From contig JAFVTX010000024.1 in assembly GCA_017503015.1 (NCBI GenBank), positions 1 through 41,379 of the forward strand: a DNA stretch of 41,379 nt, given 5' to 3'. Position 1 is the stretch's first letter. Each line of letters opens with the position of its first letter. Source of the stretch: Fibrobacter sp. Its GTDB lineage: Bacteria > Fibrobacterota > Fibrobacteria > Fibrobacterales > Fibrobacteraceae. Under the pieces are notes generated by a model that made no database searches, had not been told where the DNA came from, and saw only the letters and a program-made list of their open reading frames with translations. The position numbers were made by a program, and so were the translations under genes. This document shows positions 1 through 41,379 of this stretch, piece by piece.

Positions 1-129
1 ACGCCCCGCAAGCTCCCCACCATGAAGATGAACCCCGATGTGAAGGACCTTTTTGAATTCAAGTTCGAGGACTTTGAACTCACGGATTACGACCCGTGGC
101 CCACCATTAAAGCACCGATTGCCGTTTAA
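1..129 (+). CDS. thyA: Thymidylate synthase, C-terminal end (partial)
   Basis: The gene enters from the left edge of the window, so only its last 42 codons and a TAA stop are present. Reading frame 1 gives a tail with [20 protein letters not shown], which is the conserved C-terminus of ThyA (F-E-D-F-x-x-x-x-Y-x-P-x-P-x-I-K-A-P-x-A-[IV]). ThyA makes dTMP from dUMP using methylene-tetrahydrofolate and releases dihydrofolate, which the next gene product (DHFR) recycles. That thyA-folA pairing is common and supports both calls. The two genes are separated by a heptamer-repeat element of about 125 bp. Nothing can be said about the active site because it lies outside the window. Confidence 0.9.
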
Positions 130-130
130 A

Positions 131-255
131 ATAGTGTGTAGTGTGAAGTGTGTAATGTGTAATGAATAGTTTCACATCTCACATCCCACATCTCACATCT
201 CACATCCCACATCCCACATCCCACATCCCACATCCCACATCCCACATCCCACATT
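131..255. repeat. Heptamer-repeat element between thyA and folA
   Basis: From 172 to 255 the plus strand is exactly twelve consecutive 7-mers. Each is TCACATC or CCACATC, except the last, which is CCACATT. The folA ATG follows immediately at 256. Upstream, 132-166 is a G/T-rich stretch that also has period 7 (TAGTGTG, TAGTGTG, AAGTGTG, TAATGTG, TAATGAA) and is partly complementary to the C/A-rich array, so the element is an imperfect inverted arrangement. The other heptamer elements are at 7947-8060, 20570-20681, 30515-30630 and 32157-32170. Confidence 0.9.
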
Positions 256-744
256 ATGCTCATCTCCGCAATAGTTGCTGTTTCTGAAAATAACGTCATC
301 GGTCGTGACGGTCACCTGCCGTGGCACCTGTCTGCCGACCTCAAGCGTTTCAAGGCCATCACTACGGGCCATTCCATTATCCTTGGCCGCAAGAACTACG
401 ACGATATCGGGCGGCCCTTGCCGAACCGAACCAACTACGTACTGACCAGAAATGCTTCTTTCGAGGCTCCCGGCTGCATTGTGTGTCCTTCGCTGGAAAA
501 CGCTCTGGAACAGGCGGAGGCTGCAGGCGAGACGGAATGCTTTATCATCGGCGGTGCTGCCGTCTATCGCGAAGCCATGCCCAGGGTGAAAAAGCTTTAC
601 CTGACCAAGGTGCTTTCCCAGGTTCAAGGGGACGTGTTTTTCCCGGAATGGGGTGAAGGCTGGCGTATGGTCAGCGAAGAGGCGTTCCCTGCCGACGAAA
701 AAAACGATTTTCCGACGGCTTTCCAGGTGTGGGAGCGGGACTGA
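256..744 (+). CDS. folA: Dihydrofolate reductase
   Basis: A 162-residue protein, the normal length for bacterial DHFR. It reduces dihydrofolate to tetrahydrofolate with NADPH in the cytoplasm. Visible hallmarks are the N-terminal strand ISAIVAVSENNVIG, the substrate-loop motif LPWHLSADLKRFK with the catalytic acid at Asp28, the GRKNYDDIGRPLP segment that binds cofactor, and the glycine pair in FIIGGAAVY. The start is fixed by family alignment: no upstream in-frame extension is expected. There is no Shine-Dalgarno sequence, because the 5' flank is the heptamer array, which ends one base before the ATG. It lies downstream of thyA, its metabolic partner. Confidence 0.96.
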   Translation: MLISAIVAVSENNVIGRDGHLPWHLSADLKRFKAITTGHSIILGRKNYDDIGRPLPNRTNYVLTRNASFEAPGCIVCPSLENALEQAEAAGETECFIIGGAAVYREAMPRVKKLYLTKVLSQVQGDVFFPEWGEGWRMVSEEAFPADEKNDFPTAFQVWERD

Positions 745-763
745 TTTTTAAGGGAGGTGCCCT

Positions 764-2032
764 ATGATTGAATTCAACGAATTCTACAAGCTGGCCGCGG
801 CATTGGGCATCGGCTTTATCATCGGCATGCAGCGGGAGAAATCCTACTCCGAAAGCGCAAGCCGCCACCCCGCAGGGGTCCGTACCTTCTCCATCATAAG
901 CCTCTGTGGCGCTTTGGCATCGTTCCTTTCGGAACTCATGAGTTCCGTGGCCCCCTTCATCACTGGCTTTGTGGTGGTGGGCCTCCTTCTGGTGGCAAGC
1001 CATGTGGCCCACGGTTTCGTGAACAAGGAAGAAGACGGCCTGACCACCAGTTTTGCCCTGATTGTGGTGTATTTCTTGGGAGCGTTGTGCTGGTACAACC
1101 GCCTGCTGGAATCTTGCATTTTGATGATTGTCATCGTGTGGCTCTTGACGTTGAAACGGCAGCTCCACGAGTTCGCCAGCCGGATTTCTACCGAAGACAT
1201 TATCGCCACGGTGAAGTTTGCCGTCATTTCCCTGATGGTTCTGCCCTTCTTGCCGAACCAGGCCTACGGACCTGCCGGGCTTGAGGTCCTGAATCCCCAC
1301 ACCATCTGGCTCTTTGTGGTCTTTATCTGCGGTATCGGCTTTGTGGGCTATATTTTGATTAAGCTGGTGGGGCCCGGCAAGGGCATCTGGCTTACGGGAC
1401 TTTTAGGAGGCCTGGCCAGCAGTACCGCCTTGACGCTGAACCTTGCAGGCCGCAGCCGCGAAAACGAAGACTACTCCGGAAACTTTGCGCTGGGAATCGT
1501 GCTCAGCTGGGCGGTGATGTATGTGCGCCTGTACCTGATTTGCATTGTGCTGGTGCCAGAGCTTGCAAAACCCTTGGCACTTCCGCTCCTGTTGCCTGCG
1601 GTGCCCGCGTTGCTTTACGCTTTTTACCTGAAAGTCAAGGACGGCATGGACCACAAGGCGAAGAACTCGACCTTCAACAATCCTTTCAATCTGCTCCCGG
1701 CCATCAAGTTCGGTATCGTGTTTACGGCGGTCATGTTTGTGGCCAATGCGGCCCGGGTCTATCTGGGTTCGGGAGCCCTTTTGGCCTGCAGTTTTCTGGG
1801 CGGTGCCGCCGAGATGGATGCGGTGGCATTCTCCCTGTTGGACATGAGCATGAAGTCGAGCTTACCAGTGCAAGAACTGGTGCTTGCTATGCTGCTTGCA
1901 AGCCTTGCCAACACCCTTACCAAGGGCGGTCTTGTGTGCGTGCTGGGGGCAAAGTCCATGCGGAAGCCTATTTTGCCTGCGGTGGTGCTGATTTGCCTCT
2001 GCACGGCGGGACTCATCGGTTTTTACCTGTAA
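764..2032 (+). CDS. MgtC/SapB-type membrane protein with DUF4010 domain
   Basis: A 422-residue, very hydrophobic protein with roughly a dozen predicted membrane spans. The first 130 residues carry the MgtC/SapB pattern: an early G-F-I-I-G-x-Q-R-E, then HPAGVRTFSIISL, where the canonical family has G-[LV]-R-T. The C-terminal half (from about residue 170) resembles DUF4010, with GLLGGLASSTALTLNLA and FLGGAAEMDAVAF. The MgtC-DUF4010 fusion is a known architecture, but its substrate is not established. MgtC itself is linked to low-Mg2+ and acid adaptation in pathogens, which should not be transferred here. A good Shine-Dalgarno (AGGGAGG, near 751-757) precedes the ATG, 19 bp after folA, so co-transcription is likely. 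Confidence 0.85.
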   Translation: MIEFNEFYKLAAALGIGFIIGMQREKSYSESASRHPAGVRTFSIISLCGALASFLSELMSSVAPFITGFVVVGLLLVASHVAHGFVNKEEDGLTTSFALIVVYFLGALCWYNRLLESCILMIVIVWLLTLKRQLHEFASRISTEDIIATVKFAVISLMVLPFLPNQAYGPAGLEVLNPHTIWLFVVFICGIGFVGYILIKLVGPGKGIWLTGLLGGLASSTALTLNLAGRSRENEDYSGNFALGIVLSWAVMYVRLYLICIVLVPELAKPLALPLLLPAVPALLYAFYLKVKDGMDHKAKNSTFNNPFNLLPAIKFGIVFTAVMFVANAARVYLGSGALLACSFLGGAAEMDAVAFSLLDMSMKSSLPVQELVLAMLLASLANTLTKGGLVCVLGAKSMRKPILPAVVLICLCTAGLIGFYL

Positions 2033-2102
2033 ATTTTGAAAGGGCCCTTGCCTGGAAATTCTAAAGACTTTATTTTTAGGAACGGAAACTAAAGAGGTTA
2101 TT

Positions 2103-3023
2103 ATGCGAGTATTCGTCACTGGCGGAACAGGATTTATCGGTCACTATGTAGTTCGTGCCCTTTTGGAGAAAGGTCACGAGGTGGTTATCGCTACAAGGCA
2201 TCCTAACAAGGTGCCAAGCCTGCGTTCTCAGGCCAGTGTGAGTTTCGTAGAAGCCTCCCTGACCGACTTTGACAAGCTGGCCAAGGGGCTGGAAGGGTGT
2301 GACGCCTGTATCCATATCGCTCTTGGCTGGGGCGAGACCCCCAGCACCATGCTGATGAACGACACTCGCGCTACCGTTTTCTTGCTGGAAAACGCCGCCA
2401 AGGCGGGCTGCAAGAAGTTTATCTATACCTCCAGTACGGCAGCCATGGGCGTGATGCGGCCCTCTATGCGCGAAGTGACCAGCAACCTGCCTCTGGACCT
2501 GTACGGCGCCACCAAGGCGGCGGGGGAGGCCTACGTGCTAGGCTTCCGCAGGGGTTACGGAGAACAGTTCCCCGAAGTTTCCATGAAGCGCAACATCATT
2601 CGTCCGGGCTACACCTTCGGTAATCCCGCGTTCCCCGACGGATGTTCCCAGCCGGACCGCCGTTTCTTTGAAATGGCCCGTGCCGTCAAGGAAGACAGGG
2701 ACATTCATATCGTCAAGAACGACGGTACCCAGTTTATCCACGCAAGCCAGCAGGCCATGCTCTACATGAACCTGCTGGAATCCGACAAGAACGAGGAAAT
2801 CTACCTGGGGCTTGGAGACGTGTGGATTAGCTGGAAAGAAATCGCGGAACTGATGATGGCGCAAAAGCCCGGCTGCAAGTCCAAGATTGTAGAAAAGGAC
2901 CTAGGCTGGGACGACAATCCCATGCGTTTCGAGGTACAAAAAATCAAAGACCATTTTGGTCTGGTCTTTGATGCTCACGAATTCCTGGAAGGCCACGTGA
3001 AGTGGACCTATAGCCAAGTCTAG
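2103..3023 (+). CDS. NAD(P)-dependent epimerase/dehydratase (extended SDR)
   Basis: A 306-residue cytosolic Rossmann-fold protein. The N-terminus has the dinucleotide-binding glycine motif GGTGFIG (residues 7-13). A catalytic Y-x-x-x-K (Tyr134 in LYGATKAAGE) follows, preceded by the Ser/Thr-rich segment IYTSSTAAMG. These are the signatures of extended short-chain dehydrogenases such as nucleotide-sugar epimerases and dihydroflavonol-reductase-like enzymes. The substrate cannot be told from sequence. The ATG is preceded by AAAGAGG. The gene ends with TAG one base before the convergent stop codon of the COG0523 gene. It lies 70 bp downstream of the MgtC-like gene. Confidence 0.85.
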   Translation: MRVFVTGGTGFIGHYVVRALLEKGHEVVIATRHPNKVPSLRSQASVSFVEASLTDFDKLAKGLEGCDACIHIALGWGETPSTMLMNDTRATVFLLENAAKAGCKKFIYTSSTAAMGVMRPSMREVTSNLPLDLYGATKAAGEAYVLGFRRGYGEQFPEVSMKRNIIRPGYTFGNPAFPDGCSQPDRRFFEMARAVKEDRDIHIVKNDGTQFIHASQQAMLYMNLLESDKNEEIYLGLGDVWISWKEIAELMMAQKPGCKSKIVEKDLGWDDNPMRFEVQKIKDHFGLVFDAHEFLEGHVKWTYSQV

Positions 3024-3024
3024 G

Positions 3025-4329
3025 CTATTCTTTTTCCAGGCAGTTGTCCATAGCGGCGATAATCTTTTTCTTGTCCATGTGCTGGCCGATAAAGACCAGG
3101 CGGTTGGTGCGGTCGCCGTATTTTTCGTCCCAGATGTTCTTGAGCTGCGGGTTTTCGCGCAGTAGCTGGTCTTGCACGGCCTTGCTTTCGGCGGCGAACC
3201 AGCGCCCGAAATTCTGGGCGGAAGCCTGCTTGCCCGCCTGTTCGAACAGGTAGCTCTCTGTCGGTTCGTCGCTGAACCACATGAGTCCCTTGGTACGGAT
3301 GATACAGCTGGGATAGTCGTCCAGGAATTCTTCGAACTTTTTGCGATTCACAGGCGGGCGGCGCTCATACACAAAGGTGCTGATGCCGTATTCGTCGCCG
3401 TGCGGGTGGTCCTTGTCGTGGTGATGACCGCAGTGGCAGACCCCGTGCTCGTGGTCGCAGTGGCTGTGATCTTCTTCATCGTGGTCATCGTGATCGTGAT
3501 GGTGGTGATGCTCGTGCTCGTCATGATCGTGGTCATCATCGTGATCGTGATGATGATGTTCATGCTCGTCATGGTCATCATCATCCATGTCGTTGTCCGT
3601 CTTGTTAAGCTCGATGGCCCAACGGCTGGACTCCGCCACCTTCTCGAAATCGAACAGCTTGGTGTCCAGGACTTCTTTCATGTCCACCTTGCCGAAGTTG
3701 GTCTCGATCATCTTGGCGGTGGGCTGCAAGGCCTTCACCACGGCCTTCACGTGTTCCAGGTCGCCCTTGGAAAGCATGTCCACCTTGTTCAGGATAACCG
3801 TATTGCAGAATTCGATCTGCTGGATTAAGAGGTTTGCGATGTCTTCTTCTTCCAGGTCCTTGTCCAGGAGCTTTTCGCCACCGCCGAACTCGTCGGCCAG
3901 GCGGAGCGCGTCCACCACGGCGGCGATGTTGTCCAGGTGGCAGGCCAGACGCTGGCCGTTCTTGCCCTGCAGCTGGCTTCCGGCCATGCAGATGGTCTGG
4001 GCGATAGGTACCGGCTCGCAGATGCCGCTGGCTTCAATCAGTATGTAGTCGAACTTGCCCATCTCCAGGATTTCGGCAATCTGTTCCAGCAAATCAGCCT
4101 TCAGGGAGCAGCAGATGCAACCGTTGCTGAGGGGAACTACCTTTCCGGAATCTTCCTTGGTGATGTTTCCGCCTTTCTCGATGAGGGTCTGGTCAATGTT
4201 CACCTCGCCGATATCGTTTACGATAACGGCCACGTGGTAGCCCTGCTGGTTGTTGAGAATGTAGTTGAGAAGGGTGGTTTTTCCGGCTCCGAGGTAACCG
4301 GTGAGCAGCGTAATAGGTACTGATTTCAT
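3025..4329 (-). CDS. COG0523/CobW-family GTPase with long histidine-rich loop (metallochaperone-like)
   Basis: A 434-residue P-loop GTPase of the CobW/ZNG1/YjiA family, which moves Zn2+ or Co2+ to client proteins. Walker A is GYLGAGKTT (residues 11-19), the metal-binding C-x-C-C is Cys71/73/74 (GCICC), and the guanine-specificity motif is NKVD (182-185). Residues 249-312 are almost entirely His, Asp and Glu with a few Cys, a metal-buffering insertion. The CobW_C domain follows (FEEFLDDYPSCIIRTKGLMW). ATG at 4329 is chosen over an in-frame TTG at 4350 because AAAGGAA precedes it and the conserved strand starts there. It is downstream of an Rrf2 regulator, probably in one operon. The exact metal is not determinable. 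Confidence 0.92.
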   Translation of the reverse strand: MKSVPITLLTGYLGAGKTTLLNYILNNQQGYHVAVIVNDIGEVNIDQTLIEKGGNITKEDSGKVVPLSNGCICCSLKADLLEQIAEILEMGKFDYILIEASGICEPVPIAQTICMAGSQLQGKNGQRLACHLDNIAAVVDALRLADEFGGGEKLLDKDLEEEDIANLLIQQIEFCNTVILNKVDMLSKGDLEHVKAVVKALQPTAKMIETNFGKVDMKEVLDTKLFDFEKVAESSRWAIELNKTDNDMDDDDHDEHEHHHHDHDDDHDHDEHEHHHHHDHDDHDEEDHSHCDHEHGVCHCGHHHDKDHPHGDEYGISTFVYERRPPVNRKKFEEFLDDYPSCIIRTKGLMWFSDEPTESYLFEQAGKQASAQNFGRWFAAESKAVQDQLLRENPQLKNIWDEKYGDRTNRLVFIGQHMDKKKIIAAMDNCLEKE

Positions 4330-4386
4330 TTTGATTCCTTTGAATTGCAAGCGCCCACTGCTCGTAGTGAAAACAGTGGAGCCTGC

Positions 4387-4845
4387 TTAAAGTTCACAGT
4401 TCCAGTCTTTTCCGATACCCGAAGTGCCGCGGACTTTTTGGGTCTTTTTTGCCAGCTGGTCCAGCCTGACGCTTCCCAGGTAATCGCGGATGACCCGGTC
4501 CAGTTCCGTCCACACGGGGAGCGTGACGCAAATGGCGGCCCGTTTGCAGGCGTTCTTCTTGTCGTCAAGGCAAGCCACGGGTGCAACAGAGGTTTCCGTC
4601 TGGGAGAGTATATCCCAGACGCTACATTTCTTGGGGTCGCATTTGAGCCTGTATCCGCCAGTTTTTCCGCGGGCACCCTCCAGGAAATTCCCGCGGACAA
4701 GTGTCCCGAGAATCCCTTCCAGGTACTTTTCGGAAATCTGCTGGTGGGTAGAAAGGTCCTGGAGTTTCACGAATTCCCCCTCCTTGCGGGAGGCAAGGTC
4801 TATCATGACTCTCAAGGCGTACCGCCCCTTGGTGGAAATGCGCAT
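4387..4845 (-). CDS. Rrf2-family transcriptional regulator with IscR-like cysteine cluster
   Basis: A 152-residue winged-helix regulator. The start MRISTKGRYALRVMIDLA and the recognition-helix region ISEKYLEGILGTLVRGNFLE, followed by GARGKTGGYRL, are typical of Rrf2/IscR/CymR proteins. Three cysteines (Cys92, Cys100, Cys106) sit where IscR has its Fe-S ligands, with spacing C-x7-C-x5-C. A redox- or iron-sensing [2Fe-2S] cluster is therefore plausible but not proven. It lies 18 bp downstream of purC and 57 bp upstream of the COG0523 GTPase on the same strand, which suggests it regulates metal or Fe-S homeostasis, including perhaps its own operon. No clear Shine-Dalgarno is seen. Confidence 0.9.
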   Translation of the reverse strand: MRISTKGRYALRVMIDLASRKEGEFVKLQDLSTHQQISEKYLEGILGTLVRGNFLEGARGKTGGYRLKCDPKKCSVWDILSQTETSVAPVACLDDKKNACKRAAICVTLPVWTELDRVIRDYLGSVRLDQLAKKTQKVRGTSGIGKDWNCEL

Positions 4846-4863
4846 GGCTTGCGGCTCGGTTTG

Positions 4864-5748
4864 TTACAGTTCGGGCTGCTTGCCGGTGAGGCGCACGAAG
4901 ATTTCTTCGTACTTGGCAAGCGTGTTCTTCACCACGTCGGCAGGGATTTCCGGACCCGGGTAGGTCTTGCCCCAGTCGAGAGTTTCGAGCCAGTCGCGAA
5001 CGTACTGCTTGTCGAAGCTTTCCTGGTTCTTGCCCACCTGATACTTGTCGGCCGGCCAGTAGCGGCTGGAGTCCGGCGTGAGCACTTCGTCGATGAGGAT
5101 GGTTTCGCCATCGATTTCACCGAATTCGAACTTGGTGTCGGCGAGGATGATGCCCTTGCTTGCAGCGTAATCGCGGGCCTTCGTGTAGATGTCCAAAGAC
5201 ATGTCGCGGAGTGTGGTTGCCACCTTTTCGCCCACGATGTCGAAAGTCTGTTCGAAACTGATGTTTTCATCGTGGCCAACGTCGGGCTTGGTGCTCGGCG
5301 TGTAGAGCGGCTTTTCCAGCTTCTGGCAAAGCTGCAGGCCTTCCGGGAGAACATGACCGCAGATCTTGCCCGTCTTCTGGTAGTCCTTCCAGCCAGAACC
5401 CACGATGTAGCCGCGGACGATGCATTCCACGGAGTGGCGGTGGGCCTTTTTCACGATCATGGAACGGCCGCGGAGGTAGTCGGCGTGCTTCTTGAGCACG
5501 GCCGGGTATTCGTTCACGTCGGCGGTGATGAGGTGGTTCTTCATGCCGAGGTGCTGGAACCAGAACAGCGAAAGCTGGTTCAGGATTTTGCCCTTACCAG
5601 GGATCGGGGTGGGGAGCACCACGTCAAAAGCGGAAAGACGGTCGCTGGCGACCATCAGGAAGCTGTCGCCCAGGTCGTACATGTCGCGTACTTTGCCCTG
5701 GTGGAACAGCGGAACTTCGGTAATGGGGGTTTCAAATTTTAAGCTCAT
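4864..5748 (-). CDS. purC: SAICAR synthase (phosphoribosylaminoimidazole-succinocarboxamide synthase)
   Basis: A 294-residue enzyme of purine synthesis that joins aspartate to CAIR using ATP. Diagnostic segments are FHQGKVRDMYDLGDSFLMVA (ATP-binding, GK-V-R-D-x-Y), DRLSAFDVVLPTPIPGKG, the conserved ECIVRGYIVGSGWKDYQ, and DEVLTPDSSRYW near the C-terminus. The length matches the family's longer form. A longer reading from 5814 adds a non-homologous stretch, so ATG at 5748 is preferred. An AATATA/TATATT box (5759-5764) lies only 10 nt upstream, which suggests a very short leader or none. Rrf2 and COG0523 genes follow on the same strand. Confidence 0.95.
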   Translation of the reverse strand: MSLKFETPITEVPLFHQGKVRDMYDLGDSFLMVASDRLSAFDVVLPTPIPGKGKILNQLSLFWFQHLGMKNHLITADVNEYPAVLKKHADYLRGRSMIVKKAHRHSVECIVRGYIVGSGWKDYQKTGKICGHVLPEGLQLCQKLEKPLYTPSTKPDVGHDENISFEQTFDIVGEKVATTLRDMSLDIYTKARDYAASKGIILADTKFEFGEIDGETILIDEVLTPDSSRYWPADKYQVGKNQESFDKQYVRDWLETLDWGKTYPGPEIPADVVKNTLAKYEEIFVRLTGKQPEL

Positions 5749-5758
5749 AGTGTGTCCA

Positions 5759-5764
5759 AATATA
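5759..5764 (-). promoter_or_regulatory. Candidate purC -10/-7 box (TATATTTG on minus strand)
   Basis: On the minus strand the sequence reads CTATATTTGGACACACT and then the purC ATG. TATATTTG matches the TAnnTTTG element of the Bacteroidetes primary sigma factor. It lies 10 nt from the start codon, leaving almost no room for a 5' leader. Confidence 0.55.
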
Positions 5765-5852
5765 GGAAAAGGGGAGGGGGTTGGCTGCCTAAAACGAACA
5801 AAGCGTGCCCGCATTCACGGACACGCTGGATGATTCTCATTTAATTACGGAT

Positions 5853-6842
5853 TTATCCGCAGAAGCTGCTACTTTTGGCTGTTTCGAACCATTCGTCTCT
5901 GTCTGCGTCATCTTCTGTTTCTTCTTCGGAGGTTACAAGAATGGATCCTTCGCATTTTGCATTCTCTTCTTCTGCTGCACTTTCTTGGCATGCGCTTTCC
6001 ATGAACATATTGGTTCTTGTTTCTGTAACGATGGTAAGCGTTGAACCTGACCAGGTATAGGTTATCTTTTCATCCATCATTCCTGCGATGTTCCCTTCGA
6101 CCACCCAAGTGTCGTCCGTCTTTTCGAAATCACACTTATTTTCTTTAGCTTCCGAACCCGATGATTCCGGTTCGCTTGCGTTAGCCTTGATTTCCAAATC
6201 TTTTTCGTCGGTGCATTCAGCCTTAATGTCCTTGAGAGTCTTATCATCAATCACAACGGTATTTGTTGCGAATTTTTGCCAATGCTTTCCTCCTTCGCAG
6301 ATACCGCCACTTGCGTATTGTTTGCACAAATCTGCACTCTTATAGTCGGACGCAACCCTCATCCTGTAGATGTTGATAGAATCTCCGTCTTCGGTCCATT
6401 CGTAGAACTGACGATAGTCATCGCCTTCTTTTTCAACAATCCAAAGACCGTCATTGATGTCGCAGTAAACCTTGGCTCCGGAATCGTCGCCGGAAGAATC
6501 ACCATCGTCATCGGCAGAAGTCTTGCCACCGTCGTCGGACTGAGTCTTGCCACCATCGTCGTCGGAATCCTTCGAGTCGTTGTCCTTGCTGGAGTCCTTT
6601 TCATCGGCTTTCATCCATTCTCCGGACTTGCAGGTGTTGGCGGTCTGGTCGTCCTTCACGAATCCGACGTTGCCTTCAGCGGTCTTTGTGCAAGTACCCA
6701 GTTCGTCGAAGGTCTGGACTTCGAAGTCGGGTGTGGCGGTTTTGCTGTCAGAGCCGCTGGAGCTGTCGTCGCCGCAGGCAACGAGACTCATCAGGAGGGC
6801 AGTGGAAACGACGGAAATGCCGGCGTAGAGACTTTTTTTCAT
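5853..6842 (-). CDS. Fibrobacter-type lipoprotein with acidic linker and duplicated domain
   Basis: A 329-residue exported lipoprotein. The signal peptide ends in a lipobox (SLVAC, acylated Cys23), followed directly by GDDSSSG. Residues about 80-125 form a low-complexity Asp/Ser/Lys linker (runs of SDDDGGKT). Two related modules follow: each starts with a cysteine, then D-x-x-W-[IV]-V-E, then a Y-[ET]-W strand, and each contains further cysteines, so disulfides are likely. The function is unknown. The start ATG has a strong GAGGAG ribosome site and a TATACT box about 20 nt upstream. It is divergent from the secreted protein gene at 6973. Confidence 0.8.
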   Translation of the reverse strand: MKKSLYAGISVVSTALLMSLVACGDDSSSGSDSKTATPDFEVQTFDELGTCTKTAEGNVGFVKDDQTANTCKSGEWMKADEKDSSKDNDSKDSDDDGGKTQSDDGGKTSADDDGDSSGDDSGAKVYCDINDGLWIVEKEGDDYRQFYEWTEDGDSINIYRMRVASDYKSADLCKQYASGGICEGGKHWQKFATNTVVIDDKTLKDIKAECTDEKDLEIKANASEPESSGSEAKENKCDFEKTDDTWVVEGNIAGMMDEKITYTWSGSTLTIVTETRTNMFMESACQESAAEEENAKCEGSILVTSEEETEDDADRDEWFETAKSSSFCG

Positions 6843-6934
6843 GGTGATTCTCCTCGATTAAGTATACCTCTTTGTAATCTAAGAAAAAAATTGGCGGATT
6901 TATCATTTTTTTTGAAAAATTTGTGCGAAATATC

Positions 6935-6942
6935 TAAATTTG
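6935..6942 (+). promoter_or_regulatory. Candidate promoter box TAAATTTG upstream of the 6973 gene
   Basis: TAAATTTG fits the TAnnTTTG consensus and lies 30 nt before the ATG at 6973, with an AGGG ribosome site in between. Identical octamers precede the efflux operon (18388-18395, minus) and glyQS (30633-30640). Confidence 0.55.
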
Positions 6943-6972
6943 CCATTTATCGGTACCATTTTAGGGTAATTC

Positions 6973-7527
6973 ATGAGATTTGCCGTTCCCGTTTTGTTTT
7001 TTTTGAGCCTTGCGGTAAGCGTTTTTGCCGCTCCGCCCCAGGGTAGTTCCGGGAACGTTTCCATATCCTCTACCGAGCGGATGCTTATCCAGATGCTCCT
7101 GAACGACGAAAGTTTTGGTCCTACCTTTATGGAAAGGTGCACTGCCGAAGCGGATAGCCTGCTGGGAACGAAACAGTCAAAAGAAACCTGTGTCTGCGCG
7201 TTCAATCATCTGGTCAGGAACGATACCCTGCTCTACCTCTTGATGAAATCCATGGATGCTAACGGCGAAATCAAGGATTTCGGCCCTCTGGGCATGCGGC
7301 TCCTTTCGCCATGCCTCCCTCCGGAATTTACTCCCGAGATGGAAAAGTCCATCGAGGAGGAATGCCTCCTGGTGGTCCGTGGCGGAAACAAGTCCCGCTG
7401 TAAGTGCGCCTACAAGCATATCAAAAAGAATTACACGGTAAAGTCCCTGCTAGAAGAGATTTCCCTGGACAGGGAAAAGCTCCGGCTGAAGCTGGTGGGC
7501 CTTGTCGGAAGGTGCGTTGTCCCCTAA
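6973..7527 (+). CDS. Secreted protein with two repeated four-cysteine units
   Basis: A 184-residue protein with a clear Sec signal peptide (cleavage near VFA-APP, residue 20). The mature part has eight cysteines in two matching sets: Cys56, 73, 75, 114 and Cys131, 143, 145, 181. Both have the order C...CxC-A-[FY]-x-H-[LI]...C (CVCAFNHL and CKCAYKHI), so the gene arose by internal duplication and probably forms disulfides in the periplasm. I do not recognise the family. A VanZ-like gene follows 9 bp downstream after AAGGA, so the two form an operon. Confidence 0.7.
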   Translation: MRFAVPVLFFLSLAVSVFAAPPQGSSGNVSISSTERMLIQMLLNDESFGPTFMERCTAEADSLLGTKQSKETCVCAFNHLVRNDTLLYLLMKSMDANGEIKDFGPLGMRLLSPCLPPEFTPEMEKSIEEECLLVVRGGNKSRCKCAYKHIKKNYTVKSLLEEISLDREKLRLKLVGLVGRCVVP

Positions 7528-7536
7528 GGAATAAAA

Positions 7537-7950
7537 ATGTTCGAGTCCCTGTTCCAGAAATACCCGTTCTTTCGCGCTGTACCATGCATCCTCTGCATGG
7601 CGATTGTCTTCAAGCTGTCGTCCTTGACCAACGAACAGCTGGAAGATTTTCCACAGATTTGGGACAAACTGGCCCACTTTCTGGAATACGCCACCCTCGC
7701 GGGCTGTTACGCCATGATCTGGACGCGAAACGAGTGGTCTAGGCGGCAGTGGTTGCGGGTCTTGATTGTAGGTGTTCTCGCCTTGGCCTACGGCTGTACC
7801 GACGAATACCACCAGAGCTTTGTAGAAGGTCGGGACTGTAGCGCTTTTGACCTAGTGGCGGACTTGACAGGCGGCCTGTTCGGCGGAATCGTCTATGCCA
7901 TCATCACGCGGATATTGAACCGCTTTGACCCGGTGGACAAAAAAATGTGA
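7537..7950 (+). CDS. VanZ-like family membrane protein
   Basis: A 137-residue protein with about four membrane spans. The VanZ-like pattern is well preserved: DKLAHFLEYATLAGC in the second helix region, then GCTDEYHQSFVEGRDCSAFD, then DLTGGLFGG. In the VanZ family these polar residues line the membrane face. The family includes teicoplanin-resistance VanZ, but most members have no known role, so no resistance is implied. The start has AAGGAAT upstream. The stop codon TGA is part of the left arm of a heptamer-repeat element. Confidence 0.85.
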   Translation: MFESLFQKYPFFRAVPCILCMAIVFKLSSLTNEQLEDFPQIWDKLAHFLEYATLAGCYAMIWTRNEWSRRQWLRVLIVGVLALAYGCTDEYHQSFVEGRDCSAFDLVADLTGGLFGGIVYAIITRILNRFDPVDKKM

Positions 7951-8060
7951 AGTGAGAGGTGTGAGATTAGTAATGAGTTGTCGGTTATCAGTATATAATT
8001 TGGCGCCAAAGGCGCGACTATAAGAACTCACACCTCACAACTCATAACTCATAACTTCTA
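7947..8060. repeat. Inverted heptamer-repeat element between convergent vanZ-like and murB genes
   Basis: The right arm 8026-8060 is five 7-mers (ACTCACA, CCTCACA, ACTCATA, ACTCATA, ACTTCTA). The left arm from 7947 reads GTGAAGT, GAGAGGT, GTGAGAT, TAGTAAT, GAGTTGT. AGGTGTGAG near 7958 is complementary to CTCACACCT near 8027. The centre holds a small palindrome, GGCGCCAAAGGCGC. The element spans the whole gap and overlaps both stop codons. It may act as a bidirectional terminator, but there is no U-tract. Confidence 0.8.
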
Positions 8061-8990
8061 GAATTCTCCCAGCAGAATAATCTCCCGTTTCAGTTCAATC
8101 CTGAATTTTTCGGAAACTTTATTTTGTACGTACTCGCTGAGGCTCTTGATGTCTTGGGCGGTTGCGCCGCCTGCATTCACGATGAAATTGGCGTGTAGCG
8201 TGCTCACTTCGGCGCTACCTATGCGATAGCCCTTGAGCCCCGCCTGTTCGATGTAGTAGCCGGGGGCGATTTGCGTGGGCGTTTCGGCCGCTCCCTTGTC
8301 AAGCCGCTTGAAGGTGGAGCCTGCGTTGGGCATGTTCAGGGGTTGCGTGGCCTTGCGTTTGGCCATGCACTCGGCCAGTTCCGCTTCCAGGTCGGCGGCG
8401 GTCAATCCCTGCGAACTTGCGCTTTGCAACTGGAACGTAGCCGCGAGAATGATTTTTCCATTGTCATCCCCGGCGCCATTGTTGCCGTCATTGAAAATAC
8501 TCCGTCTGTAGCCGAAACCGCATTCGTCAGCGGACAGCTCACGGATGTTTCCGACAGCATCAAGGACCGTCACGCCGGTGCAGGCTTGTCCGATTTCTTG
8601 GCCGTAGGCGCCTGCGTTCATGTACGCCGCCCCGCCCAAGGTCCCGGGGATTCCGGCCAGTTTGTGTATACCGGCGTAGCCCTGCTTGAGGGTGTGCCTT
8701 GCAAACCTGCCTAGGGGTGTTGCCGCACCTACCTTGAACTTGCCGTTCCCAAGGTCCACGATTTCCGAAAAATCTCCGGCGAGGGAGATGACCACGCCGT
8801 CGTAGCCCTTGTCCGAGACCAACAGGTTGGTCCCGTTACCCAAAATAAAATGTGGGAGATTCTTTTCCCGAGCAAATGAAAGCGCGTTTTTCAGGCTTTC
8901 TATGGAGCTCACCTTGGCAAAATACCGCGCAGGGCCGCCCACCTTGAAGGAGGTGTGCACGCTCATCGGCTCGTTTTCTAGGATAACCAT
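8058..8990 (-). CDS. murB: UDP-N-acetylenolpyruvoylglucosamine reductase
   Basis: A 310-residue FAD enzyme that reduces UDP-GlcNAc-enolpyruvate to UDP-MurNAc, the second committed step of peptidoglycan precursor synthesis. The FAD-binding part has NGTNLLVSDKGYDGVV and LAGIPGTLGGAAYMNAGAYG. The active-site region has YRRSIF, followed by NAGSTFKR and IEQAGLKGYRIGSAEVSTLHANFI in the C-terminal domain. The length is typical of the type II enzyme. It is transcribed divergently from the primase-like gene with only 34 bp between start codons. A GT51 transglycosylase lies nearby, so cell-wall genes cluster loosely here. Confidence 0.96.
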   Translation of the reverse strand: MVILENEPMSVHTSFKVGGPARYFAKVSSIESLKNALSFAREKNLPHFILGNGTNLLVSDKGYDGVVISLAGDFSEIVDLGNGKFKVGAATPLGRFARHTLKQGYAGIHKLAGIPGTLGGAAYMNAGAYGQEIGQACTGVTVLDAVGNIRELSADECGFGYRRSIFNDGNNGAGDDNGKIILAATFQLQSASSQGLTAADLEAELAECMAKRKATQPLNMPNAGSTFKRLDKGAAETPTQIAPGYYIEQAGLKGYRIGSAEVSTLHANFIVNAGGATAQDIKSLSEYVQNKVSEKFRIELKREIILLGEF

Positions 8991-9024
8991 GGCCTAAATA
9001 TAGGATTTACTATAATTCCCCTAG
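8991..9024. promoter_or_regulatory. 34-bp divergent promoter region (murB / primase-like)
   Basis: On the minus strand TATATT (8997-9002) lies 6 nt before the murB ATG. On the plus strand TATAAT (9011-9016) lies 8 nt before the ATG at 9025. The two boxes are 8 bp apart, so each -35 region must fall in the opposite gene. Both transcripts are predicted to start at or next to the initiation codon. Confidence 0.6.
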
Positions 9025-10143
9025 ATGACCGACGAAGAGCTGAAACAGTTCAAGTCCTCCCTGTCCATTACGGCGGTGGCCCGTTCCCTGGGCATAGATG
9101 TTGTCCGGGGCAAGTGCCGCTGTGCCTTTGCGAGCCGTCATGCCCATGGCGACAGGACTCCGTCGGTTTCCATTTCCGAGGAGAGGGGCTATTTCCGCTG
9201 CTGGGTCTGCGACGACGTGCGGGGCGACGTGATTTCCCTGGTGCAAAAGTACAAGGGTTGCTCTTTTATGGAGGCCCTGAATTACCTTCGCGAAACTTTT
9301 CCGTTTTTGGCCCCTGCGGGCAAGTCCACCTCGGCAGGCAAGCCTGTTGTGGGCACCCATCATAATGGTGCCGCACAGGCTCCCCAGGAAATCTACGCTA
9401 CGGAGCCTATGCCCATGCCGGAACCGGCACCGGCAGAGGAATTGGTCAGCGAAGACGAACGCAAAAAGATCATTTTGAATTTTTTGAAGATGCTTTCGCC
9501 GGTAGACGGAACCCAGGCCGCCGCTTGGCTTATGGGGCGTCGCATCTTTAAGCCCGTGTGGGATAAGATGCTTCTTAGGACCATCAAGGACTACGGTCAG
9601 CTGAACAATGCCCTCAAGGACACCTACAGCATGGATGTCTTGCAGTACGTGGGCCTGTTCAACGAGAAGGGAAACCTGAAGTTTTACAAGCACCCGCTGA
9701 TATTTCCGTACCTGGACACCCAGCGCAGGGCTTTTTATTTCCAGTCCCGGGCGCTGGAAAGTTCCGTAGTGCCCAAGGAGATGAACCTGCGGGGCACGGT
9801 GCCTTACCCGTACAACATGGCGGCCCTGGACGAGAAACCGGGCTGGATTTACCTGTGCGAGGGAGTGGTGGACACCCTTACCTTTTTAGGCCGTAAAATC
9901 GATGCGGTGGGCATACCCGGCGTGCGCAGTTTCAAGGTGGAGTGGCTGCCCCTGTTCAAGAACAAGAACGTGGTGTTGTGCATGGACAAGGACAACGCCG
10001 GTCGCGAGGCCACCAAGTACCTGCAAGAGGTGTTCAGCAATGCGGGAATCCGCACCATCGTGCTGGGGGAGGGCACGGAACATCTGGATTCTTCTATAAA
10101 GGAAGGCGAAGATGTGAACGACTGGTTTGGCGGGAAGCACTGA
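9025..10143 (+). CDS. DnaG-like primase: CHC2 zinc finger plus TOPRIM domain
   Basis: A 372-residue protein. The N-terminus holds a CHC2-type zinc finger: Cys31/Cys33, His39/His41, then Cys59 and Cys62 in GYFRCWVCDDVRGDVISLV. A Pro/Ala/Glu-rich linker (around 115-150) follows. The C-terminal TOPRIM fold has the catalytic Glu in IYLCEGVVDTL and the D-x-D motif in VVLCMDKDNAGREA. This order is that of DnaG, but the protein is much shorter than a housekeeping DnaG (about 600 residues) and has no helicase-binding C-terminal domain. It may be an accessory or element-derived primase. The TATAAT box 8 nt upstream of the ATG suggests a leaderless mRNA. Confidence 0.82.
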   Translation: MTDEELKQFKSSLSITAVARSLGIDVVRGKCRCAFASRHAHGDRTPSVSISEERGYFRCWVCDDVRGDVISLVQKYKGCSFMEALNYLRETFPFLAPAGKSTSAGKPVVGTHHNGAAQAPQEIYATEPMPMPEPAPAEELVSEDERKKIILNFLKMLSPVDGTQAAAWLMGRRIFKPVWDKMLLRTIKDYGQLNNALKDTYSMDVLQYVGLFNEKGNLKFYKHPLIFPYLDTQRRAFYFQSRALESSVVPKEMNLRGTVPYPYNMAALDEKPGWIYLCEGVVDTLTFLGRKIDAVGIPGVRSFKVEWLPLFKNKNVVLCMDKDNAGREATKYLQEVFSNAGIRTIVLGEGTEHLDSSIKEGEDVNDWFGGKH

Positions 10144-10172
10144 CAAAAGCTATATATTGGTGCGGTTAATTT

Positions 10173-11129
10173 ATGAAAAAAATTAAGGACATCATCGAGA
10201 TAATCAGGGGCAACCTGGTTTTCAAGATTTTCAAGGGAATTTACGGGTTCATCAACTTCTTGTTGAGGTGCGTTCTCCTGATTCTCATCATCTATTCGGC
10301 GGTGTTCAGTATCGTGGCCTCCGTGGCCCTGTACAAGGCCTTTATTTACGGATATAACTTGTACGACGGCGTGGAGTCCCTGAAGGATACCCAGCCCGAG
10401 ATGAGCCGCTACATGCAGGCACTGGTGGATTCCAATCCGACGGTGAAAATCAAGCATACCTATGTGCCCCTGGATTCAATCAGCCCCTATTTGCAGAAGG
10501 CGGTGATTGCCAGCGAAGACGCCGGTTTCTATTTCCACCCGGGCTTTGACGTGAACGCCATCGCCGAGGCGTTGAACGCCAACAAGATGTCCGGCAAGAC
10601 CAAGTTTGGTGGGTCCACTATCACGCAACAGCTGGCCAAGAACCTGTTCTTGAGCGGGGAACGCTCTTGGGAGCGGAAGTTCAAGGAGCTGGCCTATGCG
10701 CTTTTGATGGAACACGAGTTGGGGAAGGACCGTATTCTGGAACTGTACCTGAACTACGCCCAGTGGGGCAAGGATATTTTCGGATGCCAGGCGGCCTGCT
10801 CCACCTATTATAAGAAGAGTTGCAGCAAGCTTAGCGTGGACCAGGCCATCAATCTGGCGGCCATGCTGGCAAGCCCCGGCAAGCATCATCCTAACATGCG
10901 GGAAAGCCAGTTCATGGCCAAGCGCCGGGCGGTCATCTACCAGAACATGTTCCCCAAGAAGGACAGCCTGCTGGTGGATTCCTTAAGGCAGTTGATGGCG
11001 CCGCCTCCTGCTGCGGCTCCGGCGGCGACAGCGGCTGAACCTGTGGCGGCGCCCGTCGCTCCTGCTGCGCCAGAGGTTGTCGAAAGCCCCGCACCTGCGG
11101 AGCCTTCAGCTCCCGAGAACCCGGAGTAA
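10173..11129 (+). CDS. Peptidoglycan glycosyltransferase, GT51 family (monofunctional)
   Basis: A 318-residue inner-membrane protein with one N-terminal transmembrane helix (about residues 25-55). The GT51 domain has all main motifs: ASEDAGFYFHPGFD with the catalytic Glu, KFGGSTITQQLAKNLFL, ERKFKELAYALLMEHEL, and ILELYLNYAQWGKDIFG. It polymerises lipid II into glycan strands. There is no transpeptidase domain, so it is the monofunctional MtgA-like type. Beyond residue 275 there is an Ala/Pro-rich tail, which is unusual for the family and is probably disordered in the periplasm. A TATATT box lies near 10150. The 3' end overlaps the convergent ATPase gene by 24 bp. Confidence 0.9.
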   Translation: MKKIKDIIEIIRGNLVFKIFKGIYGFINFLLRCVLLILIIYSAVFSIVASVALYKAFIYGYNLYDGVESLKDTQPEMSRYMQALVDSNPTVKIKHTYVPLDSISPYLQKAVIASEDAGFYFHPGFDVNAIAEALNANKMSGKTKFGGSTITQQLAKNLFLSGERSWERKFKELAYALLMEHELGKDRILELYLNYAQWGKDIFGCQAACSTYYKKSCSKLSVDQAINLAAMLASPGKHHPNMRESQFMAKRRAVIYQNMFPKKDSLLVDSLRQLMAPPPAAAPAATAAEPVAAPVAPAAPEVVESPAPAEPSAPENPE

Positions 11130-12332
11130 TTCCTCTTTTTTGACAAGGCCGTTTTGGACAAGTCTGCTGGCGTATTCCTGCAGCGTTCCGTCGGTGTAGG
11201 CGTTGTCGGACCCTAGCAGTTCCAGTGCGGCGATGCGGCCGCCGGTCTTTTTCCGCAAAAGCCTCTGGGCCATTACCCCCAGCAGGGAATCTTGCAGTGA
11301 TGCTTGGGAAATTCCCAGGTCCTGGAGTCGTGCAAAGGCTCCCTTTGCACTGTTGGTGTGTAACGTCGCAAGCACCAGGTGGCCCGTTTCTGCGGCGCGG
11401 AGCGCAATACGGGCGGTTTCTTCGTCCCGGATTTCGCCTACCAGAATCACGTCGGGATCTTGCCGGAGTATGGAGCGGAGCGCTGCGGCGAAGGTAAACC
11501 CGCATTTTTCGTTGACCTGCACTTGGTTTGCCCCGGCAAGGCTGTATTCCACCGGGTCTTCGATGGTGGTGACGTTTATCTTTTTCTGGATGATTTCCCG
11601 TAGGCCCGCGTACAGCGTGGTAGTCTTGCCGCTGCCGGTGGGGCCTGTTATCAGGAACAGCCCCTGAGGCATGGCGAAGATGCGCCGGAGTTCTGCAAGG
11701 ATTTTTGGGCTGAATTCCAGGTCGCCGAGGGTGCCGCCTTCGTCCTTGGCGGGTAAAAGCCGCAGTACGCAGGTTTCGCCGTGCTGTACCGGCAGGGTGC
11801 TGAGCCGGACCCGCACCGTTCCCGATACGCCCTGGAACTTGAAACTCCCGTCATGGGGAATTCGCTTGTCTGTGATGTCCACTTGGGCCAGGAGCTTCAG
11901 CCGCACAAGGACTGGGTCCTTTAACCATGGGGGCAGGCTTCTGTGGAATTGCAAAAGTCCGTCGATGCGGAAGCGCACCTTCAGTTCCTTTTCGGTGGGT
12001 TCCAGGTGGATGTCGCTGGCGTTTTGCTCCAGGGCCTTGTCCATAAGGCAATCCACCAGGTTGATGACCGGCTCCGATTCCCAGGAGTTGGCCTTGCTTT
12101 CTTGCAGGGCTTCCGCTTCGCTTGCGAAGTTCGTCCGTATGGTCCGGAGCACTTCGGCTTCGGTCATGGGGCAGGGGACAACGGGCCCGCCGTGCATAAA
12201 GCGGATGCGCTCCAACAGCATTTCGTCGTGGATGTTTGCCATGCCCAGGTACAGGGCGGCTGGGTTTTTGCCCGCAGGGCAGGGAAGGGGAGTGGTCAAG
12301 TGTACTTTGCACCAGGCGTCAGTAAAATTCAT
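11106..12332 (-). CDS. GspE/PilB-like secretion ATPase lacking the tetra-cysteine subdomain
   Basis: A 408-residue hexameric ATPase of the type II secretion / type IV pilus family. Motifs in order are QNASDIHLEPTEKELKVRFR, Walker A GPTGSGKTT (about residue 230), the Asp box TTIEDPVEY, Walker B RQDPDVILVGEIRD, and the His box TGHLVLATLHTN. The N-terminal GspE domain is reduced to about 75 residues. After MAQRLLRKK the protein runs straight into TGGRIAALELL, so the usual C-x-x-C...C-x-x-C zinc segment is missing. ATG at 12332 is preferred over a start in repeat DNA. A TATTTT box lies 7 nt upstream. No other pilus genes are adjacent. Confidence 0.9.
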   Translation of the reverse strand: MNFTDAWCKVHLTTPLPCPAGKNPAALYLGMANIHDEMLLERIRFMHGGPVVPCPMTEAEVLRTIRTNFASEAEALQESKANSWESEPVINLVDCLMDKALEQNASDIHLEPTEKELKVRFRIDGLLQFHRSLPPWLKDPVLVRLKLLAQVDITDKRIPHDGSFKFQGVSGTVRVRLSTLPVQHGETCVLRLLPAKDEGGTLGDLEFSPKILAELRRIFAMPQGLFLITGPTGSGKTTTLYAGLREIIQKKINVTTIEDPVEYSLAGANQVQVNEKCGFTFAAALRSILRQDPDVILVGEIRDEETARIALRAAETGHLVLATLHTNSAKGAFARLQDLGISQASLQDSLLGVMAQRLLRKKTGGRIAALELLGSDNAYTDGTLQEYASRLVQNGLVKKEELLRVLGS

Positions 12333-12376
12333 GCCGGCCAAAATACAAAACACTAACTCAGAAAAACCAGTTTTTG

Positions 12377-12671
12377 CGTCATGGCGGTTCGTTCTATCGT
12401 CATGGCGGGCTCGACCCGCCATCTAGATTCCGGCTCGGGGGCTGGAATGACGCAGGAGGGGAAGCCCGGAATGACGCAGGAGGGGGAGCCCGGAAAGACG
12501 TGTGGGTTGTACGTCATGGCGGCCTTGAGCCGCCATCTAGGTTCCCACCTAAAGGTGGCCATGCGCACTAGGCAATAAATTGCCAAGTGCTGTCCGCCGG
12601 GTCGTGGCCCGGAATGACGAAGGAAAGTGAGCCCGGAATGACGAGGGATTGCCTGTCCGGAATGACGAGGG
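12377..12671. repeat. Island of palindromic and tandem repeats
   Basis: This gap of about 400 bp holds no convincing gene. It has at least two palindromes of the form GTCATGGCGG...CCGCCATCTAG (near 12399 and 12511) and five copies of CCGGAA[TA]GACG (near 12469, 12488, 12607, 12631, 12656). Two of these sit in a tandem unit of about 27 bp beginning CGCAGGAGGGG. The pattern GTCAT...ATGAC resembles dispersed palindromic repeats found in many bacteria. It separates the ATPase gene from the efflux operon. Confidence 0.8.
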
Positions 12672-12681
12672 GGCTATGATG

Positions 12682-12714
12682 AAAAAAGGCTCGGTCGTGG
12701 ACCGGGCCTTTTTA
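12682..12714 (-). terminator. Rho-independent terminator of the efflux operon
   Basis: A near-perfect hairpin with A-rich and T-rich flanks: AAAAAGGC, T, CGGTC, loop GTG, GACCG, G, GCCTTTTT. It lies 18 bp beyond the RND transporter stop and would work on either strand. Confidence 0.85.
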
Positions 12715-12731
12715 AGAAGGTTGACTAGCTG

Positions 12732-15700
12732 TTACGCTTTCGCCTTGTTGAATTTGCCCTTCAGGTTGCTGGCTTTTTTCTTAGCCTTGTGGAACAGGGC
12801 GTTGGGTAGCCAGAAGAATGTGGGCACCAGGTACATGGTGAGGATGGCAGATACAATCAGGCCACCCACGGATGCGATACCCATAGGCTGGGTCATGGCG
12901 GCCACGTTACCGCCAAAGGCCAGGGCTAGCGGCATCTGGGCCACCACAGAGGCGAAGGTGGCAAGGGCGATGGGCTGGAACTTGGTCTTGCCCGCCGTCA
13001 TGATGGCAGAGCGACGCCCCATGGAACCGCTTCGCAACAGTCTGTTGGCTTCGTCAAGCAATAGGATAGCGTTGTTCACCACCACACCGATAAGCATCAC
13101 GATAGCCATGAGGGCAATCATGGAGAGTGCCTTGCCGGTGAATATGAGGGCGAGGAACACGCCAATGGCACCCATGGGGATGGTGGTCATGATGATAAAG
13201 GGCTGTGCAAAGCTTTCCAGCAGGGCAACCAGCAAGATGTAGGTGAGGAGAATAGCCATGATGATGGCGGTCTTGAATTCGTTCACCATGTCTTCCTGCA
13301 TGTCGGCCTGGGCACCGAAACTGAAAGAAACACCTTCGGGGAGTTCGTCCTTCATGCTGGCGGTTAGCTTGCCCAGGTTACCCATGACTTCACCGGTGGT
13401 GTGGCCTGGCAACAGGTTCATGGAAACGTCCACGCGGGTCATCTTGCGCTTGCGGTCAATGCGGGTGGGGCCTGCGCCGTCCTCTACTTTGAACAAGTCA
13501 CTGACAGATACAAATCCCTTGGGAGTTTTCATGGGCAGGTCTTCGATATCGGCGTGGCTCTTGCGGTTTTTCTCCTGCATGCGCACATACACGTCGTATT
13601 CCTCGCCGTCTTCGGTGTACTGCCCCGCCTCGTAACCGCTTACGGCGATATAGTTCATGGTGGCAAGGGACTGCAGGGTCACGCCGTAGTCGGCCAGGGC
13701 CTGCCTGTTAGGTATCAGCCGGATTTCGGGCTTACCCGCTTCGTAGCTGGTCTTTACATCCACAACGCCGGCAATGGTCTCCTTGACCCGGTCCATAATG
13801 AGTTCCGATGCCTTGATGACGGAATCCTTCTTGAGACCGTTCACTTCGAGCACCACGTCGCCTGCGCTGTTGTTGTTCATTTCGGAGGCGGATGTGGACT
13901 TGATGGCGATATAGGCGTCGGGGATGTCGGCCAGGTAGGGGCGCAGGGAGTCCACAATCTGGTCGGTGCTCCTGGTGCGGCCTTCCCAGTCCTTCAAGAG
14001 CTTGATACGCATGTTGGCCTGGTTTACGGCGCCGCCGTTGCTGCTGGTACCGCCTACGTTCACGCTGTAGTGTACGATTTCTGGAATGCCCTTTACGCGT
14101 TCTTCGATAATCTGGGCAATACTGTCGGTGGTCTCCACATTCGTACCCACGGGCATTTCCAGCTTGATGCTAATCATGCCCTGGTCCTGCTTGGGCATCA
14201 GTTCCACGGTCATGTGGGTCGCTGCCATGTAACCTACGAACAAGACCATGGCCACAAGTGCCAGCACCTGGAAAATAACACCGGGAATGGACAGGCAGAA
14301 CGAGAGGGTCTTCAGGTAAATATCGCGGACGACATTGAGTGCATGGGGGAACAGACCGAGAACGCGCCCAATGATGGAGGGCTTTTCCTCGATGATGTTC
14401 CCGTTTTCGTCTTTCTTTTTACCCTTGAACAGGTAGGCTGCTAAAAGCGGGGTCAGGGTGAAGGTGGCGAGCAGGGACACCATTGTGGCAAACACCATGG
14501 TAAGGCCGAAGGTACGGAAGAAAATACCGGCGATGGATTTCATGAAGGCGATAGGCACGAACACGCACACGTTGGTAAGTGTCGATGCCATGATGGCCAC
14601 CATGATTTCAGAGGTCCCTTTATAGGCTGCTTCTTTCGGGTCCAGGCCCTCGTTCAGTTTTACGTTGATATTTTCAAGCACCACGATAGCGTTGGTCACC
14701 AACAAGCCCACCGACGACGATAATGCCATCAGGGACATCATGTTGATGCCGAAACCCGCAAAGTACATAAGGGTAAAGGCGCCAATCACAGAGGTGGGCA
14801 TGGTGAGGGCCGCAATGAACATTGTGGAGAACTTGCCGAGGAACAGAAGCAAAAGGCCTGCGGTCAAGAAGATGGCGATAATCACGTTCTGGATCACGTT
14901 GTCGATGGCTTCGTTCACCGCTTCGGACTTGTCGTACACCAGGTGGAGCTCGAAACCTTCGGGGAGGCTCTTGTTGATGGCGTTCATGCGCTTGATAACG
15001 CCCTTGGAAACATCCACCACGTTAGCGTCGGAACGTTTCTTGATATCGAGGGTGACGGAACTTGTACCGTTGAAACGTGAAATAGAAGTGACTGTCTCGA
15101 TCGTGTCCTTGACCTTTGCGATTTCGGAAAGCTTGATAACGCCGTTGGCCGTAGGTACGTCCATGTTGCGCATTTCGTCCAGGTTCTGGAACTTGCCCGC
15201 TGTACGCACGGAGGTGTTCTTGTGCTTGCCGATAACTTCGCCCACTGGGTAGTTCAGGTTGGACTGACCGTACATTCCCATGATGGTGGAAATGTCTACG
15301 CCACGGTCCTTCATCTTGTCCTTGTCCAGCTCGATAGAAATCTGGCGGGTGGTACCACCGAAAACATCCACGCTGGCCACGCCCGAAACGGAGGTGAACA
15401 GGGGTTCGATTTCGTCTTCCACCATCTGGAGGAGTTCCGTGGAGTTCAGCGGGCCCGTAAAGGAAATGGCCATGATGGCTGCACCATTGATGTCCACCTT
15501 AGAAATGATGGGGGCTTCTACGGCATCCGGGAAGTTGGCGGATGCCAGTTCCACCTTGGAACGTACGTCGTTTGCTGCTACATCCACGTTGACGCCCATG
15601 TTGAACATGGCAACGATAATGCCGTAGTTCTCGAGGCAGATAGACTGCACGTAGTCGATACCGTCCACCAGTTCTACCTGTTCTTCTACAGGCTTGATGA

Positions 15701-15881
15701 CAGTGGTTTCGATTTCTTCGGGGTTTGCACCTGCATAGACCATGGTTGCCGTCACCACAGGAACTTCGAATTTCGGCATCAGGTCCACGACCATCATGGA
15801 GTAGGTGTACAGACCGAAAACCACCACGGTCAAGATGACCATGAGCATGGTAATCGGTTTATAAATACTGGCCTTGATCAT
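12732..15881 (-). CDS. RND efflux transporter permease (AcrB/HAE1-like), proton-relay residues altered
   Basis: A 1049-residue inner-membrane pump with the typical duplicated layout of 12 spans and two large periplasmic loops. The start MIKASIYKPITMLMVILTVV, the ELMPKQDQGMISIKLEMPVG segment at the second loop and the TM11-12 region TKFQPIALATFASVVAQMPL are RND hallmarks. In TM4 the AcrB Asp407-Asp408 pair is replaced by Thr396-Asn397 (GLLVTNAIVVLEN), and the TM10 Lys940 position is Asn936 (VVNNAILLLDEAN), so energy coupling probably differs from AcrB. It is the third gene of a TolC-MFP-RND operon. GGAG precedes the ATG. The substrate is unknown. Confidence 0.93.
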   Translation of the reverse strand: MIKASIYKPITMLMVILTVVVFGLYTYSMMVVDLMPKFEVPVVTATMVYAGANPEEIETTVIKPVEEQVELVDGIDYVQSICLENYGIIVAMFNMGVNVDVAANDVRSKVELASANFPDAVEAPIISKVDINGAAIMAISFTGPLNSTELLQMVEDEIEPLFTSVSGVASVDVFGGTTRQISIELDKDKMKDRGVDISTIMGMYGQSNLNYPVGEVIGKHKNTSVRTAGKFQNLDEMRNMDVPTANGVIKLSEIAKVKDTIETVTSISRFNGTSSVTLDIKKRSDANVVDVSKGVIKRMNAINKSLPEGFELHLVYDKSEAVNEAIDNVIQNVIIAIFLTAGLLLLFLGKFSTMFIAALTMPTSVIGAFTLMYFAGFGINMMSLMALSSSVGLLVTNAIVVLENINVKLNEGLDPKEAAYKGTSEIMVAIMASTLTNVCVFVPIAFMKSIAGIFFRTFGLTMVFATMVSLLATFTLTPLLAAYLFKGKKKDENGNIIEEKPSIIGRVLGLFPHALNVVRDIYLKTLSFCLSIPGVIFQVLALVAMVLFVGYMAATHMTVELMPKQDQGMISIKLEMPVGTNVETTDSIAQIIEERVKGIPEIVHYSVNVGGTSSNGGAVNQANMRIKLLKDWEGRTRSTDQIVDSLRPYLADIPDAYIAIKSTSASEMNNNSAGDVVLEVNGLKKDSVIKASELIMDRVKETIAGVVDVKTSYEAGKPEIRLIPNRQALADYGVTLQSLATMNYIAVSGYEAGQYTEDGEEYDVYVRMQEKNRKSHADIEDLPMKTPKGFVSVSDLFKVEDGAGPTRIDRKRKMTRVDVSMNLLPGHTTGEVMGNLGKLTASMKDELPEGVSFSFGAQADMQEDMVNEFKTAIIMAILLTYILLVALLESFAQPFIIMTTIPMGAIGVFLALIFTGKALSMIALMAIVMLIGVVVNNAILLLDEANRLLRSGSMGRRSAIMTAGKTKFQPIALATFASVVAQMPLALAFGGNVAAMTQPMGIASVGGLIVSAILTMYLVPTFFWLPNALFHKAKKKASNLKGKFNKAKA

Positions 15882-15901
15882 TCAGCGTATCTCCAGTAAA
15901 A

Positions 15902-16951
15902 TTATTTGACGATGTTGACCTTGTCGCCGTCGTTCATCTTGGACATGCCTTCCACCATGACGGTCTCGCCACCCTTGAGGCCTTCGGCAATCTGCACCTG
16001 GTCCTTGGTCTGGATACCGACCTTCACGATTTTACGGCGGGCGTTGCCATCTTTGTCTACGGTCCATACCATGTTGAGGCCGTTCTTGTAGACCACGGCT
16101 TCGGCGGGCACCACCACTCCGTTCACCTGCTTGGTTTCCAGTTCGGCGGTTATGTACATGCCGGGGAGCAACTTCTTGCTGCTGTTGTCAAACGTCACTT
16201 CTACGGGGAAGAACCTGGTCACAGGGTTAGCGGCCAGGGGAATTAGGGTGACCTTACCCTTCATTTTCTTGCCGGCCACCTCGACGGTAGCGGCGGCACC
16301 CATCTTGAACTGCGAAATGTCCTTGCTGGTCACGTTCAGCTTCAAGATGACCTTGTCCAGTTTGGCGATGGTGCAGAGGGTGGAACCCACGCCGGGGGTC
16401 TGACCTTCCTGGTAGTTCAGTTCAGTGACCACGCCTGCGGCATGTGCCAGAATCTTGGTGGCGCGACGGGCGGTTTCCAGGTTCATCTTGGCAATCTTCA
16501 GCTGCATTTCGGCCTGGTCCAGGTCCTGCTGGCTAAGACCGCCCTTGGCGTGTACTTCGCGCAGACGTTGGGTGGATTTTTCGAGCAGGGCCACCTGTTC
16601 CTGCACCTGTTCGTACTGGGTGTTGTCGCCGGTAAAGATGTATTCGGCCAGCACCTGGTCCTTTTGGACGGTAGAGCCCACCTGCACGTAGATCTTTGCC
16701 AGGGGGTCGCCCATCTTGGAGATGGCGTTAGCCTGCTGCATGCCCTCGATGGTACCGCTGAATTCGCGGATGTCCTTGAGGGAGGATTTCTTGGCTTTTG
16801 CCACGCGGGCGGGCTTGCCCTTTTCCTTCTGGATTTCTTCGATGGTGGAAGGTGCCACTGTGGCACTATCCTTGGCGTCTTTGCCCTTGCAGCCGACAAG
16901 GACAAACGTTAGGGCAGAAAGGGTGATGATGTACTTTTTGATGCTGTTCAT
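15902..16951 (-). CDS. RND efflux periplasmic adaptor (membrane fusion protein)
   Basis: A 349-residue adaptor, probably a lipoprotein (signal ITLSALTFVLVGC, Cys21). It links the RND pump to the outer-membrane channel. Visible parts are a lipoyl half-motif (KMGDPLAKIYVQVGSTVQKDQ), a helical hairpin (about residues 115-160), the second lipoyl half (HAAGVVTELNYQEGQTPGVG), a beta-barrel domain (ATVEVAGKKMKGKV) and a membrane-proximal domain (ETKQVNGVVVPAEAV). It is 20 bp upstream of the pump gene and 10 bp downstream of the TolC gene. Confidence 0.93.
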   Translation of the reverse strand: MNSIKKYIITLSALTFVLVGCKGKDAKDSATVAPSTIEEIQKEKGKPARVAKAKKSSLKDIREFSGTIEGMQQANAISKMGDPLAKIYVQVGSTVQKDQVLAEYIFTGDNTQYEQVQEQVALLEKSTQRLREVHAKGGLSQQDLDQAEMQLKIAKMNLETARRATKILAHAAGVVTELNYQEGQTPGVGSTLCTIAKLDKVILKLNVTSKDISQFKMGAAATVEVAGKKMKGKVTLIPLAANPVTRFFPVEVTFDNSSKKLLPGMYITAELETKQVNGVVVPAEAVVYKNGLNMVWTVDKDGNARRKIVKVGIQTKDQVQIAEGLKGGETVMVEGMSKMNDGDKVNIVK

Positions 16952-16961
16952 AATCTTTGTC

Positions 16962-18362
16962 CTATTGATATTCTCCGGTGGCCTGCAAAAGGGCGTTGTA
17001 GGCGTTGTTCCAATTCAAGACCGCTTCCATGTACTTGAGCTTTGTGGTGCGGAGCGTCATGGAGGCGTCCAGGTAGTCCAGCTGGGTGGACTTACCCACC
17101 TTGTAGGAGGCCTCGGTCAAGTCGTAGTTGCGGGTGGCCAGATCTACCTGGCGTTTCTGGAGCTCCAGCTGGCGTACCGCGTCTTCCAGGGTGTTGGCGC
17201 AGGATTCGATCTGCATGCGGAACCCGCGCTCGGCGGTTTCTTTCTGGATCTGGGTGTCGCGCAGTTTCGATTTCGCCTGGACCACGGCTTCCTTGGTTTT
17301 CATACCGTTGAAGAGGTTCATGGTCAGGTTCAGGCCCACGTACTTGTTGATGTTCTTGTCCCAGTCGGGGGCGTCCCACTGCTGGATCTCGTTTTTGTTG
17401 TTGGTGTACTTGAGGCCGCCCACCAGCACGACGGTGGGCTTGTAGCCGCCCTCTTCGATGGAAATGTTCTTCTGGAGCATGTCTTCGGACTGGTCGAGCA
17501 TCACCAGTTCCTTGCGGCGCTTTTTCACGTTGGCCATGGCGGTGTCTGGGTAGGGCAGGTTGGAGTTCGGGTCACGGAGTTCCCCCTTGAACTGCACGTC
17601 GGCCTCCCAGTCCATTCCCATGGTGTTCAGCAGCGCGTTACGGGCGAGAATCTGGTTCTTCTTGGTCTTTTCCAGCTCGGACTTGAGCTGGTCCAACTGG
17701 AGCTGGGCACGAATCTGGTCCAGTTCCGAGGCAAGTCCGCTTTCTACGGCGCCGTTCACGTAGTCGATATGCTGCTGCGTCTGGGCGATGCTCGCTTCCA
17801 GGATAGCCACGGCGGAATCCAGGTAGATCAGCTGGTCAAAGGCGGTTTCCACGTTGTACTTGACGGTGGACTTCACGTTTTCCAGGTTCACTTCCTTTAA
17901 GCGCCTGTAGGCCTTGGCAATCTCGATGCCGGTACCTACCTTGCCCTGGGCGTACAGAATCTGTGTGGCGGTGAGGCCCACGCTGGATTGCCAGCGGTAA
18001 CCCTGGGATTTCATGCCGTAAATGAGGCCGTCTACCGCGGGAGCCATGACCTGTTGGTCATAATCGGGTGCGCCCATCTGGGTGGCCGCGTTGGTCAGGG
18101 CATGGTCGTTCTTGACGTCGTCCAGCCCGAAAATGCGTGTGACGCCTGCGCTCAGGTCGATAGAGGGCATGGCGTTTCCATAACCGGCGTCCACCTGGGA
18201 GTTGGCAGAAACCAGCTCTTCTTCGGCGGTCTTGATGGTCGTGGACTTTTCCATGGCAATGCGGAGGGCGTCTTCGCGGGTATAGGCCTGCCCGGCCCAT
18301 GCGGGCAATGCCAGCGAAAGCGCGAAAGCCACGGAAGGTAGGATAGCAAATTGCCTTGACAT
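16962..18362 (-). CDS. TolC-family outer membrane efflux protein
   Basis: A 466-residue outer-membrane channel protein and the first gene of the efflux operon. A Sec signal peptide ends near AWAGQ. The rest is the twofold repeated coiled-coil pattern of TolC/OEP proteins, with AYTREDALRIAMEKSTTIKTA at the start of repeat 1, ELDQIRAQLQLDQLKSELEKT in a helix, and GKSTQLDYLDASMTLRTTKLKY in repeat 2. The ATG has CTGGAG upstream and a TAAATTTG promoter box at 18388-18395. Confidence 0.93.
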   Translation of the reverse strand: MSRQFAILPSVAFALSLALPAWAGQAYTREDALRIAMEKSTTIKTAEEELVSANSQVDAGYGNAMPSIDLSAGVTRIFGLDDVKNDHALTNAATQMGAPDYDQQVMAPAVDGLIYGMKSQGYRWQSSVGLTATQILYAQGKVGTGIEIAKAYRRLKEVNLENVKSTVKYNVETAFDQLIYLDSAVAILEASIAQTQQHIDYVNGAVESGLASELDQIRAQLQLDQLKSELEKTKKNQILARNALLNTMGMDWEADVQFKGELRDPNSNLPYPDTAMANVKKRRKELVMLDQSEDMLQKNISIEEGGYKPTVVLVGGLKYTNNKNEIQQWDAPDWDKNINKYVGLNLTMNLFNGMKTKEAVVQAKSKLRDTQIQKETAERGFRMQIESCANTLEDAVRQLELQKRQVDLATRNYDLTEASYKVGKSTQLDYLDASMTLRTTKLKYMEAVLNWNNAYNALLQATGEYQ

Positions 18363-18387
18363 TCGTTCTCCAGTTTGTAATATGGGC

Positions 18388-18395
18388 CAAATTTA
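18388..18395 (-). promoter_or_regulatory. Candidate promoter box TAAATTTG of the efflux operon
   Basis: The minus-strand octamer TAAATTTG lies about 25 nt before the TolC gene ATG. It is identical to the boxes at 6935-6942 and 30633-30640 and fits TAnnTTTG. It touches the dnaX-ybaB terminator at 18398-18425. Confidence 0.55.
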
Positions 18396-18397
18396 GC

Positions 18398-18425
18398 AAA
18401 AAAGCCCCCTTTTATATAGGGAGCT
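18398..18425 (-). terminator. Terminator of the dnaX-ybaB operon
   Basis: On the minus strand: AGCTCCC, a 9-nt A/T loop, GGGGGCT with one mismatch, then TTTTTT. It lies about 60 bp past the ybaB stop and just before the efflux promoter. Confidence 0.65.
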
Positions 18426-18483
18426 CCGTTTATTTGTGGATGAAATGCCCTTTATAGCGGATAAAAGGCACAGCCTGCCGGCA

Positions 18484-18792
18484 CTACATCAGGCCGGGGA
18501 TTTTCATGCCGCCGGTGACACCGCTAATGCTTTCTTGGGTGGCGTCGTCCTTTTTCTTGACGGCCGCGTTGATGGCCGCCATAATTAGGTCTTCCAGGGC
18601 TTCCACGTCGTCCTTGTCGACGGCGTCGGGATTGATCTTGATCATGGTGAGTACCCCGCGACCGTTCATGGCGACTTTCACCATGCCGCCACCTGCTTCG
18701 GCATCGAAACTCTGGGCTTTCAGGTCGCTTTGTGCCTTCAGCATCTTGCTCTGCATCTTCTGAAGGTCCTTCAGCATTTTACTCATGTCCAT
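18484..18792 (-). CDS. ybaB: YbaB/EbfC-family nucleoid-associated protein
   Basis: A 102-residue small DNA-binding protein. The N-terminal helix is the Met/Lys/Gln-rich pattern of the family (KMLKDLQKMQSKMLKAQ). The core has GGGMVKVAMNGRGVLTMIKI, where the family has [GA]-G-x-V-x-V-x-x-x-G. Residues DVEALEDLIMAAINAAVKK form the second long helix. It probably binds DNA as a dimer. It is 15 bp downstream of dnaX; the dnaX-ybaB(-recR) order is widely conserved. No recR follows here: a terminator comes next. Confidence 0.93.
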   Translation of the reverse strand: MDMSKMLKDLQKMQSKMLKAQSDLKAQSFDAEAGGGMVKVAMNGRGVLTMIKINPDAVDKDDVEALEDLIMAAINAAVKKKDDATQESISGVTGGMKIPGLM

Positions 18793-18807
18793 GGAATGAA
18801 CTCCTTT

Positions 18808-20541
18808 CTAGTTGTCGTTGTCTTCTTCTAGGTCGTCTTGGGCCATGCTGGCCGTTTCCTTTTTCAACGCTACAGAATATACCAATTCTGCAGCGAACAT
18901 TTTTTCCAAATCTTTCAAAACGGGTTCCCTGTCCTTGTCCAGCTCGTAGGGGCTTTTTTTGGCATTTTCTCGCAAGATTCGCTCCGTTTCCGTGTAGGCG
19001 CGGGTCTTCACCGAAAGAGAAACCTTGGTCTGGAGCTTGTCTTCGAGCAGGTTTTGCAGCCTGGTCATGAACTCTGGATGTTCCTGCAGCTGCTGGAAGT
19101 TCCAAGAGTCATTTTTTGTCGTTTCGCCAACGAAGGTGAGGGCGATGGGGAAGGGATTTTCGTGAATGTCGCCGGTCTCGAGAACCGTGCCCGCCATAGC
19201 AGCCGAGAAGTACAGGTCTCCGTCATCGGCAAAACTTGCGCAGATAGAGGGCCAGGCGGCTGCAATCTCGTAGCGCGAATAGGTAGCACCGCCTTCGGAG
19301 CCCTGGTAATTTTCGAAGGGGTCGGCATAGGGTGTGGGGGCTGGTTCGGCCTCGAGGGCCTGGGCAACTTCAGCTACTTTTTTTTTTACCGCCTCGTCGG
19401 CGGCGGATTTGGGGTCGTTGATGACGGCCAGCGCTCGCTTGAGGTCGGTGAGTCGGTCGAGCCATGCCATCCGGGCAAACGTGGTCTCCACTACGAGTCT
19501 CGGGTTGGTACTGTAACGCAGGTTCGCCTGCAGGTCAATGAGCATCTTGCTCAAGCGCAGCAGGTCGCCGTTGCTGATTCCCTGACCTGCGCTCTTGAAC
19601 TTGTTGAAAAGCTCTTCCGTCACGTTCAGCTCATCGGCGGTGAAGGCTTCCAGGCGGCTGTAAATCATGTTCCGCAGGAATTTTCCGAAACCGTCTAGTA
19701 GGGGAGTGAACTCTATGCCAATCTTGACGGCATCATCCACCATCTTGAAACAGCCCTTCAGGTCATGGGTCTCGATGGCCTGGATAAGGGAGAAGAACAG
19801 CTCCACCGGTGGAATCCCGAGGATAGAGCGCACCGATTCGGCGGTCATGTCGCTGCCGGTGAAGGCGTAGGCCTGGTCGAAATAGGTGAGTCCGTCGCGC
19901 ATGGAACCGTCTGCCTTCTCGGCGAAGATGTCCAGGGCCTCATCAGAGGCGTTGATGTTTTCCTGCTCGCAGATGTAGCGGAGTCGACTACGGATCTGGT
20001 CCATGGTGAGCCGTTTGAAGTCGAAACGCTGTACGCGGCTGAGGATGGTCTGGGGAACCTTGTTCACCTCGGTGGTGGCGAAGATGAAAATTACATGCGG
20101 AGGAGGTTCTTCGAGGGTTTTGAGCAGGGCGTTAAAGGCTCCGGTGGAGAGCATATGCACTTCGTCAATGATGAAGACCTTGTACTTGCCGATAACCGGG
20201 GGGTATTGCACGCGCTCGATAACATCGCGGATGTTCTCAACGCCGGTATTGGAGGCTGCATCTATCTCATAGACGTCCATGGGATTGCCGCTGGCGATAT
20301 CCTTACAGCTGTCGCACTGACCACAGGGGTGTAGCGGGTCTCCTCCTTTGCAGTTCAAGGTCCGGGCGAGGATTCTGGCACTGGTGGTCTTGCCCACGCC
20401 GCGGGTACCGGTAAAAAGGAAGGCATGGTGCAGGCGGCCGCCCTCGATTGCGTTCTGGAGGGTTTTTGCGATATGTTCCTGTCCGACCATGTCGGAGAAA
20501 GACTGGGGGCGCCACTTTCGGGCCATTGCTACGTATGCCAT
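18808..20541 (-). CDS. dnaX: DNA polymerase III gamma/tau subunit
   Basis: A 577-residue clamp-loader ATPase. It starts MAYVAMARKWRPQSFSDMVG, as most DnaX proteins do, so ATG at 20541 is preferred to the longer reading from 20631. Walker A is GTRGVGKTT (45-53). The zinc module is Cys64, Cys73, Cys76, Cys79, Walker B is VFIIDEVHML, and the sensor/arginine region is ATTEVNKVPQTILSRVQRFDF. The C-terminal part (from about 370) is divergent and would hold the tau-specific region. A TATACT box lies 6 nt before the ATG, so the mRNA may be leaderless. ybaB follows. Confidence 0.95.
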   Translation of the reverse strand: MAYVAMARKWRPQSFSDMVGQEHIAKTLQNAIEGGRLHHAFLFTGTRGVGKTTSARILARTLNCKGGDPLHPCGQCDSCKDIASGNPMDVYEIDAASNTGVENIRDVIERVQYPPVIGKYKVFIIDEVHMLSTGAFNALLKTLEEPPPHVIFIFATTEVNKVPQTILSRVQRFDFKRLTMDQIRSRLRYICEQENINASDEALDIFAEKADGSMRDGLTYFDQAYAFTGSDMTAESVRSILGIPPVELFFSLIQAIETHDLKGCFKMVDDAVKIGIEFTPLLDGFGKFLRNMIYSRLEAFTADELNVTEELFNKFKSAGQGISNGDLLRLSKMLIDLQANLRYSTNPRLVVETTFARMAWLDRLTDLKRALAVINDPKSAADEAVKKKVAEVAQALEAEPAPTPYADPFENYQGSEGGATYSRYEIAAAWPSICASFADDGDLYFSAAMAGTVLETGDIHENPFPIALTFVGETTKNDSWNFQQLQEHPEFMTRLQNLLEDKLQTKVSLSVKTRAYTETERILRENAKKSPYELDKDREPVLKDLEKMFAAELVYSVALKKETASMAQDDLEEDNDN

Positions 20542-20569
20542 GCGTAAAGTATAGTAAAAAATGATGCGA

Positions 20570-20681
20570 GTTTCGAGTTCTAAGTTACTAGTTACTAGAG
20601 TTATTCTGAAACAAGACTCTTGTAACATCAAAAACTAGTAACTAGCCCGAAGGGCGAAGTAACTAGTAACTGGTAACTTTT
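20570..20681. repeat. Inverted heptamer-repeat element upstream of dnaX and the 20715 gene
   Basis: The left arm 20570-20604 is five 7-mers (GTTTCGA, GTTCTAA, GTTACTA, GTTACTA, GAGTTAT). The right arm is AACTAGT, AACTAGC (20633-20646), a 14-nt core CCGAAGGGCGAAGT, then AACTAGT, AACTGGT, AACTTTT (20661-20681). The core equals two heptamer lengths, so the period is kept across it. The arms are complementary (TTACTAGTTACTAG against CTAGTAACTAG) and would form a long cruciform or hairpin. The GCCCGAAGGGC core resembles GGCGCCAAAGGCGC in the 7947 element. Confidence 0.88.
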
Positions 20682-20714
20682 TTATTATTTGTACAGAAAA
20701 TCATGAGGTCTATA

Positions 20715-21092
20715 ATGAATCCGAATCTGGCGCTTTTGGTCCTATCTTGGCAGGTGGCTTGTCTTTTTCACGAGAATGAAACTGAAAATCTTTTGCCTGG
20801 CTCTTCTTCTGCGACACAGGCGGAAAGTGATACTTTGGACCAAATTCACGACGAACTGACCCCCGATGTCTCTTGGGATGACTTCAATAAGGTTTATGGC
20901 TCGTTTTCATCGGCAAAAGAACGTGCGACGGCTTGTGTGGAAACCCTTAGGGAGCAAAGTCCCGAGTTCAAGAGCAAAGTGTTGGAATCTATGCTGAAAG
21001 TAGCAAATGCCTCCCGCGAAGATGAAAACGAGAGCAATGTATCTCCGGAAGAAATGGCCTTTGTCCAGCAGATTCGTGAAGCTTTGGAATAG
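20715..21092 (+). CDS. Small TerB-like helical protein
   Basis: A 125-residue acidic protein without a convincing signal peptide. The C-terminal half, VLESMLKVANASREDENESN followed by VSPEEMAFVQQIREAL, resembles the TerB/DjlA-N helical fold (L-x-x-[ML]-x-x-V-A-x-A-[DS]-x-x-x-x-x-E-E). This is only a fold-level guess, as the metal-binding acidic residues are not clearly in place. ATG at 20715 is chosen because TGAGG lies just upstream; an in-frame ATG at 20703 is also possible. A receiver-like gene follows 20 bp later. Confidence 0.6.
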   Translation: MNPNLALLVLSWQVACLFHENETENLLPGSSSATQAESDTLDQIHDELTPDVSWDDFNKVYGSFSSAKERATACVETLREQSPEFKSKVLESMLKVANASREDENESNVSPEEMAFVQQIREALE

Positions 21093-21112
21093 TTTTACTA
21101 TATTGCAGCATT

Positions 21113-21568
21113 ATGGAAAAAGAACTTGACAATTTTGATGACGAAGATTTGGGAGAATTCGATAAGAATCTTCTGGATTCGGATGAAGGTGTTGAAAGTG
21201 CCCCTGTAATTAGGGATTACAGCCAGCGCCAGATTCTCATTTGGGAAGAAGATGATGCCCGGCGTGAAGCTTGTCTTGAGGTTTTGACTGACCTGTTGGT
21301 GGGTGCCACTATCAAGCCCGTGAAAACCGAGGCCGAGGCCCTGGAACAACTGGAAAACGAGGATTGGGATACCTTCGTGGTCGATTTTTATTCTGAAGGG
21401 GTCTCCGAGAGCGAGTTTATCAAGCGTGTTAACAACTACCCGGGTTCAATTCTCGTGGCCATCTCCATGGGGCCGTTGACCTTGCCCGATGAACGTGACC
21501 CCGCCAAGACAGAACTTTTGCGTAGGCTTTTCGACATGGATAAACCTGCTGCGCAACTTCACGGCTAG
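21113..21568 (+). CDS. Receiver-like (degenerate REC) domain protein with acidic N-terminus
   Basis: A 151-residue cytoplasmic protein. After a strongly acidic 35-residue N-terminus there is a receiver-like pattern: strand ILIWEEDDARREACLEVL with acidic residues 46-48, helix EAEALEQLENEDWD, strand TFVVDFYSEG with a possible phosphoacceptor Asp91, and strand ILVAISMG with Ser118. The conserved Lys of a true receiver is not evident, and loop 5 is odd (PLTLPDERD). It may be a pseudo-receiver. There is no output domain. A TATATT box lies 8 nt before the ATG. A terminator follows. Confidence 0.6.
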   Translation: MEKELDNFDDEDLGEFDKNLLDSDEGVESAPVIRDYSQRQILIWEEDDARREACLEVLTDLLVGATIKPVKTEAEALEQLENEDWDTFVVDFYSEGVSESEFIKRVNNYPGSILVAISMGPLTLPDERDPAKTELLRRLFDMDKPAAQLHG

Positions 21569-21587
21569 TTTAGGTCAAAAAATTTTT

Positions 21588-21619
21588 AAGACTCCGAGGA
21601 GAACTCCCCGGAGTTTTTT
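21588..21619. terminator. Bidirectional Rho-independent terminator
   Basis: Hairpin ACTCCG...CGGAGT with additional inner pairing and a T6 tail on the plus strand. A-rich sequence upstream gives a U-tract on the other strand. It separates the convergent receiver-like and lamin-tail lipoprotein genes. Confidence 0.8.
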
Positions 21620-21633
21620 GTTGTTGTGTAGCT

Positions 21634-22863
21634 TTAGAAGCAACCCTCGGGTGATCCTGGAGTTGGAACTCCCATGCACCAGGATTCGCCTAGCCCCCTT
21701 GTTTGCCAAAGACGCTGGTTAAGCTGGGTGCTTTGGGGATTCTTGCTGGGATTGTTGTTGTTGGGAATGACTGTTGCCGAATCCTGAACGTTGGAATAAA
21801 ATAAGGAATCAAGAATGGTTCCGTTGCATTGGAGCACGATGGAGCTCTTGGTGTTGGTCAGGTCTCCCCAGGTTGCGGTGTTCCTGAATGCTGTTGGGGT
21901 GCTTGCCGAAGTATCGCCAAACACGAGGTTTTTGCCTGGAGCGATGTCATTAACGGTGATTTCCCAGGCCTTGCTGCCCGTTGAACCGGTGCCGATGGTG
22001 CAGCCGCCCAGCAAAAGGGTGTCTATGCTTCCATTGTAGATCTCGATGAATTCGTATTGATTGGAATCTGTTTTGAGGGGTGCACTCAAGAATTCTGTGA
22101 TAACCAGGTCGTTTTCTTTTGGACTGCGCCTCGATGCTGGCAGGTTCATTTGAATCTCCAGGTTGGCGTTGTCGGCGATTTCTATGGCTATGGCCGCCTT
22201 GCCTCTCAGGGATTTCAGTTCTAATGATGGAACCGGATTGTCTGGACTTAAATAGAGTGAATCTTCTATTTGATAAATGTTGTTGTCCAGCTGGTCGAAC
22301 AACGTTATTTTTAATCGGTAGCTTTTTTCCAGAGCGAGAAAATCGGTATGGAACACGCCGTCGCTGTCGACTATTTCCATAAGGTAGGTATAGAGGGAAT
22401 CTTCGGATTCCAATTCCATTTGCCCATAGGCGATTTTGACGGGGTTTCCAAACCCTAGGGGAATCCGTAGGTAGATGAATCCGGCCAGAGGCCGCATCTT
22501 GATGTTGATTTCTTCTGTTTTGCCCGCTTCTAACCGGGCCTCCACTTCGCCTTTTTGCATCAGGTTGCCGTTGGCATAAATTTTAGCCTGGAATCTCCAG
22601 TGGTCATGGGGGAACAGGTCTAGCTCTAGGGAATGTTCTTCTGGACTTTTGACCAGGTGCAGAGTATCGGCTCCCATACAGTCGATGACTAGACTGTCCA
22701 TGAGGGGGACGCTTGTGTAGTGGAGTTCCAGCTGCACCTTGGTGGAGACACCTTCGGTGTTTGCAATAGTTTTTTCGCCGGAATCCTTGCCGCAGGCCCA
22801 AAGAACAAGGGCGAATAGGGAAAGGGCCAGAGCCCACAGAGTTGTTTTCTTGATAGGATTCAT
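21634..22863 (-). CDS. Lipoprotein with C-terminal lamin-tail domain
   Basis: A 409-residue exported lipoprotein; the signal peptide has lipobox VLWAC, followed by GKDSGEK. The middle part (about 40-250) is beta-rich with no recognised family. Residues about 255-360 match the bacterial lamin-tail domain (LTD): LVITEFLSAPLKTDSNQYEF, then IEIYNGSIDTLLLGGCTIG, then APGKNLVFG. LTDs in secreted bacterial proteins are thought to aid attachment or stability. ATG at 22863 is chosen because AAGGAGG lies 5 nt upstream. It is convergent with the receiver-like gene. Confidence 0.8.
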   Translation of the reverse strand: MNPIKKTTLWALALSLFALVLWACGKDSGEKTIANTEGVSTKVQLELHYTSVPLMDSLVIDCMGADTLHLVKSPEEHSLELDLFPHDHWRFQAKIYANGNLMQKGEVEARLEAGKTEEINIKMRPLAGFIYLRIPLGFGNPVKIAYGQMELESEDSLYTYLMEIVDSDGVFHTDFLALEKSYRLKITLFDQLDNNIYQIEDSLYLSPDNPVPSLELKSLRGKAAIAIEIADNANLEIQMNLPASRRSPKENDLVITEFLSAPLKTDSNQYEFIEIYNGSIDTLLLGGCTIGTGSTGSKAWEITVNDIAPGKNLVFGDTSASTPTAFRNTATWGDLTNTKSSIVLQCNGTILDSLFYSNVQDSATVIPNNNNPSKNPQSTQLNQRLWQTRGLGESWCMGVPTPGSPEGCF

Positions 22864-22943
22864 TTGACCTCCTTTTGGTTTATAAGACATCCTATGCCTT
22901 ATAAACGGAATTGGGAGGCCAAAAAGGAACGGTAAAAAAAATA

Positions 22944-23438
22944 TTACGAGTTCTGTGGCTGATTTCCGGAATTATGGTTCCTGGAACTCTGTAGCTTTTC
23001 AGCGCAGGGCTTACTTTGTCTTAAAATTTTCACCAGGGCGCTGGGAGAAAGGCCAAAAGCCTTAGCTGCTTCCTTGGTGTCACCGTTTTTTTGAGCCATG
23101 CGGTCAAAGACGTGGGCCACGAACAGGGGGAAAAGAGGGTTACTTGTTTGAATATGCCCGTTGCTTCCGGGAAAGGGCATTTCGGGCTCTTGGGGTGCTT
23201 CTCGCACCTTGAGGGCAAGTGCCATCTGCATGCGGTGCAGAGCGTGGACCTTATTTTCCTTGGCGGATCTGCCTTCGGAGGATTTGATTTCTAAATTGTA
23301 TTCCCGTAAGGTCAGCTGCACTCCGGTGTTGGTCTTGTTCCTGTGTTGCCCGCCAGGACCGGACCCCTGGAAACCTTTCAGGGTACAGACGCCTAGCAGC
23401 TGGTCCAGGCTCATTTTTAAGTAGGTATCGCGATGCAT
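22944..23438 (-). CDS. Stand-alone GGQ-domain release-factor-like protein
   Basis: A 164-residue protein with the peptidyl-tRNA hydrolase core of class I release factors: FQGSGPGGQHRNKTNTGVQL, with GGQ at residues 29-31. The stop-codon recognition domains of RF1/RF2 are absent, so it is of the ArfB/YaeJ/PrfH-like type and may rescue stalled ribosomes. The arginine-rich tail of ArfB is not obvious. Instead residues about 105-145 look helical (FVAHVFDRMAQKNGDTKEAA, then KAFGLSPSALVKIL), somewhat like a helix-turn-helix. Its ATG lies in the palindrome ATGCAT shared with the divergent lipoprotein start at 23433. Confidence 0.82.
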   Translation of the reverse strand: MHRDTYLKMSLDQLLGVCTLKGFQGSGPGGQHRNKTNTGVQLTLREYNLEIKSSEGRSAKENKVHALHRMQMALALKVREAPQEPEMPFPGSNGHIQTSNPLFPLFVAHVFDRMAQKNGDTKEAAKAFGLSPSALVKILRQSKPCAEKLQSSRNHNSGNQPQNS

Positions 23439-23606
23439 ATCTTGAAAGATAAAATTCTTGTGCCCCTCGCTATGGTTGTTTTCTTGCTATTAACCGCCTG
23501 TGCAGGCTCTGCGGACAACGCTTCCCAGGGTGGAGTTCTTCAAAATACGCCCCAAAATGCCCAGGCAAAGGACGCCCAATACCAGGAGCGAGTCCAGGAC
23601 AAGTAG
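23433..23606 (+). pseudogene. Lipoprotein N-terminal part, ended by in-frame TAG
   Basis: The frame starts at ATG 23433 and encodes a clear lipoprotein signal: Lys5 and Lys7, a hydrophobic core (ILVPLAMVVFLLL) and lipobox LTAC with Cys23. A Gln/Ala-rich linker follows. The frame meets TAG at 23604-23606 and continues without another stop to 24167. The downstream part has no export signal of its own, so the two pieces were surely one gene of 245 codons. This is a nonsense mutation, a sequence error or a readthrough site. The first five bases of the ORF overlap the divergent GGQ gene. Confidence 0.8.
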
Positions 23607-24167
23607 GCCCTTTTGGAAACTATGTTCCAGAACTTTCTGGACGGTATCCGGAACGGTGCTTCTGCCGAAGTCCTGTACGGCTATCTGACAGACACTTCGG
23701 AATACTGGCTGGACACTCTTGAAACACATGCCCGCCGCTACGACGCTGAGGCTCTGGATACATGCCAGTTTTATGAGGCCTACGCCATTATTCTTTACCG
23801 CCTTTATGAGCGGGAACACCTCTGGGAAACCGAAGATGACCGCATGCTCTTTATGCTGCTCAGCAAGAGCGGTATGCTGGACCGGTTCCTGCGTCTGCAA
23901 CTTGGACCCATGAAGGTGAAAAACGACCGGGGAAGTATAGGCCTTGCCAAAAGCCCCGACGTGCCCATTATGCTATTTGTCTGGGATGACCGGACCTGGA
24001 AACTGGACCTGCCGGCAACGCTCCCTCTGATTACCAAGGGAATCGAATCTATCGCGGTCAAGAAGAACTGGACCAACCGCAAGCTGGCCCTTTACTGGAT
24101 AGAGAAGGAATACCACATGACCTACTCCAGGCTGGACGATTCCCTGTTGGAGCCTATCGGTTTTTAG
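23607..24167 (+). CDS. Hypothetical protein, continuation of the lipoprotein gene beyond the TAG
   Basis: About 186 codons in the same frame as the lipoprotein signal at 23433. If translated alone it could begin at TTG 23613 or ATG 23622; neither has a ribosome site. The protein is helical, with aromatic residues (YGYLTDTSEYWLDTLETHAR) and a C-terminal WIEKEYHMTYSRLDDSLLEP. I do not recognise the family. It is followed 15 bp later by another exported hypothetical protein, so the two may be an envelope operon. Confidence 0.6.
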   Translation, partial: ALLETMFQNFLDGIRNGASAEVLYGYLTDTSEYWLDTLETHARRYDAEALDTCQFYEAYAIILYRLYEREHLWETEDDRMLFMLLSKSGMLDRFLRLQLGPMKVKNDRGSIGLAKSPDVPIMLFVWDDRTWKLDLPATLPLITKGIESIAVKKNWTNRKLALYWIEKEYHMTYSRLDDSLLEPIGF

Positions 24168-24182
24168 TTAGACGAATACACG

Positions 24183-25034
24183 ATGCGTAGTATCTGCAAG
24201 TGCTTGTTTTTGCTCCTGTGTTTTGGCGTCTGCGCCATTGCCGCTCCAGCCAAGATTTCGGGAGCGGTAGAGTCCAAGACTCCTTTTAGTGGCGACCGCC
24301 TTTTTGCTGTTCTGGATTCTGTAGGTGGCACAGGAACCTGGATGGAATGGGACAGCACCGGCGTAAAAGACCCTTCTATCATGTCGGTGGTTGCACCTTC
24401 CATGAAAACCTCCCAGAAACCCCAGATGGTGTGGGTAATATCTGAGCGGGAAAAGCCCTTGATGGCTATCCTTTTTTCGAAGGGAGCGGGGGAGGTTCTT
24501 GTGTTCTATGAGCTTTCCGCCCTAGATGCCAAACCGGAGCCTCTGAAGCTGAATCCGGAACCGGACCCGCGGGTGTTTCTCCGGGACTACCAGCAGGAAT
24601 CCCCGACGGTCTTTGTCCACCTGGACAAGCCCAACCTGAAAATTTCCATATCCGAAAAACTGATCCGCTTTACCTACGAAAAGGCGGACAAGACGGCGCT
24701 CCGTTACGACAGAGATTTTGCCAAGAAAACCTTTGTAGAAAAACGTTCCGAAGTCCGCAGTTACATGGACTATTTTCGTTATGAATATGCCCTGATGCTT
24801 CGGGCCTTTGTCCAGTCTGTTCGGGGGCTGTTCAACTGGCAACCTTGGCATTGGTACATGGATTCCTGGAATCATTCCGCCTTTATCAAGGCCGATGAAC
24901 TGGAAGCCATTCTTTCGAAAGGATTTCCACCGGAATATGTCACGATTTTCAAGACCAGGGCCGCTACCGGCGAGACGGTGGAATTTCGGGTGAACGGCAA
25001 CGGCTTCTTTGAAATGGATATTTTCGCCCCGTAG
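24183..25034 (+). CDS. Secreted hypothetical protein
   Basis: A 283-residue protein with a Sec signal peptide (LFLLLCFGVCAIAAPAK, cleavage near residue 20). The mature part has a beta-rich first half and an aromatic C-terminal half (RGLFNWQPWHWYMDSWNHSA). No catalytic motif or family is recognised. It lies between the interrupted lipoprotein and porU on the same strand. A link to type IX secretion is possible from position only. No good ribosome site is seen. Confidence 0.6.
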   Translation: MRSICKCLFLLLCFGVCAIAAPAKISGAVESKTPFSGDRLFAVLDSVGGTGTWMEWDSTGVKDPSIMSVVAPSMKTSQKPQMVWVISEREKPLMAILFSKGAGEVLVFYELSALDAKPEPLKLNPEPDPRVFLRDYQQESPTVFVHLDKPNLKISISEKLIRFTYEKADKTALRYDRDFAKKTFVEKRSEVRSYMDYFRYEYALMLRAFVQSVRGLFNWQPWHWYMDSWNHSAFIKADELEAILSKGFPPEYVTIFKTRAATGETVEFRVNGNGFFEMDIFAP

Positions 25035-25058
25035 CCAGCTATTTTGTATTTTAGAGAT

Positions 25059-27968
25059 ATGCGCTTGAAATGGTCCACATTGTTGCTTGCCCTGGGTTGC
25101 CTTGCGGTTTCTCATGTGGACGCATCTGTGACCTTTATTGCCCAATTTGCGGTTGGCGACAAGAATGTGGCCACCTTTAGCGAAGACGGTCTCTATGCGG
25201 TGGATTTTGCAACAATCAAGAAGGCCCTGGTCCAAAACAAGAGGCAGGGAGACCTGGATGGGATCCAGGTCGAAAAACTCTGCGTTTATGCGGCTTCTCC
25301 CGACACCTTGAGCGACAAGGTGCCCGAAAAGGCCAAGCTAGAACCGGACCAGACCTTTGAAATCCCTATTGAGGTTCGGGACAAGAACGGAAACGGAATC
25401 TTCGACGCTGGTGATACGCTCCTTTTTGTGGGGTACGGCACTTCTATTTGGAAACGCGTCGATTCAGAGGACCCGTCCTTTGAAACGGGCAAGATGGACT
25501 ATTTCCATTCACATTCGCCCTATTCCTTTTACCAGAACTTTCAGCTGGGCTGGAAATCCTCTGGCAAGGGACTTCGTTTGAATGATTACTTGAAGGAACC
25601 ATCCGGTACGGGCAAGAGCATAGAATGGATGCGCTACGTCCGCGCAGAAAAAGAGGCCATCTTGCGGGATACCTATTATGGTCGTGAAGGAGACTGGGAA
25701 AGTTCTTCGGGTAGAGAATGGTTTTGGCTTTGGCATAGCCGTCTAGATTCTACCACCTATTCCAATTCGGACCTGATTCAGCCGCAGGTTCAAGATTTAC
25801 CTGGGCGAATTGCAGGTGGAAAGGAATTTTTGGGGGTGTCCTACTTCCCGTATAGATCTCTTTGGCGCTCTTTTGCCGAAAAGTCCGATGATCAGAAGCA
25901 CGATTTGGAAATGTCCGGCAAGTCTTATCAGGAACGGATGGACGGTATTGATTTTTCCATGACGGTGAATGGAAAGAAGCTACCCCGCAGTACCGCCACC
26001 TTGATGCCGGGCAATACTTTCCGTCTGGGTAATCCAGGGCTCAAGGACAAGGGAAATAGTTTCGGCTTGACGATGTTGCCTAACGATTACCAGTTCGACC
26101 GTTTTGACGGTTACACGCTGGCCTATCAGTGGACTCCTGCGGTGGATTCGGCAGAATGGCTTTTGCCGGGCCGAGTATCTGGAGTTATACAGATTCCCGT
26201 TGGCAAAGATGCAAATCTTCAGATTATGAAGTTTGTAAACTATCGTCAGGTGGGCCTTTTGCAGGTGAAAAATGGCGTTGCAAAGGATAGTGTAGCTGCT
26301 TCCGATGATGTGCGTTATCTGGTCTACAAGAAAAATGTGTACAGAAACACTATTAGCGTGGTTAGCCAAGCTGTTAAACCCGCAGGGGTGATTTCGGATA
26401 TTTCTAGAATTGATTCCCGTACGGAATATTTGATCGTATCGCCGTCGGAATTTCTGAATGGAGCCGTAGCCCTAGGAAAATTCCGCTCCGATGGCTCTGC
26501 CGTGACCACAATCCCGACTGCGGTTGTTGCCGTAGAAGATATTTATGCAAGGTATACAGGTGGCGCTGTTTCTCCTGTGGCAATCCGCAATTATGTAGCC
26601 TATGCGAAGACCCGTTGCAATAAACTCAAATATGTGCTTCTCTTGGGTTCGGGTCATTATGATTACCGCGGAATCAATACGAAGTTAGGTCCGAACTATA
26701 TGCCGCCCTATGAAAAGGAATCTGTGGCAAGCGATGATTTCTTTGGTGCACTTGAACCTGGTGAACTAATTTTGTACGGTAAGTACGATTTAGATGTTGC
26801 CGTAGGTCGTTTACCGGTATCCACAGAACAGGAATTGTCCCACTACATGGACAAGGTCCGGGAATACGAGAAGGTGGGACTCTATGACCATTCGGAATGG
26901 CGGTCCACGCTGCTGCTCGCTGCCGATGACGCACTCAACAGCCATATCGTAGACTATACGGAACATACCAAACTGCAAGAAATGCTTGCAAGGTCTATCG
27001 ATAGTATGGCCACGGCCCAGAATCACCAGTGGAATCTGAAAAAGATGTATTTGCTGGATTACCCGGCCGATGCCTCGGGACAAAAAAAGGATGCGGTTGA
27101 TGATTTTGTCAACATGATAAACCAAGGCGCATTGATTACGGCCTATTTTGGTCATGGATCCATGACGGATTGGGCTTCTGAAGGACTTTTGAAGCCTAGC
27201 TACATAGCGAAAATTTCCAACAGGGGCCGCCTGACTATTCTCAATTCTTTTTCTTGTACCGTGGGACGTTTTGATATGGGCAATGCGCGATCCTTATCCG
27301 AAGAATTCGTGCTGGCATCTCAAGTAGGCTCTATTGCGTCTATTGGTTCGACAAGAGAAACTTTTGCCGATTACAACGAGGCTTTCGGAAGAGCTTTTTT
27401 GATTTCTTTGCTAAAGACGGAGGGCATGCTTGTCGGAGACGCGTATCGGAATGCTAAAAATTCTGTAGGGGTGGGCTATAGCCGCCAGCGATACAATAAC
27501 GAACTCTATGTGTTGATAGGGGAGCCTGTTCTTCAGATGCCCAAGGCCTCTATGAAGGTTTCTTTCGATGCCGAAATGGATACCCTGAAGGCCCTTGACA
27601 AGGTAAGGCTTTCTGGAAATGTTTCGGGCATGAAAGATGGGTATATTGGAATATCTTTGCATGAGGGCAAGCGAAGCAAGAGGCTGTTTAATGGTCTAGA
27701 CGTAGAAGATGATACTGTGGATGTTGTTTTTGATGGTTCTCTGATACATTCCCAGGTTGTCCCCGTTCGTGGAGGCCGGTTTGAAACGGAATTTATTTCT
27801 CCAAGAAAACTTTCTTTTGGCGATACTGCCGCCCGGTTGAGCGCCTGGGCATATTCGTCGAAGGATAGGGCCGTTGGTAGATTCTTGAAAAGGAAAATCT
27901 TGATTTCTGGAGTTTCTACATTTGCGGATTCTATCCATGATCAGACGCCACCTTCGATACAGGTGTAG
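25059..27968 (+). CDS. porU: Type IX secretion sortase-like C25 peptidase PorU, interrupted by TAG
   Basis: 969 codons up to an in-frame TAG. ATG 25059 opens a signal peptide (LLLALGCLAVSHVDA); the TTG further upstream is less likely. The C25 gingipain-type peptidase has LGSGHYDYRG, the catalytic His699 in AYFGHGSMTDW and the catalytic Cys733 in LNSFSCTVGRFD, then SIGSTRETFADYNEAFGRAF and LIGEPVLQMP. PorU cuts the C-terminal signal of T9SS cargo at the cell surface and attaches A-LPS in Porphyromonas gingivalis. The frame resumes after the TAG for another 214 codons with the typical PorU C-terminus. A TATTTT box lies 6 nt from the ATG. Confidence 0.88.
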   Translation: MRLKWSTLLLALGCLAVSHVDASVTFIAQFAVGDKNVATFSEDGLYAVDFATIKKALVQNKRQGDLDGIQVEKLCVYAASPDTLSDKVPEKAKLEPDQTFEIPIEVRDKNGNGIFDAGDTLLFVGYGTSIWKRVDSEDPSFETGKMDYFHSHSPYSFYQNFQLGWKSSGKGLRLNDYLKEPSGTGKSIEWMRYVRAEKEAILRDTYYGREGDWESSSGREWFWLWHSRLDSTTYSNSDLIQPQVQDLPGRIAGGKEFLGVSYFPYRSLWRSFAEKSDDQKHDLEMSGKSYQERMDGIDFSMTVNGKKLPRSTATLMPGNTFRLGNPGLKDKGNSFGLTMLPNDYQFDRFDGYTLAYQWTPAVDSAEWLLPGRVSGVIQIPVGKDANLQIMKFVNYRQVGLLQVKNGVAKDSVAASDDVRYLVYKKNVYRNTISVVSQAVKPAGVISDISRIDSRTEYLIVSPSEFLNGAVALGKFRSDGSAVTTIPTAVVAVEDIYARYTGGAVSPVAIRNYVAYAKTRCNKLKYVLLLGSGHYDYRGINTKLGPNYMPPYEKESVASDDFFGALEPGELILYGKYDLDVAVGRLPVSTEQELSHYMDKVREYEKVGLYDHSEWRSTLLLAADDALNSHIVDYTEHTKLQEMLARSIDSMATAQNHQWNLKKMYLLDYPADASGQKKDAVDDFVNMINQGALITAYFGHGSMTDWASEGLLKPSYIAKISNRGRLTILNSFSCTVGRFDMGNARSLSEEFVLASQVGSIASIGSTRETFADYNEAFGRAFLISLLKTEGMLVGDAYRNAKNSVGVGYSRQRYNNELYVLIGEPVLQMPKASMKVSFDAEMDTLKALDKVRLSGNVSGMKDGYIGISLHEGKRSKRLFNGLDVEDDTVDVVFDGSLIHSQVVPVRGGRFETEFISPRKLSFGDTAARLSAWAYSSKDRAVGRFLKRKILISGVSTFADSIHDQTPPSIQV

Positions 27969-28613
27969 ACTTGTTACAGCGGAGGAATCAACACCTCCTT
28001 TGCCGATGGGGAATCTGTAAAAATGCAGTTCCCGGCATGCCTTCAGGTGACCATCGAGGATTCTACCGCCATTGATTTCCGAGAACAACCCGACGAAGGA
28101 ATTAGTTTTGAAATTGTGGGTGTGGAACACCCGTACCACCCGGGACCGTTTTTGGAGCAGACTTCCAAGAAGGTTGTGGTCCGCAAGACTTTCAATGCCG
28201 AAAACTACCCCGAAGGCAAATACGTTTTCAAGGTCCGCGCACAAGATGTCTTGGGCAATGTGGCCACCAAGACCTTGAATCTGGAACTGACCGAAGAAAT
28301 GAAGTCCGGCTTGCAGGATGTTTTCAACGTGCCGAATCCCATGGGCAAGAAGGGAACGACTTTCTATTTCAAGAACCTGGCCGTGAACCGCAATTCTATG
28401 GTGAACATCTTTATATACAACCAGAATGGTCGCTTGGTGAAGGTCATCAAAAATGCTGTCTCGGGCATGACCCGCTGGGATGGTCGTGACAATCACGGAA
28501 GGCTTTTGGCCAACGGGCTATACCATTATGTGGTCCGTAGCGAAGTGGAGGCTTCGGACGGGTTCAAAAAGAAAACTTGGACAAAGAAACAAAAATTGCT
28601 TATATCGAGGTAA
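27969..28613 (+). pseudogene. porU: PorU C-terminal part beyond the in-frame TAG
   Basis: The same frame as porU continues directly after TAG (27966-27968) with coding-like sequence (CYSGGINTSFADGESVKMQF). It ends in a FlgD-like/CTD beta-sandwich: VFNVPNPMGKKGTTFYFKN, then WDGRDNHGRLLANGLYHYVV. PorU homologues carry such a domain at the C-terminus, so the full gene would be 25059-28613 (about 1184 codons). If not read through, the encoded PorU lacks it. An internal ATG (28023) has no useful ribosome site. Confidence 0.8.
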
Positions 28614-28615
28614 AA

Positions 28616-29467
28616 ATGGATTTGCGTGAAAAACCTGGAAAGATTCAGAAACTGCTGGAATTGTTTTTGAGATTCCGCCTGATTTCGGTGGTACTTCTTG
28701 TTGTTTTGTCCGTGACTTTTGTGGCGACCCGCTGGCAGGCCATGGTCTCAATGCCGGTGGCCTCTTCGGAATCTTTGGGAATGTGGCTGGCTGAACATGG
28801 GGGCTTTGCATCTCTGTGGCAGGGAGGCCAGTATCTCGCCGTTTCTGCGGTGGCCATGGTGGTTCTGCTGTTTGTGTTTGCAGGAATCCGAGGCGGTATT
28901 GCAGGTTTGTTTGGCCTCAGTGCCATGGTTTTTGCCTTGTACGCCCTGGACGGTGCCGAAAGCATGGTCCTGATATTCTATGGAGCGTTTGCCGGCGTGG
29001 CTCTGCTCCTTTTGCTCTTTGCAAAACTGGGCGTTGCCAATGTGCTTTTCCCCTTTGCCTTTAGCTGGGTGCTATTGACTGCAATGGTAGCATTGCTGCC
29101 GGCCTTTGCTCCAGCCTTTTTGCTATGGGCGGTTTTCTCCGCTGTCGGCTTTGCATCGGTCTTGGCTTTGGCCCTTGTCTCTGCAAAACATCTTGCCGAA
29201 GGGACTCCCCAGGCAGGAGCCCTGATCCGTAGCGGCAAAAAGCTGTTGATTCCGGTGACGGTGTCGTCCCTTTTGGCGGTGGCGGCTTTGTTGTTCGATA
29301 TGGACAAGTCGGCTGTTTCTGGCGTGAAGGTGGCGGAAGCAGCCGTGTCGTGGCTTGCCTTCAACTTGTGGTTCTACGTGTTCCTGTTTCCGGTGGTTTC
29401 TTTTGCACCGTGGGAAAGGCTCCGTTCCAAGGAACGCAAAGTCAAGCTGAAAGAAAAGAAGAAGTAG
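28616..29467 (+). CDS. Polytopic membrane protein coupled to porU
   Basis: A 283-residue inner-membrane protein with about seven hydrophobic segments and a strongly basic C-terminus (LRSKERKVKLKEKKK), which points to a cytoplasmic tail. No family is recognised. Its ATG at 28616 comes right after the porU stop, and the ribosome site GAGG overlaps the porU end, so it is likely translationally coupled to porU. Its TAG is one base from the convergent M23 peptidase stop. A role with the T9SS is suggested by position only. Confidence 0.7.
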   Translation: MDLREKPGKIQKLLELFLRFRLISVVLLVVLSVTFVATRWQAMVSMPVASSESLGMWLAEHGGFASLWQGGQYLAVSAVAMVVLLFVFAGIRGGIAGLFGLSAMVFALYALDGAESMVLIFYGAFAGVALLLLLFAKLGVANVLFPFAFSWVLLTAMVALLPAFAPAFLLWAVFSAVGFASVLALALVSAKHLAEGTPQAGALIRSGKKLLIPVTVSSLLAVAALLFDMDKSAVSGVKVAEAAVSWLAFNLWFYVFLFPVVSFAPWERLRSKERKVKLKEKKK

Positions 29468-29468
29468 T

Positions 29469-30488
29469 CTACGAGCAGCGCAGCACCTGGCCCGGACGAA
29501 TCATGTTGCTCTTGAGGCCGTTGAGCTGTTTGAGCCTGCGTATAGAAATTCCGTATTTTCGGGCAATCTTTCCGAGGCAGTCCCCGCGGCGCACCTTGTA
29601 GTAGCGGTGTTTGGAAAGTTCTTTTTGGTAAAAGTCCTCGTTTTGCTGTAGGGCGACGGGATCAATCTCAGTTTGCTCCCACCTGAATTTTCCGTTTTCG
29701 AAATCAAAGACGGTGGAAGGGTCTATGTAGAGCCCGTTGTAGCGCATCTCGAAATGCAGGTGCGCCCCGAAGGAACGTCCCGTGTTGCCGCCTATACCGA
29801 TGGTGTCGCCTGCTTGCAGGGTGTCGCCGACTTTTACATTCCATTTGGACAAGTGGGCGTACAGCGTGGTGAGGCCGTTCCCGTGGTCGAGAATCACGTA
29901 CTTGCCGTAGCCCCTGCGGCGGCCCTGGTTCCGGGTCTTGACCACCTTGCCTGCAAAGGCGGCTACGATGGTGCGGTCTTCGCCGTGGCAGAGTCCCAAA
30001 TCTACTCCACGGTGCATGCGGTAGGTTCGTATGCCGTAGGGCCCCGAGATGCGCCTGCTTTCGGAGGGCATGGCCGAGGCGGTCATATCCAGGAACAGGG
30101 ACTTGACGGCGGAGTCCGCACTGGCGGAATCGGCGGCGGCCATGTCGGCGGCCAGTTCGGCGTCGGCTTCTTCGCTTTCGGCTCCCGATTCGCTTTCGGC
30201 GCCATCTTCGCCTTCTACGGCTAGGGAGTCGGCTTCGGCAACATCTTCTGTTTCCAGGTTTTCGGCCTCTATTTCGGCCAGCTCCTGCTGGATAAGCTTT
30301 TCGGCTTCGGTGAGTTCGACTGCACCAGCTGGATTTTCGGCGGTTTCGGCAGGAACTTCGCTTAAGGATTCAGCGCCTGATTCTATAGGCTGCTCTACCA
30401 GGGGCACGGCATTTTCGGCCATGCCATCTTCCTTTGCCCAGAGGCAGAGGGGGAGGGAGAACAGGAGTATGGAAACGACGCGTTTCAT
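29469..30488 (-). CDS. M23 (LytM-type) metallopeptidase with C-terminal LysM
   Basis: A 339-residue exported protein with signal peptide (LLFSLPLCLWAKE). Residues about 25-130 are a low-complexity Glu/Ala/Ser region. The M23 domain has the zinc ligands His159 and Asp163 in MHRGVDLG and the catalytic HLHFEMR motif, so an active endopeptidase is expected. A LysM domain for glycan binding ends the protein (YYKVRRGDCLGKIARKYGIS, then LNGLKSNMIRPGQVL). It probably cuts peptidoglycan cross-links or activates amidases. A TATATT box lies 12 nt upstream of the ATG. Confidence 0.92.
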   Translation of the reverse strand: MKRVVSILLFSLPLCLWAKEDGMAENAVPLVEQPIESGAESLSEVPAETAENPAGAVELTEAEKLIQQELAEIEAENLETEDVAEADSLAVEGEDGAESESGAESEEADAELAADMAAADSASADSAVKSLFLDMTASAMPSESRRISGPYGIRTYRMHRGVDLGLCHGEDRTIVAAFAGKVVKTRNQGRRRGYGKYVILDHGNGLTTLYAHLSKWNVKVGDTLQAGDTIGIGGNTGRSFGAHLHFEMRYNGLYIDPSTVFDFENGKFRWEQTEIDPVALQQNEDFYQKELSKHRYYKVRRGDCLGKIARKYGISIRRLKQLNGLKSNMIRPGQVLRCS

Positions 30489-30514
30489 AGATGTGTGGCT
30501 AATATAGAATAATT

Positions 30515-30630
30515 GTTAGGGATTAGAGGGGGTAGGATTTTAAACGAAAGAACTCCCGCCTGTTTGCCCTCGTTATGGTTGTTTTTTTGCTATTTCCTGT
30601 TTACTAACCACTAACCACTAGCCACTATTT
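30515..30630. repeat. Heptamer-repeat element upstream of glyQS
   Basis: The right arm 30603-30630 is ACTAACC, ACTAACC, ACTAGCC, ACTATTT. The left arm 30515-30535 is GTTAGGG, ATTAGAG, GGGGTAG, loosely complementary. The unpaired centre contains a stretch (30565-30594) nearly identical to the lipoprotein signal coding region at 23461-23491. Confidence 0.75.
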
Positions 30631-30632
30631 TC

Positions 30633-30640
30633 TAAATTTG
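30633..30640 (+). promoter_or_regulatory. Candidate glyQS promoter box TAAATTTG
   Basis: TAAATTTG lies 28 nt before the glyQS ATG and fits TAnnTTTG. A ribosome site (AAAAGGA) lies between. The box directly follows the heptamer array. Confidence 0.6.
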
Positions 30641-30668
30641 CTCGCATAAAAATCAAAAGGACTCTAAA

Positions 30669-32081
30669 ATGGCAAAGAAAGTTCAGGATGCCCTCAAGGA
30701 CATCATCTCCCTCTGCAAGCGCCGCGGTTTCATTTTCCCCGGCTCCGAAATTTACGACGGCCTCGCCAACACTTGGGACTACGGTCCGTATGGCGTGGAA
30801 CTGAAGCGCAACATCAAGAACCTCTGGTGGAAGAAGTTCGTGACCAGCCGCCAGGACGTGCTCGGTCTCGACAGCTCTATTCTCTTGAACCCCCGCGTTT
30901 GGAAGGCCTCTGGCCACGTGGGCAACTTCTCTGACCCGCTGGTGGACTGCCTCGCTTGCCACGAACGTTTCCGTGCCGACCAACTTTTGGAAGACAAGCT
31001 CGGCGAAGGCTGCTGCGCCGGCAAGAACTTTGACGAAGTCCACCAGATGATGATGGACAACAAGATTGAATGCCCGACCTGCGGCAAGACCGACTGGACC
31101 AAGCCCCGCGCATTCAACCTGATGTTCCAGACTGAAATCGGCGTGATCGAAGGCGAAGGCAACAAGGTCTACCTCCGTCCGGAAACCGCTCAGGGTATTT
31201 TCGTTGACTTCAAGAACATTGTCGATAACGTCCGCCCGCGCATCCCGTTCGGTGTGGGCCAGATTGGTAAGAGCTTCCGTAACGAAATCACTCCGGGTAA
31301 CTTCATCTTCCGTACCCGCGAATTCGAACAGATGGAACTGGAATTTTTCTGCGAACCGGGCACCGAACTGGAATGGTACAACTTCTGGCGCAAGTATTGC
31401 TTCGACTGGTTGGTGAACGACCTGGGCGTGAACAAGGAAAAGCTCCGCCTCCGCGAACATGCCAAGGAAGAACTTTCTCACTACTCCAACGGTACCACCG
31501 ACATCGAATACGAATTCCCGTTCGGTTGGGGCGAACTCTGGGGTATCGCAAGCCGTACGAACTACGACTTGACGCAGCACCAGAACGAATCCAAGGTCAA
31601 GCAGGAATACATTGACCCGGTGCAGAACAAGCGCTATATTCCGTACGTGGTGGAACCGTCCCTCGGTGTGGAACGCCTGCTGTTGGTGCTCCTCTGCGAC
31701 GCCTACGACGTTGAAAAGCTCGAAAACGACGAACGTACCGTGCTCCATTTCGACCCGAAGATTGCTCCGGTGAAGGTTGCCGTTCTCCCGCTGGTGAAGA
31801 AGGGCCAGGTGAAGGCCAAGGCCGAAGAGCTCTACCAGAAGCTCCTGAACCGCTGGAACGTGGAATACGACGAAACCCAGTCCATCGGCAAGCGCTACCG
31901 CCGTCAGGACGAACTCGGCACGCCGTTCTGCGTGACTGTGGACTTCGACACGGTGGGCGAGGGTGAATCCGATCCGGCAAAGCTCGGCTTCGTGACGGTT
32001 CGCGAACGCGACTCCATGAAGCAGGAACTGGTGAAGATCGACGAACTCGAAGCTTACCTGTCCGCAAAGCTCGGCTGTTAA
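30669..32081 (+). CDS. glyQS: Glycyl-tRNA synthetase (single-chain, class II)
   Basis: A 470-residue cytosolic enzyme that charges tRNA-Gly. It is the homodimeric type shared with eukaryotes, not the alpha2beta2 GlyQ/GlyS pair. Motifs include RRGFIFPGSEIYDGLANTWD, YGPYGVELKRNIKNLWW, FNLMFQTEIG, YLRPETAQGIFVDFKN, the class II motif 2 GKSFRNEITPGNFIFRTREF, motif 3 EPSLGVERLLLVLLCDAY, and the C-terminal anticodon-binding fold. Codon choice is strongly biased (almost all GAA, CTC and AAG type codons), as expected for a highly expressed gene. Confidence 0.96.
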   Translation: MAKKVQDALKDIISLCKRRGFIFPGSEIYDGLANTWDYGPYGVELKRNIKNLWWKKFVTSRQDVLGLDSSILLNPRVWKASGHVGNFSDPLVDCLACHERFRADQLLEDKLGEGCCAGKNFDEVHQMMMDNKIECPTCGKTDWTKPRAFNLMFQTEIGVIEGEGNKVYLRPETAQGIFVDFKNIVDNVRPRIPFGVGQIGKSFRNEITPGNFIFRTREFEQMELEFFCEPGTELEWYNFWRKYCFDWLVNDLGVNKEKLRLREHAKEELSHYSNGTTDIEYEFPFGWGELWGIASRTNYDLTQHQNESKVKQEYIDPVQNKRYIPYVVEPSLGVERLLLVLLCDAYDVEKLENDERTVLHFDPKIAPVKVAVLPLVKKGQVKAKAEELYQKLLNRWNVEYDETQSIGKRYRRQDELGTPFCVTVDFDTVGEGESDPAKLGFVTVRERDSMKQELVKIDELEAYLSAKLGC

Positions 32082-32090
32082 TGAGACGCA

Positions 32091-32114
32091 GAGGAAAGGG
32101 CTTTCCCTTTCCTC
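32091..32114. terminator. Perfect hairpin after glyQS
   Basis: GAGGAAAGGG, loop CTTT, CCCTTTCCTC: a perfect 10-bp stem 10 nt after the stop codon. A T-run is missing, so it may be an attenuator-like or mRNA-end-protecting hairpin. Confidence 0.6.
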
Positions 32115-32156
32115 TGGACTCCTTTCCCTTTATGCAAAATGAGTTGTTAAGCGGCT

Positions 32157-32200
32157 ACACATTACACATTAAAAAAGGGCCCGAAACGGGTTCTTTTTTT
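32157..32200 (+). terminator. Two heptamers plus Rho-independent terminator
   Basis: ACACATT occurs twice in tandem (32157-32170) and runs directly into the hairpin AAAAAAGGGCCCG, loop AAA, CGGGTTCTTTTTTT (32171-32200), which pairs over its full length with G-U wobbles. This ends the glyQS transcript. It is the smallest member of the heptamer family. Confidence 0.75.
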
Positions 32201-32307
32201 ATATTCTTGATTATCTGGGGTGGCGTATTGAGTCCATATGTCTTGACACGTTCCCGCATTATTGTTATTTATTGAAAAAGCGTTCCACCTTTAAAAAAGG
32301 AAGTCCA

Positions 32308-32982
32308 ATGAAAAAACTAGTCTTTGGGGGTCTTGCCGTAGCCGCTTCTGTTATGGTTGCTTGTTCCGACGATTCCTCGTCCTCTGATGAACCCCAGGTA
32401 TCTTGCCTTATGTCGGTTGTCATGGAAGACGAATTGATTCCTTATCTATGCATGCAGGCCCCGGAATCGGCAAAGGATTCCGTTGCAGAAGAGTGCGCTG
32501 ACTTGACTGATGGGGGGCTCACCTTGAAAGCCTCCTGGCAAGAAACGGGTTGCGATGCACAAAACGCTAAGAATACCTGCGAATCCGATGATGGTTCGTC
32601 CATTTTCGTTTATGATAAGACTGTGGCCAAGCAAAGCTGCGAAGAATTGCTTGCAGACGATGAAGAAGAGGATGATGATTTTGACATTGAGGAAGATATT
32701 GTCGTGGATAGCACCAAGGTAATGTCTTTCTATAACAAAAAAATGGAGGTGTGCGTAGAGTATAAACTTGCCGCTACATTGAAATCAAGCGTGACGCAGT
32801 TTGCAAGTGATGACAAGGACATAGAATTTATCGACGGGTGCGCCTCCGTGGAAAAAGAACCTGTGCAAACCTGCGATGACGATAACGGCTTTGATACGAT
32901 TGTCGTAAATTATTACTCGGACGAAGACAAGGGCAAGACCTGCGAAGAACTAGCCCCCTTTCAAAAAGTCGAAACTAAATAG
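32308..32982 (+). CDS. Cysteine-rich lipoprotein with internal repeat
   Basis: A 224-residue exported lipoprotein. The signal is MKKLVFGGLAVAASVMVAC, followed by SDDSSSSDE. The start is placed at ATG 32308, which has AAGGAAG upstream; an earlier TTG is less likely. The mature protein has many cysteines. Two related units are visible: GCDAQNAKNTCESDDGSS...SCEEL and GCASVEKEPVQTCDDDNGFD...TCEEL. They are separated by an acidic linker. The function is unknown. The clostripain-type lipoprotein gene follows 14 bp downstream. Confidence 0.75.
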   Translation: MKKLVFGGLAVAASVMVACSDDSSSSDEPQVSCLMSVVMEDELIPYLCMQAPESAKDSVAEECADLTDGGLTLKASWQETGCDAQNAKNTCESDDGSSIFVYDKTVAKQSCEELLADDEEEDDDFDIEEDIVVDSTKVMSFYNKKMEVCVEYKLAATLKSSVTQFASDDKDIEFIDGCASVEKEPVQTCDDDNGFDTIVVNYYSDEDKGKTCEELAPFQKVETK

Positions 32983-32996
32983 GAATTCTCTGTGAT

Positions 32997-34379
32997 ATGG
33001 TAAGGTTTATTTCGCCGTTCTTGCGCATGGCCTTGTTCCTTGTGCTGTTTGCCCTTGTGGCCTGTTCCGATGATTCTTCCAGTTCAGCTAGTTTCGAAGG
33101 CGTCGCCCGTTATACGGTCATTATCTATGGCCAGAATGGCGGGGACATGGAAGAGAGTATCGAAGCGACGATGAAAGATGTCAGGGATGTCATCGGAGAC
33201 GAAAAAGATGTCCGTGTCCTGGTCGTCTATAAATATGGCTTGGATGGCAAAGACTTTGATGGAACCATGGCATACCCCGGACAGTTGCTGTTCTTTGAAC
33301 TCACGAAGAATACCGACTTGTCTTCCATGAAAGATTCTGTAGCCATTGTAAAGGACTCCATCAAGTTCTATGATCCGGATTACTTGGCTTCTGTGATTAA
33401 CTACGCACACGACAGCTTGCCGGCTCAGGAATACCTCTTTTTCCTGGAAGCCCATGGGGAGGGATTCAGTTTTGAGAGCGACTACCCAAAATCCAAGCGC
33501 GGAAGCCTGGCGAAACAGGCGGTGATGTCCGTGATGGAGGATGAATGGGTTACTTATGGTGAGTATGGGTATAATGAGTCCATGACCATGGAAGAATTCG
33601 CCACAGGAATCAAGAAATCAAAGATTCCTCATTTTAAGGCAATTCTTTTCCATAACTGCCTTATGGGAAACCTCGAATCCATGCAGGAAATTTACCCCTA
33701 TGCAGATTACGTGATGGTGTCGGAACATTCCCTTATGACTTCGCGGGGGGAGCTAATGACCGAAATTGTGGATATATTGACCCATGACGAAGATGGTAAA
33801 TTTGAAGAAATTGTCAAGGGAGCCTTTGAAAATAGGGATGTGCAGGTGGCCTGGAAAACGGAATATCTCCCCGGGGAACAGAATGGGGATTTCCAGTTCC
33901 TGAAAGCAGAAAAGCTGGCGAACTTGACGCCAATCGTGAAAAGGTTGTCTAGCCGCCTTGTTGCTCTTTACGCAGATGAAAAAGTGAGGCCCTCCATAGA
34001 CTTAGCCGCAGACAAGTGCTACAGGGTGGCGAACATATATTACCTGTACGACATAAGGGACTATGCGCGAAAACTTGCAGAAGAAACCAAGGATGACTCC
34101 CTGGTAAAAATTTCGGCAGATTTGGATAACGCGTTTGATTCCATGACGCTTGCACGTATGGAAGCACATTTTGCGAAGGATGCTCCACTGGACCATTTCT
34201 CGCTATCCGTAGTTCTGGTAGATAGCGCAACCTACAACAGCGGAATGAGTTTTACTAAAGCAAAAAAGCGTGACTCTTACGAACTGACGACTTTCCACAA
34301 GGAATCTGGTTGGGGAAACTGGTTGAATGTGAACGCTCATGCTCCCAAAGGAAATCCCACCGGTCAGGATTTGCTATAA
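32997..34379 (+). CDS. Clostripain-family (C11) peptidase lipoprotein
   Basis: A 460-residue surface or periplasmic lipoprotein (LFALVAC, then SDDSSSSAS). The caspase-like C11 fold is supported by the first strand YTVIIYGQNGGDMEESIEAT, the catalytic His153 in FFLEAHGEGFS, and the catalytic Cys221 in LFHNCLMGNLES (family pattern D-x-C-L-M-[GA]). Clostripain cleaves after Arg and often self-processes. This is the second clan CD peptidase in the window after PorU. The partner lipoprotein 14 bp upstream shares the same post-lipobox signature, so they may act together. A strong terminator follows. Confidence 0.88.
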   Translation: MVRFISPFLRMALFLVLFALVACSDDSSSSASFEGVARYTVIIYGQNGGDMEESIEATMKDVRDVIGDEKDVRVLVVYKYGLDGKDFDGTMAYPGQLLFFELTKNTDLSSMKDSVAIVKDSIKFYDPDYLASVINYAHDSLPAQEYLFFLEAHGEGFSFESDYPKSKRGSLAKQAVMSVMEDEWVTYGEYGYNESMTMEEFATGIKKSKIPHFKAILFHNCLMGNLESMQEIYPYADYVMVSEHSLMTSRGELMTEIVDILTHDEDGKFEEIVKGAFENRDVQVAWKTEYLPGEQNGDFQFLKAEKLANLTPIVKRLSSRLVALYADEKVRPSIDLAADKCYRVANIYYLYDIRDYARKLAEETKDDSLVKISADLDNAFDSMTLARMEAHFAKDAPLDHFSLSVVLVDSATYNSGMSFTKAKKRDSYELTTFHKESGWGNWLNVNAHAPKGNPTGQDLL

Positions 34380-34381
34380 AG

Positions 34382-34414
34382 AAAAAAAATCCCGGCTTGG
34401 CCGGGAATTTTTTT
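34382..34414. terminator. Bidirectional Rho-independent terminator
   Basis: An A8 run, then CCCGGC, loop TTG, GCCGGG, then AATTTTTTT. It ends the clostripain operon and overlaps the stop codon of the decayed minus-strand fragment. Confidence 0.85.
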
Positions 34415-34518
34415 ATGCCTTAATCACCGTATCCTTGGCAAGAACTACGATGCCGGAATCGGTTACGTGGAATAGCTTTTCGCTGTCCAGACCGTAGTCC
34501 AGATAACTTCGTAAATCA
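34413..34518 (-). pseudogene. Decayed C-terminal coding fragment
   Basis: A minus-strand frame of about 34 codons ends in TAA at 34413-34415 and reads INDLRSYLDYGLDSEKLFHV, then TDSGIVVLAKDTVIKA. This looks like the end of a real protein; F-x-V-T-x-S-G-I-x-V-[VL] is similar to the tail of glucose-1-phosphate adenylyltransferase (GlgC). It has no start, and a different frame with coding-like sequence runs into it. It is best read as a remnant, and the GlgC link is weak. Confidence 0.4.
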
Positions 34519-34578
34519 TTTATCCAAGTCTGCCCACATTTCGTCCATGTCCGTATAGCGCTTGGTCTTTGGGTCGGC
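34516..34578 (-). pseudogene. In-frame antitoxin tail after TAG
   Basis: Twenty sense codons and TGA in the antitoxin frame directly after its TAG. The peptide KRYTDMDEMWADLDK resembles the end of RelB-family antitoxins. It is either the true C-terminus cut off by a nonsense mutation or a leftover of a neighbouring module. Confidence 0.4.
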
Positions 34579-34872
34579 CTACACGGCCACCTTGAAGATT
34601 ATTCCGCCGGTCACGTAGCGGTGGATGATGGAGTTGATGAGGGTCTGGTAGGGCATTCCGGCGGCCTTCGCCATCTTCTTGATGCCGTCCAGGTCGTCCA
34701 ACTGCATACGGATGGTGATGTTCTTCGCCGAGGCGGACATGATGTCTGCACGGATACGCTCTTCTTCCCCTTTTGGGAGCGGAACGGCCTCGCCGTTCTC
34801 GACAGCTTCCATGAGGGCGCGTTCCTCTTCGTCAATCGGCTCATCTAAGAATTTTGAGTTCTCCATTTTCAT
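34579..34872 (-). CDS. CopG-type ribbon-helix-helix antitoxin-like protein, no visible toxin
   Basis: A 97-residue protein. The C-terminal half ITIRMQLDDLDGIKKMAKAA, then GMPYQTLINSIIHRYVTG is the ribbon-helix-helix signature of CopG-type antitoxins of type II systems. The N-terminus is acidic. Ribosome site GAGG precedes the ATG. The frame ends in TAG at 34579-34581 but continues for 20 codons (ADPKTKRYTDMDEMWADLDK) before TGA. That tail looks like the C-terminus of a RelB/DinJ-type antitoxin. No toxin gene is recognisable on either side, so it is orphan or decayed. Confidence 0.7.
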   Translation of the reverse strand: MKMENSKFLDEPIDEEERALMEAVENGEAVPLPKGEEERIRADIMSASAKNITIRMQLDDLDGIKKMAKAAGMPYQTLINSIIHRYVTGGIIFKVAV

Positions 34873-34888
34873 GCCTTAGCCTCATTTT

Positions 34889-34920
34889 TTATACATAAAA
34901 TATACATAATTTGCATATAT
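34889..34920 (-). promoter_or_regulatory. Candidate antitoxin operator/promoter
   Basis: Direct repeat TATACATAA at 34890-34898 and 34901-34909, then TTGCATATAT. AT-rich repeats next to the start of a ribbon-helix-helix antitoxin are typical autoregulation sites. Confidence 0.5.
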
Positions 34921-34950
34921 CTGTCAAAATGGGCCGAAATCACCCCCCGC

Positions 34951-35173
34951 TCCGCCCCGTAGGTTGTCCGTAATTCCCCTAAAAACTATATTTAGGGGAA
35001 TATGTACGCCCGCTTCCTCAAACGACCCCTGGACTTCTGCTGCGCGCTGGCCGCGATTCTCGCCCTGAGCCCGCTGCTGCTCGTGCTCACCGTCCTCGGT
35101 GCCGTCAAGATGCATGGCAACCCCTTCTTCACGCAGCCCCGCCCGGGCAAGGGCGAACGGATATTCAGGCTCG
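34951..35173 (+). repeat. Direct repeat, left copy (promoter and 5' end of sugar transferase gene)
   Basis: The sequence matches 36406-36629. In the coding part (172 nt) there are only two differences; in the promoter part there are more. The two copies bracket the rhuM gene. Confidence 0.9.
35002..35173 (+). pseudogene. Truncated copy of the sugar transferase gene
   Basis: This encodes the first 57 residues of the protein at 36458 (MYARFLKRPLDFCCALAAIL ... GERIFRL), including the membrane helix. It then switches to unrelated GC-rich repeat sequence, giving a 118-codon open frame in total. It keeps its own promoter box (TATATTTAG) and GGGGAAT before the ATG. It has no catalytic residues, so it cannot be an active transferase. 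Confidence 0.85.
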
Positions 35174-35412
35174 ACTTTATTTTGGGCGGCTCGGCGCTCC
35201 CGCGCCGTCACGCTCTATTTTACGGGCCCGCGTCGCGGCTTTGCCACCCCGCGCACCTCGTAAAACGGGGCCAGGCACCGCTCGCTTTGCTTGCGGCACC
35301 CGTCTCCGCCCCTACGGGTCACGATCGTTGCCGCGAAACTTTGGGGGAGGCCGCCTGAGATTGTTTTTGTTCGATTGCGGCAACGCGTAGCTTGCTTCGG
35401 TGAGCTTTTCTC
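35174..35412. repeat. GC-rich repeat mosaic after the truncated transferase
   Basis: It has no gene. It contains GCGCCGTCACGCTCTATT and CGATCGTTGCCGCGAAACT (about 35334-35352). Both occur again in the island before the GT2 gene (GCCGTCACGCTCTATT near 38154, and 38453-38471). The block looks like a decayed copy of that island, including the GT2 leader. Confidence 0.65.
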
Positions 35413-36324
35413 TTACGCCTTGTATTCTGCGATAGACTCCATCAACTTGTCAAAATCGCTCTTGTAATTGGCGTCGCGGATTACCCTGAACTTGTCATAT
35501 TCGCCTTCTGCGAAGGCCTTCGCTATTTCGCGTGTGACCTTGCCCTTGTCTTCAAGGATATCGCGCTCGTTGAATTGAAGGAAAGCGTTTAGCTTTTCCA
35601 CCCAGTCCTTCATGTACATGACCTGGCCGCGTTTCGCCTGCAACTCAGCGTAGTCCAGATACATGGTGACAATCCTGTTTAGGGTGTTCGCCAACCCCAT
35701 ATTCATCTTTTTGCTGTCTGCGCGGGAGTATATGATTTCTGCGGCGGTCTGGTGCGTTACGGCATAGTGCATCTTGTTCTGCACCGTTGCGAAGAAATCT
35801 TGCGTAATCTGGCTGTCTGGACTGTAGTCGGCGCTGCATCTGGCGTAGATGTCCGTGATTTTCTGGTAAAAACGGCGCTCGCTCGCCCTGATTTCGCGGA
35901 TACGTTCGAGCTGCTCCTCGAAGTAGTCCTTGCCGAAGAAATTCTGCGGCTCTTTCAGGCGTTCGTCGTTCATGGCGAAGCCCTTGATTATGTATTCCTT
36001 TAGGACCTGCGTGGCCCAGATGCGGAACATGGTTGCTTTTTTCGAGTTGATGCGGTAGCCCACCGCGATAATGGCATCGAGATTGTAGATGTTGGTTTGA
36101 TAGTTCTTGCCGTCAGAAGCAGTTGTTTCCATTTTGGAAACAACTGACGACTCCTGCAATTCGCCATCGGCAAAGATGTTCTTCAGATGCTTTGAAATGG
36201 CCGCCTTCTGCACATCGAAAAGCTCGGCCATCTTGGCCTGGGTTAGCCAGAGATTCTCATTTTGCAGCAGGATCTCAACCTTGACTTCTGCATTGTCGGT
36301 TTTGTACAGTAAAATCTCGTTCAT
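35413..36324 (-). CDS. rhuM: RhuM-family (virulence protein RhuM-like) protein
   Basis: A 303-residue cytosolic protein. The N-terminus (LLQNENLWLTQAKMAELFDV, then QKAAISKHLKNIFADGEL) is a DNA-binding-like helix-turn-helix segment common to RhuM and Bro-N-like proteins. It is followed by the diagnostic YNLDAIIAVGYRINSKKATM and FRIWATQVLKEYIIKGFAMN. The family is named from Salmonella SPI-3, but its members occur mostly in mobile or defence-associated regions and their function is unknown. ATG 36324 has a TATATTTG box 8 nt upstream; an in-frame TTG upstream is less likely. It is flanked by direct repeats, so it may be cargo of a transposition or recombination event. Confidence 0.88.
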   Translation of the reverse strand: MNEILLYKTDNAEVKVEILLQNENLWLTQAKMAELFDVQKAAISKHLKNIFADGELQESSVVSKMETTASDGKNYQTNIYNLDAIIAVGYRINSKKATMFRIWATQVLKEYIIKGFAMNDERLKEPQNFFGKDYFEEQLERIREIRASERRFYQKITDIYARCSADYSPDSQITQDFFATVQNKMHYAVTHQTAAEIIYSRADSKKMNMGLANTLNRIVTMYLDYAELQAKRGQVMYMKDWVEKLNAFLQFNERDILEDKGKVTREIAKAFAEGEYDKFRVIRDANYKSDFDKLMESIAEYKA

Positions 36325-36405
36325 ACTGCACAAATATACACTAATCAGCTGCAGGAGTCAAGGGGTCTGGCATAAAAACGCCAAATTCGCCTATACGGCA
36401 CTCAT

Positions 36406-36629
36406 TCCGCCCCCGTAGGTTGTCCGAAATCCACCGAAAACCTATATTTGGGGGAATATGTACGCCCGCTTCCTCAAACGACCCCTGGACTTCTGCTGCG
36501 CGCTGGCCGCGATTCTCGCCCTGAGCCCGCTGCTGCTCGTGCTCACCGTCCTCGGCGCCGTCAAGATGCATGGCAACCCCTTCTTCACGCAGCCCCGCCC
36601 GGGCAAGGGCGAAAGGATATTCAGGCTCG
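36406..36629 (+). repeat. Direct repeat, right copy (promoter and 5' end of intact sugar transferase gene)
   Basis: The counterpart of 34951-35173. The distance between copies is about 1.45 kb, which is the unit that homologous recombination could remove. Confidence 0.9.
36443..36448 (+). promoter_or_regulatory. Promoter box next to the sugar transferase start
   Basis: CTATATTTGGGGGAATATG: TATATTTG fits TAnnTTTG and TATATT ends 9 nt before the ATG, so the G-run is at once a possible ribosome site and the start of the mRNA. Confidence 0.55.
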
Positions 36630-37141
36630 TCAAGTTCCGCACCATGACCAACGAGCGTGACGCGCAGGGGAACCTGCTCCCCGACGACGTGCGGCTGAAC
36701 GCCTACGGCAAGTTCCTCCGCTCCACCAGCCTCGACGAACTGCCCGAACTCTTCAACATCCTCAAGGGCGACATGGCCGTAATCGGGCCAAGGCCCCAGC
36801 TCGTGCGCGACATGGTGTTCATGACGGCCGAACAGCGCAGGCGGCACACCGTGCGGCAGGGACTCAGCGGGCTTGCGCAGGTGAACGGGCGCAACGCCGT
36901 CACCTGGGAATCGAAAATCGCCTACGACCTGCAGTACATCGAGAAAATCACCCTCCTCGGCGACATCAGGATAATCCTCACCACTCTCGGCAAGGTGTTC
37001 AAGCGCGACGGTATCACCGAAGAAGGTTCCGACACCGCTACCGACCTCGGCGACTACCTGCTCGCAAGCGGCAAGATCACCCGCGAACAGTACGACCGCG
37101 GGCAACAGGAGGCCAGGCGCCTCATCGCGGAGGCGTCATGA
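36458..37141 (+). CDS. Bacterial sugar transferase (initiating phosphoglycosyl transferase)
   Basis: A 227-residue membrane-anchored enzyme that transfers a phospho-sugar to undecaprenyl phosphate, the first step of capsule, O-antigen or exopolysaccharide units. One N-terminal hydrophobic helix (about 10-35) is followed by the family core: FFTQPRPGKGERIFRLVKFRTM, LRSTSLDELPELFNILKGDM with the catalytic Asp-Glu, and VIGPRPQLV, then RQGLSGLAQVNGRNA. The C-terminal tail is longer than in the smallest PglC-like members. It opens the polysaccharide locus that continues to the right edge. Its stop is two bases from the convergent Rpn stop. Confidence 0.93.
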   Translation: MYARFLKRPLDFCCALAAILALSPLLLVLTVLGAVKMHGNPFFTQPRPGKGERIFRLVKFRTMTNERDAQGNLLPDDVRLNAYGKFLRSTSLDELPELFNILKGDMAVIGPRPQLVRDMVFMTAEQRRRHTVRQGLSGLAQVNGRNAVTWESKIAYDLQYIEKITLLGDIRIILTTLGKVFKRDGITEEGSDTATDLGDYLLASGKITREQYDRGQQEARRLIAEAS

Positions 37142-37143
37142 AA

Positions 37144-38040
37144 CTAGCGTTTTTCGCGGTTTTCCGAGGCCATCTTGGAAAAATGCTCGGCTTCGGCCGC
37201 GGTAAGCTTGCCTGCGGCAACCAGGATCTTCAGAAGGTCGTCTTGGCCTTCCGCATAGGCGCCCTGCCGCTCGTAAAGCAAATCGGTCATACCGTCAACC
37301 TCGTTCAGAAGAATTTCGTCGGTGAACGCCGTAAAAGATACATCCTTGACAAAGTCCTTGTCAAGCAGTTTTTTCAGCCTATCGGCAGGGATATCCCGTT
37401 CCTCGAGGACATCGCGAAACACGCGCAGCATTTCCGCCCTGTCGGACCGCTCGCGAAGCGCCGTGGGGGTGCGGTCCTTGATAGAGAAGAACTTTTCCAG
37501 TTCCACCAGGTAGATATCCAGCTTGTCATAGGGCACTCGGCCGTTCCTGTTGAGCCCCACATGGTGCAGGTAGGTGTCCTGTTCCCGCAAGAACTGGTTT
37601 TCGGTCAGGATAGAGAGCACGTAGACGTGCGGCAGCCTGTAGGTCTGCGACTTCTTGACCGTGCGGGAAATCACCCTCGACGTATAGTAGACGAGCCTGT
37701 CAACAAAGAACTTGTTGTGGCACTGCTGAACCTCGATAAGGATGGGGTTGCCCGCCTCCGTCGTGCCGTAGATGTCGAAAATGGCGGTCTTGTCGTCCAG
37801 GACGCCGGGGTTCTCCTGGACGCCCAGGGTGAACGACCCGATTGCGTCTGCACCCGCGAGCCCGAGCATGGCGTTCAGGAACTTCACCGTCCGTTCAGGC
37901 TTCGATTCGTTGGCCATGAGCATCTTGAAGATTCCGTCGCTGAACGGGTAGACGTTCCTGTAGATCTTGCGGTATTCCGCCAGGCGTTCGGGATGCTCGT
38001 GCACGTCCTTGGCCATGGCGAAAAATTCACTGCGGTTCAT
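37144..38040 (-). CDS. Rpn-family / PD-(D/E)XK nuclease-like transposase protein
   Basis: A 298-residue protein of the Rpn/PDDEXK_2 type. The N-terminal part, FSDGIFKMLMANESKPERTV, then KFLNAMLG, matches the family start. The nuclease core is TAIFDIYGTTEAGNPILIEV with Glu-x-Gln (EVQ), followed by YYTSRVISRTVKKS. The C-terminal helical region matches the family too. Rpn proteins are recombination-promoting nucleases, often in multiple copies. The start ATG 38040 has AGGAGG 7 bp upstream. It sits reversed between the sugar transferase and GT2 genes, so it probably inserted into the locus. Confidence 0.85.
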   Translation of the reverse strand: MNRSEFFAMAKDVHEHPERLAEYRKIYRNVYPFSDGIFKMLMANESKPERTVKFLNAMLGLAGADAIGSFTLGVQENPGVLDDKTAIFDIYGTTEAGNPILIEVQQCHNKFFVDRLVYYTSRVISRTVKKSQTYRLPHVYVLSILTENQFLREQDTYLHHVGLNRNGRVPYDKLDIYLVELEKFFSIKDRTPTALRERSDRAEMLRVFRDVLEERDIPADRLKKLLDKDFVKDVSFTAFTDEILLNEVDGMTDLLYERQGAYAEGQDDLLKILVAAGKLTAAEAEHFSKMASENREKR

Positions 38041-38084
38041 GTATCCTCCTTCGTTTTGGGGGGCGAATTTATAAATTGTTCCCA

Positions 38085-38489
38085 CGGAAGAGTGCAAACA
38101 ACTGTTGCTTTTTTGAAGGGCGGCCCGGCAAGGTCCCTGAGCCTGCCGAAGGGCCGTCACGCTCTATTGTGTGGGGCTCCGCTTCGCCTAGCGGCTCGCG
38201 CACCCCTCACAAAACCGAGCCTCGCTTCACTCGCCGTCATCCCCGCGCGCCATCATGTCATCCCCGCGCGCAATCATGTCATCCCCGCGCGCTCTTATGT
38301 CATCCCCGCGAAGGCGGGGATCTCCTTGCTCGTTCCGCGAGTCTCGGCCCCGACACGACCGCTCGGCGTAAAGTCAGGTCGAAGCCTTTTGGTATCGCCT
38401 CGCTCTCGCCAACACGACTCGTTAAGACGAGTCGCTTATGGCTCACGGGGTAACGATCGTTGCCGCGAAACTCTGGAGGATGCCGCCTG
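38085..38489. repeat. Repeat island upstream of the GT2 gene
   Basis: About 450 bp without a credible gene. It contains GTCCCTGAGCCTGCCGAAGG near 38132, similar to a dispersed palindrome known from many bacteria. It also has GCCGTCACGCTCTATT, a 21-bp tandem array (38236-38325), and CGATCGTTGCCGCGAAACT (38453-38471) followed by GGAGG. Confidence 0.75.
38236..38325. repeat. 21-bp tandem array ending in a full palindrome
   Basis: Three 21-bp units start GTCATCCCCGCGCGC (38236, 38257, 38278) and differ in their last six bases. A fourth unit at 38299-38325 is the complete palindrome GTCATCCCCGC-GAA-GGCGGGGATC. The spacing and palindromes do not fit a CRISPR. Confidence 0.9.
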
Positions 38490-39281
38490 ATGTACGGTCT
38501 TGTCTCCATAATCATGCCCAGCTACAACACGGGTCGGTTCATCACCGAGTCGATACAGTCCGTATTGGCCCAGACCTACACGAACTGGGAACTGATTATC
38601 GTTGACGACGCCAGCACCGACAACACCGATGAGGTTGTTGCCCCCTATTGTCATCCCCGCGAAGGCGGGGATCTCCCGTCATCAAAAATCCATTACCTCA
38701 AAAACGCCCAAAACTGCGGTGCAGCCTTCTCCCGCAACCGCGCCCTCGCACAGGCAAAAGGCAAATGGATAGCCTTCCTTGATAGCGACGACCTATGGGC
38801 CCCCGAAAAACTCGAAAAACAACTCAAGTTCATGGCCGAAAACGACTATGCCTTCAGTTATACCCAATACGAAGAAATTGACGAAAACGGCAAGCCGACA
38901 GGAACGCTCGTGGGCGGCCCAAGACGCATCACCAAGACGGGAATGTTCAACTACTGCTGGCCAGGTTGCCTGACCGTGATGTATGACCGCGAAATCGTGG
39001 GAGATATCCAGATTGCCGACATTCGCAAGAACAACGATTACGCTATATGGCTCAAGGCATGCCGCAAGGCGGAATGCTACCTGCTCCCTGAAACGCTGGC
39101 AAGTTACCGCAAAAGGGGCGGCTCAATCAGCAATCACAGCTATGTAGCTCTTATCAAGTGGCACTACAAACTCTATCGCGAAGCCGAAGGCTTGAATCCA
39201 GTTAGTTCGCTCTGGATTACGGCGAGGAATTTGTTTTTTGGTGTGTGGAAAAAGTTTAGGTATGTGGAGAAAAATGCATGA
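38490..39281 (+). CDS. Family 2 glycosyltransferase with an in-frame repeat insertion
   Basis: A 263-residue GT-A enzyme. Motifs are VSIIMPSYNTGRFITESIQS, the nucleotide-binding VDDASTDNT, the AFSRNRALAQAKGKWIAFLD segment with the D-S-D metal motif, and DLWAPEKLEKQL. The donor sugar is unknown; it should extend the polysaccharide unit. Residues about 54-65 (CHPREGGDLPSS) come from a palindromic repeat between VVAPY and KIHYLKN, where homologues usually have a short loop. ATG 38490 is chosen because GGAGGA lies upstream; translation from 38460 is less likely. It ends in ATGA overlap with the next gene. Confidence 0.9.
   Translation: MYGLVSIIMPSYNTGRFITESIQSVLAQTYTNWELIIVDDASTDNTDEVVAPYCHPREGGDLPSSKIHYLKNAQNCGAAFSRNRALAQAKGKWIAFLDSDDLWAPEKLEKQLKFMAENDYAFSYTQYEEIDENGKPTGTLVGGPRRITKTGMFNYCWPGCLTVMYDREIVGDIQIADIRKNNDYAIWLKACRKAECYLLPETLASYRKRGGSISNHSYVALIKWHYKLYREAEGLNPVSSLWITARNLFFGVWKKFRYVEKNA
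38650..38676. repeat. Palindromic repeat inside the GT2 coding sequence
   Basis: A 27-bp sequence identical to 38299-38325. It keeps the reading frame together with nine flanking bases and encodes CHPREGGDLPSS. Confidence 0.9.
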
Positions 39282-40165
39282 GTAATAGCATTCCAGGGTG
39301 GAAATATTACAATCATGCAGCGGTTCCGACAACGGCACCGCATGTAGAACCGGACTTAATTCCTGTCAAAGACGGCTCTATTTGGCGTATTGAAGGGAAA
39401 AAGCCTTTATTGGTCCGATATACGACAAATTGGGATTGTGGGTATGATACAGGTTGGTGGTATGTTATTAAGGATACCCCGTTTGATATTTCGGCATTAA
39501 AAACAAAAAGACGATATGAAATAACGAAGGCTATGCGTTATTTTGATGTTAAAGAGGTTGCTAATCCAACGGAATACTCTGAGGCGTTTGCATACGTACA
39601 AGAACGTGCTTTTTCTGCATACCCTTTAAAATACAGGCCAAAATTTAATAAGGACACTTTTACTATTTCGCTTAACGGATGGTATGAAAAAATAAAAGAT
39701 GGTTCAATAAAAGTCTTTGCGGCTTTCTATAAAGAAACGTCTGAGTTAGCGGGGTACAGTTATATAATTGTCAATGAAAAATGCTTTGATTTTGCTGTTC
39801 AAAAAACAAATCCGGATTTTGAAAAATATAATGTAAATGCGGCTTTGGTAAATGGTGTTTTAGAAACTGTTAAGGATAAGCTTTCTGAAGACTATTACAT
39901 TTGTGATGGAACTCGTTCTGTAAATCATGAAACTCATTTTCAGGATTATTTAGAAAAATACTTTGGATTCCGCAAAGCTTATTGTAAATTAAATCTTGTT
40001 TATCTGCCTTTATGTAAAATTATAGTTGCTTTTTTGTACCCATTTCGTTATTTTGTTGATCTTCTTGGTTCTAGAATTGGACTGTTTCACCAAATTTCAG
40101 CCATTTTGAAAATGGAAGAAATAGTGAGGAATTGTAAAAAGAGATATGAATTATTTAATGGTTGA
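39278..40165 (+). CDS. Putative acyl/aminoacyltransferase-like protein of a polysaccharide locus
   Basis: A 295-residue protein. The middle part (YFDVKEVANPTEYSEAFAYV, then IKVFAAFYKETSELAGYSYI) is arranged as in GNAT/FemAB-like acyltransferases, where a strand carrying [LA]-A-[GA] faces the acyl donor. The C-terminal part has hydrophobic stretches (VYLPLCKIIVAFLYPFRYFV). The family is not certain. It starts in ATGA overlap with the GT2 gene and overlaps the next gene by 20 bp, so it is translated in the same operon. The sequence from about 39.2 kb is AT-rich, unlike the upstream genes. Confidence 0.55.
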   Translation: MSNSIPGWKYYNHAAVPTTAPHVEPDLIPVKDGSIWRIEGKKPLLVRYTTNWDCGYDTGWWYVIKDTPFDISALKTKRRYEITKAMRYFDVKEVANPTEYSEAFAYVQERAFSAYPLKYRPKFNKDTFTISLNGWYEKIKDGSIKVFAAFYKETSELAGYSYIIVNEKCFDFAVQKTNPDFEKYNVNAALVNGVLETVKDKLSEDYYICDGTRSVNHETHFQDYLEKYFGFRKAYCKLNLVYLPLCKIIVAFLYPFRYFVDLLGSRIGLFHQISAILKMEEIVRNCKKRYELFNG

Positions 40166-41279
40166 CATATCCGGCAAAGTGCTGAATTATGATATTGCCT
40201 TATGCGAGGCGTTGTCAAAGGATATGCTTTCTAAGGATCATCTCATTTTTCTTGCCGCCAATGTTAATCCAACCAAAGTTGATTGCGAGTGTCGAAGGTT
40301 GATAAGCCTTATTCCAACATCGCTGCAAAATAGTGATAATACATTGAAAAGAGGTTTTAAAGCAATAGAGGGAATAATAAATTATTTGTATTTAATTCTT
40401 TATTTACTGTTGCACAAGATAGATATTCTTCATTTTCAGTGGTTGCCGTTTCTTGAGATTTGCGCTGTCGAAAAATTCTTTTTATGTGTAATAAAGATTA
40501 TTTCTCCAAAGACAAAGGTTATTCTTACAATACATAATCTTTACCCACACAATTTTAGTATCGTACAAAAGAAAGTCTATAAACAGAGATTTAAGGACAT
40601 TCAAAAGTTTTTTGACAAGTTTATTCTTCATTTGGAAGTGTCGAGAAAAGAATTTTGCAGAGACTTTCGTATTGAAGATTCAAAAACCTGTGTGATTCCT
40701 CATGGAGTCTTTGCTCCCAAGGGAATAAAGATAGAGTCACATAAGCGAGGTGAAAAGTTAAATCTGATTATGTACGGCAACCAGAGCTACTATAAAGGTA
40801 CGGATGTTTTAGTTGATGCGTTAAATCGGTTGTCTAGCGATTATCAGAAAAAGGTTCGAACAGTAATAGTTGGAAAAATAGCGTCAGATTACTATATGTC
40901 ATTAAAAACGAAAACAGAAAAACTGGATGTTGAATGGATTCCTGAGTTTGTTTCTGACAAAGTATTATATAGTAAGATTTCAGAATCTGATGTAATTGTG
41001 ATTCCGTATCGAGAAATTTCGCAAAGTGGAGTGCTGTTGCTTGCGCTTAGCTTTAATCGTTTCTTTATAGTATCAAATTTGCCAAGCTTTCAAGAGACTT
41101 TGGCGGACTTTGGTGATGAAGTGTTTTTTGAAAATGAAAACGCGGAAAGTTTAGCAAATGCTATTAAAAGATATGTTGATAGAGATGTTGATGATGAATG
41201 TTTTTTGAATCGTCTAGAGGGTCTTCAGCAACGCTATTCGTGGGAAAACGTTGCTTCGCTCTATAGGGATATGTTTTAG
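40146..41279 (+). CDS. Family 4-like glycosyltransferase
   Basis: A 377-residue GT-B enzyme. An N-terminal hydrophobic helix region (IINYLYLILYLLLHKIDILH) is followed by VILTIHNLYPH and by a C-terminal Rossmann domain with VIPHGVFAP, IMYGNQSYYKGTDVLVDAL, and SDVIVIPYREISQSGVLLLA, the donor-binding region in GT4 enzymes. The donor and acceptor are unknown. The gene is AT-rich with many AAA/TTT codons, so acquisition by transfer is likely. It ends in TAG at 41279; the last 100 bases of the window hold no gene I can support. Confidence 0.85.
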   Translation: MNYLMVDISGKVLNYDIALCEALSKDMLSKDHLIFLAANVNPTKVDCECRRLISLIPTSLQNSDNTLKRGFKAIEGIINYLYLILYLLLHKIDILHFQWLPFLEICAVEKFFLCVIKIISPKTKVILTIHNLYPHNFSIVQKKVYKQRFKDIQKFFDKFILHLEVSRKEFCRDFRIEDSKTCVIPHGVFAPKGIKIESHKRGEKLNLIMYGNQSYYKGTDVLVDALNRLSSDYQKKVRTVIVGKIASDYYMSLKTKTEKLDVEWIPEFVSDKVLYSKISESDVIVIPYREISQSGVLLLALSFNRFFIVSNLPSFQETLADFGDEVFFENENAESLANAIKRYVDRDVDDECFLNRLEGLQQRYSWENVASLYRDMF

Positions 41280-41379
41280 ATATGTGCTCTTTTTACAAAA
41301 ATATAGTTTGCTTCAAGATTTGAATGACAATTTACCTTTATGTTTTCTATTAAGTAAAGTAAAAATTAATTGATGTATA

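Follow-up and report, generated by a model that had tools for sequence, protein, structure and literature searches.

In a Fibrobacter genome, the gene for the T9SS sortase PorU carries an in-frame TAG at codon 970, and the question arises whether this stop is decoded as an amino acid, acts as a switch, entered the sequence as an error, or has disabled the gene. The window, i.e., the whole stretch of DNA analyzed (41,379 nucleotides), is one complete contig (C24) of an assembly of 74 contigs and 2.96 Mb. The closest named relatives of the genome are Fibrobacter metagenome genomes, e.g., RUG831 (G022) and UBA4375. The coordinates of the features are collected in Table 1.

Table 1. Interrupted genes and related features; positions without a contig prefix refer to the window.
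Feature	Position	Strand	Basis or state in relatives
porU (T9SS C25 sortase), TAG-interrupted at codon 970	25059..28613	+	PF01364 and NF033707 matches, read-through frame
Premature TAG in porU	27966..27968	+	Sense codon in 36/36 Fibrobacter relatives read, Gln in 34/36
214 sense codons 3' of the TAG: Ig-like and T9SS C-terminal segment	27969..28610	+	Profile matches; G022 comparison
Lipoprotein-like conserved ORF, TAG-interrupted at codon 58	23433..24167	+	Comparison with relatives
Second premature TAG	23604..23606	+	CAG or CAA (Gln) in 9/9 relatives read
Private TAG, codon 107 of a 141-aa protein (L085)	C50:58315 in C50:58211-58633	minus	Gln in UBA4223
Internal TAA	C6:26369		Tyr in UBA4223
Private in-frame TGA in a large surface-protein gene (L205)	C46:69445	plus	Open in relative G066
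Transposase-like gene split by an in-frame TGA (L203)	C46:33391-35349	minus	
Decayed pilin-like gene (L270), intact tandem copy adjoining	C41:46362-46607	minus	

The earlier note had described the gene as porU and the TAG as followed by an open frame of 214 codons encoding a FlgD-like C-terminal part, and both the stop and the identity of the gene were confirmed. Codons are numbered from the ATG at 25059, and the end stop of the read-through frame lies at 28611-28613. The Peptidase_C25 profile (PF01364) matched the product before the TAG (residues 457-827, E=2.8e-72). The product also matched the T9SS_sortase profile NF033707, the part behind the TAG corresponding to profile positions 955-1093 of 1095 and matching FlgD_ig and CHU_C as well. 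With the parts before and after the stop combined, the C25 domain, the N-terminal region and the CTD-like segment of the PorU family (NF033707) are all matched; unlike in that family, the predicted product stops before the C-terminal segment. NF033707 scores were 334 bits before the TAG and 67 bits after it, at a cut-off of 420 bits, so that an uninterrupted full-length match including the C-terminal segment was not obtained above this value. Judged from these matches, the locus holds a PorU allele whose frame is interrupted. It is the single C25 peptidase gene of the genome, and the search for a second porU copy, suggested in the earlier note, returned none in the genome.

The stop is private to this genome. 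Among 29 congeners, the codon aligned to position 970 was never a stop; it encoded Gln in 27 genomes, and Arg and Lys once each. All 11 porU loci from named genomes, seven of which represent further genomes, carried CAG or CAA (Gln), with CAG in the nearest relatives RUG831 and UBA4375. The 214 codons behind the TAG differed from those of the sister genome RUG831 by one amino acid, and own-branch changes in this part were synonymous rather than nonsynonymous in a ratio of 8 to 1, a bias that mainly mirrors the time preceding the mutation.

As this conserved frame runs on directly after the stop, it could be imagined that ribosomes read through the TAG in a programmed manner or that the TAG turns porU on and off. 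Since the stop occurs in no relative, there is no conserved device around the TAG, and phase variation is not known to work by substitution of one base; such a mechanism is regarded as extremely unlikely. An internal restart at the ATG at 28023 (196-aa ORF) was also considered and rejected. As this ORF is devoid of a signal region, its product would not provide a periplasmic substitute for the lost segment.

A further TAG within 4.4 kb, mentioned in the earlier note, was located as well, 4362 bases upstream of the porU stop, in a 244-aa lipoprotein-like ORF; both frames are open in relatives. The terminal TAG of this ORF (24165-24167) stands at the place where the frame also ends in 4/4 relatives compared. 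Two further observations concern the neighborhood. A 164-aa GGQ-type release-factor homologue (22944-23438, minus strand), ArfB/PrfH-like although below the family cut-offs, was also present in the relatives searched and adjoins porU where the stretch is syntenic. Just downstream of porU, at 29470-32081, identity to several relatives climbs to 94-97%, after about 80% before this point, a step that would fit a more recent exchange of this segment.

The frequency of internal stops was determined by an orthologue scan of 1.19 Mb of the Fibrobacter genome against 1.16 Mb of UBA4223 (G062), covering about 40% of the genome, with genes called by coding score. Coding-score scans of the genome's own sequence were used for leads only; most of what they returned were gene junctions, and the porU stop escaped them. 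In 433 orthologues comprising 153,188 aligned residues, well-conserved positions were interrupted by four internal stops (three TAG and one TAA). The remaining matches fell at gene starts, gene ends, a lysine run or a low-scoring ORF. The three TAGs (23604, 27966 and C50:58315) are all private and all at Gln positions; for the last, 17/17 other Fibrobacter genomes have no stop. The reverse scan of UBA4223 yielded two clear interruptions, one by TGA and one by TAG, together with a TAG close to a C-terminus and two more matches in a low-scoring ORF. Frameshifts were absent from the orthologues of both genomes (433 here, 422 in UBA4223). The claim that two such TAGs are more than random decay would produce was not borne out, as the stop frequency (4/433) did not differ from that of the sister genome UBA4223 (2/422; p=0.69), and genes are interrupted by TAA and TGA as well.

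The substitution spectrum points in the same direction. Own-branch changes around porU comprised 72 transitions and 19 transversions, a spectrum predicting TAG, TAA and TGA for 55, 24 and 21% of nonsense changes, respectively, compared with 3, 1 and 1 seen; CAG>TAG alone accounts for 24% of the expected nonsense changes. The chance that all three transition-type stops are CAG>TAG is 0.07, and the chance that two of the five stop events in the sampled 1.19 Mb lie no more than 4.4 kb apart is about 7%. The restriction of the TAGs to Gln positions and their closeness are mild oddities, assessed in hindsight. Local hypermutation or C>T damage was rejected as a cause, own-branch changes in 22990-30600 being even and free of C>T bias (16 C>T, 22 G>A, 19 T>C and 15 A>G).

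The main rival explanation, rated as rather unlikely, is that the porU TAG is a base miscalled in the consensus or comes from a minority strain in the assembly, and that most of the living population carries a sense codon. It is consistent with the sense codon found in every relative and would explain the other private stops too; the 74 contigs and the tRNAs Ile-GAT and Ala-TGC, not found in the assembly, are features met in short-read or metagenome assemblies. It is opposed by the lack of frameshifts in the 433 orthologues and by the own-branch substitutions around porU, which are evenly spread and resemble normal evolution. Base quality therefore seems good. The change probably arose in the living population rather than as a base error.

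Suppression or recoding of TAG as Gln, by which full-length PorU would be made, is suggested by the replacement of Gln in 3/3 TAGs within conserved and otherwise intact orthologues. Genetic code 15, in which TAG is read as Gln, occurs in crAss-like phages (PMC9523058), and the TAGs found here, standing where relatives carry Gln, resemble that code. They differ from it in their very small number and in the state of the decoding machinery, which is of the standard kind. The search for a suppressor tRNA(CUA), likewise suggested in the earlier note, was negative, as none of the assembly's 43 tRNA matches showed a CUA anticodon (ARAGORN); the single partial tRNA gene carries the anticodon tgg (UGG, Pro). 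The two tRNA-Gln genes do not differ from their UBA4223 counterparts; the copy with the CUG anticodon is likewise identical to its UBA4375 counterpart. RF1 (C46) and RF2 (C26) are intact and of full length, RF1 differing by one private D>N substitution. TAG is still a normal terminator, ending 276 of 901 called genes (about 31%), and CAG codons have been kept, with 3706 aligned compared to the three internal TAGs. The marks of a TAG=Gln code, namely TAGs throughout genes (three here in the 153,188 aligned residues), a CUA tRNA, and RF1 loss or change together with avoidance of TAG as terminator, were thus all missing from this assembly. The TAA and TGA interruptions also speak against recoding, as does the TAG at C41:46475 in the decayed pilin-like gene, where relatives have Lys or Asn. 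With no CUA tRNA found, both release factors of full length and TAG ending so many genes, a change of the genetic code in this genome is unlikely. Recoding or suppression was rejected as very unlikely, given the tRNAs found, the release factors, the use of TAG as terminator, its rarity within genes and the interruptions by other stops. The special case of an early code change, with TAG usefully read as Gln by a suppressor located outside the assembly (e.g., on a phage or plasmid missing from it) or through a near-cognate tRNA-Gln, is very unlikely indeed.

The porU TAG is probably a recent, lineage-private nonsense mutation, creating a loss-of-function allele of the sole sortase. By this explanation, a C>T transition would have converted CAG to TAG at a conserved Gln codon of the only porU gene, and translation would stop after residue 969. 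The shortened PorU would retain the N-terminal region and the C25 catalytic domain and lack the C-terminal Ig/CTD segment, the part through which PorU is exported and enters the outer-membrane attachment complex. Several points were counted against the nonsense mutation: the location of all three TAGs at Gln positions, the occurrence of two of them so close together, the 8 to 1 synonymous changes behind the stop, and the expected unfitness of a sortase-null cell in a cellulolytic niche.

The rest of the T9SS appears to have been kept. The SprA gene and the PorV-family genes are uninterrupted, and of 35 sequences matching the T9SS type A tail, which marks cargo, one contains a stop and 34 are free of stops. 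The loss of PorU, if real, would therefore be recent.

The consequence of the truncation can be considered by analogy with Porphyromonas gingivalis, whose PorU retains its own CTD (PMC11285876). When the last six PorU residues were replaced in the P. gingivalis mutant 1152sHis, PorU stayed in the periplasm and the failure of the T9SS matched that of the deletion mutant (PMC11285876). In porU mutants, cargo retains its CTD and part of it is still secreted (PMC5562754). The native PorU C-terminus is lost in both 1152sHis and the present allele; in contrast to that laboratory-made replacement of six residues, 214 codons are cut off here, and in another phylum. By this analogy, PorU shortened to 969 residues would be expected to fail as a surface sortase, its function being presumably lost. 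The suggestion that loss of the C-terminal domain could disable T9SS anchoring is accordingly upheld for P. gingivalis, where a damaged C-terminus abolishes T9SS function (PMC11285876), and would extend to Fibrobacter by analogy.

The understanding of the genetic code is left unchanged by the porU TAG, which is an event of an ordinary kind. The trio of TAGs restricted to Gln positions serves as a caution, as it looks like recoding and yet fits ordinary transition mutations. If the allele is real, it would be a naturally occurring loss of function in the only T9SS sortase of a Fibrobacter, and would be useful for asking whether cellulolytic proteins in this phylum depend on PorU for their display on the cell surface.
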